From Marmoricola endophyticus (lineage in GTDB: Bacteria; Actinomycetota; Actinomycetes; Propionibacteriales; Nocardioidaceae), in contig NZ_BMKQ01000001.1 of NCBI RefSeq assembly GCF_014644415.1, positions 2,047,556-2,111,555 on the forward strand: 64,000 bases of DNA, given 5' to 3'. Under the pieces are notes generated by a model. The model was not told the DNA's origin, did no database searches, and was given only the letters and a program-made list of their open reading frames with translations. This document shows positions 1 to 64,000 of this stretch, in pieces (position 1 is the first letter of the stretch; each line of letters starts with the position of its first letter). Made by a program: the position numbers and the translations under genes.

Positions 1-383
1 GCCAGCAGCTGCTCGACCGCTACGTGCAGGCCTTCTGGGACAAGGACGTCGCCACCATCGTCTCGCTGCTCAAGGCGGACGCGGTGTGGGAGATGCCTCC
101 GTTCACCGGCTGGTACTCCGGCGCCACGACCATCGGCGAGCTGATCGCTGCGCAGTGCCCCGGCGGCGAGCACGACATGCCGATGATCGCGACGCGCGCG
201 AACGGGCAGCCGGCCTTCGGGCTCTACATGCGGCAGGCGGACGGCAGCTTCACGCCGTTCCAGCTCCAGGTGCTGACCGTCGAGGACGGCGAGGTCGCCC
301 ACGTGAGCGCGTTCTTCGTCGAGGGGCTGTTCGAGACGTTCGGACTGCCCGCCCGGCTGCCGGCCGACCATCACCTGGAGTGA
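1..383 (+). CDS. SigG-type ECF sigma factor, C-terminal SnoaL-like domain (5' end outside window)
   Basis: Reading frame open from base 3, so the start and the sigma-2/sigma-4 regions lie upstream of the window. The visible 120 residues form one NTF2/SnoaL-like domain, recognised from AFWDKDV, WEMPPF and the TRANGQPAFG segment. These match the C-terminal domain of long actinobacterial ECF sigma factors of the SigG/TIGR02960 type. In such factors this domain is thought to modulate core-polymerase binding or sense a ligand. The next gene begins 5 bases after the stop, so they are probably one operon. A free-standing SnoaL protein is possible, but the sequence is closer to the sigma-fused version. 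Confidence 0.75.
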   Translation, partial: QQLLDRYVQAFWDKDVATIVSLLKADAVWEMPPFTGWYSGATTIGELIAAQCPGGEHDMPMIATRANGQPAFGLYMRQADGSFTPFQLQVLTVEDGEVAHVSAFFVEGLFETFGLPARLPADHHLE

Positions 384-388
384 GTGCC

Positions 389-949
389 GTGCTCGTGCCC
401 ACCGACGTCGCGGTGGGTCTGCTCGAGCGCGCCGTGGCGCACACCCGTGGCTGCCTCGCACTCGTCGACGACCCGCTGCTCGACCGTCCCACACCGTGCA
501 CGGCGTGGGACCTGCGCGCGCTGCTGACGCACATGGACGACAGCCTCGCCGCGATCGCCGAGGCCGCGGCGGGCGCGGTCTCACCGCGGCCGGCGGTGCC
601 ACCGGGGGTGACGCTGCCTGCCGACCTGCTCGTGGACCGCCTGCGGGTGCGGGCGTGCGACCTGCTCGCGGCCTGGGCCCGGCCGCCGGCGTCCTCGGCC
701 GTGGCCGGGGCACCGGTCGACGCCCGGGTGCTCGCGGGGGCCGGCGCCCTGGAGATCGCCGTCCACGGCTGGGACGTCGCTGCGGCGTGCGGTGCCGTCG
801 TACCCCTGCCGGACGGGCTGGCCGCCGACCTGCTCCCCCTCGTCCCGGCGCTGGTCGCCGACGTCGACCGGCCCGTACGGTTCGGGCCGCCGCGCACCGC
901 CTCCGACGACTCGGCGTCGTCGCGGCTGCTGGCGCTGCTCGGCCGCTGA
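389..949 (+). CDS. TIGR03086/maleylpyruvate isomerase N-terminal (DinB-like) family protein
   Basis: 186 aa. Contains the family pattern CTAWDLRALLTHM near residue 35, with a metal-binding His, and a second conserved stretch, LEIAVHGWDVA, near residue 125. This is the mycothiol-dependent/DinB-like four-helix fold that usually carries a metal site. GTG at 389 is preferred because GGAG lies 8 bases upstream. A GTG at 380 overlapping the previous stop is the alternative. It follows the sigma-factor gene directly and may be co-transcribed. The exact reaction is unknown; mycothiol-dependent conjugation or isomerisation is the family expectation. Confidence 0.75.
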   Translation: MLVPTDVAVGLLERAVAHTRGCLALVDDPLLDRPTPCTAWDLRALLTHMDDSLAAIAEAAAGAVSPRPAVPPGVTLPADLLVDRLRVRACDLLAAWARPPASSAVAGAPVDARVLAGAGALEIAVHGWDVAAACGAVVPLPDGLAADLLPLVPALVADVDRPVRFGPPRTASDDSASSRLLALLGR

Positions 950-1024
950 GCTCCGGACCACGAGGGGCAGGCGTCACACCCGAAGGGTTGGTGCGGACCG
1001 CTCGCGCGCGGAAGACTGGCCCTC

Positions 1025-1885
1025 GTGCCGACCAAGCCGATCATCGCCCAGCGCGCCGAGACGCTGCTGGGCGCCCCGGTCGTGTCCACGACCGCGGTGG
1101 CGGGCGGCGACATCTGCACGGCGACCAGGATGCGTCTCTCCGACGGCCGCACCGTGCTCGCCAAGACCCGACCGCACCCGCCGGCCGGCTTCTTCGAGGC
1201 CGAGGCCCGCGGGCTGGGACGTCTCGCCGCCACCGGTGCCGTCGCGGTGCCCGACGTGCTCGCCGTCGACACCGACTGCGTGATCCTGTCCTGGGTCGAG
1301 CCCGGTCGTCCCGACGTCGAGTCCGCCAGCACGCTCGGCCGGTCGCTGTCGACCCTGCACGCGGCCCCCGCCTCCTTCGGTGCCGACGCGCCCGGCTTCG
1401 TCGGCCTGCTGCCCCTGCGCAACGACCCCGCGACCAGCTGGCCGGAGCTGTACGCCACCCGCCGCGTCCTGCCGTACCTCAAGCTCGCCGTCGACCGCGG
1501 CCAGATCGAGGACCGCGACGCGAAGGCCGTGGACGCCCTCATGCACCGGATCACCGAGGTCGCCGGCCCCGCCGAGCCGGCAGCCCTGCTGCACGGCGAC
1601 CTGTGGAGCGGCAACGTGGTCTGGGCGAAGGACGGCCCGCCGCACCTCATCGACGCCGCCGCCGTCCACGGCGGCCACCGCGAGAGCGACCTCGCCATGC
1701 TCGCGCTGTTCGGGCTGCCCCAGCTGCAGCGGGTGCTCGAGGCGTACCAGGAGGCCACCCCGCTGGCCGAGGGCTGGGAGGACCGGGTCCCCCTGCACCA
1801 GCTGCACCCTCTGCTGGTGCACACCGCGATGTTCGGGGCGTCGTACGGTGCCCGCGCCGGCGACGCCGCACGCCGGATGCTCTGA
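1025..1885 (+). CDS. Fructosamine kinase / aminoglycoside phosphotransferase family protein
   Basis: 286 aa, normal length for ketosamine-3-kinase-like proteins. An ATP-binding Lys lies in VLAKTRP near residue 46. The catalytic loop HGDLWSGN starts near residue 190, followed by the metal-binding LIDAAAVHGGHRESDLAM segment, a variant of the usual IDPA motif. The family phosphorylates glycated amines in protein repair; the substrate here is not proven. GTG start at 1025. It stands alone between the sigma-factor unit and the HNH gene. Confidence 0.82.
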   Translation: MPTKPIIAQRAETLLGAPVVSTTAVAGGDICTATRMRLSDGRTVLAKTRPHPPAGFFEAEARGLGRLAATGAVAVPDVLAVDTDCVILSWVEPGRPDVESASTLGRSLSTLHAAPASFGADAPGFVGLLPLRNDPATSWPELYATRRVLPYLKLAVDRGQIEDRDAKAVDALMHRITEVAGPAEPAALLHGDLWSGNVVWAKDGPPHLIDAAAVHGGHRESDLAMLALFGLPQLQRVLEAYQEATPLAEGWEDRVPLHQLHPLLVHTAMFGASYGARAGDAARRML

Positions 1886-2063
1886 GGGCTGCCGATCATC
1901 CTGCTGACCGAGAATCGGCCGCACGACGCTGGAGCGTTGTGCGCACTGCACATGGGCGTGTCCGCGTTCTGGTGAGAAATCAGCTCCTGGGCGAGCACGC
2001 CTTTCCCTCGTCGAGAAACCCGAGGGCAACGCGCTCTCGAGAGTCGGCCACAAATGCGATGCC

Positions 2064-3299
2064 TTACGTCCGCCGGAAGATCAGTCGTCCGTGTTTGGAG
2101 ATGGATATCTCGTGGTGTCCGGCGTGGATCATCCGGTGGTGCCTGGGGCAGAGCAGTCGGCCCTTGGCCACCGAGGTGTGGCCGCCCGTGGACCAGGGGT
2201 CGTCGTGGTGCACGTGGCACAGACCGGGTGGGTAGTCGCAGCCCTCGGCGGTGCAGGTCTTGTCGCGTAGGGCGATCGCGACCCGTTGGGGTCGGGTGTG
2301 GAACCGGGACCGGCGCCCGACGTCCAGCACGCTGGAGGCTCCGCCAAGAACCGCCGGGACCAGGTCGGCACCGCAGGCCAGCCGTCGCGCCTCACCGGCG
2401 GTGATCCGGGTGCCGAGCCCGGTCTCGACCACCCCGGCCGCGTCGAGGGCGTCGACCAGCTCGCGGTGGGTCATCGTGACCGTGACGGTCGCCGCGACGC
2501 CACCGTGCTCGGGCAGGACATCGGCCGGATAGCGCTCGACGACCTCCATCAACGCCCGGCCCTGACCACGTGGCCCGTCACCCAGGTGCGGTGTCCACAC
2601 CGCCGCCAGCATCGTGCGGAGCATGTCCCCGTGCAGCGTCGGCAGCGTGAACCGGCCGTGGACCTGACCATGACCATCGGACGACATGGTGAACCGGGCC
2701 GCCGCGGCAGCGGCCTCCTCCTCACGCTGCAACGCGGCACGTTCGGCCTCCTCCCCGACCTCGGGTGCGACCACGTCCAGGATCCGCCGACCCAGCACCC
2801 GCAGCTCGCGCGGCGGGTGCTCGCCGGCCAGCCGGACCAGGTCCTTCTCGGCCCGCTCCACGATGCTCGCGTCGATGTCGACACCCAGCACGGACGGGAT
2901 CTCTTCGAGTGCGGCGACCGCGTCGACGATCACCCGCGCCTGGGCCTCGGAGACCTCACCACGACACATCGCCTCCCGCGTCACCACACGTGGCCCATCC
3001 AGCGCCCGCGCGAGATCGGCACGCCGCTTGGCCACCGCCCGGTCCTGACACGTCGCGCTCGACCACAGCACCGCCGCCGACGTCGCACCGGCATCGCCTG
3101 CGATCCCGGACGCCTCGGCCTGGAACACCAGCCGCAGCTCCAGCTCCGCGACCTGCGCGGCCAGCACCGCCAACCGACCCAGATCTGCAGCGATCTCCGC
3201 ACCCGGCAGCGACCACACCGGCGACTGCGCGACCTCACCCAACGCCACCTGTGCGGCAGCGATCGCCGCGCTGACCGGGTGGGTGGAGGTCGTTTCCAT
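2064..3299 (-). CDS. DUF222 domain / HNH endonuclease (13E12-type repeat protein)
   Basis: 411 aa. A long helical DUF222 domain (about residues 25-320) precedes a complete C-terminal HNH motif of the form CHVHHDDPWSTGG followed by LCPRHHRMIH, with flanking Cys pairs that would hold a zinc ion. This family occurs in many near-copies in actinobacterial genomes and is known from mycobacteria as 13E12. Its role is unknown; mobile-intron or defence nuclease activity has been suggested. ATG start at 3299. Flanking non-coding DNA on both sides is less GC-rich than neighbouring genes, which fits acquired DNA. Confidence 0.88.
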   Translation of the reverse strand: METTSTHPVSAAIAAAQVALGEVAQSPVWSLPGAEIAADLGRLAVLAAQVAELELRLVFQAEASGIAGDAGATSAAVLWSSATCQDRAVAKRRADLARALDGPRVVTREAMCRGEVSEAQARVIVDAVAALEEIPSVLGVDIDASIVERAEKDLVRLAGEHPPRELRVLGRRILDVVAPEVGEEAERAALQREEEAAAAAARFTMSSDGHGQVHGRFTLPTLHGDMLRTMLAAVWTPHLGDGPRGQGRALMEVVERYPADVLPEHGGVAATVTVTMTHRELVDALDAAGVVETGLGTRITAGEARRLACGADLVPAVLGGASSVLDVGRRSRFHTRPQRVAIALRDKTCTAEGCDYPPGLCHVHHDDPWSTGGHTSVAKGRLLCPRHHRMIHAGHHEISISKHGRLIFRRT

Positions 3300-3712
3300 G
3301 ACCCTGATTCAACCCGTCGCCACCGACAGTTTCTGCACTACAGAACTGCTGACGCTCACAATGTGGACCACAATCAACGACGTTCTCGACCAGCGCCAGA
3401 AAAAGCGCGAGAGCCGAGCACTTCGGTCAGTCGTGCGTACTTCGCGAGGGGTCTCGACGTCGCTCGTCGCTACTGCTCCTCACGGCTCGACCACCGGTAG
3501 TTGCGACCACCACAGGTTCGGTGCCGAGCGCCGCCGCGACGCGGCCCTCGTAGACCGCGTAGGAACGTGCGAGAGCTCGACTCGCGCTGCCACCGGTGGC
3601 ACGAGGTCACCGAACCCCGTCCCACCAGCAGAACCAGCAGCCGTCGCTCGAGCCAACGACCGCCAGCGACTTCTCACCCCCGCCTCAGGTGGTCGTGGCA
3701 GGCTCTGCGGCT
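3300..3712. other. Long intergenic region between HNH gene and mprA-like gene
   Basis: 413 bases with no convincing gene. The first 150 bases are visibly AT-richer than the surroundings and should hold the HNH promoter. A dispersed hairpin repeat lies at 3448-3495. Reading frames running through the region lack family signatures. The last 100 bases must carry the promoter of the two-component operon. Confidence 0.6.
3448..3495. repeat. Dispersed hairpin repeat (GGTCTCGACG...GGCTCGACCACC type)
   Basis: Starts with GGGGTCTCGACGTCGCTC and ends with GGCTCGACCACC, so the ends are partly complementary. The reverse complement of 31305-31372 has the same plan: GGTGGTCTCGACGTC, a CTCGCTCGC core, then GGCTCGACCACC. 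It is therefore a second copy of one repeat family. Confidence 0.55.
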
Positions 3713-4429
3713 GTGAGCCCTGCCAGCCCCGAGAGCAGCGAGCAGCCCCTCGTGCTCGTCGTCGACGACGACCGTGCCGTCCGCGAGTCGCTGCGGCGCT
3801 CGTTGGAGTTCAACGGCTACCGCGTCGACGTCGCCGAGGACGGCGCGGCGGCTCTCGCCCGGATCGCGGCGCTGCGTCCCGACGCGCTGGTGCTCGACGT
3901 GATGATGCCGCGGCTGGACGGGATCGAGACCACCAAGGCGCTGCGCGCGGCCGGCAACGACGTGCCCATCCTGGTGCTGACCGCCCGCGACTCCGTCGGC
4001 GACCGTGTCGACGGGCTGGACGCCGGGGCCGACGACTACCTGACCAAGCCGTTCGCGCTCGAGGAGCTGCTGGCCCGGGTGCGTGCGCTGCTGCGCCGCT
4101 CCGCGCCGGCACCCGAGGACGCGGACGAGGTGCTCTCCTTCTCCGACCTCACCATGGATCTCGCCACCCGCGAGGTGCGCCGCGGCGAGCGGTCGATGGA
4201 GCTGACCCGTACGGAGTTCTCGCTGCTCGAGCTGTTCCTGCGCCGACCGCGGCGCGTGCTGGACCGCTCGTACATCCTCGAGGAGGTCTGGGGCTTCGAC
4301 TTCCCGACGACCGCCAACTCCCTCGAGGTGTACGTCGGCTACGTCCGCCGCAAGCTCGAGGCCGATGACGAGCCGCGGCTGCTGCACACCGTGCGCGGGG
4401 TCGGGTACGTCCTGCGCGAGCAGGACTGA
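3713..4429 (+). CDS. mprA: MprA-like OmpR-family response regulator
   Basis: 238 aa. Receiver domain (about residues 10-125) with acidic pocket VVDDD, phospho-acceptor Asp near residue 62 in [11 protein letters not shown], and Lys in TKPFALEE. A winged-helix DNA-binding domain (about 145-235) follows with [12 protein letters not shown] and the [11 protein letters not shown] recognition segment. The sequence around [11 protein letters not shown] resembles mycobacterial MprA, and the order regulator-kinase-HtrA protease equals mprA-mprB-pepD. GTG at 3713 is chosen because the family starts shortly before the first beta strand; an upstream in-frame extension is not family-like. The stop overlaps the next start (TGATG). 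Expected role: response to envelope stress. Confidence 0.85.
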
Positions 4430-5865
4430 TGCCGCCGGTCTCCCGGCTGCGCGAGGCCGTGCACTACCGGCGCTCGCTCGCCAGCCGGGTGACGCTGCTG
4501 ACCACCATCGCGGTGGGGCTCGCCGTCGCGGTCGTCGCGGGGGCGGCGTACTACACCGTCCAGCGGACCTCACAGAGCACGCTGGACAGCTCCCTGCGCA
4601 GTCGGGCTTACGCGGCCGCGCAGTTCGACGCGTATCAGACTCTCGACCCGCGCGACATTCCGTCGATCGTCTCCGGTGCCTCCGACGTCCGCATCGTCCT
4701 GATCGACCTGCGGATCAACACCAGCTTCTTCTTTCCCGACAAGAGGGTTCGACCGGGCACCAGCGAGCTCGCTGTCGCGCTCGGCAAGTCTCGTTTCTCC
4801 AAGCGCACGATGACGGTGGGGGGCGAGCGCTACCGCGTGATCACCGTCCCGGGTGCCTCTCGCGGCACGGCCCTGATGCTCGCCCAGTCCATGGAGCAGA
4901 CCGACCAGCTGCTCTCCCGGCTACGCACCGTCACCTTCTCCCTCGGCGCCGTCGGCATCCTCCTCGCCGCACTGGCCGGCTGGGGGGTCGCCCGCAACGG
5001 GTTGCGCCCGGTGCGTCGGCTCACCACGAGCGTCGAGGAGATCGCCCGCACCGAGCGGCTGGACCCGATCGAGGTGGAGGGCAAGGACGAGATCGCCCGG
5101 CTCTCCGCCGCCTTCAACGAGCTTCTCGGATCGCTCTCGGCCAGCCGGGACCGGCAGCGGCAGCTGGTCGCGGACGCAGGGCACGAGCTGCGCACGCCGC
5201 TCACCTCCCTGCGCACCAACCTGGAGCTGCTCAGCCAGTCCGAGCGCGAGTCGGGTCCCACCCTGTCGCCGCAGTCGCGGCGCGAGCTGCTCGACGACGT
5301 CTCCGGCCAGATCGGCGAGCTCACCACGCTGATCGGCGACCTGGTCGAGCTGGCCCGCGACGAGGAGGCCGGCTCGGTGGTCCACACCGTCGAGCTGTCC
5401 GGCATCGTCGAGACCGCGCTGACCCGCGTACGGCGTCGCGCGACCGGCCCCGACGGGACCGACTTCGACGTCCACCTCGAGCCGTGGTGGCTCACCGGCG
5501 ACGCCACCTCGCTGGAGCGGGCGTTCACCAACCTGCTCGACAACGCGGTGAAGTGGAGCCCGGACGGCGGCACGGTGACCGTACGACTCGCCCAGGGCTC
5601 GCTGGTCGTCGACGACGAGGGCCCGGGCATCGCCGAGGAGGACCGGCCGCACGTCTTCGACCGGTTCTACCGGTCGAAGGAGTCGCGTGCGCTGCCCGGT
5701 TCCGGGCTGGGCCTGTCCATCGTGCACGCGGTGGCCGAGCGCCACGGCGGCACGGTCTCCGCCGACCGGGCGCCGTCCGGCGGCGCACGACTCACGTTCC
5801 AGGTGCCCGGCTCGCAGCAGGACCCCACCCCCGCCGACGACGCCGCTGTCTTCCCCAGCTCGTAG
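4429..5865 (+). CDS. mprB: MprB-like sensor histidine kinase
   Basis: 478 aa. Membrane helix at about residues 20-42, an extracytoplasmic sensor of about 120 residues, a second helix near 165-185, then HAMP. The H-box is DAGHELRTPLTS with the His near residue 250. N-box LLDNAVKWSPDGG near 368, G1 DDEGPGIAEED near 394 and G2 GSGLGLSIVHAV near 424 are all intact, so it should be an active kinase. The start overlaps the regulator stop by one base, giving translational coupling. Partner of the upstream regulator by position. Confidence 0.87.
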   Translation: MPPVSRLREAVHYRRSLASRVTLLTTIAVGLAVAVVAGAAYYTVQRTSQSTLDSSLRSRAYAAAQFDAYQTLDPRDIPSIVSGASDVRIVLIDLRINTSFFFPDKRVRPGTSELAVALGKSRFSKRTMTVGGERYRVITVPGASRGTALMLAQSMEQTDQLLSRLRTVTFSLGAVGILLAALAGWGVARNGLRPVRRLTTSVEEIARTERLDPIEVEGKDEIARLSAAFNELLGSLSASRDRQRQLVADAGHELRTPLTSLRTNLELLSQSERESGPTLSPQSRRELLDDVSGQIGELTTLIGDLVELARDEEAGSVVHTVELSGIVETALTRVRRRATGPDGTDFDVHLEPWWLTGDATSLERAFTNLLDNAVKWSPDGGTVTVRLAQGSLVVDDEGPGIAEEDRPHVFDRFYRSKESRALPGSGLGLSIVHAVAERHGGTVSADRAPSGGARLTFQVPGSQQDPTPADDAAVFPSS

Positions 5866-5910
5866 CCGGGTCACAGCCCGATCTCAGGCGAGAGGGACAG
5901 ACTGGTCGCC

Positions 5911-7278
<1,368 letters not shown>

Positions 7279-7285
7279 GCCCGGG

Positions 7286-9244
7286 TCAGCCGAGGAGCTC
7301 CAGCAGCAGGTCGCGGAGCAGGTCGAAGCCGTGCTCGGTGAGGATCGACTCGGAGTGGAACTGGATGCCGCGGTAGTGCGGTCCGCGCAGGGCGTCCACG
7401 TCGCCGGTCCCGGCGTTCACCGCGAGCTCCAGGCCCTCGGGCAGCGAGGTCGCGTCGGCCGGCTGCCGGGCGGCGAAGGTGTTGTAGAACCCGACCCGCT
7501 CCGTCCGGCCGAACAGGTCGACGTCCGCCTGCGTGCCCTGGAAGACGATGTCCTTGAAGGCCAGCGGCAGCCCGAGCCGGTCGCTGAGCACCTGGTGACC
7601 GAGGCAGACGGCGAGGAACGGCCGCCCGGAGCCGAGCAGCGCGTCGACGGCCTGGCGGTACACCGCGATCTTCGGGTCGTCGTCGGCCCTCGGGTCCCCG
7701 GGCCCCGGTCCGACCACGACGAGGTCGTGGTCGCCGCCGAGGACCGCGCCGGCGACGTCGCCGGGTGACGAGGGGTCGAGCGCGTCGTGGCGTACGACGC
7801 TGGCCCGCATCCCCAGCACCGAGAACACGTGGCACAGCATGTTGACGAAGTCGTCCTCGCCGTCGAGCACCAGGACGCTGCGCCCGGCCAGCGCCGGGTG
7901 CTCGGTGGCGTCGGACTGGTCGGTGAGCCAGAAGCGGGACAGGCGCTGGTTGCGCTCGGCCAGCGCGAGACGCACGTCGTCGTCCTCGACGAGTGCGCCG
8001 ACCCCGACCGCCGCACGGCCGGCGCGAGGCACCAGGCCGAAGGCGGACAGGATGCCGCCGGCCTTGGCGTGCGTCTCGGCCACCTCGTACGTCGGATCGG
8101 AGTCGCGCACGAGCGTAGCGCCGGCGGTCACGGTGAGCGTCCCGTCCGGGCGGACGTCGGCGGAGCGGATCACGATCGGTGAGTCCATCCGGTGCGCCCC
8201 GTCGGCGTCGCGCCCGAACAGGGCGAGCGCGGCGCCGTAGTAGCCGCGTCCCTCCGACTCGTACCGCTTGATCAGCCGGCAGGCGTTCTCCACCGGCGAC
8301 CCGGTGACGGTGGCGGCGTACATCGTGTCGCGCAGGATCTCGCGCGGGTCGCTGTGGCTGCGGCCGGCGAGGAGGTACTCCGTGTGCACCAGGTGGGTCA
8401 TCGGCTTGAGGAACGGCCCGAGGACCTGGCCACCGTCGTGGCACAGGTCGCACATCATCTTCAGCTCCTCGTCGACGACCATGAAGAGCTCGTAGATCTC
8501 CTTCTCGTCGGACAGGAAGTCCAGCAGCCGCCGCTTCAGCTCCGCGTCGCGCCGCTCGGGCGGCGCCTCGTCGAGGTCGCGCGGGAGCCGGAAGGTGCCG
8601 CTGATCGGGTTCATCCGGACGTCGCCGCCGGCCACGCTGACGTGCCGCTCGGGCGAGGCACCGATCAGGTAGCGGTCGCCGGTGAAGAACGCGTACGTCC
8701 AGTAGGCCCCGCGCTCCTGCTCGAGCAGCCGGCGCAGCACCGTGAGCGCGGTGTCCGGGCCCCAGTCGGCGATCCGGGCGCGGTAGCGACGCCCGACCAC
8801 GAGGTTGGCACCCTCGCCGTGCCCGATCTCCTCGGCGATGATCTTCTCCACCACGGCGGCGTAGGCCTCGTCGTCGGTCTCGAAGCCACCGGCGTCCGCG
8901 AGCTCGACGGGTACGTCGGGCAGCACCTCGAGCAGCTGCTCGAGCGGCACCTCGTGCTGGACGTCGATGTCGACCACCGCCAGCGGGGCGCCGTCGTCGT
9001 GGGCCTCGAAGCCGCGCTCGGCGACCTGTCGGTACGGCACCGCGACCAGCCGGTCCCAGGCCCCGGGATCGGTGGGCCGTCCCTCCTCCAGGGGGATGTC
9101 CAGGAGGCTCTCGACCTGGCTGAGCGTGCCGCCGACGAGCGCCACGGTGGCGGCGTCGCGCAGGCGTACGACGGCCCACGCGGGCCGCTCCAGGACGGCG
9201 CGCAGGGCGGCTTGCGGGGAGGTCCCAGGGGCAGGCTCGGGCAC
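7286..9244 (-). CDS. PhzE-like fused anthranilate/ADIC synthase (TrpE-TrpG fusion)
   Basis: 652 aa, the size of PhzE-type fusions. The N-terminal two thirds is a chorismate-utilising domain (IGASPERH, NPISGTFRLP, TVTGSPVENACRLI, ETHAKAGGIL). The C-terminal third is a class I glutamine amidotransferase with nucleophile Cys in VCLGHQVLS and the His-Glu pair in QFHSES. It should turn chorismate plus glutamine into anthranilate or 2-amino-2-deoxyisochorismate. No phenazine or tryptophan genes are adjacent, so the product's fate is unknown. GTG start at 9244. Convergent with pepD; stops 7 bases apart. Confidence 0.82.
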   Translation of the reverse strand: MPEPAPGTSPQAALRAVLERPAWAVVRLRDAATVALVGGTLSQVESLLDIPLEEGRPTDPGAWDRLVAVPYRQVAERGFEAHDDGAPLAVVDIDVQHEVPLEQLLEVLPDVPVELADAGGFETDDEAYAAVVEKIIAEEIGHGEGANLVVGRRYRARIADWGPDTALTVLRRLLEQERGAYWTYAFFTGDRYLIGASPERHVSVAGGDVRMNPISGTFRLPRDLDEAPPERRDAELKRRLLDFLSDEKEIYELFMVVDEELKMMCDLCHDGGQVLGPFLKPMTHLVHTEYLLAGRSHSDPREILRDTMYAATVTGSPVENACRLIKRYESEGRGYYGAALALFGRDADGAHRMDSPIVIRSADVRPDGTLTVTAGATLVRDSDPTYEVAETHAKAGGILSAFGLVPRAGRAAVGVGALVEDDDVRLALAERNQRLSRFWLTDQSDATEHPALAGRSVLVLDGEDDFVNMLCHVFSVLGMRASVVRHDALDPSSPGDVAGAVLGGDHDLVVVGPGPGDPRADDDPKIAVYRQAVDALLGSGRPFLAVCLGHQVLSDRLGLPLAFKDIVFQGTQADVDLFGRTERVGFYNTFAARQPADATSLPEGLELAVNAGTGDVDALRGPHYRGIQFHSESILTEHGFDLLRDLLLELLG

Positions 9245-9308
9245 GGCCGCACGCTACCAACGCGCCGGTTCGGCTGACCCGCTGCGGCCGGCCGGTGAGA
9301 ATGGCTCC

Positions 9309-11039
9309 ATGTCCGGCCTCTCGAACGCCGCCCTGGACCGCTTGTACCAGGTCCTCACGCGCATCGACGCCGGCCGCGACCTGGCCGAGGTGCTGCAGGC
9401 CGTGACCGACGGCGTGGTCGAGGTCTCCGGGTTCACGGTGGCGGCCGTCTCGGTGCCGCGCGGCGACAGCGCCATGGAGGTCGTCGCCGTGAGCGGGACG
9501 TACCCCGGGCTGCCCGACCTGGTCGGACAGCGGTTCCCCCGCCGGGTCCTGGACGAGTCCTGGCAGCGCGGGGAGTCCAGTGGCCGATTCGTGTTCCTCG
9601 CCGGCCAAGCAGACGAGGACTCGTACGACGGCCCCGGCGTCCTGGTCCCCGACTTCGAGCCGCTGGACCACCCGGACGCCTGGCACCCGCTGGACGAGAT
9701 GAGCGCACCCCTGCACGACCCCGCTGGCGAGCTGCTGGGCTCGCTGTCGGTCGACGTCCCGGGCGACGGGCTGCGCCCGCCACCCGACGTGATCGAGGTG
9801 ATGGAGGTCTTCGCGATGCAGGCCGCGCTGGCGATCAGCCAGGCGATGCAGCGCGAGCAGCTGCGCGAGGAGCTGTGGCTGCGCGGCATGGTCGCCGAGC
9901 TCTTCGCCGCGAGCGGTGAGGGCACCCTGCAGGACGTCCTCGAGTCGGCGCTGCCCACGGTGCGCGCGGAGATGGCCGCCAGCGACCTGTGGCTCGAGGT
10001 CTTCCCGGCCGCCGACCAGACCTCAGGTGCCCGTCGCTCGTGGGGCGGCGGGAGCGTACCGACGGTCCGCGCGGCGCTCTCCGCCCTCGGCCCGCGCCTC
10101 ACCGAGCACGCGCGCCGGGCAGAGGCGCCGGTCGTGTTCGGGGTGGACGTCACGGAGGACCGGCACCTCGCCCCGGAGGAGATGCGACCCGCGCTCGCGC
10201 GGGCACTCGACACGGACGGAGTGAGCCGGATCCTGCTGGCACCGCTGACCCAGGCGCGCCGGACGATCGGGCAGGTCGCGCTGGTCCGGGAGGACGGCCG
10301 GGCGTGGAGCGACGCCGAGCGCGAGGTCGTGCTCGACGTCGGCCGCGCCCTGTCCTGGGCGGTGCAGCGCGAGCGTGCGCTCGACGAGGTGACCGCCGCC
10401 CACGCCGACGTCGCACGGCAGCGCGACGAGCGTGCCCGGATGCTCAGCTCGCTGGCGCGTCAGGTCCGCGGCGCGATGTCGGTCGTCGACGACCACCTCA
10501 GCGCCGAGGACCTTCCCTCCGACCACCCCGCCCGGCGGGCGATGAGCGACTTCTGGACCCTGTTCGGCAGGGTCAGCCGGATGTCGGGCTACCAGGCCAA
10601 CCCCGACCCGACGCGGAGCGTCGTCGACGTCGCCGAGTTCCTCGGGTCGAGGTGGGCGACCTTCCAGGCCCGCGCGGAGTCGTACGGGGTCACGCTCCTG
10701 CCACTGGAGCGCGCCGAGGGCGGCCCGACCCTCGCGCTGACCGACGGAGCGCAGCTGGAGTGGCTCGTCCTCGTTCTCGGCGAGGACCTCTTCGAGGGCA
10801 CCGAGGACGGCGGCTCCATGCGCGTGGTCGTCGTCCGACGGGAGGACCGGGTCGTGCTCTCCTGCCAGGTCTCGGGGACCGACGACGACCCGCCTCCGGC
10901 GCGCGGCCGCGAGGCCCGCCCTGCCTGGTGGATCACCGGGGCGCAGTCGATGGTGGCCGCCCTCGGCGGAAGGCTGACCTTCCGCGACGGCCCCGCGACC
11001 CGACGCGTCGTGATCCTGGACCTTCCTGCCGCGCCCTGA
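9309..11039 (+). CDS. GAF-domain protein with degenerate histidine-kinase-like tail
   Basis: 576 aa. Two GAF-type sensor domains (about residues 15-180 and 195-365), a coiled stretch rich in Arg/Glu (about 365-390), then about 180 residues laid out like HisKA plus HATPase. The phosphorylatable His is missing: the helix reads MLSSLARQVRGAMSVVDD, and the later N-box-like stretch EWLVLVLGEDLFEG lacks the usual Asn. The C-terminus RLTFRDGPATRRVVILDL resembles the end of an ATPase fold. It is probably a pseudokinase or signalling scaffold. No regulator gene adjoins it. ATG at 9309 is the first start giving a normal GAF N-terminus. Confidence 0.7.
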   Translation: MSGLSNAALDRLYQVLTRIDAGRDLAEVLQAVTDGVVEVSGFTVAAVSVPRGDSAMEVVAVSGTYPGLPDLVGQRFPRRVLDESWQRGESSGRFVFLAGQADEDSYDGPGVLVPDFEPLDHPDAWHPLDEMSAPLHDPAGELLGSLSVDVPGDGLRPPPDVIEVMEVFAMQAALAISQAMQREQLREELWLRGMVAELFAASGEGTLQDVLESALPTVRAEMAASDLWLEVFPAADQTSGARRSWGGGSVPTVRAALSALGPRLTEHARRAEAPVVFGVDVTEDRHLAPEEMRPALARALDTDGVSRILLAPLTQARRTIGQVALVREDGRAWSDAEREVVLDVGRALSWAVQRERALDEVTAAHADVARQRDERARMLSSLARQVRGAMSVVDDHLSAEDLPSDHPARRAMSDFWTLFGRVSRMSGYQANPDPTRSVVDVAEFLGSRWATFQARAESYGVTLLPLERAEGGPTLALTDGAQLEWLVLVLGEDLFEGTEDGGSMRVVVVRREDRVVLSCQVSGTDDDPPPARGREARPAWWITGAQSMVAALGGRLTFRDGPATRRVVILDLPAAP

Positions 11040-11045
11040 GGCCGC

Positions 11046-13232
11046 TCAGCCCGTTTGCAGCACCGTCATCAGCTGCGTGGCGCGGGTGAGGACGACGTAC
11101 AGCGTCGCGCGACCGGTCGGCGACTCCGCCTCGATCTCCTCGGGCTCGACGACGACGATCGCGTCGAACTCCAGGCCCTTCGTCTCCAGACCGGTGAGGA
11201 CGGCCAGCCGGGCCTCGGCGCCGCCGGCGAGGTCGTCGGCGACCTCGGGCCAGCCGGCCACCCACGAGCGCAGCTCGACCTGCCGGGCAGCGGCGCCCAC
11301 GACGCCGATGGTGCCCTCGACGCGGCCGCGCAGCTCAGCCAGCGCCTCGCGCAGGCCCGTCTCGAGGTCCGTCGCCACGCGCTCGACCGGCGCCTCGCCG
11401 GTGGTGCGGACCGCCTCGGGCAGGTCGGCGGCCAGCCCGACCCGCTCGGCGTAGTCGGCGGCGAAGTCGTAGATCTCCGCGGAGTTGCGGTAGTTCTTCG
11501 ACAGGTGGAAGGCGTGGACCTCCTTGGTCCGCCCGCTCGGGGAGAGCAGCGCCCGCTCCCGCGCGGTCTCTGCCTCGGCCGGCTGCGGCCACGACGACTG
11601 CGCCGGGTCGCCGACGATGGTCCAGGTCGCGGTACGCCCCCGCCGGCCGACCATCCGCCACTGCATCGGGGTGAGGTCCTGCGCCTCGTCGACCAGCACG
11701 TGGGCGTAGCCGTCGTCCTCGACCCGGACCGTCGGCGCCTCCCAGCCCCGCGGGCGCGACTCGGCCCGGTCCTCGGCCAGCTCGGCCCGGGTGTCCTGCA
11801 GCGCCACGTCCGCGAGACCGAGGGCCTCGAGCTCGGGGTCCCTGAGGGTGTCGGCCATGCTGTCGGCGTCGACCAGCGGCGGGTCGCCGAGCAGGTAGCG
11901 CAGCTCGTCGACCAGCGGGACGTCCTCCACACTGGCCGGCTGCTCGCCCGCGCTCCACGACTTCGCCAGGAGCCGCTCGGACTCCTCGTCGAGCACGCCG
12001 GCAGCTGCCCGGTGCAGCACCTCGGGGTCGCGCAGCCAGCGCAGCACACCACTGGCGTCGAGCACCGGCCACCAGGCGGCGGCGAAGTCCAGGAACCGGT
12101 CGTCGTCCCTGACCTCGGCGACGAAGTCCCCCTTCGTGCGCTCCAGGGCCCGCTCACCGCGGACCTGGCGCCACATCGCGTCGAGCAGCGCGGACGCGAC
12201 CCGGGTCGTGGTCCGGTTGCGCGGACCGCCACCGAGGAGCTGTCGGCGTACGCCGTCCAGCTCGCGGCGGCCGAGCACGATGACGTCGTCGCGGTAGAAC
12301 CAGCGCAGCTCCTCCGGCCCACCCGGGACCGGCTCGCGCACCAGACGGGAGAGCAGGTCGACCATCCGGCTGCTGCCCTTGACCTCGGCGACGGCAGGGT
12401 CGTCACGGCGCGTGGCCCGGAGCCCGTCGACCACCTCGCCCAGCGACCGCAGGGCGACGGCGGTCTCGCCGAGGGAGGGCAGCACCCGCTCGATGTAGCG
12501 CATGAAGACGCCCGACGGACCGACCACGAGCACCCCGCCGGTCTCGTAGCGGCGCCGGTCGGCGTAGAGCAGGTACGCCGCCCGGTGCAGCGCCACGACC
12601 GTCTTGCCGGTCCCCGGGCCACCGGAGATCGTGACCACGCCGCGCTCCGGCGCCCGGATCGCACGGTCCTGCTCGGCCTGGATCGTGGCGACGATCGAGT
12701 GCATCGAGCGGTCCCGGGCCCGGGAGAGCTGCGCCATCAGCGCGCCCTCGCCGATGATCGGCAGGTCGGTGTCCGCCTCGGCGTCGATCAGGTCGTCCTC
12801 GACGCCGAGCACCTGCTCGCCCTGGCTGCGCAGGATCCGACGGCGTACGACGCCCTGCGGCGCGGCCGGCGTGGCCTGGTAGAACAGCGCGGCCGCGGGC
12901 GCCCGCCAGTCGACCAGGAGGATGTCGCGGTTGTCGTCGCGCAGCCCGATCCGGCCGATGTAGCGCGGTTCGCCCGAGATCTCGGCACGCATGTCGATCC
13001 GGCCGAACACCAGGCCCTCGTGGGCGGCGTCCAGGCTGGCCAGGCGCCGCGCCGCCTGGAAGACCATCGCGTCGCGCTCGACCAGGCCTCCCTCGTGGCC
13101 GAGCCGACCGCGTGAGTGACCCTCGGCCGCCAGGCGCTGCGCACTGGCCGCCGAGCGGATCAGCTGGCGGTAGACCGTGTCGACGTACTCCTGCTCGTGC
13201 GCGACCTCTGCGGCCGCCACGTCGTCCTGCAC
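11046..13232 (-). CDS. helR: HelR/HelD-like RNA polymerase recycling ATPase (UvrD/SF1 helicase family)
   Basis: 728 aa. An N-terminal coiled region (HEQEYVDTVYRQL), Walker A GGPGTGKTVVALHRA near residue 205, motif II VDEAQDLTPMQWRM, GDPAQSSWP, SKNYRNS and a C-terminal VVLTRATQ motif VI. This domain order is that of HelD/HelR proteins, which bind RNA polymerase rather than unwinding DNA. In Streptomyces and mycobacteria HelR releases stalled polymerase and gives rifampicin tolerance. HelR and the simpler HelD class cannot be separated with full confidence here. Transcribed alone, toward the GAF gene (7-base gap between stops). Confidence 0.8.
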   Translation of the reverse strand: MQDDVAAAEVAHEQEYVDTVYRQLIRSAASAQRLAAEGHSRGRLGHEGGLVERDAMVFQAARRLASLDAAHEGLVFGRIDMRAEISGEPRYIGRIGLRDDNRDILLVDWRAPAAALFYQATPAAPQGVVRRRILRSQGEQVLGVEDDLIDAEADTDLPIIGEGALMAQLSRARDRSMHSIVATIQAEQDRAIRAPERGVVTISGGPGTGKTVVALHRAAYLLYADRRRYETGGVLVVGPSGVFMRYIERVLPSLGETAVALRSLGEVVDGLRATRRDDPAVAEVKGSSRMVDLLSRLVREPVPGGPEELRWFYRDDVIVLGRRELDGVRRQLLGGGPRNRTTTRVASALLDAMWRQVRGERALERTKGDFVAEVRDDDRFLDFAAAWWPVLDASGVLRWLRDPEVLHRAAAGVLDEESERLLAKSWSAGEQPASVEDVPLVDELRYLLGDPPLVDADSMADTLRDPELEALGLADVALQDTRAELAEDRAESRPRGWEAPTVRVEDDGYAHVLVDEAQDLTPMQWRMVGRRGRTATWTIVGDPAQSSWPQPAEAETARERALLSPSGRTKEVHAFHLSKNYRNSAEIYDFAADYAERVGLAADLPEAVRTTGEAPVERVATDLETGLREALAELRGRVEGTIGVVGAAARQVELRSWVAGWPEVADDLAGGAEARLAVLTGLETKGLEFDAIVVVEPEEIEAESPTGRATLYVVLTRATQLMTVLQTG

Positions 13233-13310
13233 CTGAGCCCCTCCCGGATCGAGCGGCCGCCTACGCTACCCGCCCGCCGGAGGGTCCGGGACCAGTTCCG
13301 AGTGACGTGG

Positions 13311-14750
13311 TCAGCCGTTCTCGGCGAGCCGGCCCACGAACTCCCCGAGCTGGGTCAGGTTGCGGCACTCGACCATCGGCACGATCGCGCCGTACCGGCC
13401 GGCCGCGGAGTCGCCGGAGTCCCAGTGCCGCGGGTGCTCGGGGTTGAGCCACCACGAGTGCCGGGCGGCGTGGGCCATGTGCGCCAGCGTCGGCAGGGAC
13501 AGGTCGGAGTGGTTGGAGCGCGCGTCGCCGAGGACGAGGAGGTTCGAGCGCGGCGTCAGGGCGTCCGCGTGCTGCTCCCAGAACCGCTCGAAGGACTTGC
13601 CGTAGTCGGTGCGCCCGAAGCGCGAGGCGTGGGCGGCGCGGGCGCTGAGGTCGGCCAGGATGTCGACCGGGTCGCCGCCGGGCACCAGCACGTCGGTCAC
13701 CTCGTGCACGTCGTCGACGAAGGTGAACGCGCGCACCCGGCTGAACTGCTCGCGCAGCGCGTGGACCAGCATCAGCGTGAACTGCGCGAAGCTGGCCACC
13801 GAGCCGCTGACGTCGCACAGCACGACCAGGTCCGTACGGGTCGGGCGCCGCGGCTTGTGCCGGGTCTCAATCGGCACGCCGCCGGTCGACATGCTCGCGC
13901 GCACGGTGCCCCGGAAGTCCAGCGTGCCGCGCCGCCGGTCGGAGTGCTCGCGGCCCAGGCGGGTCGCCAGCCGGCGGGCCAGGGGCTGGATCTCGGCACG
14001 CATCCGCGCGAGGTCGGCCCGGCGGGCCGAGGTGAAGTCGAGCAGCTCCACCGAGGGGCGTACCGCGTGGTGCGCCATGTGGTCGGCGCCCTTCTGCTCG
14101 GCGATCCGGCGACGCGCGTCCGCCTCGACGGCGGCGGTGAAGCGCTGGACCCGTGCCTCGGCGCGGCGCCGTGCGGCGGGCTCGCCGCCGTACATCTCCG
14201 GGGCCTCCGGGTCGCCTCCGAGCAGCGCGGCCGCGAGCCGGTCCACCAGCGCCTGGGGGTGCACGCGGTGCAGGGCGGTGTACGCCGACCAGCTCGACTG
14301 CCCCGGCGCCCGGCCCGGCATCGCCCCGAACCGCTCCACCGCCTCGCGCGCCAGCCCGTCCAGCCCCTCACCGGCCGCCGCCTGTTCCAGCTCCTGGGCG
14401 AGCCGCTCCCGGAAGTCCGCCAGCTGCTCCGGTCCGTCGGGTAGTCCCTGACGTTCTGGTTGCTCGGTGCCCGATTCGTCCGCAGCAACGTCCTGGACTA
14501 CCCCTTCGCCTGGCTCGCCGGACCCGAGCAGCGCGGGGTAGTAGAGGTCGAAGAGCGCGTCGAAGGTGGGCCGCTGCGACGGCTTCTTGACCAGCGTCGC
14601 GGCGAGGCCGGCCCGCAGCGCCGAGCGGTCGAGGAGCGGCAGCGCCTCGAGGGCACGTACGCCGTCGAGGTCCTCGGCCAGCGAGACGGCCAGGCCCGCG
14701 CGGCGCAGCGCGGCGACGAAGGCGACCTGCCGGTCGACGAGCGCAGTCAC
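13311..14750 (-). CDS. VWA domain-containing protein (CoxE-like), partner of MoxR
   Basis: 479 aa. The C-terminal von Willebrand A domain (about residues 300-470) has a complete MIDAS motif, CDVSGS, near residue 312 and a Thr/Asp pair further on (GRTDYG). The N-terminal 290 residues are Arg/Glu-rich and helical. Starts 4 bases after the MoxR-type ATPase stop, the classic MoxR-VWA arrangement in which the pair assembles or activates a metal enzyme or complex. The client is not visible nearby. Residues about 82-104 are encoded by a palindromic repeat and look like a foreign linker (VVQDVAADESG). Confidence 0.87.
   Translation of the reverse strand: MTALVDRQVAFVAALRRAGLAVSLAEDLDGVRALEALPLLDRSALRAGLAATLVKKPSQRPTFDALFDLYYPALLGSGEPGEGVVQDVAADESGTEQPERQGLPDGPEQLADFRERLAQELEQAAAGEGLDGLAREAVERFGAMPGRAPGQSSWSAYTALHRVHPQALVDRLAAALLGGDPEAPEMYGGEPAARRRAEARVQRFTAAVEADARRRIAEQKGADHMAHHAVRPSVELLDFTSARRADLARMRAEIQPLARRLATRLGREHSDRRRGTLDFRGTVRASMSTGGVPIETRHKPRRPTRTDLVVLCDVSGSVASFAQFTLMLVHALREQFSRVRAFTFVDDVHEVTDVLVPGGDPVDILADLSARAAHASRFGRTDYGKSFERFWEQHADALTPRSNLLVLGDARSNHSDLSLPTLAHMAHAARHSWWLNPEHPRHWDSGDSAAGRYGAIVPMVECRNLTQLGEFVGRLAENG
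14439..14503. repeat. Palindromic repeat element inside the VWA gene, read in frame
   Basis: Left arm GGGTAGTCCCTGACGTT (14439-14455) and right arm AACGTCCTGGACTACCC (14487-14503) are inverted copies with 2 mismatches in 17. The right half matches 51742-51774 inside lutB at about 26 of 33 bases. On the minus strand it encodes VVQDVAADESG in the VWA protein; the lutB copy encodes IVPDVSAADSG in the same phase. Confidence 0.7.
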
Positions 14751-14754
14751 CGGC

Positions 14755-15618
14755 TCATCCCAACCTCAGCTCCTTGACCGCCCGCTCGGTGTCGGACAGG
14801 TGCTTGAGGACGACCCCGAGCGTGCGGCGCGCGGTCTCGGCGTCCAGCGACCCGGCGTCCAGCGCGAGGAGGGTCTGCGCCCAGTCGACGGACTCGGCGA
14901 TGCTCGGCGCCTTCTTCAGCTCCAGCTCCCGCAGCTGGGCGACCATCGCGACCAGCTGCTCGGCCAGCCGCTCGGAGAGCCCCGGCACCTGCGAGAGCAC
15001 GATCTCCTGCTCGCGCGCGGGATCGGGGTACCCCAGGTGCAGGTAGAGACAGCGGCGCTTGACCGCCTCGGACAGCTCGCGCGCGGCGTTGGAGGTGAGG
15101 ACGACGTACGGCCGGCGCACGGCGGTGATGGTGCCCAGCTCGGGGATGGTGACCTGGAAGTCCGAGAGCACCTCCAGCAGCAGCCCCTCGACCTCCACGT
15201 CGGTCTTGTCGATCTCGTCGACGAGCAGCACGGTGGGTCGCTCGCGGCGGATCGCGGTCAGCAGCGGCCTGGAGAGCAGGAACTCCTCGGAGAACACGTC
15301 GTCGTGGGTCTCGCTCCAGTCGGCGTCGCCGGCGGCCTGGATGCGCAGCAGCTGCTTCTTGTAGTTCCACTCGTACAGCGCCCGCGCCTCGTCCAGGCCC
15401 TCGTAGCACTGCAGGCGTACGAGGTCCGCCCCGGTCGCCCGGGCGACCGCCTTCGCCAGCTCGGTCTTGCCGACCCCGGCGGGACCCTCGACCAGGAGCG
15501 GCTTGCCGAGCGCCCCAGCGAGGTACGTCGCGACCGCCGTCTCGTCGTCGGTGAGGTAGCCGGCGCGTCCCAGCCGGTCGCGCGCGTCGTCGGGGCCGGA
15601 GAACCAGTCGGAGGTCAC
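14755..15618 (-). CDS. MoxR-family AAA+ ATPase
   Basis: 287 aa. Walker A GPAGVGKTELAKA near residue 43, Walker B VLLVDEIDK near 134, sensor 1 LTSNAARELS and the arginine-finger segment RRCLYLHLGYPDP. GTG at 15618 is used because the product then starts VTSDWFSG, typical for the family. Upstream frame extension is Ser/Arg-rich noise overlapping the divergent FNT gene. First gene of a two-gene unit with the VWA protein. Acts as a cytoplasmic chaperone-like ATPase for an unknown client. Confidence 0.88.
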   Translation of the reverse strand: MTSDWFSGPDDARDRLGRAGYLTDDETAVATYLAGALGKPLLVEGPAGVGKTELAKAVARATGADLVRLQCYEGLDEARALYEWNYKKQLLRIQAAGDADWSETHDDVFSEEFLLSRPLLTAIRRERPTVLLVDEIDKTDVEVEGLLLEVLSDFQVTIPELGTITAVRRPYVVLTSNAARELSEAVKRRCLYLHLGYPDPAREQEIVLSQVPGLSERLAEQLVAMVAQLRELELKKAPSIAESVDWAQTLLALDAGSLDAETARRTLGVVLKHLSDTERAVKELRLG

Positions 15619-15655
15619 CCGGGCAGTCTCCCCCAGGTGGTGGTTGGCTGGGTCG

Positions 15656-16465
15656 GTGGCCAGCGACGAACCCGAGCAGGAGCCCCGGCAGGAGCTCCGG
15701 CCGGAGCCCCAGGTCGAGCACGACTTCGACCGGTTGGTCGAGGAGGGGCAGGAGCGACTGCACCGACCCTTCCTCGCCCTGGTCGCGACCGGCCTGCTCG
15801 GCGGCGTGGACATCGGGACCGGTCTGCTGGCCTACCTCGTCGTCCGCGACACCACCGGCAGCGTCGTGCTGTCGGGGATCGCGTTCTCGATCGCCTTCGT
15901 GGCCCTGCTGCTGGCCCGCAGCGAGCTGTTCACCGAGAACTTCCTCGTGCCGGTCACGGCCGTCGTGGCCAAGCACGGGAGCCCGGTCGCGCTGCTGCGG
16001 CTGTGGGCGGTCACCCTGGTCACCAACCTGGTCGGCGGCGCGCTGATGGCGTGGGTGGTGGTCCACGCGCGCCCCGACCTGCAGGCCACCGCCCGGGAGA
16101 CCGGCACCCACTACGCCGACCTCGGGGTGAGCCTGGAGAGCCTGCTGCTAGCCGTCCTGGCCGGTGCGGTGATCACCTTGATGACCCGGATGCAGCACGC
16201 GACCGAGAGCCTCGGCGTCCAGCTCGTGCCCGCGGTGCTGCTCGGCTCGCTGCTGGCCGGCGCCGAGCTGTTCCACTGCGTGCTGGACTCGCTGTTCATC
16301 TTCGCGGCGATGTTCTCCGGCGCGGACATCGGCGTCGGGGAGTGGCCGGTCGCGCTGGCGTGGTCCGCGCTCGGCAACGCGATCGGCGGCATCGGCCTGG
16401 TCACCGCGATCCGGCTGCTGAGGGTGCCCAAGCGGGTGGAGGAAGCGCGCGCCGACCCGGCCTAG
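15656..16465 (+). CDS. Formate/nitrite transporter (FNT) family channel
   Basis: About 269 aa. A charged Glu/Arg/Pro-rich N-terminus precedes six hydrophobic segments. GVDIGTGLLAYLVV, FTENFLVPV, LWAVTLVTNLVGG and the late NAIGGIGLVTAIRLL follow the FNT layout, a pentameric channel for small monovalent anions. It belongs to the YfdC-like branch with a long hydrophilic N-terminus. GTG at 15656 is chosen; TTG at 15644 is possible, and no clear ribosome-binding site settles it. Divergent from moxR with only 37 bases between, so promoters must overlap. Confidence 0.82.
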   Translation: MASDEPEQEPRQELRPEPQVEHDFDRLVEEGQERLHRPFLALVATGLLGGVDIGTGLLAYLVVRDTTGSVVLSGIAFSIAFVALLLARSELFTENFLVPVTAVVAKHGSPVALLRLWAVTLVTNLVGGALMAWVVVHARPDLQATARETGTHYADLGVSLESLLLAVLAGAVITLMTRMQHATESLGVQLVPAVLLGSLLAGAELFHCVLDSLFIFAAMFSGADIGVGEWPVALAWSALGNAIGGIGLVTAIRLLRVPKRVEEARADPA

Positions 16466-16474
16466 GCTCGAGCC

Positions 16475-16666
16475 ATGACTGAGCAGCAGCCCGAGCAGAC
16501 CGAGCGGATCGACGCCGACGTGACCCCCGACGACGACGTCGCGGGGACCTCGACCGGCGACCCGATCGCCGGCGTGCACATCAGCGAGGAGCAGGCCGAC
16601 GAGGCCGTCGAGCCCGAGGACAACGACGCCATCGAGGTCGACGGGCCGAGTCAGAAGCACGCCTGA
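16475..16666 (+). CDS. Small acidic hypothetical protein
   Basis: 63 aa, strongly acidic, with no hydrophobic segment and low complexity (repeated Asp/Glu, one Pro-rich start). ATG start 9 bases after the FNT stop, same strand, so probably co-transcribed. I do not recognise a family. It could be a disordered regulator or a spurious reading frame, but the ATG position and codon use favour a real gene. Confidence 0.5.
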   Translation: MTEQQPEQTERIDADVTPDDDVAGTSTGDPIAGVHISEEQADEAVEPEDNDAIEVDGPSQKHA

Positions 16667-16710
16667 GCCGCCCTCAGGGAGGAGGCGGCGCACGCTTCCG
16701 GGACGGCAGC

Positions 16711-17157
16711 GTGAGCGCCATGGCCACCGTCTCCCGGACCTTCGAGGTCCGCTCCTCGCCCGATGTCGTCGTCGACTACCTCAAGGACTTCTCCCACGCC
16801 ACCGAGTGGGACCCCGGCACCGACTCCTGCGAGCGGATCGACTCCGGCGAGGTCCGGGTCGGCAGCACGTGGGCGAACACCTCGACCATCGCCGGCCTCA
16901 GCACCGACCTGACGTACGAGCTCACCGAGCTGAGCGCCACCCGGATCCAGTTCGTCGGGACCAACGACACCGCCTCGTCGACCGACACCATCACCGTCGA
17001 GGCGCACGGTGCCGGCAGCCTGATCACCTACGAGGCGGTCATCGAGATGAAGGGCGCGGCCAAGCTCGCCGACCCCGTCATGAAGCTGGTCTTCGAGAAG
17101 ATCGGCAGCGACACCGAGGGCGACATGGTCCAAGTGCTGAACGGGCTGACCCGGTGA
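16711..17157 (+). CDS. SRPBCC (START/polyketide-cyclase-like) family protein
   Basis: 148 aa, typical for single-domain SRPBCC proteins. The start TVSRTFEVRSSPDVVVDYL and the DPVMKLVFEKIGSDTEGDM C-terminal helix match the family. These proteins bind hydrophobic ligands; no catalytic residue can be assigned. GTG at 16711 has GGGA 8 bases upstream; ATG at 16720 is an alternative. The stop overlaps the next start as GTGA. Confidence 0.8.
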   Translation: MSAMATVSRTFEVRSSPDVVVDYLKDFSHATEWDPGTDSCERIDSGEVRVGSTWANTSTIAGLSTDLTYELTELSATRIQFVGTNDTASSTDTITVEAHGAGSLITYEAVIEMKGAAKLADPVMKLVFEKIGSDTEGDMVQVLNGLTR

Positions 17158-17465
17158 GCGGTCACACCCCTCCCAAGGACGTCCAGAAGGTCGGTCAGCG
17201 GGCCGTCCGCTGGATCGAGGACGGCAAGGCGGGCGACAACTTCACCGACACCGGCAGGCACCGTGCCAAGCAGCTGGCCGACGGCGACGCCCTCTCCGAC
17301 GAGCAGGTCAAGAAGATGCAGGCGTACTTCAAGCGGCACTCCGTCGACAAGGACGCCGAGGGCTTCACCCGCGGCGACGACGGGTTCCCGTCGCCGGGCC
17401 GCGTGGCGTGGGACGCCTGGGGCGGCGACGAGGGCGAGCGCTGGGTGGGCACCATCGACCTCTAG
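17154..17465 (+). CDS. Small protein matching a domain found in phage head/protease proteins
   Basis: 103 aa. The body (AVRWIEDGKAG, GRHRAKQLADG, MQAYFKRHSVDKDAEGF, SPGRVAWDAWGGDEGERW) matches a conserved module known to me mostly from phage and prophage structural or protease proteins, where it is often a C-terminal part. Here it stands alone and is coupled to the SRPBCC gene by a GTGA overlap, with no phage genes around. Function unknown. It may be a domesticated DNA- or protein-binding domain. Confidence 0.72.
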   Translation: MSGHTPPKDVQKVGQRAVRWIEDGKAGDNFTDTGRHRAKQLADGDALSDEQVKKMQAYFKRHSVDKDAEGFTRGDDGFPSPGRVAWDAWGGDEGERWVGTIDL

Positions 17466-17487
17466 GCGCCCACCCGGCCCTGGTCGT

Positions 17488-18027
17488 TCAGCCGGCCAGC
17501 GCCTTCTCGATCGCATCGACGAACGCCGGAAGGTCGTCGGGGTTGCGGCTGGTGATCAGGTTCCCGTCCACGACGACCTGCTCGTCGACCCACTCGGCGC
17601 CGGCGTTCACGAGGTCGTCGCGCAGGCTCGGGAAGCTGGTCAGCCGCCGGCCCTCGGCCAGACCGGCGGACACGAGCAGCCACGGTCCGTGGCAGATGAC
17701 CGCGAGCGGCTTGCCCGCCTCGTACGCCGCCCGGACGATCGCCCGCGCCTTCTCGTCGGTACGGATGTGGTCGGCGTTGACGGTCCCGCCGGGGACGACG
17801 ACCGCGTCCACCCCGTCCACGTCGAGGTCGGCGAAGGTGCCGTCGACGTCGACCTGCTGGGTCTTCTCGGTGTCGCCCTCCATCGCCTGGATCGGGTCGG
17901 TGCCGGTCGAGTAGACCTTCACGTCCGCGCCCGCATCGCGCAGCTGGTCGCGAGGACGGACCAGCTCGGCCTCCTCGAAGAAGTCGGTGGCGATGATGGC
18001 GATCTTCTTGCCGGACAGCGTGCTCAT
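17488..18027 (-). CDS. DJ-1/PfpI family protein (type 1 glutamine amidotransferase-like)
   Basis: 179 aa. Nucleophile Cys in AVICHGPWLL, the conserved Glu in FFEEAELVRPRD and the SRNPDDLPAF C-terminus place it in the PfpI/YhbO branch. These act as deglycases or chaperones in stress; strict protease activity is doubtful. ATG start at 18027 has GAGGAG 6 bases upstream. Single gene, convergent with the small phage-like gene. Confidence 0.87.
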   Translation of the reverse strand: MSTLSGKKIAIIATDFFEEAELVRPRDQLRDAGADVKVYSTGTDPIQAMEGDTEKTQQVDVDGTFADLDVDGVDAVVVPGGTVNADHIRTDEKARAIVRAAYEAGKPLAVICHGPWLLVSAGLAEGRRLTSFPSLRDDLVNAGAEWVDEQVVVDGNLITSRNPDDLPAFVDAIEKALAG

Positions 18028-18176
18028 TGGGGCTCCTCGGTCGGTGGGGATGCGTTCACCCAAGGCGTACCCGCATCGGCGGTGCTCACCCCCACCACCC
18101 GGGGTGTACGACGAGACGGCTGTGTGACGTCGGCCGAACACCCGGTGGCCGAGGTGCTCCCGCAGGGCACGCCGGC

Positions 18177-18962
18177 TCAGGCCGAGTGGTCCCGGAGCCG
18201 TGTCAGCAGGTCGCGGGAGGCCGCGGCGACCAGGGGGTCCACGCCCAGCTCGTGCAGCATGTCCACCGCCGCGGCCATCTCCTCGCGGCGGCGCGTGGCG
18301 TGGACCCGGGAGCCGTCCACGAGCCGCTGCACGGTCGCGGGACCGGACTCCTCGAGCTCGTCGGCGATGTTCTCGACCAGCCAGTCCCGGCAGCCGGCGG
18401 CCTCGGCGGCCTCCAGCGCCTCGACCACCGCCGCGGCCAGACCCTTGAAGAAGACGCTGCGCAGCAGCTTGCGCTGCGCCGCCTCGCCCGCGCCTCCGCG
18501 CTGGAGGTCGACCCGCGCCCCGAGCGGCGCGAGGAGCCGCTGGACCCGGTCCGCGGCGTCCCCGCTGGCCAGCAGCGGGACGGCGAGACCCTTGCCGGGG
18601 ACCGGCGCCATGATCGCCACGTCGGAGAAGTGCGCGCCGGCCGACGAGGCGGTGGCGGCCAGGCGGCGCTTGAGGCCCGGCGACCCGGTGTTGAGGTCGG
18701 CCCAGACGGCACCGGGGGCGAGCCCCGGAAGCCCGGCGGCCAGGGCCTCCTCGGCCGCCGAGGCGCTGTTGACGCTGAGCACCAGGTCGGATCCCGTGGC
18801 CGCGTCCCGTTCGTCGTCGCATCCCGTGGTGCCCTGCGGCGGGGCCACTGCGGGGTCGTACGCACGGACCAGCGCGCCGGCCGCGACCAGGTCGGCGGCG
18901 AACGCCGAGCCGGCCTCTCCGAGCCCGAGGAGAGCGACGACGGTGGGTCCGGGGTGAGTCAT
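18177..18962 (-). CDS. NAD(P)-dependent dehydrogenase, 6-phosphogluconate-DH-like with DUF1932 C-terminal domain
   Basis: 261 aa. Rossmann fingerprint ALLGLGEAGSAFA at the N-terminus, with the conserved NTGSPGLKRRL and VAIMAPVPG stretches of beta-hydroxyacid dehydrogenases. The C-terminal helices (KLLRSVFFKGLAAAVVEAL) are DUF1932-like; the Lys is a candidate catalytic residue. Oxidises a hydroxy acid or reduces a keto acid of unknown identity. Divergent from the GntR regulator over a 105-base spacer that holds an operator, so it is probably part of the same regulon as the catabolic operon. Confidence 0.8.
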   Translation of the reverse strand: MTHPGPTVVALLGLGEAGSAFAADLVAAGALVRAYDPAVAPPQGTTGCDDERDAATGSDLVLSVNSASAAEEALAAGLPGLAPGAVWADLNTGSPGLKRRLAATASSAGAHFSDVAIMAPVPGKGLAVPLLASGDAADRVQRLLAPLGARVDLQRGGAGEAAQRKLLRSVFFKGLAAAVVEALEAAEAAGCRDWLVENIADELEESGPATVQRLVDGSRVHATRRREEMAAAVDMLHELGVDPLVAAASRDLLTRLRDHSA

Positions 18963-19034
18963 CGCAGTCCCTTCGAGCGAGTCTCGCCGTGGTCGTCGAC
19001 GCCGACGGCCGGACGCACTCTGCTAGCCTTCGCC

Positions 19035-19055
19035 AATATTGTCAACAATTTTGTC
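19035..19055. promoter_or_regulatory. GntR operator 1 (ATTGT-N2-ACAAT palindrome)
   Basis: Palindrome ATTGTCAACAAT at 19038-19049 inside AATATTGTCAACAATTTTGT. It matches operator 2 at 18 of 20 bases and fits the known FadR/FCD-type pattern TNGTNNNACNA. It sits 18 bases before the regulator start, so autorepression is likely; the divergent dehydrogenase may share it. Confidence 0.75.
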
Positions 19056-19067
19056 TGGAGAGGTTCT

Positions 19068-19742
19068 ATGGTCGACTCCTCGCCCGTCGTCAGCCATGGC
19101 CCCACCGCGCGCCCCGCTCGACTACCGGTGCCGGCCGCCATCCGCGAGGGGATCCTGCGAGGTGAGTTCGTCCCGGGACAGCGCCTGGTCGAGGCCGACC
19201 TCTCCGAGCAGTTCGAGGCGAGCCGTGCCGCCGTCCGCTCGGCGCTCGTCGAGCTCGCCACCGAGGGACTGGTCGAGCGGGTGGCGAATCGTGGCGCGCG
19301 CGTGCGCGTCGTCCCGCTGGAGGAGGCAATAGAGATCTACGAGGTCCGGATGGTCCTCGAGGCGCTGTGCGCCGCCAAGGCGGCCGAGCGAGCAGACGAC
19401 GCAGAGGTCGCCGAGCTGCGCGGGATCGGCACCGACATGGAGGAGGCGGTGGCAGCCGGCGAGGTGATGGTGTACCGCCAGCTGAACGAGCGTCTCCACC
19501 GTCGGATCCGGGAGATGAGCGGTCAGCGCACCGCCGGCAGCGTGCTCGAGCGCCTGCGCGCCCAGAGCGTGCGCCAGCAGTTCAAGGTCGCCACGACACC
19601 CGGGCGACCCAAGGTGTCGCTCCCCGAGCACCTGGCGATCATCGACGCGATCTGCCGCCACGACGCCGTCGCCGCGGACGCGGCGTTGCGCGAGCACCTG
19701 CGCAGCGTCATGGACGCCATGCGCAGCAGCCACGCCGGTTGA
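19068..19742 (+). CDS. GntR-family regulator, FadR/FCD subgroup
   Basis: 224 aa. N-terminal winged helix (about residues 15-80: AAIREGILRGEFVPGQRL, LSEQFEASRAAVRSAL, LVERVANRGARV) and an all-helical FCD ligand domain (about 90-215) with metal/ligand residues in YEVRMVLEAL, LNERLHRRI and LPEHLAIIDAI. ATG at 19068 has GGAGAGG about 5 bases upstream. It should repress its own gene and the operon starting at 19882, as both carry the same palindrome. The likely inducer is an organic acid from the pathway. Confidence 0.88.
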   Translation: MVDSSPVVSHGPTARPARLPVPAAIREGILRGEFVPGQRLVEADLSEQFEASRAAVRSALVELATEGLVERVANRGARVRVVPLEEAIEIYEVRMVLEALCAAKAAERADDAEVAELRGIGTDMEEAVAAGEVMVYRQLNERLHRRIREMSGQRTAGSVLERLRAQSVRQQFKVATTPGRPKVSLPEHLAIIDAICRHDAVAADAALREHLRSVMDAMRSSHAG

Positions 19743-19830
19743 GACCGGTCCCCGACGACGGTCGCGGTCCTGCGACGACCGGTTAGGAGAAATCTTCGGC
19801 CAGCCCTTGTGATCGCCGACACGTGTGCGC

Positions 19831-19851
19831 AATATTGTGAACAATCTTGTT
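19831..19851. promoter_or_regulatory. GntR operator 2 upstream of the catabolic operon
   Basis: Palindrome ATTGTGAACAAT at 19834-19845 within AATATTGTGAACAATCTTGT, nearly identical to operator 1. It lies 36 bases before the DUF6282 gene start, a position suited to blocking polymerase. Confidence 0.75.
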
Positions 19852-19881
19852 CCACACAGTTGTCGACAAAGCGAGGAAGCC

Positions 19882-20814
19882 ATGACCGACGCTCAGCACC
19901 CCCGCCCCTCCGAGCGAGCCCGTGAGCTGGTCCGCGGCGGCTTCGACGTCCACGTGCACGTGGCGCCGGACGTGATGGAGCGGCGGATCGCCGACTCCGA
20001 CCTGGCGCACACGTTCGCCGAGGCCGGCCTGGGCGGCTTCGTGCTCAAGAGCCACTACGTGCCGACCACCGAGCGTGCCGCGGTGGTCAACACCCTCGGC
20101 GGCGCCCGCGCGGTCGGCGCGGTGACCCTGAACGCCGCCGTCGGCGGGATGAACCCCATCGCCGTCGAGATCGCCGCTCGCGGCGGAGCCGGCTTCGTCT
20201 GGATGCCGACGGTCGACAGCGCGAACCAGCGTGCCTGCCTGGCCAGCGACCCCGAGGGGGCGAAGCCACCGATGTGGGCCCAGCTGCAGGACGACCTCCG
20301 CAGGGCCGGGATGGCCGCCGACCCGGTGCCGGTGCTGGACGCGGACGGCACGCTGCTGCCACGGACCCGGCAGGTGCTGCAGGTGATCGCCACCCACGAC
20401 CTGGTGCTGGCCACCGGACACCTGCACGGCGACGAGATCTCCGCGGTCGTCGAGGCCGCCGTCGCCACGGGCGTACGCCGGATCGTGGTCACCCACCCCG
20501 AGTTCACCTCCCAGCGCCTGGACTCCGAGAAGCAGCAGGAGCTCGCGGCCCAGGGCGCGCTGCTCGAGCGCTGCTACACCACACCGCTGACCGGGAAGGT
20601 CGGGTGGGAGACCTGGTTCCGCCACATCCGCGAGGCCGGGCCGGAGAGCTCGGTGGTCTCCAGCGACCTCGGCCAGCCCTTCAACCCGCCCGTCGAGGAC
20701 GGGCTCGGACTCGCCGCGGACCGGCTCCTCGAGCACGGTTTCAGCGACGACGAGGTCCGCACGATGACCGTCACCAACACCCGGGCCCTGGTCGGCGCCG
20801 ACCCGCTGCCCTGA
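19882..20814 (+). CDS. DUF6282 family protein (amidohydrolase-like)
   Basis: 310 aa. Metal-binding-like motifs FDVHVHVAPDVM near residue 22, LKSHYVP, TGHLHGDE and VVTHPEFTSQ are in the order expected of a metal-dependent hydrolase TIM barrel. The family is described as amidohydrolase-related but has no proven reaction that I know of. GAGGAAG lies just upstream of the ATG at 19882. First gene of a six-gene run on the plus strand. By context it could hydrolyse a lactone or similar cyclic intermediate, as LigI does in protocatechuate 4,5-cleavage; this is a guess from position. Confidence 0.72.
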   Translation: MTDAQHPRPSERARELVRGGFDVHVHVAPDVMERRIADSDLAHTFAEAGLGGFVLKSHYVPTTERAAVVNTLGGARAVGAVTLNAAVGGMNPIAVEIAARGGAGFVWMPTVDSANQRACLASDPEGAKPPMWAQLQDDLRRAGMAADPVPVLDADGTLLPRTRQVLQVIATHDLVLATGHLHGDEISAVVEAAVATGVRRIVVTHPEFTSQRLDSEKQQELAAQGALLERCYTTPLTGKVGWETWFRHIREAGPESSVVSSDLGQPFNPPVEDGLGLAADRLLEHGFSDDEVRTMTVTNTRALVGADPLP

Positions 20815-20847
20815 CCGCCCGTACGACACCCAGCCGGAGGACACCCG

Positions 20848-21582
20848 ATGCCGACCGACCAGACCGACCGCCCCCGCCACCTCCTCGTGGTCGGCGCGCA
20901 CAGCGCCGACTTCGTCTGGCGCTCGGCGGGCGCCGTCGCCACACACACCACCGCCGGCGGGACCGCCACCGTCGTGGCCCTCTCCTACGGCGAGCGCGGT
21001 GAGTCCGGCGCCCTGTGGAAGCAGGAGGGCCAGACCGAGCAGCGGGTCAAGGAGATCCGCCACGAGGAGGCCAGCGGGGCCGCCGCCGTGCTGGGCGCCG
21101 ACTTCGTCGCCCTCGACCTCGGCGACTACCCGCTCGCGGTCGACGACGAGGCTCTGGACCGGTTGGTCGCGCTGATGCGCGAGCAACGGCCGGACGTCGT
21201 GGTCACCCACCCCGGGGAGGACCCGTTCAACCCGGACCACCCCGTGGCGCACGCCGCCGTGGCCCGGGCCCGGCTGCTGACCAGCGGAGCCGGTGTGGCC
21301 AGCGCCTTCGAGACGGTCCCGCCCACCGAGTTCCTGGCCTTCGAACCCCACCAGCCCGAGCTGTGCGGCTTCGTGCCGAGCTTCTTCCTCGACATCACCG
21401 ACGTGTTCGACCGCAAGGTCGAGGCGATGGAGCACATGTCGGCGCAGGTCTACCTGCAGGAGTACTACGCGCAGCGGGCGGAGCACCGCGGCAACCACGC
21501 CCGCAAGGTCACCGGCGACGCCACGATCCGCCAGGCCGAGGCCTTCCAGCGGATCGTCCCGAACGTGGCGAGGGCGCTGTGA
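20848..21582 (+). CDS. PIG-L-fold hydratase, GalB-like (4-oxalomesaconate hydratase candidate)
   Basis: 244 aa. PIG-L/LmbE fold, but the usual AHPDDE metal motif is replaced by AHSADFVWRS, as I recall for GalB of Pseudomonas putida. Further GalB-like stretches are LSYGERGESGALWKQ, FDLGDYPL-type LDLGDYPLAV, HPGEDPFNPDH and FEPHQPE. GalB hydrates 4-oxalomesaconate to 4-carboxy-4-hydroxy-2-oxoadipate. The neighbouring aldolase is the enzyme that would use this product, which supports the call. A deacetylase of the same fold is the alternative. Overlaps the next gene by GTGA. Confidence 0.7.
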   Translation: MPTDQTDRPRHLLVVGAHSADFVWRSAGAVATHTTAGGTATVVALSYGERGESGALWKQEGQTEQRVKEIRHEEASGAAAVLGADFVALDLGDYPLAVDDEALDRLVALMREQRPDVVVTHPGEDPFNPDHPVAHAAVARARLLTSGAGVASAFETVPPTEFLAFEPHQPELCGFVPSFFLDITDVFDRKVEAMEHMSAQVYLQEYYAQRAEHRGNHARKVTGDATIRQAEAFQRIVPNVARAL

Positions 21583-22244
21583 GCGGGCCGCCCGTCGGGA
21601 CCGACGTCGTCGCCGAGCTCGGTGCGGCCGGGGTCGCCACCGTGTACGAGGCCGCCGGCCGCTCCGGGCTGCTGGAGGAGCAGTGGCAGCAGGTCACGCC
21701 CGGTCGGCGGGTCGCCGGCCGTGCGTGCACCGTGCTGTGCGGGCCCGGGGACAACCGCGCCGTCCACGAGGCCCTCGCGCACGTGCGCCCCGGTGACGTG
21801 CTCGTGGTCACGATGGACGAGCCGGCGCCGGCCGCCGTGGTCGGCGACCTGCTCGCCACCCAGGCTGTGGCCCAGGGCGTGGTGGGTCTCCTGATCGACG
21901 CCGCGGTCCGCGACACCGCCGAGCTGGGACAGATGCCGCTGACCGTGCACGCCCGCTGGCGCAACGCCCGCGGCGCGACCAAGGCGCACCGCGGCGCGGT
22001 CGACGTGCCCGTGGTCGTGGGTGGCACCCGGGTCGCGCCGGGCGACGTCGTGGTCCTCGACGACGACGGCGCCGCAGTCGTCCCCTCCGGCGAGGCGGGC
22101 CGCGTCCTCGACGCGGTGCGCGCACGTCTGCAGAAGGAGTCGGCGCTGCGCGCGCGATGGGCGAAGGGTGAGCTCAGCTACGACGCGTACGGCCTGCGGG
22201 CCGAGGACGAGGCAGCACCGACACCCGAAGGGAGCCCGGCATGA
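21579..22244 (+). CDS. RraA-like aldolase, 4-carboxy-4-hydroxy-2-oxoadipate aldolase (GalC/LigK) candidate
   Basis: 221 aa. RraA/HMG-aldolase fold with LLIDAAVRDTAELGQMPL (Asp/Arg substrate and metal contacts), VRPGDVLVVTMDE and VAPGDVVVLDDDGAAVVP. In class II pyruvate aldolases of this family the enzyme splits 4-carboxy-4-hydroxy-2-oxoadipate to pyruvate and oxaloacetate and often decarboxylates oxaloacetate. GTG at 21579 overlaps the preceding stop and the gene's stop overlaps the ABC gene start (ATGA), so translation is coupled on both sides. Confidence 0.75.
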   Translation: MSGPPVGTDVVAELGAAGVATVYEAAGRSGLLEEQWQQVTPGRRVAGRACTVLCGPGDNRAVHEALAHVRPGDVLVVTMDEPAPAAVVGDLLATQAVAQGVVGLLIDAAVRDTAELGQMPLTVHARWRNARGATKAHRGAVDVPVVVGGTRVAPGDVVVLDDDGAAVVPSGEAGRVLDAVRARLQKESALRARWAKGELSYDAYGLRAEDEAAPTPEGSPA

Positions 22245-23005
22245 GCACGCTGCTCAGCACGGACGGACTGACCAAGCGGTTCGTCAAGAAGGACAGCGCG
22301 ACCGTGGCGCTGCGCGACTTCCACCTCGAGGTCGAGGAGGGGACGTTCGTCTCCGTCCTCGGCCGCAGCGGCTGCGGCAAGTCCACGATGCTCAACCTGC
22401 TCGCGGGTCTGACGACACCCTCGGCGGGCGAGGTCCGCTACCAGGGCAGGGTGCTGCGCGGCCCCCAGACCGACATCGGCTACCTCACCCAGTCCGACAC
22501 CTTGATGCCGTGGCGCGACGTGCAGCGCAACGTCGAGATGCCGATGGAGCTCCAGGGCACCCCGGCGAAGGAGCGGACCGAGGCAGCCCGCGACCTCATC
22601 GACCGCGTCGGCCTGGCCGGCTTCGAGCACCACTACCCGCGCGAGCTGTCCGGGGGCATGCGGCGCCGCGCCAGCCTGGCCCGGATGCTCGCAGGCCGGC
22701 CCTCGACCCTGCTCATGGACGAGCCCTTCGGCGCCCTCGACGCCCAGCTGCGCCACGAGCTGCAGGTCGAGCTCCTCCGGCTGTGGTCGGGCAGCGAGCA
22801 GACGGTCGTCTTCGTCACCCACGACATCGAGGAGGCCGTGCTGCTGGGAGACCGTGTCGTGGTCCTCGGTGGGCTGGGACGGGTGATCGTCGACCGCCGC
22901 GTCGACCTCCCGCGGCCGCGCAACGCCGACGACCTGCAGGTCGATCCCGAGTACGTCTCGATCCACCGAGAGCTCGCCGCCGCCCTGAAGGGAGCAGCAT
23001 CATGA
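22241..23005 (+). CDS. ABC transporter ATP-binding protein, nitrate/sulfonate/taurine type
   Basis: 254 aa. Walker A LGRSGCGKSTMLN, Q-loop in YLTQSDTLMPWRDV, signature LSGGMRRRASLARML, Walker B LLMDEPFGALD and H-loop FVTHDIEEAV. The MPWRD Q-loop is typical of the SsuB/TauB/NrtD group. Powers the importer formed with the next two genes. ATGA overlaps on both sides. Confidence 0.9.
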   Translation: MSTLLSTDGLTKRFVKKDSATVALRDFHLEVEEGTFVSVLGRSGCGKSTMLNLLAGLTTPSAGEVRYQGRVLRGPQTDIGYLTQSDTLMPWRDVQRNVEMPMELQGTPAKERTEAARDLIDRVGLAGFEHHYPRELSGGMRRRASLARMLAGRPSTLLMDEPFGALDAQLRHELQVELLRLWSGSEQTVVFVTHDIEEAVLLGDRVVVLGGLGRVIVDRRVDLPRPRNADDLQVDPEYVSIHRELAAALKGAAS

Positions 23006-23859
23006 CCGCCGCACCAGTGGAGGACACCACCACGGGGGACGCGAGCACCGCCCCTGCCGGCGCCGTCCGCGAGCACGTCGACCGCTCCTGGTGGGACCGC
23101 TACGGCGACGCCACCGTGATCTGGTCCTCGCGGCTGCTGCTGCTGGTCGTCGTGCTGGTGCTGTGGCAGGTCGCGGCAGGTCGGTGGGTCGACGACACGT
23201 TCATCAGCCGGCCCACCGACATCGTCGCCCGGCTCGGCGACTGGTGGCGCGACGGGACGCTGGCCGACAACACCTGGATCACCGTCCAGGAGATCGTGCT
23301 GGGCTTCGTCATCGGCGCGGCCGCCGGGGCGCTCGGCGGGTACGTCCTCGGCGCCGCACGCCAGGTCTACCGGGTGCTGGACCCGTTCATCATGGCGCTC
23401 TACTCCATCCCCAAGGTCGCGCTCGCGCCGCTGTTCATCGTCTGGATCGGGATCGGGATGGACATGAAGGTGCTGCTTGCCGCGGTCACGGTGTTCTTCC
23501 TGGTCTTCCTCAACACCGCGGCAGCGGTCCGCGAGGTCGACCGCGGCCTGGTCGACGCAGTGCGCCTGATGGGCGGCGGACGCCGGGAGATCGCGACCAA
23601 GGTGATCCTGCCCGCCTCGATGGCCGGGTTCCTCACCGGCCTCAAGGTCTCCGTCCCGTACGCCCTGATCGGTGCGGTCATCGGCGAGCTCGTCGCCTCC
23701 AACCGCGGCCTCGGCTACCTGATCAACGACTCCGCCGCCCAGTTCGACACCGCCGGCGTCTTCGCCGCGCTCGTCGTGCTCAGCGTGATCGCCGGCGTGC
23801 TGAACCTGCTCGTCGGCCTGCTCGACAAGCGGGTGAACCGCTGGAAGCCCCTCGACTGA
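23002..23859 (+). CDS. ABC transporter permease, nitrate/sulfonate/taurine type
   Basis: 285 aa. About six membrane segments; the EAA-like coupling loop lies in DAVRLMGGGRREIATKVILPASM. A 35-residue hydrophilic N-terminus precedes the first helix. ATG at 23002 overlaps the ATPase stop. Membrane channel of the importer; the substrate is inferred to be an aromatic-derived or other organic acid because of the adjacent catabolic genes. Confidence 0.9.
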   Translation: MTAAPVEDTTTGDASTAPAGAVREHVDRSWWDRYGDATVIWSSRLLLLVVVLVLWQVAAGRWVDDTFISRPTDIVARLGDWWRDGTLADNTWITVQEIVLGFVIGAAAGALGGYVLGAARQVYRVLDPFIMALYSIPKVALAPLFIVWIGIGMDMKVLLAAVTVFFLVFLNTAAAVREVDRGLVDAVRLMGGGRREIATKVILPASMAGFLTGLKVSVPYALIGAVIGELVASNRGLGYLINDSAAQFDTAGVFAALVVLSVIAGVLNLLVGLLDKRVNRWKPLD

Positions 23860-23898
23860 CCCTCTCCACCCGCCCACTCGCACGATCGGAGCACCACC

Positions 23899-24921
23899 AT
23901 GCAGCCCACCCGACGCGGCCTCCTGAAGTCGCTCGCCGTCGCCCCCGTCCTGCTCTCGCCCACGCTGCTCGCGGCGTGCGGTGCGGGTTCGAGCTCGAAG
24001 GCCGGCACCCTCAACGTGGGCCAGATCAGCGACTCCGTCGCGTTCTTCCCGCTCTTCATCGCCGAGAAGCAGGGCTTCTTCACGGACGAGAAGCTCAGCC
24101 TCGGCGAGCGTCCACGGCTCGGGACCGGCGCCAAGGTGGCCGCGGCGCTGAAGTCCGGCAGCATCGACCTCGGGGGCGGCGTCATGACCGACGCCCTCAA
24201 CCTCGCCGAGATCGACGACCAGGCTCGGCTGACCACCTCGTTGATCAGCGCCTACTACGTCGACATCGTGGTCGGAGGATCCGCCGGCAAGGGGGGTGGC
24301 TCCCTCGAGGAGCGCGTCCTCGCGCTGAAGGGGAAGAAGATCGGGATCACCGGGCCCGGTAGCGGGACCGAGGCACTGGTGACGTACCTCTTCGAGCAGG
24401 CCGGCCTCGACCCGGCCAAGGACGCCACGTTGGTCAATCTCGGTGCAGTCGCCACCGCCGCGGTCGGCGCGCTCAAGTCCGGGCGCGTCGACGCGCTGTC
24501 GTTCTTCCAGCCGATCGGCCAGCAGGCCGAGGCCGCCGGGGTGGGGAGCATCTACATCTCCCCCGCCGCCGGCGACGTCCCCTCCCTGGACGGCGACCTG
24601 CACGGCGTGGTCTTCAGCCGGCAGAGCATCCTCGACGACAAGGCCGACGAGGTCGCGGCGTTCCAGACCGCGATCGGGCGGGCGCTCGGGGTGATCCGCG
24701 GAGACGGCTCCCGCGTGCGGGACCTGCTCGGCCAGTACCTCGACGGCACCCCCGACGCCGCCCTCGACAAGCTCGTGCCGATCCTGCAGAAGGAGACGGC
24801 GACGACGCCCGCGGTGGTCGAGTCGCAGTACGAGGTCGCGCGGACCTTCCACGTGCAGAGCGGTCTGGTCGACGCGGCGCCGTCCTACTCCACCCTCGTG
24901 CCCTCGCGGTTCCGCGCCTGA
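23899..24921 (+). CDS. ABC transporter substrate-binding lipoprotein, SsuA/TauA type
   Basis: 340 aa. The N-terminus PTRRGLLKSLAVAPVLL carries an Arg-Arg pair of Tat type and ends in lipobox LAAC, so it should be exported folded and anchored by lipid. The body (ISDSVAFFPLFIAEKQGFF, GSIDLGGGVMTDALNL, GKKIGITGPGSGTEALV) is NMT1/THI5-like, as in sulfonate and aromatic-acid binding proteins. Completes the importer with the two preceding genes. Confidence 0.88.
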   Translation: MQPTRRGLLKSLAVAPVLLSPTLLAACGAGSSSKAGTLNVGQISDSVAFFPLFIAEKQGFFTDEKLSLGERPRLGTGAKVAAALKSGSIDLGGGVMTDALNLAEIDDQARLTTSLISAYYVDIVVGGSAGKGGGSLEERVLALKGKKIGITGPGSGTEALVTYLFEQAGLDPAKDATLVNLGAVATAAVGALKSGRVDALSFFQPIGQQAEAAGVGSIYISPAAGDVPSLDGDLHGVVFSRQSILDDKADEVAAFQTAIGRALGVIRGDGSRVRDLLGQYLDGTPDAALDKLVPILQKETATTPAVVESQYEVARTFHVQSGLVDAAPSYSTLVPSRFRA

Positions 24922-24979
24922 GCCGACGCGCCTCTTCGGGTGTGCTGGACCCCGCGCTCCCGGTGTTGACTTCCTCCTC

Positions 24980-25600
24980 GTGGTCAGCAGCGCTCAGCAG
25001 CGGAACCGGGTGCGCGAGCTCCTCGCCGGGCACCCGAGGTCGTACGCCGAGCAGGGCGGTATCACCCTGCGGGACAAGCCGTCGCCGCTGTTCCGGCTCC
25101 TGGTGCTGTGCCTGCTCGCCTCGGCGCCGATCGGGGCGGACCTCGCGGCCGCGGCGTCTCACGAGCTGTCTCGCGCGGGGTGGCGCACCGCGCGGCGACT
25201 GGCCGAGTCGAGCTGGCAGGAGCGGGTCGACGCGCTGGGTCGGGCGCACTACCGGCGCTACGACGAGAGCACGGCGACGGAGCTCGCGAAGGCCGCCGAC
25301 CACGTGCTCCGGGCGCACCGCGGCGACCTGCGCCGCATACGACCCGAGCGCCCCGACGACGTGCCGAGGCTGCGCGGGGCGCTGACGGAGGTGCCGCGCA
25401 TCGGTCCGGTCGGCGCGGACATCTTCTGCCGGGAGGCCCAGGCCGTCTGGCCGGCCCTGCGCCCGTGGTTCGACGACCGTGCGCTCGCCGCGGCCCGGGG
25501 GCTGGACCTCCCCGACGACCCAGCCGCTCTCGCCGCTCTCGCGCCGCGGGGGGCCGCGCACCGGCTGGCGCACGCCCTGGAGGAGGCTGAGCGACGATGA
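24980..25600 (+). CDS. HhH-GPD (endonuclease III-like) protein
   Basis: 206 aa. The core LRDKPSPLFRLLVLCLLAS, a helix-hairpin-helix VPRIGPVGADIFCRE near residue 140 and RPWFDDRALAAARGL follow the EndoIII layout. The catalytic Lys of bifunctional EndoIII (GVGRKTA) is absent (RIGPVGA) and there is no C-terminal 4Fe-4S Cys cluster. It could be monofunctional or non-catalytic; the form with GPVGADIF recurs in actinobacteria. GTG start at 24980. Overlaps the next gene by ATGA. Confidence 0.75.
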   Translation: MVSSAQQRNRVRELLAGHPRSYAEQGGITLRDKPSPLFRLLVLCLLASAPIGADLAAAASHELSRAGWRTARRLAESSWQERVDALGRAHYRRYDESTATELAKAADHVLRAHRGDLRRIRPERPDDVPRLRGALTEVPRIGPVGADIFCREAQAVWPALRPWFDDRALAAARGLDLPDDPAALAALAPRGAAHRLAHALEEAERR

Positions 25601-26574
25601 CACAGCAGGCGCGAGGTCGGCAGCCCGACCGGCACGACGACAGCACCTCCGGCGACAGCGGCATCACTGTCGTCCTCGCCGGCGCCGCCAACCTGCTGAT
25701 CGCGGTCGCGAAGCTGGTCGCCGGGATCGTGTCGGGCTCGGCGGCGATGCTCTCCGAGGCCGCGCACTCCTTCGCGGACACGCTGAACCAGCTGTTCCTC
25801 ATGGCGGCGCTGCGCCGCAGCTCGCGCCCGGCGGACGAGGAGCACCCGTTCGGCTACGGCAAGGAGCGGTACTTCTGGTCGCTGCTCGCCGCCGTCGCCG
25901 TCTTCGTCCTCGGCGCCGGGTTCTCGATCTTCCAGGGGGTCAAGGCCCTGGTGTCCGGCGAGCGCGAGGGCAGCCCCGTGCTGGCCTTCATCGTGCTCGG
26001 GCTGGCCGCCGTCCTCGAGGGCACGTCGCTGGTGCGCGCGATCTGGCAGCTGCGCAACGACGCCCGCGCCGAGGGCGAGTCCGTCGTACGACACCTGCGC
26101 ACGGCTGAGCCGACGCTGCGCGGGGTGTTCTTCGAGGACTCCGCGGCGATGCTCGGGCTGGTCTTCGCCGCCGCCGGCCTGGCGCTGGACGAGCTGCTCG
26201 ACTCCACCGTCTTCGACGCGGTCGCCTCCCTCCTGGTGGGCGTGCTGCTGATCGGGGTGGCGTTCACCCTCGGCGAGTCCAACCGCGACCTGCTGATCGG
26301 TCGGGCGGTGGACAACGACCTGCGCGAGCAGATCCGTACGACGGTGCGGGACACGCCCGGCATCCGCGGAGTGATGCAGGTCCTCACGATGCAGATGGGC
26401 GCCGACGACGTGCTGCTCGCGGTCAAGGTCGACATCGACGACGACGAGACCGGCGAGGACGTCGAGCGGGTCGCCGACGACGTGGAGCGACGTGTGCGGG
26501 AGTCGTACCCGGAGGTCCAGCACGTGTTCGTCGACCCCACTCCCGGCACGGAGGACGACGTCCAGCGGGCCTAG
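25597..26574 (+). CDS. Cation diffusion facilitator (CDF) family efflux protein
   Basis: 325 aa. About six membrane helices and a cytoplasmic C-terminal domain. The HSFADTLNQ motif in helix 2 and EDSAAMLGLVF in helix 5 supply the metal-site positions; QMGADDVLLAVKVDID is the C-terminal fold. Exports a divalent metal ion by proton antiport. ATG overlaps the EndoIII-like stop. Its TAG stop codon lies inside the terminus of a MITE-like element. Confidence 0.88.
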   Translation: MTQQARGRQPDRHDDSTSGDSGITVVLAGAANLLIAVAKLVAGIVSGSAAMLSEAAHSFADTLNQLFLMAALRRSSRPADEEHPFGYGKERYFWSLLAAVAVFVLGAGFSIFQGVKALVSGEREGSPVLAFIVLGLAAVLEGTSLVRAIWQLRNDARAEGESVVRHLRTAEPTLRGVFFEDSAAMLGLVFAAAGLALDELLDSTVFDAVASLLVGVLLIGVAFTLGESNRDLLIGRAVDNDLREQIRTTVRDTPGIRGVMQVLTMQMGADDVLLAVKVDIDDDETGEDVERVADDVERRVRESYPEVQHVFVDPTPGTEDDVQRA

Positions 26575-26754
26575 GCCGTGTCTCTCCATTCGTGGCCTGC
26601 TGCCCGCCGCCCATCACGCACGCTGGCGGCGTTGCGGAAGCTCGACGGGCCGCCGGCCCCCCTTCGCTCCCGCGCCAAGCCACCACCCCGCAGTTGCCAG
26701 CGCACGCGCTGGACGACGTTCAGCGGTCGGCCAGAATGGAGAGACACGCCCTAG
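26571..26754. mobile_element. MITE-like element, copy A (184 bp)
   Basis: Bounded by CTAG on both sides. The left end reads GCCGTGTCTCTCCATTCGTG and the right end, inverted, GGCGTGTCTCTCCATTCTGG: about 25-bp terminal inverted repeats with few mismatches. It carries no reading frame with family features. The 99 bases after the left repeat match copy B (45520-45743, opposite orientation) with only 2 mismatches. A CTAG duplication and ends of this kind suggest an IS5-family origin (inference). It also contains the palindrome CCAGCGCACGCGCTGG. Confidence 0.8.
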
Positions 26755-26764
26755 GGTGAGACCT

Positions 26765-28102
26765 GTGCCACTACCCACTCAGGAACGCCGCCTCGTCACC
26801 GCCATCCCCGGCCCCCGGTCCCAGGAGCTCCAGCAGCAGCGCGACGCCGCCCTGCCGGTCGGCCTCGGGATGACGATGCCGGTCTTCGTCGACCACGCCG
26901 GTGGCGGGATCCTGGTCGACGTCGACGGCAACCAGATCGTCGACCTCGCCTCCGGCATCGCGGTGACCAGCGTCGGCGCGGCCGACCCCGAGGTCGCCCG
27001 GCGGGTCTCCGAGCAGGTCGAGCGGTTCACGCACACGTGCTTCCTCGTCACCGAGTACGCCGGGTTCGTCGACGTCGCGAACGCCCTCAACCGGCTCACC
27101 CCGGGCGACCACGCGAAGAAGACCGCCCTGTTCTCCACCGGGGCCGAGGCGGTGGAGAACGCGGTCAAGATCGCGCGGGTCCACACCGGCCGGCCGGCGG
27201 TGGTCGTGCTCGGGCACGCGTACCACGGTCGCAGCCTGCTGACGATGTCGATGACGGCGAAGAACGTGCCGTACAAGGAGGGCTTCGGGCCGTTCGCGCC
27301 GGAGGTCTACCGCGCGCCGTCGCCGTACCCCTTCCGCTGGCCGGGCGGGCCCGAGGCGTCCGGCGAGGAGGCGCTGGCGGCGCTGAAGGACCTGGTCGTC
27401 TCGCAGATCGGTGCCCACCACGTCGCGGCGATCGTGGCCGAGCCGATCCAGGGCGAGGGCGGCTTCATCGTGCCGCCGCCCCGCTACCTGGCCGGCGTCG
27501 CCGACTTCGCTCGCGAGCACGGCATGGTCTTCGTCGCCGACGAGATCCAGACCGGGCTGGCCCGCACCGGCGCGATGTTCGCCTGCGAGCACGAGGGCGT
27601 CGTCCCCGACCTGGTCACCACCGCCAAGGCGCTCGGCGGCGGGCTGCCGCTGGCCGCGGTGACCGGGCGTGCGGAGATCATGGACGCGGTCCCCGCCGGC
27701 GGCCTGGGCGGGACGTACGCCGGCAACCCCGTCGCCTGCGCCGCGGCCCTCGGCGCGCTGGACACCATCGAGAAGCAGGACCTCGTGGGCCGGGCCCGCG
27801 AGATCGAGGCCCGGGTGCTGCCCCGACTCTCCGCCCTCGTCGGCCCGGACTCCGTCGTCGGCGAGGTCCGCGGCCGTGGCGCGATGCTGGCGCTGGAGTT
27901 CGTCCGCCCCGGCACCACCGAGCCCGCCCCGGACGTCGCGAAGGCTGTGGCCGCCCGCTGCCACGCCGAGGGCGTGCTGGTGCTCGTCTGCGGGACGTAC
28001 GGCAACGTGATCCGGCTGCTCCCGCCGCTGGTCATCGGCGACGAGCTCCTCGACGACGGGCTCTCGGTGCTCGAGTCCGCGATCGCTGCCGAGAACGGCT
28101 GA
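26765..28102 (+). CDS. gabT: Class III aminotransferase: 4-aminobutyrate / 5-aminovalerate transaminase
   Basis: 445 aa. PLP-binding Lys near residue 288 in TTAKALGGGLPLAAV, ADEIQTGLARTG, and the SGIAVTSVG and STGAEAVENAVKIAR stretches match GabT. With lysine 2-monooxygenase and 5-aminovaleramidase encoded 0.6 to 3 kb away, it may act mainly as 5-aminovalerate transaminase (DavT), giving glutarate semialdehyde; GABA is the other likely substrate. GTG at 26765 is preferred; another GTG at 26756 is in frame. The promoter must lie within or just beyond the MITE-like element, which ends 10 bases upstream. Confidence 0.88.
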   Translation: MPLPTQERRLVTAIPGPRSQELQQQRDAALPVGLGMTMPVFVDHAGGGILVDVDGNQIVDLASGIAVTSVGAADPEVARRVSEQVERFTHTCFLVTEYAGFVDVANALNRLTPGDHAKKTALFSTGAEAVENAVKIARVHTGRPAVVVLGHAYHGRSLLTMSMTAKNVPYKEGFGPFAPEVYRAPSPYPFRWPGGPEASGEEALAALKDLVVSQIGAHHVAAIVAEPIQGEGGFIVPPPRYLAGVADFAREHGMVFVADEIQTGLARTGAMFACEHEGVVPDLVTTAKALGGGLPLAAVTGRAEIMDAVPAGGLGGTYAGNPVACAAALGALDTIEKQDLVGRAREIEARVLPRLSALVGPDSVVGEVRGRGAMLALEFVRPGTTEPAPDVAKAVAARCHAEGVLVLVCGTYGNVIRLLPPLVIGDELLDDGLSVLESAIAAENG

Positions 28103-28110
28103 GCCGCCAG

Positions 28111-28710
28111 ATGACGCGCGGCGCGGCCCCGCGCCGCCCGGGGCACTCGCTCGTTCCCGCACGCCGCGCGGTCGCGGCGCTGGCCACTCTCGCTGCCCTC
28201 GGCCTCGCAGCGTGCAGCCCGACGTCGGGCACCGACGGGCCCGACGAGCCCGACGAGCACAGCACGAAGACGATGGAGCAGGCCGTGGGCGACATACAGC
28301 GGATGCGCCAGGACATGGTCGAGGCACTCGACGCGAAGCTCGAGAGGCGCAGCTGGGGTCTCGACCCCAGCAAGGAGCCCACGATCGATCGCTCCGGCTG
28401 CTCGGGCATCTCCGACTCCGAGACCGGAGAGGTGGCCTACCTCCCGATCTGGGGACCCGACCGGGCCTATCCGCGCGACGAGTGGCGACAGGCGACGACG
28501 ATCGTCGCCGAGGTCGGCAGGAGGTACGGCTTCGACAAGGTCGGCACGACGATCGACAACGCCGAGATCCTCTCCATCGACGGTCGCGCGCCCGACGGAG
28601 GGACCTACACCTTCGGGCTGGGAGCCAACGGCGCTCTCAGCATCGCCACCGGCTGCTACGAGTGGAAGAAGACACCCCGGGGCACGCCGCCGGACCTCCC
28701 GTCGGAGTAG
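28111..28710 (+). CDS. Hypothetical lipoprotein
   Basis: 199 aa. A basic, Arg-rich start, a hydrophobic stretch and lipobox GLAAC (near residue 33) indicate a lipid-anchored secreted protein. The mature part has two Cys (RSGCSGIS and ATGCYEWKK) that could form a disulfide. Weak similarity of layout to mycobacterial LppA-like lipoproteins; not certain. Starts 8 bases after gabT and is convergent with davA (3-base gap). Confidence 0.72.
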   Translation: MTRGAAPRRPGHSLVPARRAVAALATLAALGLAACSPTSGTDGPDEPDEHSTKTMEQAVGDIQRMRQDMVEALDAKLERRSWGLDPSKEPTIDRSGCSGISDSETGEVAYLPIWGPDRAYPRDEWRQATTIVAEVGRRYGFDKVGTTIDNAEILSIDGRAPDGGTYTFGLGANGALSIATGCYEWKKTPRGTPPDLPSE

Positions 28711-28713
28711 TGC

Positions 28714-29478
28714 TCACCACAGGTCGGTACGACGGTCCCGCAGGTAGTGCGGAGTGCGGCGCACCGGCTCGGTCGGCGCGGCCACGAGCAGCGTCTCCTC
28801 CTCGGGCCCGGCGGTGAGGGCCTCGCCGTCGGGGCCGGCGAGGACGCTGAGCCCGGCGTACGTCGTCCGGCCCTCGCCGCCGACGAAGTTCGCGTAGGCG
28901 ACGCGCACGCCGTTCTCGTACGCGCGGGCCGGGACCAGCAGCGTCGAGACGGGCTCGTAGCCGACCGGGTTGGCGGTCGGGACGAGGACCAGCGCCGCCC
29001 CGGCGAGCGCCGCGGCGCGGACCGACTCGGGGAACTCGACGTCGAAGCAGATCAGCCCGGACACCGGGGTCCCGCGCAGGTCCCCGACCTGCGGCGGCGT
29101 CGGCCCGGGGGTGAACCGGTCACGGTCGATCGAGGCGAACAGGTGCATCTTGCGGTGGCGTACGACGACCGTGTCGCCGTCGAGCACCTGCATCGCGTTG
29201 AAGACGCACGAGCCCTCGCGCTCGGGGTAGCCGTACGCCACCGCGACGCCCGTGCGCCGGCTGATCTCGGCGACCGCGCGGGCGGTCGGGCCGTCGTACT
29301 GCTCGGCGAGCCGCTCGGTGTCGGCGGGTGAGATCTCGTAGCCGGTGGTGAACAGCTCAGGGGTGAGCAGCACGTCGGCTCCGGACTCCCGCGCCTGCGC
29401 GCACGCCGCCTCCAGCCGCGCGAGGTTGCCCTCCACCTGGAGCGGGTCCGAGCGGCACTGCCAGAGAGCGACCTTCAC
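28714..29478 (-). CDS. davA: 5-aminovaleramidase (nitrilase superfamily), DavA-like
   Basis: 254 aa. The Glu-Lys-Cys triad of the nitrilase fold is visible: TPELFTTGY, RHRKMHLF and GLICFDVEFPE. Taken alone it would be a generic carbon-nitrogen hydrolase. It overlaps by 4 bases the gene for a close DavB homologue, and DavA of Pseudomonas is the same fold and size. Predicted reaction: 5-aminovaleramide plus water to 5-aminovalerate and ammonia. Confidence 0.8.
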   Translation of the reverse strand: MKVALWQCRSDPLQVEGNLARLEAACAQARESGADVLLTPELFTTGYEISPADTERLAEQYDGPTARAVAEISRRTGVAVAYGYPEREGSCVFNAMQVLDGDTVVVRHRKMHLFASIDRDRFTPGPTPPQVGDLRGTPVSGLICFDVEFPESVRAAALAGAALVLVPTANPVGYEPVSTLLVPARAYENGVRVAYANFVGGEGRTTYAGLSVLAGPDGEALTAGPEEETLLVAAPTEPVRRTPHYLRDRRTDLW

Positions 29479-31151
29479 GGCAGTGCCACCGGCGCCAGGT
29501 CGTCGAACCGGTCACCCGGCCCTGGGTTCTCCGGGTGGCAGCGCCCGCCGAGGTGGGTCATCACGCCCCAGACCGCGTTGAGCGCGGTCTGCACCGCGCC
29601 CTCGGCCCAGGCCGGCGTGAACGACACGTCGTCGCCGGCGAGGAAGATGCCGCGCTCGGACGCGGGCAGGTCGCGCTGCACGAAGTGCGTGTACATCCGG
29701 TGGTTGTAGCGGTAGTGCCCCGGCAGCGCGCCCTTGAACGCACCGAGGAAGTGCGGGTCGTCCTCCCAGGAGACCGTGACCGGGTCGCCGACGATGCGGC
29801 TGCGGATGTCGACGCCGGGGTAGATCTTGGCGAGCGCCGCGAGCGCCAGCTCGACGCGCCGCTCGACCGGGTGCGGCAGCATCTTCAGGCTGTCGGACAT
29901 CCAGGAGTACGACAGGCAGATCACCGCCGGGCGGTCCGGCCCGTTGTCGAAGAGGTACGTCCCGCGCGTGAGCCGGTCCGTCAGCGTCATGCTCATCACG
30001 TGCCGTCCGGTCTCGGGGTCGACGTCCTTCCAGAACGGCTGGTCGACCATCACGAACGTCTTCGTCGACTGCATGTAGCGGGTCCGGTCCAGCGCCATCC
30101 ACAGCGACTGCGAGAACAGCTCCTCGTCGACCTCGACCTCGGTGGTCAGCAGCCAGCTCTGGCAGGTGGCGAGCACCGCGTCGTGGCGGCGCGTCACGCC
30201 CCAGCGGTCCCGCACGTCGAAGCGGCCCTCCTCGGCCCGCGAGATCGCCGCGGCCGCGGGGAGCGTGGCGTTGGCGTGCAGCGAGGCGAGGGTCGTCCCC
30301 GCGGGCCACGGGCTGTCCTCGCGCACCGGCAGCGTCCACAGCCCGCGCGGCAGCTGCTCGGACCCGCCGTCGATCAGCCGCTGGTCGGTGTCGCAGTTGG
30401 TGAGGACGACGCGGAGGATCTCCAGCATCGAGTTCGGGAAGTCGGAGTCCCAGCCGCCGGTGCCGAAGCCGACGACACCGAACAGCTCGCGGTACTCGAA
30501 CGGCAGCGACGAGAACGCCTGCGAGCTGGCCACGAAGTCGTAGAAGGTCCGCTCGTCCCACTCGGCGACCAGCGTGTCCCACCGCTGCTTGAGCGCCGCG
30601 ACGTCGCGCCGCCGGATGGCCTCCTGGAGCTCCTCGAAGCCGACCGCGCGCAGCGCCTCGTCCCAGGCGCCGGACATCGTCGAGAACAGCTCGGGCAGGT
30701 CCTCGAGGCTCTCGCCGTAGTACGTCTCGCCGCCGATGTCGATCACCGTGCTCCCGGCCGCCGGGGTGAGCGGGTTGGGGAAGGGGCGGCTGTGCAGGCC
30801 GAGCCGGTCGGCGTAGTGGAAGAACGTGGAGCCCGACACCGGGAACCGCATCCCGCCCAGCTCGGCGGTCACCCCGCGCGCGGCCTCGAACTCGTGGGTC
30901 CGCAGCCGGCCGCCGATCCGGGTCGCCTCGTAGATCACCGGACGTGCGCCGAGATTCATCAGCTCCCAGGCCGCGACCATCCCCGACAGCCCCGCCCCCA
31001 CCACGGCGACCTCCGCGCCGTGCGCCTCGGGCGGCAGCTCGCCGAGCCCGTGGGGGCTGGTCACCCAGTCGTCGTACGCGAACGGGAAGTCGGGACCGAA
31101 GATCGTCACCGGGCCGTCCGCCCGCGTCTCGTCGGGAAGCAGGATGGTCAT
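29475..31151 (-). CDS. davB: L-lysine 2-monooxygenase, DavB-like flavoprotein
   Basis: 558 aa, equal to the family. FAD-binding VVGAGLSGMVAAWELMNLG near residue 50, then GGMRFPVSGSTFFHY, FGTGGWDSDFPNSMLEIL, TLTDRLTRGTYLFDNG, CLSYSWMSDSLKMLPHPVE and AGDDVSFTPAWAEGAVQTAL. From memory these stretches are nearly the same in P. putida DavB and clearly closer than in tryptophan 2-monooxygenase. Reaction: L-lysine plus O2 to 5-aminovaleramide, CO2 and water. Upstream gene of the davB-davA pair; its 5' flank is a tandem repeat region. Confidence 0.88.
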   Translation of the reverse strand: MTILLPDETRADGPVTIFGPDFPFAYDDWVTSPHGLGELPPEAHGAEVAVVGAGLSGMVAAWELMNLGARPVIYEATRIGGRLRTHEFEAARGVTAELGGMRFPVSGSTFFHYADRLGLHSRPFPNPLTPAAGSTVIDIGGETYYGESLEDLPELFSTMSGAWDEALRAVGFEELQEAIRRRDVAALKQRWDTLVAEWDERTFYDFVASSQAFSSLPFEYRELFGVVGFGTGGWDSDFPNSMLEILRVVLTNCDTDQRLIDGGSEQLPRGLWTLPVREDSPWPAGTTLASLHANATLPAAAAISRAEEGRFDVRDRWGVTRRHDAVLATCQSWLLTTEVEVDEELFSQSLWMALDRTRYMQSTKTFVMVDQPFWKDVDPETGRHVMSMTLTDRLTRGTYLFDNGPDRPAVICLSYSWMSDSLKMLPHPVERRVELALAALAKIYPGVDIRSRIVGDPVTVSWEDDPHFLGAFKGALPGHYRYNHRMYTHFVQRDLPASERGIFLAGDDVSFTPAWAEGAVQTALNAVWGVMTHLGGRCHPENPGPGDRFDDLAPVALP

Positions 31152-31224
31152 GCGGGCGAGCCTAGGTCCGCCGGCGACGCGTCGGCGCGCACGTCACCGG
31201 GTCGCGACGCGCGCGCCGGCGACC

Positions 31225-31372
31225 TGGTGGTCGAGCCCGACGCGAGCCCTGGGTGGTCGAGCCCGACGCGAGCCCTGGGTGGTCGAGCCCGACGCGAGCC
31301 CACGGGTGGTCGAGCCCGACGCGAGCCCTGCGAGCGAGGACGTCGAGACCACCCTGGCCCGACGCCGGCGAC
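31225..31372. repeat. Tandem 26-bp repeat ending in a dispersed hairpin repeat
   Basis: Four units of the type GGGTGGTCGAGCCCGACGCG plus AGCCCT: 31225-31250, 31251-31276, 31277-31304 (with an extra ACG) and 31305-31329. They are followed by GCGAGCGAGGACGTCGAGACCACC. Unit 4 plus this tail forms an inverted-repeat hairpin related to 3448-3495. The block fills the space between davB and the cysteine dioxygenase gene and could end transcription. Confidence 0.75.
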
Positions 31373-31379
31373 CGGCGGG

Positions 31380-31919
31380 TCAGTCGATCGGGCGCAGCTC
31401 GTCGGCGTACGACAGCGAGACCCGCTTGAGCAGGCCGCGCCGGTCCACGCGGTACTGACCCATCCGCCACAGCGGCGGGCTGTACGCGTGGACCGAGACC
31501 GAGCCGGGCACCGCACCGTTGAGCCGGTGGATGTGGTCGGTCTCGAACGAGAACGTCGTCCCCGCCGCGACCCGGGTCTCGCGTGCACCCTGGGCGAGGG
31601 TCAGGTTGTTCTCGACCAGCTCGCCGCTGACCACGCTGACCGCGCCGCAGGAGACGTCGTGGTCGTGCCAGCCGGTGTCGTTCTGCGGGGTCCAGCACAG
31701 CAGCCAGACGTCGACGTGCGCGTCACGGTGCAGCGAGGCGAAGACCCGCTCGTCGTCGTCGAAGCCGACCAGGTGGTCCCAGTCCTGCGGGCGAGCGGCG
31801 ACGGTCCGGGCCAGCCGGGCGAGCTCGTCGGGAGCGAGGTCGCGGTCCTGCGGCAGGCCGAGGTCCTCCAGGACGTCGGTGACGCGGGTGCGCGTGGGGG
31901 TCAGCTGGCGTACGCCCAT
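31380..31919 (-). CDS. Cysteine dioxygenase family protein
   Basis: 179 aa. Cupin with iron ligands in GWHDHDVS and TDHIHRL. Such bacterial cysteine dioxygenases of about 180-200 aa oxidise L-cysteine to cysteine sulfinate or, in variants, other thiols. ATG start at 31919 lies within the end of the upstream amidohydrolase gene (19-base overlap), so the two are one transcript. The stop borders the tandem repeat. Confidence 0.83.
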   Translation of the reverse strand: MGVRQLTPTRTRVTDVLEDLGLPQDRDLAPDELARLARTVAARPQDWDHLVGFDDDERVFASLHRDAHVDVWLLCWTPQNDTGWHDHDVSCGAVSVVSGELVENNLTLAQGARETRVAAGTTFSFETDHIHRLNGAVPGSVSVHAYSPPLWRMGQYRVDRRGLLKRVSLSYADELRPID

Positions 31920-32899
31920 CGTGGGGCTCCTTCCGGTGAGACCGACGAGGTCGGGTCCGGCGTCCCGAGCAGGCGCCGGGGGTTGTCGGCGCGGACCGCC
32001 CGCTCCCCCGCCTCGCCGAGGACGGTGCCGAGCGGCGTCGGTACGGCGTACGGACGGTCCGAGCCGAGGACGAGGGCGTCGATGCCGAGCACCCGCACGA
32101 CCGCGTCCAGGGACCGGGGCCCGTGCCCGCTGGAGTCGACGAAGATCCCGGGGTCGACGGGCTCGGGCGACCCACCGCGGACCAGGTGTCGCTCCTCGTG
32201 CAGCGGCGCGAGCCCGGCCGCCGCCGCGAACACCAGCCGCAGCTGCGGGTGGCTCGCGCGGCCGACGTACGCCCGCCAGGCCCACCAGGCGGCGTGCAGC
32301 TGCTGGCCGTACCCGACCACCGGTGCCCACCACTCGGGGACCGGTGCGTCCCCGGCGGCGCGGCGCACCGGCCCCGGGTGGATCAGCACCGGCCGGTCGG
32401 CGGACTCGGCGACACTCAGCAGCGGCGCGACCCGCTCCCACGCGCCGGGCGTCGAGAGCGTGGTCGCGGGAAGCTGGAGCCCGACGAAGCGCGGCTCGGC
32501 CAGCAGTCGACCGAGCTCCGCCGGGTCGGGGTCGAGCTCCGGGACCGACGCCCAGGCGCGGAAGTGGTCGGGGAGGCCGCGGACGCCGCGGTGCCAGGCG
32601 TCGATCAGGCGGGACGCCTCGGGCCTGGGCAGCGCCTCGACCCCGAGCGGCGACGAGAGGCTGACGCAGGCGGTACCGGTGCCGTCGGCGAGATCGGTGG
32701 CCACGCGCCCGGAGGCGTCGTGCGCGGCCGGGTCGACCTCGTACTCGGGCTCGCCGGCGGTGTGCAGCGTCCAGCCGCGCAGGTACGGCGGCGCCGCTCT
32801 CGCGCGCAGCCGGTCGAGGAGGTCCTCGGGCCACAGGTGCTGGTGGACGTCGGTCGCACCGGGCTCGCCGGCAGACGTGGCAAGGGGCATGACGGACAC
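31901..32899 (-). CDS. Amidohydrolase-family (ACMSD-like) metal-dependent hydrolase/decarboxylase
   Basis: 332 aa. An N-terminal metal-site motif DVHQHLWPEDLL, HPGPV in the middle, and the late LVLGSDRPYAVP with its Asp fit the amidohydrolase_2 group. The substrate is unknown. It heads a two-gene unit with cysteine dioxygenase. ATG at 32899; ATG at 32890 is possible. The upstream strip (32900-32945) is AT-rich and should hold the promoter. Confidence 0.75.
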   Translation of the reverse strand: MSVMPLATSAGEPGATDVHQHLWPEDLLDRLRARAAPPYLRGWTLHTAGEPEYEVDPAAHDASGRVATDLADGTGTACVSLSSPLGVEALPRPEASRLIDAWHRGVRGLPDHFRAWASVPELDPDPAELGRLLAEPRFVGLQLPATTLSTPGAWERVAPLLSVAESADRPVLIHPGPVRRAAGDAPVPEWWAPVVGYGQQLHAAWWAWRAYVGRASHPQLRLVFAAAAGLAPLHEERHLVRGGSPEPVDPGIFVDSSGHGPRSLDAVVRVLGIDALVLGSDRPYAVPTPLGTVLGEAGERAVRADNPRRLLGTPDPTSSVSPEGAPRWAYAS

Positions 32900-33010
32900 C
32901 TTAACCTAACTATGTTGCTAGACAAAGGTGCTATTTGACCCCGGGCTCGGCTGGCGGCCAGCGGCGCGCCTGCCGCGACGGCCGGCCAGCGCAGGGGACG
33001 GGTCGACGGT

Positions 33011-33757
33011 TCACGACTGCTCCGGCGCAGCGCCCGACGGGGTCTCCTCGGACGGCTCGACAGCCGAGTCGAGCAGGTAGCCGCGGCCACTGGAGGTCAC
33101 CAGGTACGCGGGGTGCGACGGGTCGTCCTCGATCTTGCGGCGCAGGTGGGCGATGTGGACCCGGAGGTACTGGGTCTCGCGCTCGTAGCCCGGACCCCAC
33201 ACCTCGCGCAGGATCTCTTCCCGGCTGACCAGCGCTCCCGGGCGCCGAGCGAGCAGCTCGAGGATCTGCCACTCGGTAGGCGTCAGGGCCACGGGCTCGC
33301 CGCCCCGCCGCACGTTCTTGCGCTCGAAGTCGACCTCGAGCTCTCCGAGCACGAGAACCCCGCCGGGGCCCTGCCCCGACTGCCCGGACCGGCGCAGACA
33401 GGTCCGCAGTCGGGCGAGGAGCTCGGTCATCGCGAACGGCTTGGTCACGTAGTCGTCGGCCCCCAGGTCGAGCGCCTCGGCCTTGCCCACCGGGTGGTGC
33501 CTGGCCGAGACCACGATCACCGGCACCGCGCTCGTCCGGCGCAGCCGGGTCAGCACCTCCACCCCGTCGATGTCGGGCAGGCCCAGGTCGAGCAGCACGG
33601 CGTCCGGACGCTGGGTGACCACTGCCGACAGCGCCGCCCTCCCGGTCTGCGCGGTGGTCACCCGCCACCCGGCGGCGCGCAGGTTGATGCTCAGTGCGCG
33701 GAGGAACGGGATCTCGTCGTCCACCGCGAGCACCCGCGGCTCGTGGGCGGTGCTCAC
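33011..33757 (-). CDS. kdpE: KdpE response regulator
   Basis: 248 aa. Receiver domain with VDDEIPF, phospho-Asp in LLDLGLPDIDG, TKPFAM Lys, and an OmpR-type winged helix (LTPTEWQILELLARRPG, YLRVHIAHLRRKIEDDP) that matches KdpE closely. Activates the kdp genes when phosphorylated by KdpD. Overlaps the kdpD end by 4 bases (GTGA). Last gene of kdpFABCDE. Confidence 0.93.
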   Translation of the reverse strand: MSTAHEPRVLAVDDEIPFLRALSINLRAAGWRVTTAQTGRAALSAVVTQRPDAVLLDLGLPDIDGVEVLTRLRRTSAVPVIVVSARHHPVGKAEALDLGADDYVTKPFAMTELLARLRTCLRRSGQSGQGPGGVLVLGELEVDFERKNVRRGGEPVALTPTEWQILELLARRPGALVSREEILREVWGPGYERETQYLRVHIAHLRRKIEDDPSHPAYLVTSSGRGYLLDSAVEPSEETPSGAAPEQS

Positions 33758-36324
33758 GTGACGTCCTCTCGCGCCGGTTCCACCGGGCTGCGCAGACCCT
33801 CGACCTCGACGGGCTGTGCGCGCGGGAGGGTGAGCACCATGGTGAGCCCGCCGCCCGGGGTGTCCTCGGGTGTCAGGGTGCCCCCCACGGCCTCGGTCAG
33901 CCCACGAGCCACTGCCAGCCCGAGGCCGAGACCGGTGGGGCCCTGGTCCCCGAGGCGCTGGAACGGCTCGAACATCCGTTGCCGCTGCTCCTCACCGACG
34001 CCGGGTCCCTGGTCGACGACCTGGATCTCGACGTGCTCGGCGAGGGTGTGCACCAGGATGCGGACCGCGCGCCCGCCGGAGGCCCTCACGGCGTTGGCCA
34101 CGAGGTTGTCGACGATCCGCTCGAGGAGCCCGGGGTCGGTGGAGACCAGGGGCGTCGTCTCGTCCAGCTCGAGCTCCACCGCGTCGGTTCCGGCCACGAC
34201 CAGGGGAAGAACCTCCTCGAGGCTGTGCGGCTCGAGCCTGGCGCGCACCAGGCCGCTCTGCACCCGGGAGAGGTCGAGCAGATTGTCGGTCACCGACTCC
34301 GAGCGCCGCATCGCCTCGGCCACCGTGGCCAGCATCGTGTCGCGGTCCTCGGCACCGAGGTCGGGCAGCATCAGGCCGTCGAGCGCCGTGCGCATGATCG
34401 CCAGCGGCGTGCGCAGGTCGTGTCCCACGGCGCGCAGCAGAGCCGTCGACGTCGCCTCCGCCTTCTCCAGTGCCTGGGCGCGGAAGTCTCGCTCACGCAG
34501 GCGCCGGTACTCCAGCACCAGCGAGGTCTGCACGGCGAACCCCTCCAGGACGCGTCTGTCACTGGCCCTGAGCGCGTCGCCGCACAGGGCGAGTCGATGG
34601 ATGTCGTCCACGACGACGGTGGTGTCGGCCCGAGCTGGGTCGTCGACGCACCGTGCACCGGATGCCGCGAGGACCGACCAGCCGGCGTCGCCGTGCTCGA
34701 GCAGGGCGACCGAGTCCTGGCCGAACACCTCTCGTACCCGCTCCACGACGGCCTCCGCCGTGTCCTGACCGGTGAGCACCGATCGGGACAGCGACCCGAT
34801 GGTGGCGGCCTCCGCTCGTGCCCGACGTGCATCCGTGGTGCGCCGGGCGGCTCCGTCGACGACGGTGGCCACGGCGATGGCGACCGCCACGAACACGATC
34901 AGTGCGATGGCGTCGGAGGGCTGAGCGATGCTGAGGGTGCCCCGAGGCTCGGTGAACCACCAGTTCAAGAACACGAAGGCGACCAGCGCCGCGAGGAGGG
35001 CCGGGAGCAGCCCGCCGACCAGGGCGACGAGCACGGTCGCGGCCATCAGCCCGAAGCTCGCGACCGGGAGCTGGTCGGTGTCGGAGAAGACGTGCAGCAT
35101 CGCCGCCAGCCCGGCGGGGAGGGCCACCGCCCCCACCAGGCCCAGCACCTGGCGTTCCCGAGACAGCGGCGGGGCCAGCAGCCCCTTGGCCCGCATCCCG
35201 CTGGAGCCCTGGAGGTCGTGGGTGACGAGGTGGACGTCGATGGCGCCGGCGACCTCGGCGGTCCGGTCCCCGGTCGTGCCGGTGAAGAGCCGTCGCAACC
35301 GCCCGTGACGTGAGACGCCGACCACGATCATCGTGGCGTTCGCGCCCTCCGCGAAGTCCACCACCGCGGCCGGGACGTCCTCGCCGACCACGGAGTGGAA
35401 GGTGCCGCCCACCGCGGCGGTGAGCTGCTGCACCCTCGCGATGGTGCGCTCGTCGGCGGCACGCAGGCCGTCGGTGGCGATCACATGGACGGCCAGGAGC
35501 TCCGACCCGGCGGCACGCTGCGCCAGACGAGCGCCGCGACGCAGCAGGGTCTCGCTCTCCGGGCCGCCCGTGACCGCCACCACGATCCGCTCCTTGGTCG
35601 GCCAGGGGTGCTCGATCCGGTGGGCGCGGCGGTAGTCGCCGAGCGCGTCGTCCACCCGGTCGGCCAGCCACAGCAGGGCGAGCTCTCGCAGTGCGGTGAG
35701 GTTGCCGACCCGGAAGTACGAGGCCAGCGAGGCGTCGACATTCTCCGGCTTGTAGACGTTGCCGTGCGCCATCCGGCGACGCAACGCGTCCGGCGCCATG
35801 TCCACGAGCTGGATCTGGTCGGCCGTGCGCACGACCTCGTCCGGCACGGTCTCGCGCTGCCGGACCCCGGTGATCCGCTCGACCTCGTCGTTGAGCGACT
35901 CGAGGTGCTGGATGTTCACGGTGGTGATGACGTCGATCCCGGCGGCTCGGATCCGGCCGATGTCCTCTGCACGCTTCTCGGTGCCCGATCCCGGGATGTT
36001 CGTGTGGGCCAGCTCGTCGACCAGGACGACGGCGGGCGCGCGGGCCAGCACCGCCTCGGTGTCGAGCTCGGTGAACGTCGTACCGCGGTAGGAGATCTCG
36101 GCGCGCGGCAGGACCTCCATCCCCTCGAGCATCTCGACGGTGCGAGGCCGCCCGTGGGTCTCGACGTAGCCGACGACCAGGTCGGTCCCACGGGCGACCC
36201 GTCGTTGCGCCTCGCCGAGCATGGCGTAGGTCTTGCCGACCCCGGGCGCCGCCCCGAGGTAGACGGTCAGCCGCCCCCGTCGCGCCGGCCGGCCGGTCGG
36301 CGAGGCCATCGAGGACTGGCTCAT
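33754..36324 (-). CDS. kdpD: KdpD osmosensitive K+ channel histidine kinase
   Basis: 856 aa. N-terminal KdpD domain with Walker A GAAPGVGKTYAML, VLVDELAHTNIPGS and TTVNIQHLESLNDEV; a universal-stress-protein-like domain (VAVTGGPESETLLRRGARLA); four membrane helices around residues 400-500; a GAF-like region; HisKA with VGHDLRTPLAIM; and an HATPase (LGLGLAVARGL). ATG at 36324 has AGGAGG 5 bases upstream; an in-frame ATG 21 bases earlier lies inside kdpC. Senses potassium limitation and phosphorylates KdpE. Confidence 0.93.
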   Translation of the reverse strand: MSQSSMASPTGRPARRGRLTVYLGAAPGVGKTYAMLGEAQRRVARGTDLVVGYVETHGRPRTVEMLEGMEVLPRAEISYRGTTFTELDTEAVLARAPAVVLVDELAHTNIPGSGTEKRAEDIGRIRAAGIDVITTVNIQHLESLNDEVERITGVRQRETVPDEVVRTADQIQLVDMAPDALRRRMAHGNVYKPENVDASLASYFRVGNLTALRELALLWLADRVDDALGDYRRAHRIEHPWPTKERIVVAVTGGPESETLLRRGARLAQRAAGSELLAVHVIATDGLRAADERTIARVQQLTAAVGGTFHSVVGEDVPAAVVDFAEGANATMIVVGVSRHGRLRRLFTGTTGDRTAEVAGAIDVHLVTHDLQGSSGMRAKGLLAPPLSRERQVLGLVGAVALPAGLAAMLHVFSDTDQLPVASFGLMAATVLVALVGGLLPALLAALVAFVFLNWWFTEPRGTLSIAQPSDAIALIVFVAVAIAVATVVDGAARRTTDARRARAEAATIGSLSRSVLTGQDTAEAVVERVREVFGQDSVALLEHGDAGWSVLAASGARCVDDPARADTTVVVDDIHRLALCGDALRASDRRVLEGFAVQTSLVLEYRRLRERDFRAQALEKAEATSTALLRAVGHDLRTPLAIMRTALDGLMLPDLGAEDRDTMLATVAEAMRRSESVTDNLLDLSRVQSGLVRARLEPHSLEEVLPLVVAGTDAVELELDETTPLVSTDPGLLERIVDNLVANAVRASGGRAVRILVHTLAEHVEIQVVDQGPGVGEEQRQRMFEPFQRLGDQGPTGLGLGLAVARGLTEAVGGTLTPEDTPGGGLTMVLTLPRAQPVEVEGLRSPVEPAREDVT

Positions 36325-36325
36325 C

Positions 36326-36943
36326 TCATCCTCCTGCCGCCTCACGCACGGCCAGGTTCAGCAACAGCACGTTCACGTGACCGGATCCCAGCACACCCAG
36401 GCTGCGCCCGTCGGTGTGCTCGGTGACCAGCGCGGCGACCTGTGCGGTGGGCAGGCCCGCGGCCCGCGCGACCCTCGGCACCTGCAGCGCGGCGTACGCC
36501 GGCGAGATGTCGGGGTCCAGACCCGACGCGGAGGCGGTCACCGCGTCGGCCGGCACCTGGTCGGGACGCACGCCCTCCCGCTCGGCGACCTCGGCGCGAC
36601 GCGCGCGGATGTCGGCCACCAGCTCCGAGCTCTCCGGGCCGAGGTTGGAGCCAGAGGTGCTCAGGGGGTCGTAGCCGTCGTCCCCGGCGGCCGAGGGTCG
36701 AGGGACGAAGAACCCGGCGTCACTGCTCCGCTGACCCAAGAGGACGGAGCCGACCGCCGCGCCGGGATCGGTGGTGTGAGCGCCGGCGGCCGTGACCAGC
36801 GACCCCTCGGCGCGCCACGGCAGGACGCCCTGCGCGATGCCCGTGACTGCCAGGGGGTAGGCGATCCCGCAGACCACCGTGGCAGCGAGCAGGACCCGCA
36901 GTCCCGCGAGGCTGTGGCGGAGCAGTGCGAACAGTTCAGTCAT
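36326..36943 (-). CDS. kdpC: KdpC subunit of the K+-transporting ATPase
   Basis: 205 aa. One N-terminal membrane helix (LRVLLAATVVCGIAYPLAV), then the KdpC periplasmic part with LLGQRSSDAGFFVPRPSAA, SGSNLGP, ASGLDPDISPAYA and LLNLAVREA. Stabilises KdpA-KdpB. ATG at 36943 has AGGAGG 8-10 bases upstream. 39 bases separate it from kdpB. Confidence 0.93.
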   Translation of the reverse strand: MTELFALLRHSLAGLRVLLAATVVCGIAYPLAVTGIAQGVLPWRAEGSLVTAAGAHTTDPGAAVGSVLLGQRSSDAGFFVPRPSAAGDDGYDPLSTSGSNLGPESSELVADIRARRAEVAEREGVRPDQVPADAVTASASGLDPDISPAYAALQVPRVARAAGLPTAQVAALVTEHTDGRSLGVLGSGHVNVLLLNLAVREAAGG

Positions 36944-36982
36944 GGTTCCGGCCCCTCCTGGGACCAAGGATGCAACAGGAGC

Positions 36983-39124
36983 TCACAGGCCGGGGACCAG
37001 CGAGACGAGGAGGTCGAGGACCTTGATCCCGACGAACGGGGTGATCAGCCCGCCGACGCCGTACACCAGGAGGTTGCGCCGCAGCAGCACCTCTGCGGCC
37101 GCGGGGCGGTAGCGCACCCCGCGCAGCGCGAGCGGGATCAGCGCGACGATGACCAGCGCGTTGAACACCACCGCCGAGACGATCGCGGACTGGGGGCTGG
37201 AGAGCCGCATCACGTTGAGGACGTCGAGCCCCGGGAAGGCCACCACGAACATCGCCGGCAGGATCGCGAAGTACTTCGCGACGTCGTTGGCCACCGAGAA
37301 CGTCGTCAGGGCACCGCGGGTGATCAGCAGCTGCTTGCCGATCTCGACGACGTCGATGAGCTTGGTGGGATCGGAGTCCAGGTCGACCATGTTGCCCGCC
37401 TCCTTCGCAGCGGTCGTCCCGGTGTTCATCGCGACACCGACGTCGGCCTGCGCCAGCGCCGGGGCGTCGTTCGTCCCGTCGCCGCACATCGCGACCATCC
37501 GTCCACCGTGCTGCTCCTTGCGGATCAGCGCGAGCTTGTCCTCCGGGGTGGCCTCGGCGAGGAAGTCGTCGACGCCTGCCTCCTCGGCGATCGCCTTCGC
37601 GGTCACGGCGTTGTCGCCGGTGATCATCACCGTCCGCAGACCCATCGCGCGCATCTGGTCGAAGCGCTCGCGCATGCCGTCCTTGACCACGTCCTTGAGG
37701 TGCACCACGCCGAGCAGCCGGGCAGGGCTCCCGTCGACCTGCTCGGCCACGACCAGCGGGGTGCCGCCGCTGGAGGCCACCTGCTCGACGGCGGCGTGGA
37801 TCTCGTCCGACTGCGCTCCCCCGGTCTCCTCCACCCAACCGCACGCCGCACCGGCGGCGCCCTTGCGGACTCGCCGGCCGGACACGTCGATCCCGCTCAT
37901 GCGGGTCGAGGCGGAGAACTCCACGAGCGTCGCCCCGTCCGGTACGGACACGTGCTGGCCGGTCTCCTCCTCGATCAGGGTGACGATGCTGCGCCCCTCG
38001 GGCGTCTCGTCGGCCAGGGACGCCAGCAGCGCGGCCTCCAGGAGCTCGTGGCGCTCGACACCACTGATCGTGTGGAGCTCGCTGGCCTGACGGTTGCCGT
38101 AGGTGATGGTGCCGGTCTTGTCCAGCAGCAGCACGTCGACGTCCCCCGCCGCCTCGACGGCACGGCCCGACATGGCCAGCACGTTGCGCCGTACGAGTCG
38201 GTCCATGCCGGCGATACCGATCGCCGAGAGCAGGGCGCCGATGGTCGTGGGGATGAGGCACACCAGCAGCGCGGTCAGCACCAGCAGGCTCTGGTGGGCG
38301 TCGGAGTAGTCGGCGACGAAGTACAGCGAGATGCACACCGCGACGAAGACCGCGGTGAGCGTGCCCAGCAGGACGTTCAGGGCCAGCTCGTTGGGGGTGC
38401 GCTGGCGCTGCGAGCCCTCGACCAGCCCGATCATGCGATCGACGAAGGACTGGCCGGGGTCGGAGGTGATGCGCACGACGATCCGGTCGCTGAGCACGGT
38501 CGTGCCTCCGGTGACCGCACTGCGGTCGCCGCCCGACTCCCGGATCACCGGTGCGGACTCGCCGGTGACCGCCGACTCGTCGACCGACGCGACGCCTTCC
38601 ACGACGTCGCCGTCACCGGGAACTCGCTCACCCGCAGCCACGAGCACGAGGTCACCGGCCCGAAGCGAGGTGCTGGCCACCTCCTCCGTCGGCTGGTCCG
38701 CCAGCCGCCTGCGGTCACGACCGGTCAGCCGCCGGGCGGTGGTCTCGGTCTGCAGCGCGCGCAGGCTGGCCGCCTGCGCCTTGCCCCGGCCCTCGGCGAC
38801 GGACTCGGCGAGCGTGCCGAACAGCACGGTGAGCCACAGCCAGACGGTCACCGCCCATCCCAGGGTGCTGGGGTCGATGATCGAGAGCACCGCGGTGGCC
38901 ACGGCGCCGATCTCCACGATCAGCATCACCGGCGTCGCCGCCAGGGCTCGCGGGTCGAGCTTGCGCAGGGCCCCAGGCAGGGCCTCGCGGAGCATCGACG
39001 CCGTCAGCAGCGCGGACGGCACCTCGGCGTACTCGGCCTGCGCGTGCGCCGGTCCGGCCCCGTCGTGCTCGTCCGACCCCGGCTCGGCGGTCGTCCGGGT
39101 GTCCAGCTTCTGGTTCTCGTTCAC
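36983..39124 (-). CDS. kdpB: KdpB catalytic P-type ATPase subunit
   Basis: 713 aa. Phosphorylation motif [17 protein letters not shown] loop in [27 protein letters not shown] and [18 protein letters not shown]. The [11 protein letters not shown] and [18 protein letters not shown] stretches are KdpB-specific. Hydrolyses ATP to drive K+ uptake through KdpA. GTG at 39124 overlaps the kdpA stop. The open frame extends far upstream across kdpA in another phase, but that part is not protein-like. Confidence 0.95.
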
Positions 39125-40785
39125 GACAGCGACTCCGCGATGGGTCCGAGGGCGAGCACCGGCACGAAGGTCAGTCCGACCACGATGACGGTGACGCCCG
39201 AGAGGAGGATGACGAAGAGGGGGCGGTGGGTGGGCAGGGTCCCGGCACCGACGGGGACCCGGTGCTGCGCGGCGAACCGACCCGCCAGGGCGAGGACGAG
39301 CACGATGGGGACGAACCGGCCCAGCAGCATGCACAGCCCGAGGAGCGTGTTCCAGAACGGCGTGCCCGTCGCCAGACCGGCGAACGCACTCCCGTTGTTG
39401 TTGCTGGCCGAGGCGACGGCGTACAGCGCCTCGGACAGGCCGTGCGAGCCGCTCTCCTGCAGGCCGGCGAGCCCGGCGGGCGCGGTCAGACCGATCGCGA
39501 CCCCGGCCAGGACGAGGACCGGCATGGTCAGGATGTAGAGCGCGACGACCACGATCTCGCGCTGGCCGATCTTGTGCCCGAGGTACTCCGGGGTGCGGCC
39601 TACCATCAGTCCGGCGAGGAACACGGTGACGACCGCGAGCATCAACATCCCGTACAGCCCGGCTCCGACCCCGCCGGGGGCGACCTCGCCGAGCAGCATG
39701 TTGACGATCGCCACCCCGCCGCCCGGGGCGGTCAGCGAGTCGTGCATGGCGTTCACCGAGCCCGTCGACGTCGCCGTCGTCGAGGCGGCGAACAGGGCGC
39801 TCGCTGCCTCGCCGAATCGGGTCTCCTTGCCCTCCATGGCAGCGCCCGCGAGAGACGGCGCCGTGCCGTGCCCGGCGAGCTCGGCCCAGGTCAGGAGGCC
39901 GACCGAGACCAGCCACAGCGAGCCCATCACCGCCATGACCGCGCCGCCCTGACGGCGGTCGCGCACGATCACGCCGAACGCCCAGGCCATCGCGAAGGGG
40001 ATCACCAGCAGCAGGAAGATCTCGAGCAGGTTGCTCAGCGCGGTGGGGTTCTCGAACGGGTGGGAGGAGTTGGCGTTGTAGAAGCCGCCGCCGTTGGTCC
40101 CGATCTCCTTGATCGCCTCCTGACTGGCCACCGGCCCGCCGGTGACCTGCTGGGTGCCGCCGTCCAGCGTCGTCACGCCGCGAGGTCCCGAGAGGTTCTG
40201 CACCACCCCGAGCGCGACCAGGACCAGGGCGGCGACGAACGACGCCGGCAGCAGCAGGCGGAGCACGACACGGACCAGATCTGACCAGAAGTTGCCGACC
40301 CGCCCGCCCGCGCTGGTGCGCGCCAGCCCCCGGGCGAACGCTGCGGCGACGGCCAGACCGACGCCGGCGCTGACGAAGTTCTGCACCGCGAGCCCGGCCA
40401 TCTGCATCAGGTGACCGATCGCCGCCTCGCCGGAGTACCACTGCCAGTTGGTGTTGGTGGCGAAGGAGACCGCGGTGTTCCACGCACCGTCCGCGGGCAG
40501 CGCCGACATCCCGATGTCGAGCGGCAACCACTGCTGGACCCGCCCGAAGACGAAGAGGAACAGCACGCTGACCAGGGAGAAGCCCAGCACCGAGAAGGCG
40601 TACGAGCGCCAGTGCTGGTCGGCGTCCGGGTCCACCCGCAGCAGCCGGTAGGTCGCCCGCTCGAACCGCAGGTGCGTCGGGGCGGTGAACAGGTGCGCCA
40701 GGTAGCGGCCCAGCAGCGGGACGACCAGCGCGAGCAGCAGGACCAGCAGGAGCACCTGCAGGACTGCGGCGAGCACGGCGCTCAC
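39121..40785 (-). CDS. kdpA: KdpA potassium-binding/translocating subunit
   Basis: 554 aa, about ten membrane helices. [53 protein letters not shown] and [14 protein letters not shown] are the four selectivity-filter regions. GTG at 40785 overlaps the kdpF stop. Channel-like subunit of the Kdp complex. Confidence 0.95.
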
Positions 40786-40943
40786 CGGCCCGCCGGCTCG
40801 GTGTCGTGGCTCTTGGCGGGTCCGGTGGGAGCCACCCCCGCGTCGGCATCGTCCAGGCGGCGCCCGAGGGCACCGACCAGCAGGGCGAGCAGGGCGAACG
40901 CCACGAGGGTCGTCAAGACGTAGATCAGGTCGGGCACGAGCAC
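40782..40943 (-). CDS. kdpF: KdpF-like small membrane subunit
   Basis: 53 aa. A single hydrophobic helix ([21 protein letters not shown]) and a polar tail of about 27 residues, longer than the about 29-aa E. coli KdpF but in the right place and orientation. GTG at 40943 or 40937; the GTGA overlap with kdpA supports it. First gene of the operon; stabilises the KdpABC complex. Confidence 0.75.
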
Positions 40944-40976
40944 TGGTGTAGTACGCCGAGCGCGAGGCGTGCCCGG

Positions 40977-40995
40977 ATGTTTACGACCTCTTAAC
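40977..40995 (-). promoter_or_regulatory. Possible KdpE operator upstream of kdpF
   Basis: On the minus strand GTTAAGAGGTCGTAAACAT contains GTTAAGA and GTAAACA, a loose direct repeat spaced 11 bases, as OmpR-family dimers use. It is 34 bases before kdpF and AT-rich against its surroundings. Assigned by position and form only. Confidence 0.35.
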
Positions 40996-41003
40996 GCCCC
41001 CGC

Positions 41004-41219
41004 CGCCTTGGGCCCACACCGAGCGGTTTCGTGGCCACTCTGCAGCCGGACGCGCCCTTCGGCGGCACCCTGGCGGCCTACGGCGGCGTGTTCGTCGCCG
41101 GGTCGATCGTGTGGGGCATGGCGTTCGACGGCTACCGCCCCGACCGCGTCGACGTCCTCGGCGCGATCATCTGCTTGGGCGGCATGGCCGTGCTGATGTA
41201 CGCGCCGCGCAGCGCGTGA
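41004..41219 (+). pseudogene. ynfA/UPF0060 gene remnant (C-terminal half)
   Basis: The frame encodes [20 protein letters not shown] and continues [42 protein letters not shown]. This is the second half of a YnfA/UPF0060 four-helix membrane protein of about 110 aa. The first two helices are missing: an in-frame TAA at 40992 precedes it and no upstream match is seen. GTG at 41031 could still start a 62-aa peptide. The lost half may have gone when the kdp operon and this gene were joined. Confidence 0.75.
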
Positions 41220-41258
41220 GCGCCCCCCACGACAGGGAGATCGGCTCACGACACCGGA

Positions 41259-41534
41259 CTAGCGGTCGCGCAGCGCCTCGATCAGCTCGTCCTTGGTCAT
41301 GCTCGACCTGCCCTCGACGTCGAGCTCGGCGGCCCGGTCGTGCAGCTCCTCGACGGTCCAGTCCTCGTAGTCGCCGGACTTCCCGCCCTTGCGGCCGACC
41401 TGCGACCGGCCCTGGTTCGCTGCGGCGTTGGCGATCCGGGCCGCCTTCTCCTTGCTGCCGCCCTCGTCGCGGATCTTCTCGTAGAGCTCGTCGTCCTTGA
41501 CCGACGAGCCGTGGTCGTCGTCTGCCTTCGCCAT
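41259..41534 (-). CDS. Small Rho_N/SAP-like domain protein (DUF7218-type)
   Basis: 91 aa. N-terminal half (LYEKIRDEGGSKEKAARIANA, then GRSQVGRKGGKSG) is a conserved basic-acidic segment found in actinobacterial stress-related small proteins. The C-terminal half (WTVEELHDRAAELDVEG, MTKDELIEALR) is a Rho termination factor N-terminal-like helical domain that can bind nucleic acid. Follows the LLM gene by 12 bases on the same strand. Precise role unknown. Confidence 0.75.
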   Translation of the reverse strand: MAKADDDHGSSVKDDELYEKIRDEGGSKEKAARIANAAANQGRSQVGRKGGKSGDYEDWTVEELHDRAAELDVEGRSSMTKDELIEALRDR

Positions 41535-41546
41535 GTCCCTCTCCTC

Positions 41547-42539
41547 TCAGCCCGCTGCGCTGCGCAGCTTCTCCAGCAGCGGCCCGGCGGCCTCGTCGAG
41601 GAACCGCTGCTGCTGCTCGTCGCCGATCTGGACCAGTGCGACGTCGGTGAACCCGGCCTCCCAGAACGGCCTGACCGCCTCCACGACCGCGTCCAGGTCA
41701 GGGCCGCACGGCATCGCCTGCGCGACGTCCTCGGGGCGGACGAACTGGGTGGCCCCGGCGAAGCCGGCCGACGTCGGAAGGTCGGCGTTGACCGCCCACC
41801 CGCCGGCGAACCACCGGAACTGGTCGTGGGCACGCTCGACGGCGGCGTCCTCGGAGTCGGGGTCCCAGCTGATCGGGATCTGCCCGATCGCCCGGGCACC
41901 GCCCTCGCCGATGCGGGGAGCGCCGTCGGTCGCGTTCCACGCCGTGACGAGGTCGGCCTTCGGCTCGACGGCGACGAGGTGGTCCGAGAGCGGGCCGAAA
42001 CGCTCCACCGACTTCTCCCCGCTGACCGCGACCGCGAGGTCCACGGCCTGCTCGGGCACGTCCCACACCCGTCCCGAGTCGACCCGGAAGTACTCCCCGT
42101 CGTAGGTCGTCAGCTCCCCTGAGTGCAGGGCCCGGATGATCTCGATCGCCTCGACGAGCATGTCCTGCCGCTGGTCCACGGGCGGCCAGCCCTCGCCGAC
42201 GACGTGCTCGTTGAGGTTCTCCCCCGCGCCCAGGCCCAGCGTGAACCGCCCGTCGGCGAGCAGCTGCAGCGTCGCGGCCTTCTGCGCGACGACGGCCGGG
42301 TGGTAGCGGATGATCGGGCAGGTCACGTACGTCATCAGCTCGACGCGCTGCGTCGCGTGGGCCACCGCCCCGAGCACGCTCCAGGCGTACGGCGCGTGCC
42401 CCTGCGAGGCCAGCCACGGCGAGTAGTGGTCGCTCGAGACCTCGAAGTCGAAGCCGGCGCGCTCGGCGCCGACGGCGTAGTCGACGAGCGCCTTCGGGCC
42501 GCTCTGCTCGGTCATCAGGGTGTAGCCGAATCGCGTCAC
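41547..42539 (-). CDS. LLM-class F420-dependent oxidoreductase (TIGR03557 type)
   Basis: 330 aa. The start MTRFGYTLMTEQSGPKALVDYA, then FEVSSDHYSPWLASQGHAPYAW, TCPIIRYHPAVVAQKAATL and GLGAGENLNEHVVG match the F420-dependent G6PD-like subgroup. Reduces or oxidises an unknown substrate with cofactor F420. GTG start at 42539. Co-directional with the small Rho_N gene. Confidence 0.83.
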   Translation of the reverse strand: MTRFGYTLMTEQSGPKALVDYAVGAERAGFDFEVSSDHYSPWLASQGHAPYAWSVLGAVAHATQRVELMTYVTCPIIRYHPAVVAQKAATLQLLADGRFTLGLGAGENLNEHVVGEGWPPVDQRQDMLVEAIEIIRALHSGELTTYDGEYFRVDSGRVWDVPEQAVDLAVAVSGEKSVERFGPLSDHLVAVEPKADLVTAWNATDGAPRIGEGGARAIGQIPISWDPDSEDAAVERAHDQFRWFAGGWAVNADLPTSAGFAGATQFVRPEDVAQAMPCGPDLDAVVEAVRPFWEAGFTDVALVQIGDEQQQRFLDEAAGPLLEKLRSAAG

Positions 42540-42667
42540 GCCTCGTGAGATACCCGGCGCGGGGTGGGTTCATGCGGTTCGAGGCGGTATCCCCCGCGGA
42601 GCGGCCGTAGCCGCACGCCACAGTCCACTCCGGGAACACCGATCTCCCCGAGCCGGTTGCGCGGGCC

Positions 42668-43735
42668 GTGTCGTTGCTCTTCGCCCCACTGACCCTCCGC
42701 TCGCTGACCGTCCGCAACCGCGTCTGGCTCGCGCCCATGTGCCAGTACTCCGCGACCGACGGGGTGCCCGACGACTGGCACCTGGTGCACCTCGGTGCCC
42801 GGGCGACCGGCGGCTTCGGGCTGCTGCTGACCGAGGCGGCCGCCGTCAGCCCCGAGGGCCGGATCTCGCCGCAGGACGCGGGGCTGTGGAACGACGCCCA
42901 GGCGGAGGCCTGGAGCCGGGTGGTCGACTTCGTGCACGGCCAGGGCTCGGCGATCGGCACCCAGCTCGCCCACGCCGGGCGCAAGGCGTCGACGTACCGG
43001 CCGTGGGCGGAGCACAGCGGCACCGTGCCCGTCGACGACGGCGGCTGGCAGACGCTCGCCCCCAGCCGGGTGCCGTTCGAGGGCTTCGAGGACCCGGTCG
43101 CTGTGGACCAGGACGGCATCGACCGGGTGATCTCCGACTTCGCGACCGCGGCGGACCGGGCCGCCCGGACCGGCTTCGACACCGTGGAGATCCACGCGGC
43201 GCACGGCTACCTGCTGCACCAGTTCCTCTCCCCGCTGTCCAACCGCCGCGAGGACGCGTACGGCGGGTCCTTCGACGGGCGCGTGAAGCTGTTGCGCGAG
43301 GTGACCCGCGCGGTCCGGACGGCGATCCCCGACGGCATGCCGCTCCTGGTCCGGATCTCGGGCACCGAGTGGACCGACGGCGGCTGGGACCTCGACCAGT
43401 CCGTCGACCTGGCGCGCCGGCTGCGCGAGGACGGCGTCGACCTCGTCGACGTCTCCTCGGGAGGCAACGTCGCGGCCGACATCCCGGTCGGTCCCGGCTA
43501 CCAGGTGCCCCTGGCCGCCGGGGTGCGCGAGGCCGGGCTGCCCACCGGTGCCGTCGGTCTGATCACCGAGCCCGCCCAGGCCGAGCAGGTGCTGGCCACC
43601 GGTCAGGCCGACGCGGTGCTGCTCGCCCGTGCCGCGCTCCGCGAGCCGGGGTGGCCGCAGCGGGCGGCGCGGGAGCTCCGCGTACCGCTCGAGGAGGCGC
43701 CGTGGCCCCCGCAGTACGTCCGCGGCGCGCGATGA
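42668..43735 (+). CDS. NADH:flavin oxidoreductase, Old Yellow Enzyme family (YqjM-like)
   Basis: 355 aa. APMCQYSATDG carries the redox-tuning Cys of the thermophilic-like class. AHAGRKA, EIHAAHGYLLHQFLSPLSN and the late AVLLARAALREP complete the FMN barrel. Reduces activated C=C bonds with NAD(P)H; the physiological substrate is unknown. GTG start at 42668. Divergent from the LLM gene with 128 bases between. Confidence 0.87.
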   Translation: MSLLFAPLTLRSLTVRNRVWLAPMCQYSATDGVPDDWHLVHLGARATGGFGLLLTEAAAVSPEGRISPQDAGLWNDAQAEAWSRVVDFVHGQGSAIGTQLAHAGRKASTYRPWAEHSGTVPVDDGGWQTLAPSRVPFEGFEDPVAVDQDGIDRVISDFATAADRAARTGFDTVEIHAAHGYLLHQFLSPLSNRREDAYGGSFDGRVKLLREVTRAVRTAIPDGMPLLVRISGTEWTDGGWDLDQSVDLARRLREDGVDLVDVSSGGNVAADIPVGPGYQVPLAAGVREAGLPTGAVGLITEPAQAEQVLATGQADAVLLARAALREPGWPQRAARELRVPLEEAPWPPQYVRGAR

Positions 43736-43861
43736 GCCCGGTCCGAGGGGGCGCACGGACCCTCTGCGGGGCTCCTCGAGTTCGCGCAAAGTGAGGTCGC
43801 GGCGTCGGCTTCGGGCCTAGGCTCGAGACCAGCCCCGACGTCGACGCGGACAGGAGGTCCG

Positions 43862-45523
43862 GTGCTGCACGCGCTGCCGGCTTCCGAGGACCTCGTCCTG
43901 CGCTACGAGCGGATGCTCGAGCGCTACCTCGAGGTACCGCTGGCCGTCGTCTGCACCACCGAGTCCACCGGTCTCGACCCGGAGCACGAGGCCGTGATGG
44001 CGCTGGTCCGGGCGAGCGACGGGCCGGTCGTGAGCGGGGACGGCGAGACCCCGCCGGACCCCTCGCTGGTCGCGCTGGAGATCGCCGCCGTGGCCGCCTG
44101 GCCCCTGCGTGACCCGTCCGGGAGGACGATCGGCGCGCTCGGCGTGATCGACCACGAGCCGCGCTACTGGACCGGCGAGGACCTCGGCACGATCGCGGAC
44201 CTCGCCGAGGGGTGCTCCGGCGAGATGGCGCACCTGCGCGGTCGCGCGGACGCCGAGCGCCAGGCCCAGCGCGCCCAGGAGCTGGGCCGCCGGAGCCGGG
44301 TGCTGCTCGCCCTGAGCGAGGGGCTGTCCTCGACCCGCACCCTCGACGACATCGCCTTCGCCGTGGAACGCGTGGCGGTCGACCAGCTCGAGTGCCTGCA
44401 CGGCGCGATCTGGCTGCTCCGCACGGCGCGGGACGCCTCGGACACCGACCGGCTGCACCACGTCTGCGACCCGTCGGGCGGGTGGGTCTCGGCGGCGATC
44501 AACGCCGACCTCCCGGTGACGATGGGCAACCCCGCCGGCGAGGTGGTCCTGACCGGGCGGTCGCTGGTCTTCGCCACCCGCGCGGAGCAGAACGCCCGCC
44601 CGTACGACCTCGACCTCAGCCGGCAGGTCGGCGAGACCCGCGTCTTCATGCCGCTCGGCCTGGGCCGCACCTTCGGGGTGCTGGCCCTGGTGTGGGAGGG
44701 GCAGCAGGACCTCTCGGCCGAGCACCGGGTCACCATCGCGACGCTGGCGTCGTACGTCTCCCAGGCGGTCCAGCGTGCGGAGCTGCTCGAGGAGCGCGAG
44801 CTCGTCTCGACCACCCTCCAGGCGGCCATGCTGCCGCGCCTCCCGCAGGTGTCCGCGCTGGAGCTGACGGCGCGCTACCGGCCGGCCGCCGCGCGCGACC
44901 GCGTCGGCGGGGACTGGTACGACGCGGTGGTCACCCACAGCGGCTCGACCGACGTGATGATCGGCGACGTCTCCGGGCACGACATCGCCGCCGCGGCCGT
45001 GATGGGCGAGGTGCGCAGCATGCTGCGCGCGTTCTCCTTCGGCCACGACGGCTCCCCGGCGTCCAACGTCGCCCAGCTCGACCAGGCCCTGGACTCGTTC
45101 GGCATCGACCGGTTCGCCAGCCTGCTCTACGTCCGCGCCGAGCAGCCCGACGGCACCGGTCAGCGTCGGTTGAGCTGGACCAACGCCGGCCACTTCCCGC
45201 CCCTGGTGGTGCGTCCCGACGGGTCCGCCGGTCTGCTCGAGGACCCGATGGGGGCCGATCTCGTCCTCGGCGTCGACGCCACGTCCGAGCGGCGCGACCG
45301 CACGGCCCTCGTCCCCGAGGGCTCGGTGCTCCTGCTGTTCACCGACGGTCTGGTGGAGCGTCGCGGCGAGTGCGTGACCGCTGGGCTCCGGCGGTTGCGC
45401 GACGCGGCGGCCGAGCACCACGGCAAGGCCCCGGACGCACTGCTGGACGGCCTGTTCGCCGATCTCGTGGGCGAGGGCAACGAGGACGACGTCGCGGTGC
45501 TCGCGGTCGGGCTGACGGCCTAG
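43862..45523 (+). CDS. GAF-domain PP2C-type (RsbU/SpoIIE) protein phosphatase
   Basis: 553 aa. Two GAF-like sensor regions (about residues 10-125 and 145-305), a linker helix (LEERELVSTTLQAAMLPRLPQ) typical of RsbU proteins, then the SpoIIE phosphatase with GGDWYDAV, IGDVSGHDIAAAA, WTNAGHFPP, LLLFTDGLVERR and GNEDDVAVLAV, all metal-binding Asp present. Dephosphorylates an anti-sigma antagonist in a partner-switching pathway; no anti-sigma gene is adjacent. GTG at 43862 has AGGAGG upstream. Its TAG stop is part of the MITE copy B terminus. Confidence 0.88.
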   Translation: MLHALPASEDLVLRYERMLERYLEVPLAVVCTTESTGLDPEHEAVMALVRASDGPVVSGDGETPPDPSLVALEIAAVAAWPLRDPSGRTIGALGVIDHEPRYWTGEDLGTIADLAEGCSGEMAHLRGRADAERQAQRAQELGRRSRVLLALSEGLSSTRTLDDIAFAVERVAVDQLECLHGAIWLLRTARDASDTDRLHHVCDPSGGWVSAAINADLPVTMGNPAGEVVLTGRSLVFATRAEQNARPYDLDLSRQVGETRVFMPLGLGRTFGVLALVWEGQQDLSAEHRVTIATLASYVSQAVQRAELLEERELVSTTLQAAMLPRLPQVSALELTARYRPAAARDRVGGDWYDAVVTHSGSTDVMIGDVSGHDIAAAAVMGEVRSMLRAFSFGHDGSPASNVAQLDQALDSFGIDRFASLLYVRAEQPDGTGQRRLSWTNAGHFPPLVVRPDGSAGLLEDPMGADLVLGVDATSERRDRTALVPEGSVLLLFTDGLVERRGECVTAGLRRLRDAAAEHHGKAPDALLDGLFADLVGEGNEDDVAVLAVGLTA

Positions 45524-45743
45524 GGCGTGTCCCTCGATTCTGGCCGTTCGCTGAACGTCGTCCAGCGCGTGCGCTGGCAGCTCCGGGGTCCCGCGGGAGC
45601 GCGAGCGAAGCGAGCGCTCTCGTGGGGTGGTGGCTTGGCGCGGGAGCGAAGGCGGGCCGGCGGCCCGTCGAGCTTCCGCAACGCCGCCAGCGTGCGTGAT
45701 GGGCGGCGGACAGCAGGCCACGAGTTGAGGGGCATGCCCTTTA
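45520..45743. mobile_element. MITE-like element, copy B (about 224 bp, inverted relative to copy A)
   Basis: The left end GGGCGTGTCCCTCGATTCTG begins at the CTAG of the upstream stop. The right end, inverted, reads AGGGCATGCCCCTCAACTCG. It is the reverse complement of copy A with two differences in the shared 99-base core and about 40 extra bases (an Arg-codon-like run GCGAGCGAAGCGAGCGCTC) inside. No protein-coding content. The zwf promoter must lie in or just after it. Confidence 0.8.
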
Positions 45744-45793
45744 GGCCGCACGCCACACGTTCGACCGAGGGCAGGTCGGGTACAACGGTTGAC

Positions 45794-47233
45794 GTGCCTG
45801 ACACGACCGAGTCCCTCGCTCCCCACGTCCTCGTCCTCTTCGGTGCCACCGGCGACCTCGCCGCCCGGAAGCTGTTCCCCGGCCTCTACCACCTCGCCGA
45901 GGCCGGCCGGCTCCCGCAGGAGTACGCCGTCATCGGCTCCGGCCGGCACTCCCCCGGCACCGACGACGAGTTCCGCGACCGGGTCCGCAAGGGTCTGGAC
46001 GAGACCGTCGAGGACCTCGACTCCGCGGTCGCCGACCAGCTGGTCGCGCGGATCTCGTTCTGCACCTCCGACGCCGACGACGGCTCGGACCTGGCCGACG
46101 CGGTCGCGGCGGCCGAGGAGCGGCTGGTCCGCGACAGCGACGTCGACGGGGTGGACGACGTGCGCCGCCTGGTCTACCTCTCGGTGCCGCCCTCGGCCAT
46201 GCAGCCGATGATCGGGATGCTCGGCGAGACCGGGCTCGCCGACCGGGCCCGCCTGGTGATCGAGAAGCCGTTCGGCACCGACCTGGAGTCCTCCCGCTCG
46301 CTCGACGCCGCCCTCAAGGACGTGGTGGACGAGGAGCAGGTCTTCCGCATCGACCACTTCCTGGGCAAGGAGGCGGTGCAGAACATCCTCGCCCTGCGCT
46401 TCGCCAACGGGCTCTTCGAGCCGGCCTGGGACCGCAGCTCCATCGAGTCGGTGCAGATCGACGTACCCGAGACGCTGACCGTCGAGGGGCGCGAGTCCTT
46501 CTACGAGTCGACCGGCTGCCTGCGCGACATGATCTCCACCCACCTGTGCCAGCTGCTCGGCTTCGTCGCCCTGGAGGACCCCGGGACGTTCGAGGAGGCC
46601 GCCGTCCGCGACGCGAAGTCCGCGGTGTTCCAGGCACTGCGGCCGCTGGACAAGGAGCGCACCGTCTTCGGGCAGTACGACGGCTACCGCGACTCCGACG
46701 ACGTCGCCGAGGACTCCGACGTGGAGACCTTCGTCGCGCTGACCACGTACGTCGACAACGACCGCTGGCGCGACGTGCCCTTCCACCTGCGCACCGGCAA
46801 GGCCCTGGCCGACGGGCGGCGGCTGATCACGCTACGGTTCCGCACCCCCGAGTCGACCATCTTCGGCAACGGCGACAGCGGGTGCAACGAGCTGGCGCTG
46901 GAGCTCACCGACGACCCCCGGGTCACCGTCGACGTGCGTGCCAAGCGGCCGGGTCCCGACATGGACCTGATCGAGGGGACGCTGCGGCTCGACCTCGCCG
47001 ACGACGCGCCCGACGCCGAGCCGCTGGAGGCGTACGAGCGACTGCTGCTCGACGTGCTGCGCGGCGAGCGGACGCTGTTCACCCGCTCCGACGAGGTGGA
47101 CCGGCTCTGGGAGGTCGTGCAGCCGGTGATGGAGGACCGGCCCGAGGTGCAGTCGTACGCCCAGGGCTCGTGGGGTCCGCAGGCCGCGCTCGACCTGCCC
47201 GAGGGCGGATGGCGACTCGGCCGCGATGGCTGA
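45794..47233 (+). CDS. zwf: Glucose-6-phosphate dehydrogenase
   Basis: 479 aa. NADP-binding [17 protein letters not shown] at the N-terminus, [11 protein letters not shown], the catalytic [16 protein letters not shown] and the FHLRTGKAL substrate region. Oxidises glucose 6-phosphate to 6-phosphogluconolactone and supplies NADPH. GTG at 45794 puts the Rossmann motif 14 residues from the start, as usual. Its last bases overlap the GH15 gene by 8. Confidence 0.93.
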
Positions 47234-49037
47234 CCGCGAGCAGCTGCCGATCGCCGAGCACGGGCTGATCGGCGACCTGCGCACCTGCGCACTGGTGGGC
47301 TCGGACGGGACCATCGACTGGTTCTGCGCACCGCGCTTCGACTCCCCCAGCATCTTCGCCTCCGTGCTGGACGACGAGAAGGGCGGCGACTGGCGGATCC
47401 ACCCGAAGGGTGAGGTGATCCGGACCCAGCAGTACTACTTCCCCGACACCAACATCCTCGTCACCCGCTTCCTCACCGACCACGGCGTGACCGAGCTGCA
47501 CGACTTCATGCCGGTGATGCGCGCCCACGACGAGGGTCACCGCCAGCGCCTCGTGCGCCGGGTGGTCGCCGTTCGCGGGTCGGCCGAGCTGGCGATGCGG
47601 ATGGCCGCGCGACCCGACTACGGGCGCGCGGACTCCGCCCCTGACAGCGTCGACGGCGGAGTGCGCATCGTCGACGGGGACGTCGCGATCGGCCTGACCG
47701 CCACCGTCGACCTGGTCACCGACGGTCGCGACGTGACCGCCGAGGTGGCGCTCGAGCAGGGCGGGTCGGCGCTGTTCGTGCTCGAGGTCCTCGAGCCGGA
47801 CGAGCCGATGCAGGGCTTCGACGAGCGTGACGTGGAGCGCCTCTTCGACCGTACGGCGGCGTTCTGGCGCGACTGGCTGAGCCACTCGACGTACACCGGA
47901 CGCTGGCGCGAGCGCGTCGACCGGTCCGCGCTGACGCTGAAGCTGATGTGCCACGAGCCGACCGGCGGGATCATCGCCTCGCCCACGACCAGCCTGCCCG
48001 AGCACATCGGCGGCGGGCGCAACTGGGACTACCGCTACGTGTGGATCCGCGACGCGGCGTTCAGCCTGTACGCCCTGCTCCGGCTCGGGTTCACCGAGGA
48101 GGCGGCCGCGTTCGTCGCGTGGCTGTCGCGGCGCCTGGGCGAGACGCCGTCGAACGACGAGCTCGGGCCGCTGCGGGTGCTCTACGACCTCGACGGGAAC
48201 GTGCCCACCGAGGAGCACGAGCTGGAGCACCTCTCGGGCTACCGCGACTCACGGCCCGTACGCGTCGGGAACGCCGCGGTCGAGCAGCTGCAGCTGGACA
48301 TCTACGGCGAGCTGATCGACTCGGTCTACCTGTTCAACAAGTACGGCCCGGGTCTCTCCCACGACGCCTGGACCGATCTGCTGCGGATCGTCGACTGGCT
48401 GGTGGGCAACTGGGACCGCGACGACGCCGGGATGTGGGAGGTGCGCGACGAGCCGAAGGCGCACACCACCTCGCGGCTGATGGAGTGGGTGGCGCTCGAG
48501 CGGATGATCCGGGTCGCCCGGCAGCGTGGGCTGCCCGGGGACCTGGCTCGCTGGGCGGAGGTCCGCGACAAGGTCTACGAGCGGATCATGACCCACTCCT
48601 GGGACGCGGAGGTCGGCGCGTTCATGCAGCACGAGGGCTCCGCGACGCTGGACGCCGGCGTGCTGCTGATGCCGATGGTGAAGTTCGTGGCGCCCAACGA
48701 CCCCCGCTTCCTGTCCACCCTCGACGCCGTCGAGAAGCGCCTGGTCACCGACAGCCTGGTCTTCCGCTACGACACCGAGGAGTCCACCGACGGTGTCGGC
48801 GGCGAGGAGGGCACGTTCTCGCTGTGCTCGTTCTGGTACGTCGAGGCCCTCACCCGCGCCGGCCGCGTGGAGGACGCCCGCCTGGCGCTGGAGAAGATGT
48901 TCACCTACGCCAACCACCTCGGCCTGTACGCCGAGCAGATCGGACTCTCCGGCGAGCAGCTGGGCAACTTCCCCCAGGCCTTCACCCACCTCTCGCTCAT
49001 CTCCGCCGCCCTCAACCTGGACCGCGCGCTGGGGTAG
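47226..49037 (+). CDS. Glycoside hydrolase family 15 protein (trehalase/glucoamylase-like)
   Basis: 603 aa. The N-terminal beta domain ([36 protein letters not shown]) and the alpha/alpha barrel with [39 protein letters not shown] and the Glu-bearing [16 protein letters not shown] motif. The mycobacterial GH15 of this size hydrolyses trehalose; that is the favoured substrate, with other alpha-glucans possible. Overlap with zwf suggests joint use: glucose released here feeds the pentose phosphate route. Confidence 0.88.
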
Positions 49038-49058
49038 TCGGGTCGCCCCTGCCCCGTT

Positions 49059-49124
49059 GAGTAGTGCGTCCTACCGGGTCGAGTTGCTGGTTCTGCCGGG
49101 TCGACTCGCGCATCGCGCTGTCGG
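49059..49124 (+). repeat. 22-bp tandem repeat, copy 1 (three units)
   Basis: Units 49059-49080 (GAGTAGTGCGTCCTACCGGG plus TC), 49081-49102 (GAGTTGCTGGTTCTGCCGGG plus TC) and a weaker 49103-49124 (GACTCGC...). Preceded by GTT. The same 22-base design occurs on the minus strand at 50852-50917. Fills the space between the GH15 gene and the frameshifted GAF gene. Confidence 0.65.
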
Positions 49125-49146
49125 TCGGTCCTGCCAAGATCACGTC

Positions 49147-49919
49147 GTGGACAGAGAACGGCGTACGAAGGCGGAGGGCTCGTACGCCTGGCTCGCCGTC
49201 GGCGTGATCTTCGTGGCCCTGTCGGTGTTCAGCGCCGTGCAGACCCGCTCGGCCTCGGGATTCTCCCTGGCGCTGTGGTCGACGCTGCAGATCGTGACCA
49301 CGGCCATGGCCTTCCTCGTGCCACAGGCCCGCGCGGTGGTCGCCGCAGGCGGCGAGGCGACCGCCGAGGAACGCGAGATCGAGGCGCGCCTCGAGACCCG
49401 GGTCGCGGTCAACGACGCCCTCGACCCGATCGTGCGGCTGCTGGGCAGCCTGGCGGTGGAGACCGACCCGACCCGCCTGTTCCAGCTGCGGGCGGAAGCG
49501 GTGCCGCTGGTGCTCAAGACGGCCTCTGAGTTCGTCGGCCCGGACCGCTCGGGGCGTGCTGGTTCAAGCTGACACCCGGCCCGCCGCGGGCGCTGGAGCC
49601 CACCAGCTTCGCCGGGCGCGCGGGGTCGCCGACGACCCGGTTCGTCGAGGGGATCCCGTCCGGTGACGCCACCATCGGTCTGGTCCTCGCCGACCAGGAC
49701 CTGCGCTGCGCCGACGTGCGCACCGACCCACCGACGGGGTGGGACACGGACAAGGACCGCGACTACCGCGCGTTCATCTCGGTCGCCGTGATCGCCGGCG
49801 ACACCGCGCTGGGGATGCTCACCCTCGACGCCGTCGAGCCCGGCTCGCTCGACGACGACGACATGGGGCTGCTGCGGCTGATGGCCGGCCTGCTCGCCGT
49901 CGCGCTCGGGAGCCGGTGA
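49147..49919 (+). pseudogene. Two-helix membrane GAF-domain protein, frameshifted
   Basis: The first frame (49147-49572) encodes about 141 aa: two N-terminal hydrophobic helices (AWLAVGVIFVALSVFSAV, ALWSTLQIVTTAMAFLVP), a helical linker and the start of a GAF domain, ending GPDRSGRAGSS. The GAF domain continues in another frame from about 49550: ACWFKLTPGPPRALEPTSF to MGLLRLMAGLLAVALGSR, ending at 49919. Adding one G to the GGGG run near 49551 would restore a single protein of about 257 aa. Either a real one-base deletion or a sequence error in a G run. Confidence 0.75.
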
Positions 49920-49992
49920 GCCCAGTGTCGGTGCCACCGTCTAGAAAGGTCCTCACCCGTCGGGCAGAATGGGACTCGAGCAGGAGGTCGCC

Positions 49993-50151
49993 ATGGCAGT
50001 GAAGCTCCCTGGCAAGGGTCGCGACGAGCGCGTCGAGCAGATCCTCGCCGACCCGAAGGCCTACTTCACCCGCGCTCGCGAGAAGGCACGCGCGGAGATC
50101 GAGGCGGAGAAGCGGGCCCGCCGCCCTCGTCTGCGTCACCGCCCCGCCTGA
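49993..50151 (+). CDS. Small basic hypothetical protein
   Basis: 52 aa. Basic; predicted as one long helix (RDERVEQILADPKAYFTRAREKARA) with an Arg-rich tail. ATG at 49993 has a strong AGGAGGT 5 bases upstream, which supports translation. No family recognised with confidence; similar small Ala/Lys/Arg/Glu helical proteins are common in actinobacteria. Confidence 0.65.
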   Translation: MAVKLPGKGRDERVEQILADPKAYFTRAREKARAEIEAEKRARRPRLRHRPA

Positions 50152-50155
50152 GCGC

Positions 50156-50668
50156 TCAGCGCGCCAGCGCAGCCAGGTAGCGGCGCGTCACCACCGACTG
50201 AGCGCCCCTCCCCAGGGGCCCGACAGCACCCGCCAGCCTCGTGCCCGGTCGCGAGAACGCCGCGATGCGGGCCGTGACCCGTTCGTCCGGTCCGATCCGC
50301 ACCTCGAAGCGCTCCTCGCCGCACTCCGGGTGCCCGGGCAGTGTCCCGTAGGCGAAGCCCTGGCAGTCCGACTCGTCGACGACGCGGACGACGCGGACCG
50401 GGGCGCTGACCCGGAGCGGCCCGACGCCGATCCCGAGGATCGCGACGGCGTCCTCGGTCACGCTCGGCTCCCGCGTGCGCACCGTCAGACCGGCTCGCCG
50501 ATGCATCTCCCAGCCGAGCAGCACCCGCGCCGCGTCTGCGAAGCGGGCGCGGCCGGAGCCGACGTACCCGCTGGCGGTGAGGTGGTGGTAGCCGTCCGGC
50601 AGCTCGTCGTACGTCGCGCCGACCTCGGCGTACGTCAGCGGCGCTTCGGTCAGGTCGTCGAGGTGCAC
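50156..50668 (-). CDS. DUF1990 family protein
   Basis: 170 aa. PLTYAEVGAT, GYHHLTASGYVGSGRARF, VLLGWEMHRRAGL, FAYGTLPGHPECGEERFEV and IAAFSRPGTRLAGAVGPL are the full set of DUF1990 signatures, a fold found in plants and actinobacteria with unknown role. GTG at 50668 is preferred because the family begins at HLDDL; earlier in-frame codons run into the tRNA gene. Convergent with the small basic gene. Confidence 0.85.
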   Translation of the reverse strand: MHLDDLTEAPLTYAEVGATYDELPDGYHHLTASGYVGSGRARFADAARVLLGWEMHRRAGLTVRTREPSVTEDAVAILGIGVGPLRVSAPVRVVRVVDESDCQGFAYGTLPGHPECGEERFEVRIGPDERVTARIAAFSRPGTRLAGAVGPLGRGAQSVVTRRYLAALAR

Positions 50669-50720
50669 CCGCCCATCGTCGTACGACGAACGGCCCCGGG
50701 CGCGCTGCCCGGGACCGTTC

Positions 50721-50810
50721 ACTGGCGGTGGCGGTGGGATTTGAACCCACGGTGGGTTTGACCCCACACATCATTTCGAGTGATGCACCTTCGGCCTCTC
50801 GGACACGCCA
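50721..50810 (-). tRNA. tRNA-Ser (CGA), with encoded CCA
   Basis: On the minus strand the gene starts GGTGGCGTGTCCGAGAGG at 50810. The anticodon stem CATCA/TGATG holds loop CTCGAAA, giving anticodon CGA (reads UCG). A long variable arm (TGTGGGGTCAAACCCACC region) fits class II tRNA-Ser. The T arm is GTGGG-TTCAAAT-CCCAC and the acceptor CGCCACC is followed by G and CCA (50721-50723). Confidence 0.93.
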
Positions 50811-50851
50811 CCGCGGGCGAATGTACCGGAGTGCCGGACCCGCCGCCCAAT

Positions 50852-50917
50852 CGCGCAGCAGAACGAGCCACTCGAGCCCGCAGAGGGCACCACTCGGGCC
50901 AGCAGGGGGCACCACTC
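50852..50917 (-). repeat. 22-bp tandem repeat, copy 2 (three units)
   Basis: Read on the minus strand after GTT: GAGTGGTGCCCCCTGCTGGC plus CC, GAGTGGTGCCCTCTGCGGGC plus TC, GAGTGGCTCGTTCTGCTGCG plus CG, each exactly 22 bases. Matches the design at 49059-49124. Lies between the lutC stop and tRNA-Ser. Confidence 0.65.
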
Positions 50918-51494
50918 AACGAGTCAGCAGCACGTGGAGGGTGCGCGGGCCGTGGACGCCCTCGACCCGGGAGAGCTCGATGTCGCTGGTCGCCGAGGGG
51001 CCGGAGATCCAGGTCTGGGCGCGAGCGGGGTCCAGGCGGCGCACAGCGTCGGGGACGTCGGCGACGACCTGGTCGGCGCGGACGACGCACACGTGCAGGT
51101 CGGGTACGAGCGTGAGCGCGCGGCGGCCCTGGCCGGGGCCGTGGTCGAGGACGATGGTGCCGGTCTCGGCGATGCCGACGGTCGCCGTGGTCACGACCCC
51201 GTCGAGCGCGTCGAGGTCGGCGGCGACGAGCCCGTCGTCCGCGACCGAGCCGGCGACGGCGAACGGGAGGCCGTCGGGCACCACGACCCGCAGGCCGGCC
51301 ACCCGGGCGGCGACGCGCTCGGTGACCTCCTCGGGCGCGCACCGCTCGACGACCGCCTCGTAGTCGGCCACCCGCTCGGCGAAGAGGTCGACGTCCACCG
51401 GCCCGGAAGGCGCGAGCGCGGGGCGCTCCGGAGCGACGGCCTCCGCCGTCGCCGCGTGGACCCGCGCCAGGATCTCCTCGCGAGCAGACGTCAC
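50916..51494 (-). CDS. lutC: LUD-domain protein LutC
   Basis: 192 aa. LUD fold with GLPFAVAGSVADDG, VGIAETGTIVLDHGPGQGRR, VPDLHVCVVRADQVV and GPSATSDIELSRVEGVHGP. The GPSATSDIE motif is diagnostic of LutC/YkgG. Third part of the LutABC L-lactate oxidation complex. GTG at 51494 overlaps the lutB stop. Confidence 0.92.
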   Translation of the reverse strand: MTSAREEILARVHAATAEAVAPERPALAPSGPVDVDLFAERVADYEAVVERCAPEEVTERVAARVAGLRVVVPDGLPFAVAGSVADDGLVAADLDALDGVVTTATVGIAETGTIVLDHGPGQGRRALTLVPDLHVCVVRADQVVADVPDAVRRLDPARAQTWISGPSATSDIELSRVEGVHGPRTLHVLLTR

Positions 51495-53005
51495 CGTCGA
51501 CCCCCGTCCGTACGGCGCCACCAGCGGCGGAAGGACTCCGCCGGCGCCTGGGGCAGGTCGCGGGCACCGGCCCAGGCGGAGACTCCCGGCAGCCAGGGCA
51601 GGCGGCGCGCGAGCGACGTACCCACGCCGGCGAAGCGCTCGGCCAGGCCGAGCCGCCGTGCGGACGCGAAGGTCATCGCCGCACCCTTCATCGCCAGGCT
51701 CTGCGGGGAGGGCGCTGCAGGACGTTGTCGCGGTCGTACGCCCGAATCGGCCGCAGAAACGTCAGGGACTATCCGCTTGGCGTCGACGACCTGCGCGCGG
51801 AGGTCCACCAGCACCGAGGGGATGTCGATCCGGACCGGGCAGACCTCGTAGCAGGCACCGCACAGCGACGAGGCGTACGGCAGCGAGTCGACCCACGCGC
51901 TCGACCCGGGTCCCTGGAGCAGCGGGTTCAGGATGGCGCCGATCGGACCCGGGTAGACCGAGCCGTACGCGTGGCCGCCGGTGCGCTCGTACACCGGGCA
52001 GACGTTGAGGCACGCCGAGCAGCGGATGCAGCGCAGCGCCTGGCGGCCGACCTCGTCGGCCAGCGCCCGGGTGCGCCCGTTGTCGAGGAGGACGACGTGC
52101 ATCTCCTGCGGGCCGTCGCCGGGCGTGACCCCGGCCCAGGTCGAGGTGTACGGGTTCATCCGCTCGCCGGTCGAGGAGCGGGGCAGCAGCCGGAGCATCG
52201 TGCCCAGGTCGTCCCAGGTCGGCACGACCTTCTCGATGCCGACCACCGAGACCAGCACCTCCGGCAGCGTCAGGCACATCCGCCCGTTGCCCTCGGACTC
52301 GACGACGACGAGGGTGCCCGAGTCGGCCACGGCGAAGTTCGCGCCGGACACGGCCATCCGGGCGCGCAGGAACTTCTCGCGCAGGTGCAGCCGAGCCGCC
52401 GCCGCCAGCTCGGCCGGCTCGTCGGTCAGGTCGTCGGGGGCCGGGCGCCCCGCCGCGGCCATCCGGTCGCGGAAGATCGCGCGGATCTCCGCCCGGTTCC
52501 GGTGGATCGCGGGCACCAGGATGTGGCTGGGCCGGTCCTCGCCCAGCTGCACGATCAGCTCGGCCAGGTCGGTCTCCCAGGCGGCGATCCCCTCGGCCTC
52601 GAGCGCCTCGTTGAGCCCGATCTCCTGAGTGGCCATCGACTTGACCTTGACCACCTCGTCGACGCCGTGGCCCTTCGCGATCCCGGCCACGATCGCGTTG
52701 GCCTCAGCCGCGTCACGTGCCCAGTGCACGCGCGCGCCGCGCGCGGTGAGCGCGGACTCCAGCGCGAGGAGGTGCGTCCCCAGGTCCGCGAGCGCGGTGT
52801 CCTTGACCGCGGCCCCGTCGACGCGCAGGTCCTCCCAGTCGTCGACCTCCGCGACGACGCGTGCCCGCTTGTCGCGGATCGTGCCGGTCGCGTGGGCCAG
52901 GTTGTGCCGCAGCACGGGATCGCCCAGCGCGTCCCGCGCCGCGTCGGGGAACGCGGGCATGCCCACGAACGTCGTGCCCACGGGCGCCTGCACCTGCTCG
53001 CTCAC
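51491..53005 (-). CDS. lutB: LutB, iron-sulfur LUD protein of lactate utilisation
   Basis: 504 aa. LUD domain (KVKSMATQEIGLNEALEAEG, FAVADSGTLVVVESEGNGR) and two 4Fe-4S motifs CIRCSACLNVCPVY and CGACYEVCPVRI. After the second cluster the protein contains KRIVPDVSAADSGVRPRQ (about residues 412-430), encoded by a repeat element shared with the VWA gene; this tail region is normally variable. Electron-transfer subunit for lactate oxidation. GTG at 53005 overlaps lutA. Confidence 0.92.
   Translation of the reverse strand: MSEQVQAPVGTTFVGMPAFPDAARDALGDPVLRHNLAHATGTIRDKRARVVAEVDDWEDLRVDGAAVKDTALADLGTHLLALESALTARGARVHWARDAAEANAIVAGIAKGHGVDEVVKVKSMATQEIGLNEALEAEGIAAWETDLAELIVQLGEDRPSHILVPAIHRNRAEIRAIFRDRMAAAGRPAPDDLTDEPAELAAAARLHLREKFLRARMAVSGANFAVADSGTLVVVESEGNGRMCLTLPEVLVSVVGIEKVVPTWDDLGTMLRLLPRSSTGERMNPYTSTWAGVTPGDGPQEMHVVLLDNGRTRALADEVGRQALRCIRCSACLNVCPVYERTGGHAYGSVYPGPIGAILNPLLQGPGSSAWVDSLPYASSLCGACYEVCPVRIDIPSVLVDLRAQVVDAKRIVPDVSAADSGVRPRQRPAAPSPQSLAMKGAAMTFASARRLGLAERFAGVGTSLARRLPWLPGVSAWAGARDLPQAPAESFRRWWRRTDGGRR
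51742..51774. repeat. Palindromic repeat element inside lutB, read in frame
   Basis: CCGAATCGGCCGCAGAAACG then TCAGGGACTATCC. It matches 14471-14503 in the VWA gene at about 26 of 33 bases. A weaker inverted arm (GGACGTTGTC) begins near 51720. Translated on the minus strand as IVPDVSAADSG, the same phase as in the VWA gene. Confidence 0.65.
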
Positions 53006-53730
53006 TCCTGGGCCGCCAGCACCTCGGCGAGGTGCATCGTGCGCACCCCGGACCGCTGCCGCTCCATCAGCCCGCCGAGGTGCATCAGGCAGGACGAGTC
53101 GCCGGCGACGAGCACCTCGGCGCCCGTCTCGCGCACGTGCCGCACCTTGTCGGCGCCCATCGCGATCGAGGTGTCGGCGTTCTTCACCGCGAAGGTCCCG
53201 CCGAACCCGCAGCACTGGTCGGCGTACGGCAGCTCGCGCAGCCGCAGGCCGCGTACCTCCTCGAGCAGCCGCCGGGGCCGGTCGCCGACACCGAGCATCC
53301 GCAGCGAGTGGCAGGTGGGGTGGTACGTCACCTCGTGCGGGTACGACGCCCCGACGTCGGTCACCCCGAGGACGTCCACCAGGAACTCGGTCAGCTCGTA
53401 GACCCGCGGCGACAACGACGCGACCGCCGCCTGCAGCCCCGCGTCACCCGACCGCCGGGCCACGAGCCCGTGCTGGTGCCGCGCCGACCCGGCGCACGAC
53501 CCCGAGGGGGTCACCACAGCGTCGTAGGAAGAGAACGCCGAGACGAACGACCGCACCGCCGGCACCGCCTCGTCCAGGTAGCCGGTGTTGACCATCGGCT
53601 GACCGCAGCAGGTCTGCGCCTCGGGGAACTCGACGTCGACCCCGAGACGACGCAGCAGCGTCACCACCGCCTGCCCGACGTGCGGGAACAGAGCGTCGTT
53701 GAGGCAGGTCACCTGCAGGGCCACCCTCAT
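53002..53730 (-). CDS. lutA: LutA, CCG-domain (Fe-S) protein of lactate utilisation
   Basis: 242 aa. Two CCG domains: TCCGQPMVNTGY and QCCGFGGTFAVK, with TYHPTCHSLRMLG and VAGDSSCLMHLGG. Heterodisulfide-reductase-like subunit of LutABC. ATG at 53730 overlaps the galM stop (ATGA), so the lut genes are translated after the epimerase gene. No LutR-type regulator is visible. Confidence 0.92.
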   Translation of the reverse strand: MRVALQVTCLNDALFPHVGQAVVTLLRRLGVDVEFPEAQTCCGQPMVNTGYLDEAVPAVRSFVSAFSSYDAVVTPSGSCAGSARHQHGLVARRSGDAGLQAAVASLSPRVYELTEFLVDVLGVTDVGASYPHEVTYHPTCHSLRMLGVGDRPRRLLEEVRGLRLRELPYADQCCGFGGTFAVKNADTSIAMGADKVRHVRETGAEVLVAGDSSCLMHLGGLMERQRSGVRTMHLAEVLAAQE

Positions 53731-54749
53731 GCGTCGACCGCCGAGAAGTGCCACTCGATCCGCGCGCTCCAGGTCTCGCCGGGTCGCAGCACGCACCCGG
53801 GCAGAGCCGGCCGGTTCGGCGAGTCCGGCGGCACCTGCGGCTCCAGCGCGAGCCCGGCGTGCCGCTCGATCGGGTGCCCGGCCAGCGACCGGGTGCTGCC
53901 GTCGAGGAAGTTCCCGGTGTAGACCTGCAGCGCGGGCCGGTCGCTGCGCACCTCGAGACGGGTGCGGGTCGCCGGTGAGACCACCTCGGCGACCGTACGC
54001 ATCCCCGTGCCGGCCGGTACCACGTCGTGGTCGACACCACCGGCGTCGGCGAGCTGCGGGTGCGTCGCGGCGAGCACGTCGCGTACCCGCGGACCGCCGC
54101 GCAGGTCGAAGGGGGTGCCGTCGACCGGCTCCTCCTCGCCGGTCGGGATGCCCGCGGCGTCGACCGGCGTCCACTGCTCGGCGGGCACCCGCAGCAGGTG
54201 GTCCAGCACGCTGGTGCCCGCCACGTCCCCGTCGAGCGCGAAGTAGCAGTGACTGGTCAGGTTGACGATGGTCGGGGCGTCGGTGGTCGCCCGCAGGTCG
54301 ACGAGGACGCTGCTGCCCTCGACGGCGTACGACGCCCGCGCCTGCAGGCGCCCCGGGTAGCCCTGGTCTCCGTCGGGGCTGACCAGCGTCAGCTCGACCC
54401 GGTCGGCGTCGTGGCGCACGACCTCCCAGCGCCTGCGGTCGAAGCCGTCGGGACCGCCGTGCAGGTGGTGGCCGCGGTCGTTGACCCCCAGACGGTGCTC
54501 GACGCCGTCGAGCACCAGGTGGCCCTCGGCGATCCGGTTGGCGTAGCGGCCGACGACGGCGCCGAGGTAGTCGGTCGAGTCGAGGTACTCCTGCTCCGTC
54601 GCGTGCCCGAGCACCACGTTGCGGCGCACGCCGTCGCCCCCGGTGACCACCAGTCGCTGGACGGTCGCGCCCTGCTCGAGCACGTCGAGCTCGACTCCGT
54701 CGGCCGACCCCACGCGCAGCCGGGTCCCCTGGGCCGTGTCGTCGGTCAC
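53727..54749 (-). CDS. galM: Aldose 1-epimerase (GalM-like)
   Basis: 340 aa. YLGAVVGRYANRIAEG, GHHLHGG with the catalytic His, NLTSHCYFAL with the second His, and LALEPQVPPDSPNRP with the catalytic Glu. Interconverts alpha and beta anomers of hexoses. GTG at 54749. The coupling to lutA by ATGA is unusual, since the two functions are not linked biochemically. Confidence 0.9.
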   Translation of the reverse strand: MTDDTAQGTRLRVGSADGVELDVLEQGATVQRLVVTGGDGVRRNVVLGHATEQEYLDSTDYLGAVVGRYANRIAEGHLVLDGVEHRLGVNDRGHHLHGGPDGFDRRRWEVVRHDADRVELTLVSPDGDQGYPGRLQARASYAVEGSSVLVDLRATTDAPTIVNLTSHCYFALDGDVAGTSVLDHLLRVPAEQWTPVDAAGIPTGEEEPVDGTPFDLRGGPRVRDVLAATHPQLADAGGVDHDVVPAGTGMRTVAEVVSPATRTRLEVRSDRPALQVYTGNFLDGSTRSLAGHPIERHAGLALEPQVPPDSPNRPALPGCVLRPGETWSARIEWHFSAVDA

Positions 54750-54758
54750 TCCGCGACG

Positions 54759-55193
54759 CTAGCAGCGCCGGCCGTCGAAGAACCCCTCCAGGAGGGCGGT
54801 CGACTCCTCCGCCAGGACACCGCCGAGCACCTCGGGGCGGTGGTTCAGCCGGCGGTCGCGGACCACGTCCCACAGCGAGCCGACGGCGCCGGCACGGTCG
54901 TCGTACGCCCCGAAGACCAGCCGCTCGACCCGCGAGAGCACGACCGCGCCGGCGCACATCGTGCACGGCTCGAGCGTGACGACCAGCGTGTGCCCGCTCA
55001 GCCGCCACTCGCCGGCGTGCCGGGCGGCCTCGCGCAGTGCGACCACCTCGGCGTGGCCGGTCGGGTCGCCGTCGCGCTCGCGCAGGTTGTGCCCGCGGCC
55101 GACGACGACGCCGTCCGGGTCCAGCACCAGGGCCCCGACGGGCACGTCATCGTGCCCGGCCGCGAGCGCGGCCTCGACCAGCGCCTCGCGCAT
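54759..55193 (-). CDS. tadA: tRNA-specific adenosine deaminase (TadA-like)
   Basis: 144 aa from ATG 55193, which has GGGAG 6 bases upstream; GTG at 55226 would add 11 residues but shows no ribosome-binding site. Zinc site HAEVVAL and [15 protein letters not shown] with the catalytic Glu; [13 protein letters not shown] and [11 protein letters not shown] match TadA. Deaminates A34 of tRNA-Arg(ACG) to inosine. Followed after 9 bases by galM. Confidence 0.87.
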
Positions 55194-55278
55194 CGCCGGC
55201 TCCCACCAGCCCGATCGCCCCACCACGGCATCGAGTCTGGCAGGAGCCGTCGACTGCGCGGACCACTACGGTGGACCC

Positions 55279-55920
55279 ATGGACGTCCACGTCGTCGACC
55301 ACCCGCTCGTCTCCCACAAGCTGACGACGCTGCGCGACACCGAGACCGACTCCCCCACGTTCCGGCGGCTGGCCGACGAGCTGGTCACGCTGCTGGCGTA
55401 CGAGGCCACCCGCGGTGTGCGCGTGCGCGACGTGACCGTGCAGACGCCGGTGTCGCCGGCCCACGGCGTGACGCTGGCCCACCCGAAGCCGCTCGTCGTG
55501 CCGATCCTGCGCGCCGGGCTCGGGATGCTCGACGGGATGATGCGGCTGCTGCCGACGGTCGAGGTCGGCTTCCTCGGGATGGTCCGCGACGAGGAGACGC
55601 TGCGCGCCTCGACGTACGCCGAGCGTCTGCCGGGCGACCTGTCCGGGCGCCAGTGCTACATCCTTGACCCGATGCTCGCCACCGGCGGCACGCTCGCTGC
55701 GGCGATCAGCTTCCTGGTCGACCGCGGCGCCGACGACATCACCGCGATCTGCCTGCTCGCCGCCCCCGAGGGCTGCGCGAACCTCGAGACGGGCCTGGCC
55801 GAGGTCGGCGTCCCCGTCCGCGTGGTCACCGCCGCCATGGACGAGAGGCTCGACGAGAACGGCTACATCGTCCCCGGGCTCGGCGACGCCGGCGACCGGC
55901 TCTACGGCGTGGCGCAGTAG
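55279..55920 (+). CDS. upp: Uracil phosphoribosyltransferase
   Basis: 213 aa. [16 protein letters not shown] start, [16 protein letters not shown]-binding [16 protein letters not shown] and the uracil-binding [13 protein letters not shown] end. Salvages uracil to UMP. ATG at 55279. Divergent from tadA (85 bases between); the kinase gene starts 5 bases after the stop. Confidence 0.95.
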
Positions 55921-55925
55921 TCACC

Positions 55926-57230
55926 GTGGAGCGCGTGGTCGGGCCGCTGGGCGAGTTCCTCGAGAGAGGCTGGACCCGGCCCGCCCCGACCGCTGCGCAG
56001 CGTCGCGTCGACGCGCTGGTCGGCGTGGTGGGTGCGGTGGTCTGCGTCGCCTCCGTCGAGCTCTACCGCAGTGCGTTCGGCGCTCCCGCCGGTACGGACC
56101 GCTGGGCGGCGTACGTGCTGTTCGGCGTCGCGGGCCTGCTGCTCGCCGTGCGCCGCACCTGGCCGCTGACCTCGCTGGTGCTGCAGTCGGGGCTGTTCAT
56201 CGCGATCGGGCTGCTCTACAACGAGCTCGCGGCGACCTTCACCGTGCAGATGATCGTGTTCGCCGTGCTGTACGCCGCCTGGGCCTGGTCGCGCTCGCCG
56301 CGCGCGCTGTACGTCGTCACCGCGATCGTGCTCGTGGCGATGTTCGGCTGGCTGGTCCAGCAGCTGGTCGTCGCCGACCTGCCGCCGCTGCCGACACCGG
56401 GCGCGATCTCCCGGCGCACGGCGATGTTCGTCTACTCGCTGGCGGTGAACGTCGTCTACTTCTTCGGCGCCATCGCCTGGGGCCAGTCGGCGTGGCGCTC
56501 GACCCGGCGCCGTGCGGCACTGGCCGAGCAGCACGAGCGCGAGCGCCGGGTCGACGAGCGGCAGCGACGCCAGGCGGTCCGTGACGAGCGGGTGCGGATC
56601 GCGCGCGACCTGCACGACGTCGTCGCCCACCACATCAGCGGGATCGGTCTGCAGGCCACCGGCGCGGGCCGGGTGATCGCCGCCGACCCGGACGCCGCGC
56701 GCCTCGCGCTGGGCACGATCGAGTCCTCCTCCCGCGAGGCGGTCGCCCAGATGCACCAGCTCGTCGGGCTGCTGCGCGACGAGGAGGAGCTCGCGCCCTC
56801 GGACCGCGCGCCCCAGCCCGGGATCGCCGAGATCGCCGCGCTCGCCGACGACGACGCACGCCCGCACATCACCCACCGTGTCGTGGGGGAGCCGTTCCCG
56901 GTGCCGGGGACGGCGGCCCACTCGCTGTACAGGGTCGCCCAGGAGGCGGTCACCAACTCCCGCCGCCACTCGGGTGCGCGGGAGGCGACGCTCGTGGTGC
57001 GCTACCTCGGGTCCGACAGCCGGGACGCCGGACGCCAGGTCGAGCTGGAGCTGGTCGACGACGGCCGCGGCGCCAACCTCCGCGAGGGCCGCTCCACGGG
57101 TGGCGGCTACGGCCTGACCGGCATCCGGGAGCGCGTGGCCATGCACGGCGGGGTCGCCGACATCGGGCCGCGCCCGCAGGGCGGGTTCCGGGTGCGGGTA
57201 CGGATCCCGGTCGAGGAGTCCCCCCGGTGA
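55926..57230 (+). CDS. NarL-type sensor histidine kinase
   Basis: 434 aa. Four to five membrane helices (about residues 38-190), a basic coiled linker (HERERRVDERQRRQAVRDER), HisKA_3 with RIARDLHDVVAHHISG (His near 230) and an HATPase with LVDDGRGA and GGYGLTGIRERV. The sensor part is only membrane helices, as in intramembrane-sensing kinases. GTG start; GTGA overlap with the regulator gene. Confidence 0.88.
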   Translation: MERVVGPLGEFLERGWTRPAPTAAQRRVDALVGVVGAVVCVASVELYRSAFGAPAGTDRWAAYVLFGVAGLLLAVRRTWPLTSLVLQSGLFIAIGLLYNELAATFTVQMIVFAVLYAAWAWSRSPRALYVVTAIVLVAMFGWLVQQLVVADLPPLPTPGAISRRTAMFVYSLAVNVVYFFGAIAWGQSAWRSTRRRAALAEQHERERRVDERQRRQAVRDERVRIARDLHDVVAHHISGIGLQATGAGRVIAADPDAARLALGTIESSSREAVAQMHQLVGLLRDEEELAPSDRAPQPGIAEIAALADDDARPHITHRVVGEPFPVPGTAAHSLYRVAQEAVTNSRRHSGAREATLVVRYLGSDSRDAGRQVELELVDDGRGANLREGRSTGGGYGLTGIRERVAMHGGVADIGPRPQGGFRVRVRIPVEESPR

Positions 57231-57883
57231 GCGACGAGCAGCCCGTACGCGTGGTGCTGGTCGACGACCAGGAGCTGATCCGTACCGGCTTCCGGATGAT
57301 CCTCTCGGTCGAGCCCGGCATCGAGGTGGTCGGCGAGGCCGCCGACGGCGAGGCCGGCTGCCGCCTCGTGGCCGAGCAGGCTCCCGACATCGCCCTGATG
57401 GACGTGCAGATGCCGGGCCTGGACGGGATCGCGGCGACCGAGCGCGTCGTCGCCGACCACCCCGGCACGTCGGTGCTGATCCTCACGACCTTCGACGACG
57501 ACGAGTACCTCTTCTCGGCCCTGCGGGCCGGCGCAGCGGGCTTCCTGCTGAAGAACTGCCCGCCCGAGGACCTGGTGCACGCGATCCGTACCGTCGCCGA
57601 GGGCCACTCGCTGCTCGCACCCGAGGTGACCCAGCGCGTGATCGCCCGCTCGACGACCGGCGCCCCCGCGACCAGGGACCCGCGGCTGGACACCCTGACC
57701 GAGCGCGAGCGCGACGTGCTGGCGGCGATGGCGCGCGGGCTGAGCAACGCCGAGATCGCCGGCGAGATGTACCTCTCCTCGGCCACCGTGAAGTCGCACG
57801 TGTCGCGGATCCTCACCAAGATCGACGTCCGGGACCGCGTGCAGGCGGTCATCGCGGCGTACGAGTCGGGGCTGATGGAGTAG
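57227..57883 (+). CDS. NarL/LuxR-family response regulator
   Basis: 218 aa. Receiver with VLVDDQELIR, phospho-Asp in ALMDVQMPGLDG (near residue 58) and LLKNCPPEDL, then a LuxR helix-turn-helix (LTERERDVLAAMARGLSN, SSATVKSHVSRIL). Partner of the preceding kinase. Probably controls the ABC transporter genes starting 94 bases later. Confidence 0.9.
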   Translation: MSDEQPVRVVLVDDQELIRTGFRMILSVEPGIEVVGEAADGEAGCRLVAEQAPDIALMDVQMPGLDGIAATERVVADHPGTSVLILTTFDDDEYLFSALRAGAAGFLLKNCPPEDLVHAIRTVAEGHSLLAPEVTQRVIARSTTGAPATRDPRLDTLTERERDVLAAMARGLSNAEIAGEMYLSSATVKSHVSRILTKIDVRDRVQAVIAAYESGLME

Positions 57884-57896
57884 GCGCCGCGGGACC

Positions 57897-57920
57897 GGTC
57901 CCTCCTCCCACCGGAGGACC
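57897..57920 (+). terminator. Possible hairpin after the response regulator gene
   Basis: GGTCCCTCC pairs with GGAGGACC across a short loop with one bulged base, 14 bases after the stop. No U run follows, so it could be a weak or Rho-type stop or just a 5' leader hairpin of the ABC genes. Confidence 0.35.
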
Positions 57921-57977
57921 CCGGTTCACTCCCGCGGCCGATGCGGGCGGGCGGTCGGCTCTCCTAGCGTCGGGGAC

Positions 57978-58856
57978 ATGCTCGAAGCCACCTCCCTGAC
58001 CAGGGTCTTCGGCGACAAGCGCGTCGTCGACGCCGTGTCCTTCCGGGTCGAGCCCGGGCGGATCACCGGCTTCGTCGGCGCGAACGGCGCCGGCAAGACC
58101 ACCACGATGCGGATGCTGATGGGGGTCCTCGCCCCGACCTCCGGGACCGTGTCATGGGACGGCGAGCCGATCACCGTCGAGCGGCGTCGGACCTTCGGCT
58201 ACATGCCGGAGGAGCGCGGGCTGTACCCGCGGATGAAGGTGGGCGAGCAGCTGGTCTACTTCGCCCGCCTGCACGGCATGTCGACGTACGACGCGGGGAA
58301 GCGCACCGCGTCGCTGCTGGAGCACTTCGGGCTCACCGACCGCGCCGACGACCTCCTCGACGACCTGTCGCTGGGCAACCAGCAGCGGGTCCAGATCGCC
58401 GCCGCGCTGATCCACCGGCTGACCGCCCTCGTGCTCGACGAGCCGTTCAGCGGCCTGGACCCGCTGGCCGTCGACTCGATGACCGACCTGCTGCGCAACG
58501 AGGCGGCCGACCTGCCGCTGCTGTTCTCCAGCCACCAGCTCGACCTGGTCGAGCGGCTCTGCGACGACCTGATCGTGCTCTCCGCGGGACGCGTGGTCGC
58601 CTCGGGAGCCGTCGAGGAGCTCCGCGAGCGTGGCAGCGAGCAGTACCGCGTCGTCCTCGACGGCGAGGACGCCGCCTGGCTGCGCGACCTCGACGGCGTC
58701 GAGGTCAGCGACGTCGACGGCAGCACCGCGCTGCTGTCCCTCACCGGCCTCCCGCCCGCCGACCTGACCGCCGCCGTCGTCGCCAAGAGCCGGGTGCTCG
58801 AGGTCGCCCGCGTCCGCCAACCGCTGTCCGAGATCTTCCGGGAGGTCACCTCATGA
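57978..58856 (+). CDS. ABC transporter ATP-binding protein (NatA-like exporter)
   Basis: 292 aa. Walker A VGANGAGKTTTMRML, signature LSLGNQQRVQIAAAL, Walker B LVLDEPFSGLDP and SSHQLDLVERL. The C-terminal about 80 residues form the DUF4162-like extension seen in NatA/Yhi exporters. ATG start; ATGA overlap with the permease. Near the two-component genes, as for NatKR-NatAB. Confidence 0.9.
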   Translation: MLEATSLTRVFGDKRVVDAVSFRVEPGRITGFVGANGAGKTTTMRMLMGVLAPTSGTVSWDGEPITVERRRTFGYMPEERGLYPRMKVGEQLVYFARLHGMSTYDAGKRTASLLEHFGLTDRADDLLDDLSLGNQQRVQIAAALIHRLTALVLDEPFSGLDPLAVDSMTDLLRNEAADLPLLFSSHQLDLVERLCDDLIVLSAGRVVASGAVEELRERGSEQYRVVLDGEDAAWLRDLDGVEVSDVDGSTALLSLTGLPPADLTAAVVAKSRVLEVARVRQPLSEIFREVTS

Positions 58857-60058
58857 CGAACCCCACCACGACGCGGGGCCTGTGGCAGGTCGTCGCCCGC
58901 CGCGAGATGGCCACCGCCCTGCGCAGCAAGAGCTTCCTGATCTCCGGCGCCGTCCTCGTCGTCGCCATCGTGGCGATGATCGTCGTCTCCGGGTTCCTCA
59001 ACGGCCGCCCGCACGACGACACCGTCGCCGTCGTCGACGGCACCGGCCAGCGCGCGGTCGAGGCCGCCTCCGGCATCGCCGACCGGCTGCAGGAGGACAC
59101 CACGGTCACCGCCGACCGGGTCGCGGACCGCGGGGCGGCCGAGCGCGCCGTACGCTCCGGTGACGCCGACGCCGCGCTGCTCCCCACCCGCGACGGCTAC
59201 GAGGTCGTCGGCGACGACGACGTGGACTCGACCCTCGCGCAGGCCCTGCAGAGTGCCGTGCCCGCCACCGTGCTGAGCGCGAACGCGGCGGACCAGGACG
59301 TCGACCTCGCGAAGCTGCAGGCCGGGACGCAGACCACGCAGCGGCTCCTCGACGCCGGCCCGGAGGACGAGGGCGTCCGCACCGCGGCGTCGTACGTCTT
59401 CGTGGTGCTGTTCTTCGTCACCGCCATCGGCTTCGGCATGCAGATCGCCACCAGCGTCACCCAGGAGAAGGAGAGCCGGGTCGTCGAGATCCTCGCCGCC
59501 GCCGTGCCGATCCGGGCGCTGCTGTGGGGCAAGGTCCTCGGGTGGAGCGTGCTGGCCCTCGCCCAGGTCGTCGTGCTCGGCGTCGCGGCCACCATCGCGC
59601 TGGTCGCCACCGGCCAGACCGGCGCGCTGGGCCCGATCGCGCCGGCGCTGGGGTGGTACGTCGTCTTCTTCGTGCTCGGCTTCGTCGCGCTGAGCAGCCT
59701 GTGGGCGGCCGCGGGCTCCCTGGCCTCCCGCCAGCAGGACCTCCAGTCGACGACGGCGCCGGCACAGATGCTGCTCTTCGTGCCGTACATCGTCGCCTTC
59801 GTCGCCGGTGAGGGCGTCAAGACGGTGGTCTCGATGCTCCCGATCGCCTCCACGATGCTGATGCCCGGACGGTTGGCCGAGGGATCGGTCCCGCTGTGGC
59901 AGCTGCTGGTCGCGCTGGCGCTGACCGTGCTCGCCGCGGTCCTGCTGATCCGGGTCGGAGCGCGGATCTACGAGCGCAGCCTGCTGCGCACCGGGGGGAA
60001 GCTCGGCTTCGGAGAGGCGCTCCGCCTCTCCGACGAGCGGGAGCCGGCGACGCGCTGA
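58853..60058 (+). CDS. ABC transporter permease (NatB-like exporter)
   Basis: 401 aa. One N-terminal helix (LISGAVLVVAIVAMIVVSGF), an extracellular domain of about 150 residues, then five helices (IGFGMQIATSVTQEKESRVVEIL begins the second). VTQEKESRVVEILAAAV is typical of NatB/ABC-2 permeases. GGAGG precedes the ATG. Exports an ion or a small compound; NatAB exports sodium in Bacillus. Confidence 0.88.
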   Translation: MTNPTTTRGLWQVVARREMATALRSKSFLISGAVLVVAIVAMIVVSGFLNGRPHDDTVAVVDGTGQRAVEAASGIADRLQEDTTVTADRVADRGAAERAVRSGDADAALLPTRDGYEVVGDDDVDSTLAQALQSAVPATVLSANAADQDVDLAKLQAGTQTTQRLLDAGPEDEGVRTAASYVFVVLFFVTAIGFGMQIATSVTQEKESRVVEILAAAVPIRALLWGKVLGWSVLALAQVVVLGVAATIALVATGQTGALGPIAPALGWYVVFFVLGFVALSSLWAAAGSLASRQQDLQSTTAPAQMLLFVPYIVAFVAGEGVKTVVSMLPIASTMLMPGRLAEGSVPLWQLLVALALTVLAAVLLIRVGARIYERSLLRTGGKLGFGEALRLSDEREPATR

Positions 60059-60063
60059 GTCGT

Positions 60064-60149
60064 CCGAGAGGGTCCGCCGAGCCTCGACTCACAGGTTTCG
60101 GGCTTATGGTGATTCGCACCACTTCCCCGTACCGAACGGACCCTCTCGG
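60064..60149 (+). promoter_or_regulatory. 13-bp perfect inverted repeat in the amidase leader
   Basis: CCGAGAGGGTCCG at 60064-60076 and its exact complement CGGACCCTCTCGG at 60137-60149, immediately before the ATG at 60150. There is no purine-rich ribosome-binding site; its place is taken by the right arm. Either an operator pair or a hairpin that would mask the start of the mRNA. Confidence 0.55.
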
Positions 60150-61868
60150 ATGCGCCATCGCCGTCTCGCCCCGCCCCTGGCCACCCTCGCGCTCGTCGCG
60201 CCGGTCGCCCTGTCCGCCACCGTCTCCCTCCCGACCGCCCAGGCCGACGCGCCGGCGACGACCGCCACCGCCGCGTCCACCGCGTCCTCGGTCAAGGCCC
60301 CGAAGGTCAGCACGATCGACGTGCCGGCGGTGCCGGTCGCACAGCGCCGCGCCGTCACGGTCGCACCCGACGACGACAGCCCCGCCACCGCACCGGCGGC
60401 GCTCCCGCAGCAGGCCGTCGTCGCCGAGCGCGCGACCAAGGACTTCGGTCTCGTCGGCGTGACCTGGAAGCAGGGGACCGGCCAGGAGGACGTCCGCGTC
60501 CAGGTCCGTACCCGCAGCGACGGCACCTGGTCGGGCTGGACCGACCTCCACGTCGACACCGACACCGACGGCCCCTCGGCCGCAGGAACCCGCGCCGGCA
60601 CCGAGCCGTTGTGGGCCGGCGACGCGGACGGCGTCGCCGCCCGGGTGCTCGGCGCCAGCGGAAAGGCACCCCAGGACGTCGACCTGGTGCTGGTCGACCC
60701 CGGAGCGGCCTCGACGAGCACGGCTTCTGCGCGCACGGCGACCGCGGCACCCGCGGCAGTAGCGGCGTCGGCGCCGACGTACACCGGACAGCCCGCCGGG
60801 ATCATCAGCCGCGCCGGCTGGGGCGCCCGGGGTGGGACCAAGTGCGACTCGCCGGTCTTCGGCACCTACGAGAGCGGCGTGATCTTCCACCACACCGCCG
60901 GCTCGAACAGCTACACCAAGGCGCAGTCGGCCGGCATCGTCCGCTCCATCCAGGCCTTCCACATGGACGGCCGGGGCTGGTGCGACATCGGCTACAACTT
61001 CCTGATCGACAAGTACGGCCAGATGTTCGAGGGCCGCGGCGGCAGCGTCCGCAAGCAGGTGCGCGGTGCCCACGCCGGGAACTACGACGTCAACACCTAC
61101 GCCACCGGCGTCTCGATGATGGCCAACCTCGACACGGCGCAGCCGACGGCCGCCATGAAGAGCGCCGCCGTCCGGCTGATCGGGTGGCGGATCGGGACGT
61201 TCTACCTCCCCGCGACCGGCACGTACGGCGTCGCCAACGGCCGGCTGCAGCGCGTCTCGGGTCACCGCGACGTCTACAAGGTCGGCATCCGCCCGGCCAC
61301 CTCGACCGCCTGCCCCGGGAAGTACGGCTACGCCTGGCTCAACGCCAAGGGCGGGCTGCGCGACCAGGTGGCGTCGTACGTCTCGAACTACAGCACGCCC
61401 AACCGGATCAAGGCCCGTCAGCTCGGCGTCGCCACCACCGGCAACGTCTTCGAGGCGGAGTACCCCGACTCCGGCGGCTACGTCACCCGGATGGGTCGCG
61501 GGGTGCTCTACTCCCAGGGCACCCTCGGCTCGCACTGGATCCCGAGCGGACCGGTGCTCGCGGAGTACGGCGCCCTCGGCAACCAGCGCGGTGTCCTCGG
61601 CTTCCCCGGTGGCGAGATCGTCCCGGTCGGGAGCACCGCCTACCAGCGCTACAAGTTCGGCACGATCTACCGGGTCAGCAGCACCAAGGCCTGGGGCCTG
61701 ACCGGCCAGGTCGACCTGCGCTACCGCCAGCTCAACAGCCTGGCCGGCAAGCTCGGCACCCCCACCTCGCGAGTGGTCACCAGCGGCGTCAACCAGAGCG
61801 CCACCTTCACCGGCGGCACGATCGTCTACAACACCTCGACGCAGGCGTTCACGGTCACCTACAAGTGA
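60150..61868 (+). CDS. Secreted N-acetylmuramoyl-L-alanine amidase (PGRP) with LGFP repeats
   Basis: 572 aa. Signal peptide (about residues 1-32, ending PTAQADA). An Ala/Thr-rich region and a beta-rich domain (about 90-190) precede the PGRP/amidase_2 domain (about 210-400): RAGWGARGG, VIFHHTAGSN with a zinc His, GYNFLIDKYGQMFEGRGG, SGHRDVYK and ACPGKYGY. The C-terminal part has LGFP-type repeats (EYGALGNQRGVLGFPGGE). Cleaves the stem peptide from muramic acid, outside the cell; the LGFP repeats probably bind the wall. Start is ATG without a clear ribosome-binding site. Confidence 0.9.
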   Translation: MRHRRLAPPLATLALVAPVALSATVSLPTAQADAPATTATAASTASSVKAPKVSTIDVPAVPVAQRRAVTVAPDDDSPATAPAALPQQAVVAERATKDFGLVGVTWKQGTGQEDVRVQVRTRSDGTWSGWTDLHVDTDTDGPSAAGTRAGTEPLWAGDADGVAARVLGASGKAPQDVDLVLVDPGAASTSTASARTATAAPAAVAASAPTYTGQPAGIISRAGWGARGGTKCDSPVFGTYESGVIFHHTAGSNSYTKAQSAGIVRSIQAFHMDGRGWCDIGYNFLIDKYGQMFEGRGGSVRKQVRGAHAGNYDVNTYATGVSMMANLDTAQPTAAMKSAAVRLIGWRIGTFYLPATGTYGVANGRLQRVSGHRDVYKVGIRPATSTACPGKYGYAWLNAKGGLRDQVASYVSNYSTPNRIKARQLGVATTGNVFEAEYPDSGGYVTRMGRGVLYSQGTLGSHWIPSGPVLAEYGALGNQRGVLGFPGGEIVPVGSTAYQRYKFGTIYRVSSTKAWGLTGQVDLRYRQLNSLAGKLGTPTSRVVTSGVNQSATFTGGTIVYNTSTQAFTVTYK

Positions 61869-61914
61869 GTCGTGTGCTGGAGTGGTCGCCAGGGCGACCA
61901 CTCCAGCACACGAC
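61869..61914. repeat. 46-bp perfect palindrome, copy 1
   Basis: Arms of 22 bases, GTCGTGTGCTGGAGTGGTCG plus CC and the exact complement, around a 2-base AG centre, beginning directly after the amidase stop. It could work as a two-way terminator. A near-identical copy is at 62877-62922. Confidence 0.8.
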
Positions 61915-61971
61915 AGTGGGGCTGTGGACAGTCGTTCGCGCGGTCCCTGCTCGCTGGCCACACTCGCGGCC

Positions 61972-62940
61972 ATGGACGACGGACGGTGGCGCGAACGGGC
62001 TCGGCTCCAGGCGGGCATGCTGGGCGTCTGGCAGCTGTCGCGCCTGGGAGTGACGCGCTCCGTCATGCGGCACAAGCTGGCGACGGAGCGCTGGGGGCAG
62101 CACACCGACCGTGTCCTGGCCACGACGACCGGGGAGCCCACGCTCCTGCAGCGGCAGTGGCTCGGCGTGCTCCACGCCGGCCGCGGGTCGCTCGTGGGCG
62201 GCGTGAGTGCTGCCGAGAACGCCGGGCTGCGCGGCTGGAGCCGGGACCACGTGACCGTGCTCGTCGACGACGAGTGGTCGTTCGACCCGGTGCCTGGCAT
62301 CGAGTTCTTCCGCACCAGGCGACCGCTGCGCGACCTGCGCGGCTCGCGTCCCGGCAGGCTGCCGGTCTGCCAGCTCGAGCCGGCGGTGCTGCTGTTCGCG
62401 GCGTACGACCCGAGCGTCCGCACGGCGCAGGGCATCGTCGCCGCCGTCGTCCAGCAGCGCCTCACCACGCCTGAGGCGCTCACCGGTTGGATCGAGCGGT
62501 TGCGGCCGCTGCGCCGGGCTCGGCTGTTCCGCCGGGTGCTGCTCGACGTCGCCGGCGGCGCCCAGTCGCTGGCCGAGATCGACGTACGCCGGATGTGCCG
62601 CACGCACCGCCTCCCGCCGCCCACGAGACAGCGTCCGCGGCGCGACCGCGAGGGCCGCCTGCGCTACACCGACTGCGAGTGGGCCTTGCCGGACGGGCGG
62701 ACCCTGGTCCTCGAGGTCGACGGGGCCTTCCATGCCGACGTCCTGCACTGGGGAGCGGACATGCGACGACAGCGCAAGCTCGCCACGAGCGTCCGGATCG
62801 TCGTGCGGTGCAGCGCCATCGAGCTGCGCGACGAGCCGGAGGCAGTGGCCGAGGACCTGGTCGCGCTGGGGGTGAGGTCGTGTGCTGGAGCGGTCGCCAG
62901 GGCGACCACTGCAGCACACGACTCGACTACTGGGCCTTGA
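61972..62940 (+). CDS. AbiEi antitoxin-like / DUF559 (VSR-fold) family protein
   Basis: 322 aa. N-terminal AbiEi-type helix-turn-helix (LQAGMLGVWQLSRLGVTRSV, LLQRQWLGVLHAG) and a C-terminal VSR/DUF559 nuclease-like domain (RLRYTDCEWALPDGRTLVLE, then VDGAFHADV, with the candidate catalytic Asp and Glu). Such proteins occur in many diverged copies in Nocardioides-like genomes; function unknown, often named type IV antitoxin-domain proteins, but no AbiEii toxin is next to it. The final about 20 residues (SCAGAVARATTAAHDS) are encoded by palindrome copy 2. ATG at 61972. Confidence 0.75.
   Translation: MDDGRWRERARLQAGMLGVWQLSRLGVTRSVMRHKLATERWGQHTDRVLATTTGEPTLLQRQWLGVLHAGRGSLVGGVSAAENAGLRGWSRDHVTVLVDDEWSFDPVPGIEFFRTRRPLRDLRGSRPGRLPVCQLEPAVLLFAAYDPSVRTAQGIVAAVVQQRLTTPEALTGWIERLRPLRRARLFRRVLLDVAGGAQSLAEIDVRRMCRTHRLPPPTRQRPRRDREGRLRYTDCEWALPDGRTLVLEVDGAFHADVLHWGADMRRQRKLATSVRIVVRCSAIELRDEPEAVAEDLVALGVRSCAGAVARATTAAHDSTTGP
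62877..62922. repeat. 46-bp palindrome, copy 2, inside the 3' end of the AbiEi-like gene
   Basis: Same sequence as 61869-61914 apart from two bases (GAGC for GAGT and GCAG for CCAG), leaving the 22-base arms with two mismatches. It sits 4 bases from the pntB stop, so it may end pntB transcription. Confidence 0.8.
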
Positions 62941-64000
62941 CCGCGCTCAGCAGCTTGGACAGCGAGTCCTTCGCGTCGCCGAACAGCAGCGTCGTGGCGG
63001 GCTCGTAGAGCAGCTCGTTCTCGATGCCCGCGAAGCCGGGACGCATGGAGCGCTTGAGGAAGACGACCTGCTTCGCCTCGTCGGCGTTGAGGATCGGCAT
63101 GCCGTAGATCGGGGCGCCCGGTGTCGTCTTGGCGGCCGGGTTGACCACGTCGTTCGCGCCGACCACCACGACGACGTCGGCGTTCTTGAAGTCGCCGTTG
63201 ATGTCGTCCATCTCGATCAGCTGCTCGTAGGGCACCTGGGCCTCGGCGAGGAGGACGTTCATGTGCCCGGGCATCCGGCCGGCGACCGGGTGGATGGCGT
63301 AGTCGACCTTGGCGCCGCGCTCGGTGAGGACGTCGACCAGCTCGCGCAGCGTGTGCTGGGCCTGCGCCACCGCGAGGCCGTAGCCGGGCACGACGATGAC
63401 GCGCTCGGCGTACGCCAGCAGGATCGCGATGTCCTCGGGACCGGCGGACCTCACCGGTCGGTCGGAGGCCTCGCCGGCGCCGAGCGTCGAGCCGCCCTTG
63501 AGGGCGCCGAAGAGGATGTTGGACACCGAGCGGCCCATCGCGTTGGCCATCAGGCGGGTGAGGAAGGTGCCGGACGCGCCGACCAGCGTGCCGGCGACCA
63601 GCAGCAGCGTGTTGCCCAGGACGTACCCGCCCGCGGCCACGGTCAGGCCGGTGAACGCGTTGAGCAGCGAGATGACGATGGGGACGTCGGCACCGCCCAC
63701 CGGGAGCACCAGCAGCACGCCGAGCAGCAGCCCGACGAGCGCGAGCACGATGCCCACGACCATGGCCGGGGAGACGATGTTCAGCACGACGAGCACGACG
63801 GCCACGACGAGGCCCAGCCCGAACACGACCGGCAGGCCGGGGAAGATCACGGGGCGGGACGTCATCACCTCCTGCAGCTTGAGGAAGGTGATCACCGAGC
63901 CGGCGAACGAGATCGCGCCGACCACGATGGTGAAGCCGGTAGCCAGCAGGGTGAACCAGGGGACGTCGCCGCCGACGCTGTCCACCTCGGCCAGCTCGCG
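62927..64000 (-). CDS. pntB: NAD(P) transhydrogenase beta subunit (5' part outside window)
   Basis: About 357 residues visible, open to the window edge; the full protein should be about 460 aa. Hydrophobic helices (TLLATGFTIVVGAISFAGS, LGLVVAVVLVVLNIVSPAMV, LLLGVLLVLPVGGADVPIV) precede the NADP(H)-binding domain III with VPGYGLAVAQAQHTLREL, AIHPVAGRMPGHMNVLLAEA, VVVGANDVVNPAAKT and FLKRSMRPGFAGIEN. Uses the proton gradient to make NADPH from NADH. Its stop overlaps the converging AbiEi-like gene by 14 bases. Confidence 0.95.
   Translation of the reverse strand, partial: RELAEVDSVGGDVPWFTLLATGFTIVVGAISFAGSVITFLKLQEVMTSRPVIFPGLPVVFGLGLVVAVVLVVLNIVSPAMVVGIVLALVGLLLGVLLVLPVGGADVPIVISLLNAFTGLTVAAGGYVLGNTLLLVAGTLVGASGTFLTRLMANAMGRSVSNILFGALKGGSTLGAGEASDRPVRSAGPEDIAILLAYAERVIVVPGYGLAVAQAQHTLRELVDVLTERGAKVDYAIHPVAGRMPGHMNVLLAEAQVPYEQLIEMDDINGDFKNADVVVVVGANDVVNPAAKTTPGAPIYGMPILNADEAKQVVFLKRSMRPGFAGIENELLYEPATTLLFGDAKDSLSKLLSAVKAQ

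Follow-up and report, generated by a model that had tools for sequence, protein, structure and literature searches.

A putative catabolic island pairing DUF6282 and a DUF1932 dehydrogenase with GalB- and GalC-like enzymes

The island occupied positions 18177-24921 of the window, the whole 64 kb stretch of DNA that was analysed, which belongs to genome G000 with a listed completeness of 99.99%. All eight genes named in the sequence-only reading were recovered, and its tight overlaps were present as three 4-base overlaps in the gene coordinates, PIG-L/RraA, RraA/ATPase and ATPase/permease. The features were:

18177..18962, minus strand: DUF1932 NAD-binding dehydrogenase of the 6-phosphogluconate/beta-hydroxyacid dehydrogenase kind (PF09130 45.3 bits, PF03446 35.8)
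19038..19049, no strand: predicted operator 1, ATTGTCAACAAT, between the dehydrogenase and GntR genes, motif kept in related loci
19068..19742, plus strand: GntR/FCD regulator (PF07729 93.5 bits, PF00392 56.1 bits)
19834..19845, no strand: predicted operator 2, ATTGTGAACAAT, upstream of DUF6282
19860..19869, no strand: possible third site, TTGTCGACAA, fitting the 10-base core only
19882..20814, plus strand: DUF6282 protein, predicted amidohydrolase-superfamily fold (PF19799 213.7 bits, gathering cut-off 26.8)
20848..21582, plus strand: predicted GalB-like PIG-L family 4-oxalomesaconate (OMA) hydratase (5cgz E 1.2e-57; 44% identity to GalB)
21579..22244, plus strand: predicted GalC-like (RraA fold) 4-carboxy-4-hydroxy-2-oxoadipate (CHA) aldolase (PRK09262 202.5 bits; 3noj E 5.3e-45)
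22241..23005, plus strand: ABC importer ATPase (PF00005 104.6 bits)
23002..23859, plus strand: ABC importer permease (PF00528 99.9 bits)
23899..24921, plus strand: NMT1-type substrate-binding lipoprotein (PF13379 50.6 bits, PF09084 50.2 bits; twin Arg and lipobox in the sequence)

Operators 1 and 2 were two near-identical palindromes. The motif ATTGTNNACAAT occurred exactly twice in the 64 kb (19038-19049 and 19834-19845), as the claim of two operators had it, against a mean of 0.00 in 100 shuffles. In 39 of the 80 loci compared, namely the window and 79 named loci, its core, TTGTNNACAA, lay no more than 350 bp upstream of the start called for DUF6282, compared with two matches in about 570 kb of sequence more than 6 kb away. 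It also recurred upstream of GalB/PrpF/dioxygenase clusters in other loci. Genes of the relatives were called with a simple codon-usage caller trained on ten window genes, which called some starts too short and was ill-suited to locus L028, which was read separately, and largely also to L054. The GntR/FCD protein would control both divergent transcripts by binding the two ATTGTNNACAAT operators.

The importer had been described as SsuABC-type. The genes of an ABC importer were present, including one for an NMT1-type lipoprotein, and this binding protein passed two of three Pfam NMT1 models. The SsuABC label proved loose, with the binding protein below both NCBIfam cut-offs (SsuA_fam TIGR01728, 44.4 vs 163.5 bits; TRAP_TAXI, 30.1 vs 84.35) and the ATPase below cut-off in all NCBIfam matches listed (25 of 184). 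In loci L051, L063 and L074 the run from DUF6282 to the importer was extended by tcuA, tcuB and the gene of a TPP enzyme, and the L063 pair scored above cut-off (TcuA 599.2/369, TcuB 258.2/246.6). These genes of tricarballylate utilisation point to a tricarboxylate as substrate. As a counterpoint, TcuAB was found in only three of 80 named loci and, by gene clusters, neither in the window nor in the other 77 of 80. Tricarballylate and oxalomesaconate were not found together in one paper in the literature search.

Both predicted trunk enzymes had their nearest solved relatives in the gallate and CHA pathways; a placement with sugar deacetylases and the RNase E inhibitor, named beforehand as the outcome that would speak against the assignments, was not found. 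For the PIG-L protein, the next PDB hit after GalB, and the best of deacetylase type, had an E-value of 2.1e-07, and identity was 44% to 5cgz vs 27% to 2ixd. The general base of the deacetylases is the Asp of their AHPDD motif. The window protein and 5cgz carry AHSAD instead, and the Asp position was Ala or Gly in 12/12 aligned rows. The RraA-like protein exceeded the cut-off of PRK09262 (179 bits) and fell below that of the narrower TIGR02798 ligK_PcmE (182.7 vs 304.5). It keeps R, D and E at the columns of Arg123, Asp124 and Glu199, the residues named for CHA aldolase in the available portion of PMC5065237. In trees, which for the RraA-like family included the genome's second RraA-like protein (L002), each of the two proteins fell in a separate clade next to the gallate-type enzymes, so their substrate could differ from that of the gallate-type enzymes. 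Identities to the P. putida proteins were 44% for the window PIG-L vs 51-58% for gallate-type rows, and 46% for the RraA-like protein (3noj) vs 53-59%. In L028, of another class, DUF6282 and the dehydrogenase were joined to a PIG-L protein with 56% identity to GalB and an RraA-like protein with 58% to the P. putida aldolase. Gallate, PIG-L and hydratase were not found together in one paper in the literature search.

The DUF1932 dehydrogenase passed the Pfam gathering scores of PF09130 (25) and PF03446 (21), and its best PDB match was 3qsg (E 6.5e-27). It was strictly tied to DUF6282, being present in 57/57 island genomes vs 0/20 controls. In the literature searched, DUF1932 was mentioned only in work on venom allergens and autoantigens, and no mention of DUF6282 was found. 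By sequence, DUF6282 matched nothing in the PDB, LigI included. An AF2 model from 33 sequences reached a pLDDT of 94.3, compared with 75.8 from six sequences, and D22, H24, H26, K56, H58, H180, H205, E229 and D262 were invariant in the 33 sequences. According to the model, DUF6282 folds as a member of the amidohydrolase superfamily, with placement by Foldseek and VIA-align at superfamily level only; LigI (4dia, E 1.0e-05) was one match among many members. The modelled fold fits hydrolytic ring opening without proving it.

The proposed entry at the level of OMA was supported by the distribution of hydratases. The compared set comprised 50 genomes with DUF6282, the window genome and 49 genomes of named loci; these are relatives, so counts are not independent events. 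An OMA hydratase match was present in 50/50, GalB-type in 38 (one of them, G315, as two fragments at contig ends) and LigJ-type in 22, including 12/12 genomes without a GalB-type match. All 17 of the 49 named-locus genomes with no hydratase in the fetched DUF6282 locus had one elsewhere. The base rate for either hydratase was 18/296 in the phylum sample, which ties the island to OMA. The number of candidates scored per genome was capped in the genome-wide searches, at seven to nine in some of them, those for the base rate included, and at 34 for the dehydrogenase, so that absences weigh less than presences. Among named loci without a VOC dioxygenase, a PrpF-type tautomerase accompanied LigJ in 8/8 and PIG-L in 2/33. 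The OMA tautomerase (GalD/LigU, NF033377) had 0 matches in the window genome at E 0.001. The island recurs in many Actinomycetota, among them the soil actinomycete Streptomyces radiopugnans (L034).

The statement that a ring-cleavage dioxygenase is missing held across the window genome for the LigB-family and C23O types. A hidden dioxygenase of either type was rejected there, with 0 matches to the LigB family (GalA/LigAB-type, PF02900) and no accepted C23O-type match (best E 0.0027, 17.1 bits). Neither type was matched in 8/50 DUF6282 genomes, the window genome and 7/49 others. The suggestion to look for a dioxygenase in any version of the island gave a divided answer, no match of either type in the window genome and a type I (VOC) enzyme in some versions, in the locus or elsewhere in the genome. 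A C23O-like gene lay in the DUF6282-dehydrogenase locus of L026, L027, L029-L032, L040, L080 and L109; DesA/LigM-like O-demethylase genes accompanied it in L026, L027, L030-L032 and L040 and not in L029, L080 or L109. Scores with the catechol 2,3-dioxygenase model (cut-off 320.2) were 320.6 for L026, 318.2 for L040 and 280.9 for L109, and those with the LigM model (cut-off 580) were 772.7 for L040 and 562.9 for L026. In some other loci the pair shares one operon with the type I dioxygenase, which leaves room for an aromatic source.

Taken together, the island is best explained, with a probability of roughly 0.6, as a substrate-inducible catabolic system of three layers. The ABC importer and its NMT1-type lipoprotein would bring in a polycarboxylate or its lactone. 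DUF6282, which as a hydrolase of amidohydrolase type would most likely open a lactone, and the NAD-linked DUF1932 dehydrogenase would then yield OMA or its isomer KCH, the order of these two steps being inferred. In the trunk, the GalB-like enzyme would hydrate this product and the GalC-like enzyme would split it to pyruvate and oxaloacetate. The favoured substrate would be a lactone, hydrolysed to a 2-hydroxy-4-carboxy-hexenedioate that the dehydrogenase would oxidise, because such a sequence explains the ever-kept dehydrogenase and a dispensable OMA tautomerase in the window genome. Were OMA rather than KCH the product of DUF6282, the absent tautomerase would be a gap. The leading guess for the substrate is 2-pyrone-4,6-dicarboxylate (PDC) or a reduced relative. 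Chelidonic acid was set aside on its carbon skeleton by general chemistry.

Among alternatives, the one that survives best, at perhaps one chance in four, is a non-homologous protocatechuate 4,5-cleavage route. The known route runs LigAB-LigC-LigI-LigU-LigJ-LigK, and an actinobacterial version is pcaDECAB of Pseudarthrobacter Sphe3 (available portion of PMC8431788). DUF1932 would stand in for LigC (ring-fission semialdehyde to PDC) and DUF6282 for LigI (PDC to OMA), with a dioxygenase that is of type I or, in some genomes, lost or of another kind. As in that route, a dehydrogenase and an amidohydrolase-fold enzyme precede an OMA hydratase and a CHA aldolase; the pair, which travels together, would cover exactly the two steps separating the protocatechuate from the gallate route. 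The C23O-like genes near the pair in nine loci, the DesA/LigM-like genes in six and LigI among the fold matches agree with it. However, the eight genomes without a match to either dioxygenase type still keep the dehydrogenase. Compared with the known route, the window genome has no LigAB-type match, DUF6282 resembles LigI by fold and not by sequence, and the window hydratase is GalB-type rather than LigJ-type.

Somewhat less probable is direct import of PDC itself, from plant litter or other microbes, with DUF6282 as PDC hydrolase. In the available portions of the sources, PDC levels of 0.1-2% are reported for genera of the Rosoideae and of 1-1.7% for the dry matter of strawberry leaves (PMC9415522), and PDC is one hydrolysis from OMA (PMC12314914). 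A dioxygenase would be unnecessary. Yet the strictly kept dehydrogenase and the TcuAB of the extended runs would be left without a role.

An ordinary gallate pathway with its dioxygenase elsewhere in the genome is improbable. The GalB- and GalC-like enzymes recall the GalA-GalD-GalB-GalC set of Pseudomonas putida, and a strong VOC dioxygenase elsewhere was more frequent where the DUF6282 locus had no hydratase (11/17) than otherwise (5/32). Against this, the nearly complete window genome matched neither dioxygenase type. Furthermore, genomes free of DUF6282 contained four VOC-PrpF-RraA-like clusters, three of them including PIG-L, and all four were without the dehydrogenase, so that a module of this kind can do without the pair. 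Compared with the P. putida set, the window genome also has no tautomerase match, and the island adds an ABC importer, DUF6282 and DUF1932. It is hardly credible that the PIG-L protein deacetylates sugars or thiols and that the RraA-like protein acts as a regulator, in an island about something else. In favour of this reading are NCBIfam matches that were weak, BshB1 at 67.5 bits (cut-off 182.5) and RraA at 81.1 (cut-off 136). The wide lead of GalB over the deacetylases, AHSAD in place of AHPDD, the PRK09262 score and the kept aldolase residues speak against it, and it was rejected.

There are about even odds that DUF6282 and DUF1932 form an undescribed, dioxygenase-independent gateway. Through it, many Actinomycetota would take up a lactone or tricarboxylate, namely PDC from plant litter or a reduced relative of it, and pass it into the OMA/CHA trunk familiar from the cleavage of aromatic rings. 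Two domains of so far undescribed function would thereby gain a joint, testable role, and a class of growth substrate is predicted for an island of many Actinomycetota. On this reading, the imported acid would be converted to intermediates shared with the breakdown of lignin and tannin. The island also bears on the valorisation of lignin, in which PDC is a desired product.

The eight genes and two operators described in the sequence-only reading were present, and the gene coordinates confirmed that the dehydrogenase is divergent. The tight overlaps measured 4 bases each at the PIG-L/RraA-like, RraA-like/ATPase and ATPase/permease junctions. The sequence ATTGTNNACAAT occurred exactly twice in the window, compared with a mean of 0.00 in 100 shuffles, and the island is probably co-regulated. 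The sites were located as follows (window coordinates):
19038-19049, operator 1
19834-19845, operator 2
19860-19869, a third palindrome, TTGTCGACAA, downstream of operator 2 and ahead of the DUF6282 start

The GalB-like and GalC-like assignments proposed earlier were supported. In a PDB search, the nearest solved structure to the PIG-L protein was 5cgz (E 1.2e-57), the 4-oxalomesaconate (OMA) hydratase GalB of P. putida; the runner-up reached only 2.1e-07. The protein carried AHSAD at the position of the deacetylase AHPDD, a replacement that removes the general base of deacetylases. Its clade in the PIG-L tree (n = 11 rows, starred, support 99/100) was 43-47% identical to GalB (window protein 44%), compared with 51-58% for gallate-type rows. 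The GalC-like, RraA-like protein passed the NCBIfam cut-off of PRK09262 (202.5 vs. 179), missed that of ligK_PcmE (182.7 vs. 304.5) and matched 3noj with E 5.3e-45. Arg123, Asp124 and Glu199, named as aldolase residues in PMC5065237, were all retained in the alignment. In the tree, the window row fell into a clade of 8 rows (support 92/90) with a 13-row sister clade containing 3noj (92/96), and 2pcn and a second RraA-like protein of the window genome lay outside both. The window row was in no starred branch and its placement is therefore moderate.

The scan of named genomes yielded 222 DUF6282 relatives, of which the best 80 were kept, so that the closest ones are described. Gene clusters in these best 80 of 222 loci, many of them cut by contig ends, comprised DUF6282 (79), permease (64), ATPase (64), GntR (53), binding protein (52), RraA-like (41), dehydrogenase (40), PIG-L (35), PrpF-type (11), LigJ-type (9) and VOC dioxygenase (3) genes. 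All eight window families were present in 22 of the 80 best loci, with contiguity varying. In the phylum sample, 18 of 296 genomes passed the DUF6282 cut-off, and eight of these, including the window genome, were assigned to the island type from their sequence identity and gene neighbourhood. The island is real and conserved. Elsewhere in the window, class III aminotransferase, carbon-nitrogen hydrolase and flavin amine oxidase genes lay close together (26765-31151), possibly for polyamine or GABA catabolism. A protein of 332 residues (31901-32899) with a DVHQHLW stretch close to its start had no Pfam match at E 0.001.

A GalB-type or LigJ-type hydratase was found in all 50 DUF6282 genomes (the window genome and 49 of named loci), none lacking both. 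GalB-type matches at 1e-40 occurred in 38, with only fragments at contig ends in G315, and LigJ-type matches at 1e-60 in 22, some scoring near 520 bits (e.g. G328) compared with 600-700 for the closest. All 17 genomes without a hydratase in the fetched DUF6282 locus held one elsewhere. In the phylum sample, either type was present in 18 of 296 genomes, comprising 8/8 island genomes and 10/288 others (Fisher 3e-11, P values for this link being optimistic because the genomes are related). Nine loci had a LigJ-type amidohydrolase without a PIG-L gene. It was matched by PF04909, with no hit to an NCBIfam model at 1e-10, and is presumably LigJ-like in view of the adjoining OMA tautomerase and aldolase genes and of a sequence motif. 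In locus L060, the PrpF-type neighbour exceeded the OMA tautomerase model cut-off (463.8 vs. 440). Among named loci without a VOC dioxygenase, PrpF accompanied LigJ in 8/8 and PIG-L in 2/33. PMC12314914 gives the OMA isomer KCH as the compound acted on by GalB and LigJ.

For the LigB-family and C23O-type enzymes searched for, the absence of a ring-cleavage dioxygenase extended to the whole window genome, G000 (3.66 Mb, listed as 99.99% complete), with no match to the LigB-family model PF02900 and a best C23O-type match of E 0.0027. PF02900 was absent from 13 of the 50 DUF6282 genomes, and neither PF02900 nor a C23O-type match (1e-30) was found in eight (G000, G299, G307, G334, G336, G337, G338 and G343). 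Other versions of the locus did contain a dioxygenase, of the VOC type, in consecutive DUF6282, PIG-L, RraA-like, VOC dioxygenase and dehydrogenase genes (L026, L027, L029-L032). Strong VOC dioxygenases (at least 485 bits) were present in 16/50 genomes, with another in two pieces in G318, and were commoner without a hydratase in the DUF6282 locus (11/17 vs. 5/32). DesA/LigM-like O-demethylase genes were found in L026, L027 and L030-L032 and were absent from L029. The palindrome TTGTNNACAA stood upstream of both DUF6282 and O-demethylase genes in L027, L031 and L032 and of O-demethylase genes only in L026 and L030, suggesting a single regulon. It was present in 10/15 loci retrieved near the VOC genes of genomes with DUF6282, in 4/4 loci from genomes without DUF6282 (L203-L206) and in 0/6 divergent DUF6282 loci (L197-L202). 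Given its spread over VOC and DUF6282-free loci, it is therefore a motif of a wider gallate/OMA network and not island-specific.

L203, L204, L205 and L206 (G182, G161, G246 and G128; one genus of the phylum sample) held VOC/C23O-like dioxygenase, PrpF and RraA-like clusters with GntR and MFS-like genes and, in three of four, PIG-L. Neither DUF6282 nor the DUF1932 dehydrogenase was found in these four genomes. The clusters are probable stand-alone gallate modules, with a type I in place of a LigB-type dioxygenase.

The DUF1932 profile (E 1e-30, with no more than 34 candidates scored in any one genome) was matched in 57/57 island-type genomes (the 50 and 7 from the phylum sample) and in 0/20 controls (10 with an OMA hydratase match without DUF6282, 10 with divergent DUF6282). 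This distribution argues that DUF6282 and the dehydrogenase act as a pair. The AF2 model of DUF6282 (pLDDT 94.3, pTM 0.93) gave Foldseek matches to PTE-like lactonase, dipeptidases and dihydroorotases, with LigI at rank 13 (4dia, E 1.0e-05). Among the 50 VIA-align matches listed, Z ranged from 18.6 to 20.2 with 231 to 261 residues aligned, and partners included dihydroorotase, PTE homologues, TatD and dipeptidases. The predicted fold clearly places DUF6282 in the amidohydrolase superfamily, at superfamily level only. Invariant His/Asp/Lys/Glu residues were compatible with a metal site, and we infer metal-ligand roles for them. In L197, L198 and L201, divergent DUF6282 adjoined genes whose sequences resemble molybdenum hydroxylase subunits, accompanied in L198 and L201 by an aminotransferase-like gene; these loci perhaps serve N-heterocycle breakdown.

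In L051, L063 and L074, the DUF6282-importer genes were extended by tcuA, tcuB and a TPP enzyme. The one tcuA/tcuB pair scanned, from L063, exceeded the NCBIfam cut-offs (599.2/369 and 258.2/246.6), and L064 had the TPP gene without tcuA/tcuB. In L028, from another class of the phylum, a GntR-DUF6282-PIG-L-RraA-dehydrogenase run ended in a TPP enzyme 39-41% identical to those of L051, L063, L074 and L064. These extensions and the L028 run point to a tricarboxylate as the putative substrate. The L028 PIG-L was 56% identical to GalB and its RraA-like protein 58% to the P. putida aldolase, supporting an endpoint at OMA and 4-carboxy-4-hydroxy-2-oxoadipate (CHA). With 2-pyrone-4,6-dicarboxylate as substrate, abundant in Rosoideae according to PMC9415522, the dehydrogenase would stand idle. 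In the proposed order, hydrolysis would come first and oxidation at C2 second. The island is probably a new entry into the already known trunk of OMA hydratase and CHA aldolase. The DUF6282 and dehydrogenase genes in the VOC dioxygenase runs count against a purely importer-based reading; some genomes may thus use this entry pair for an aromatic route, and others for an importer route.
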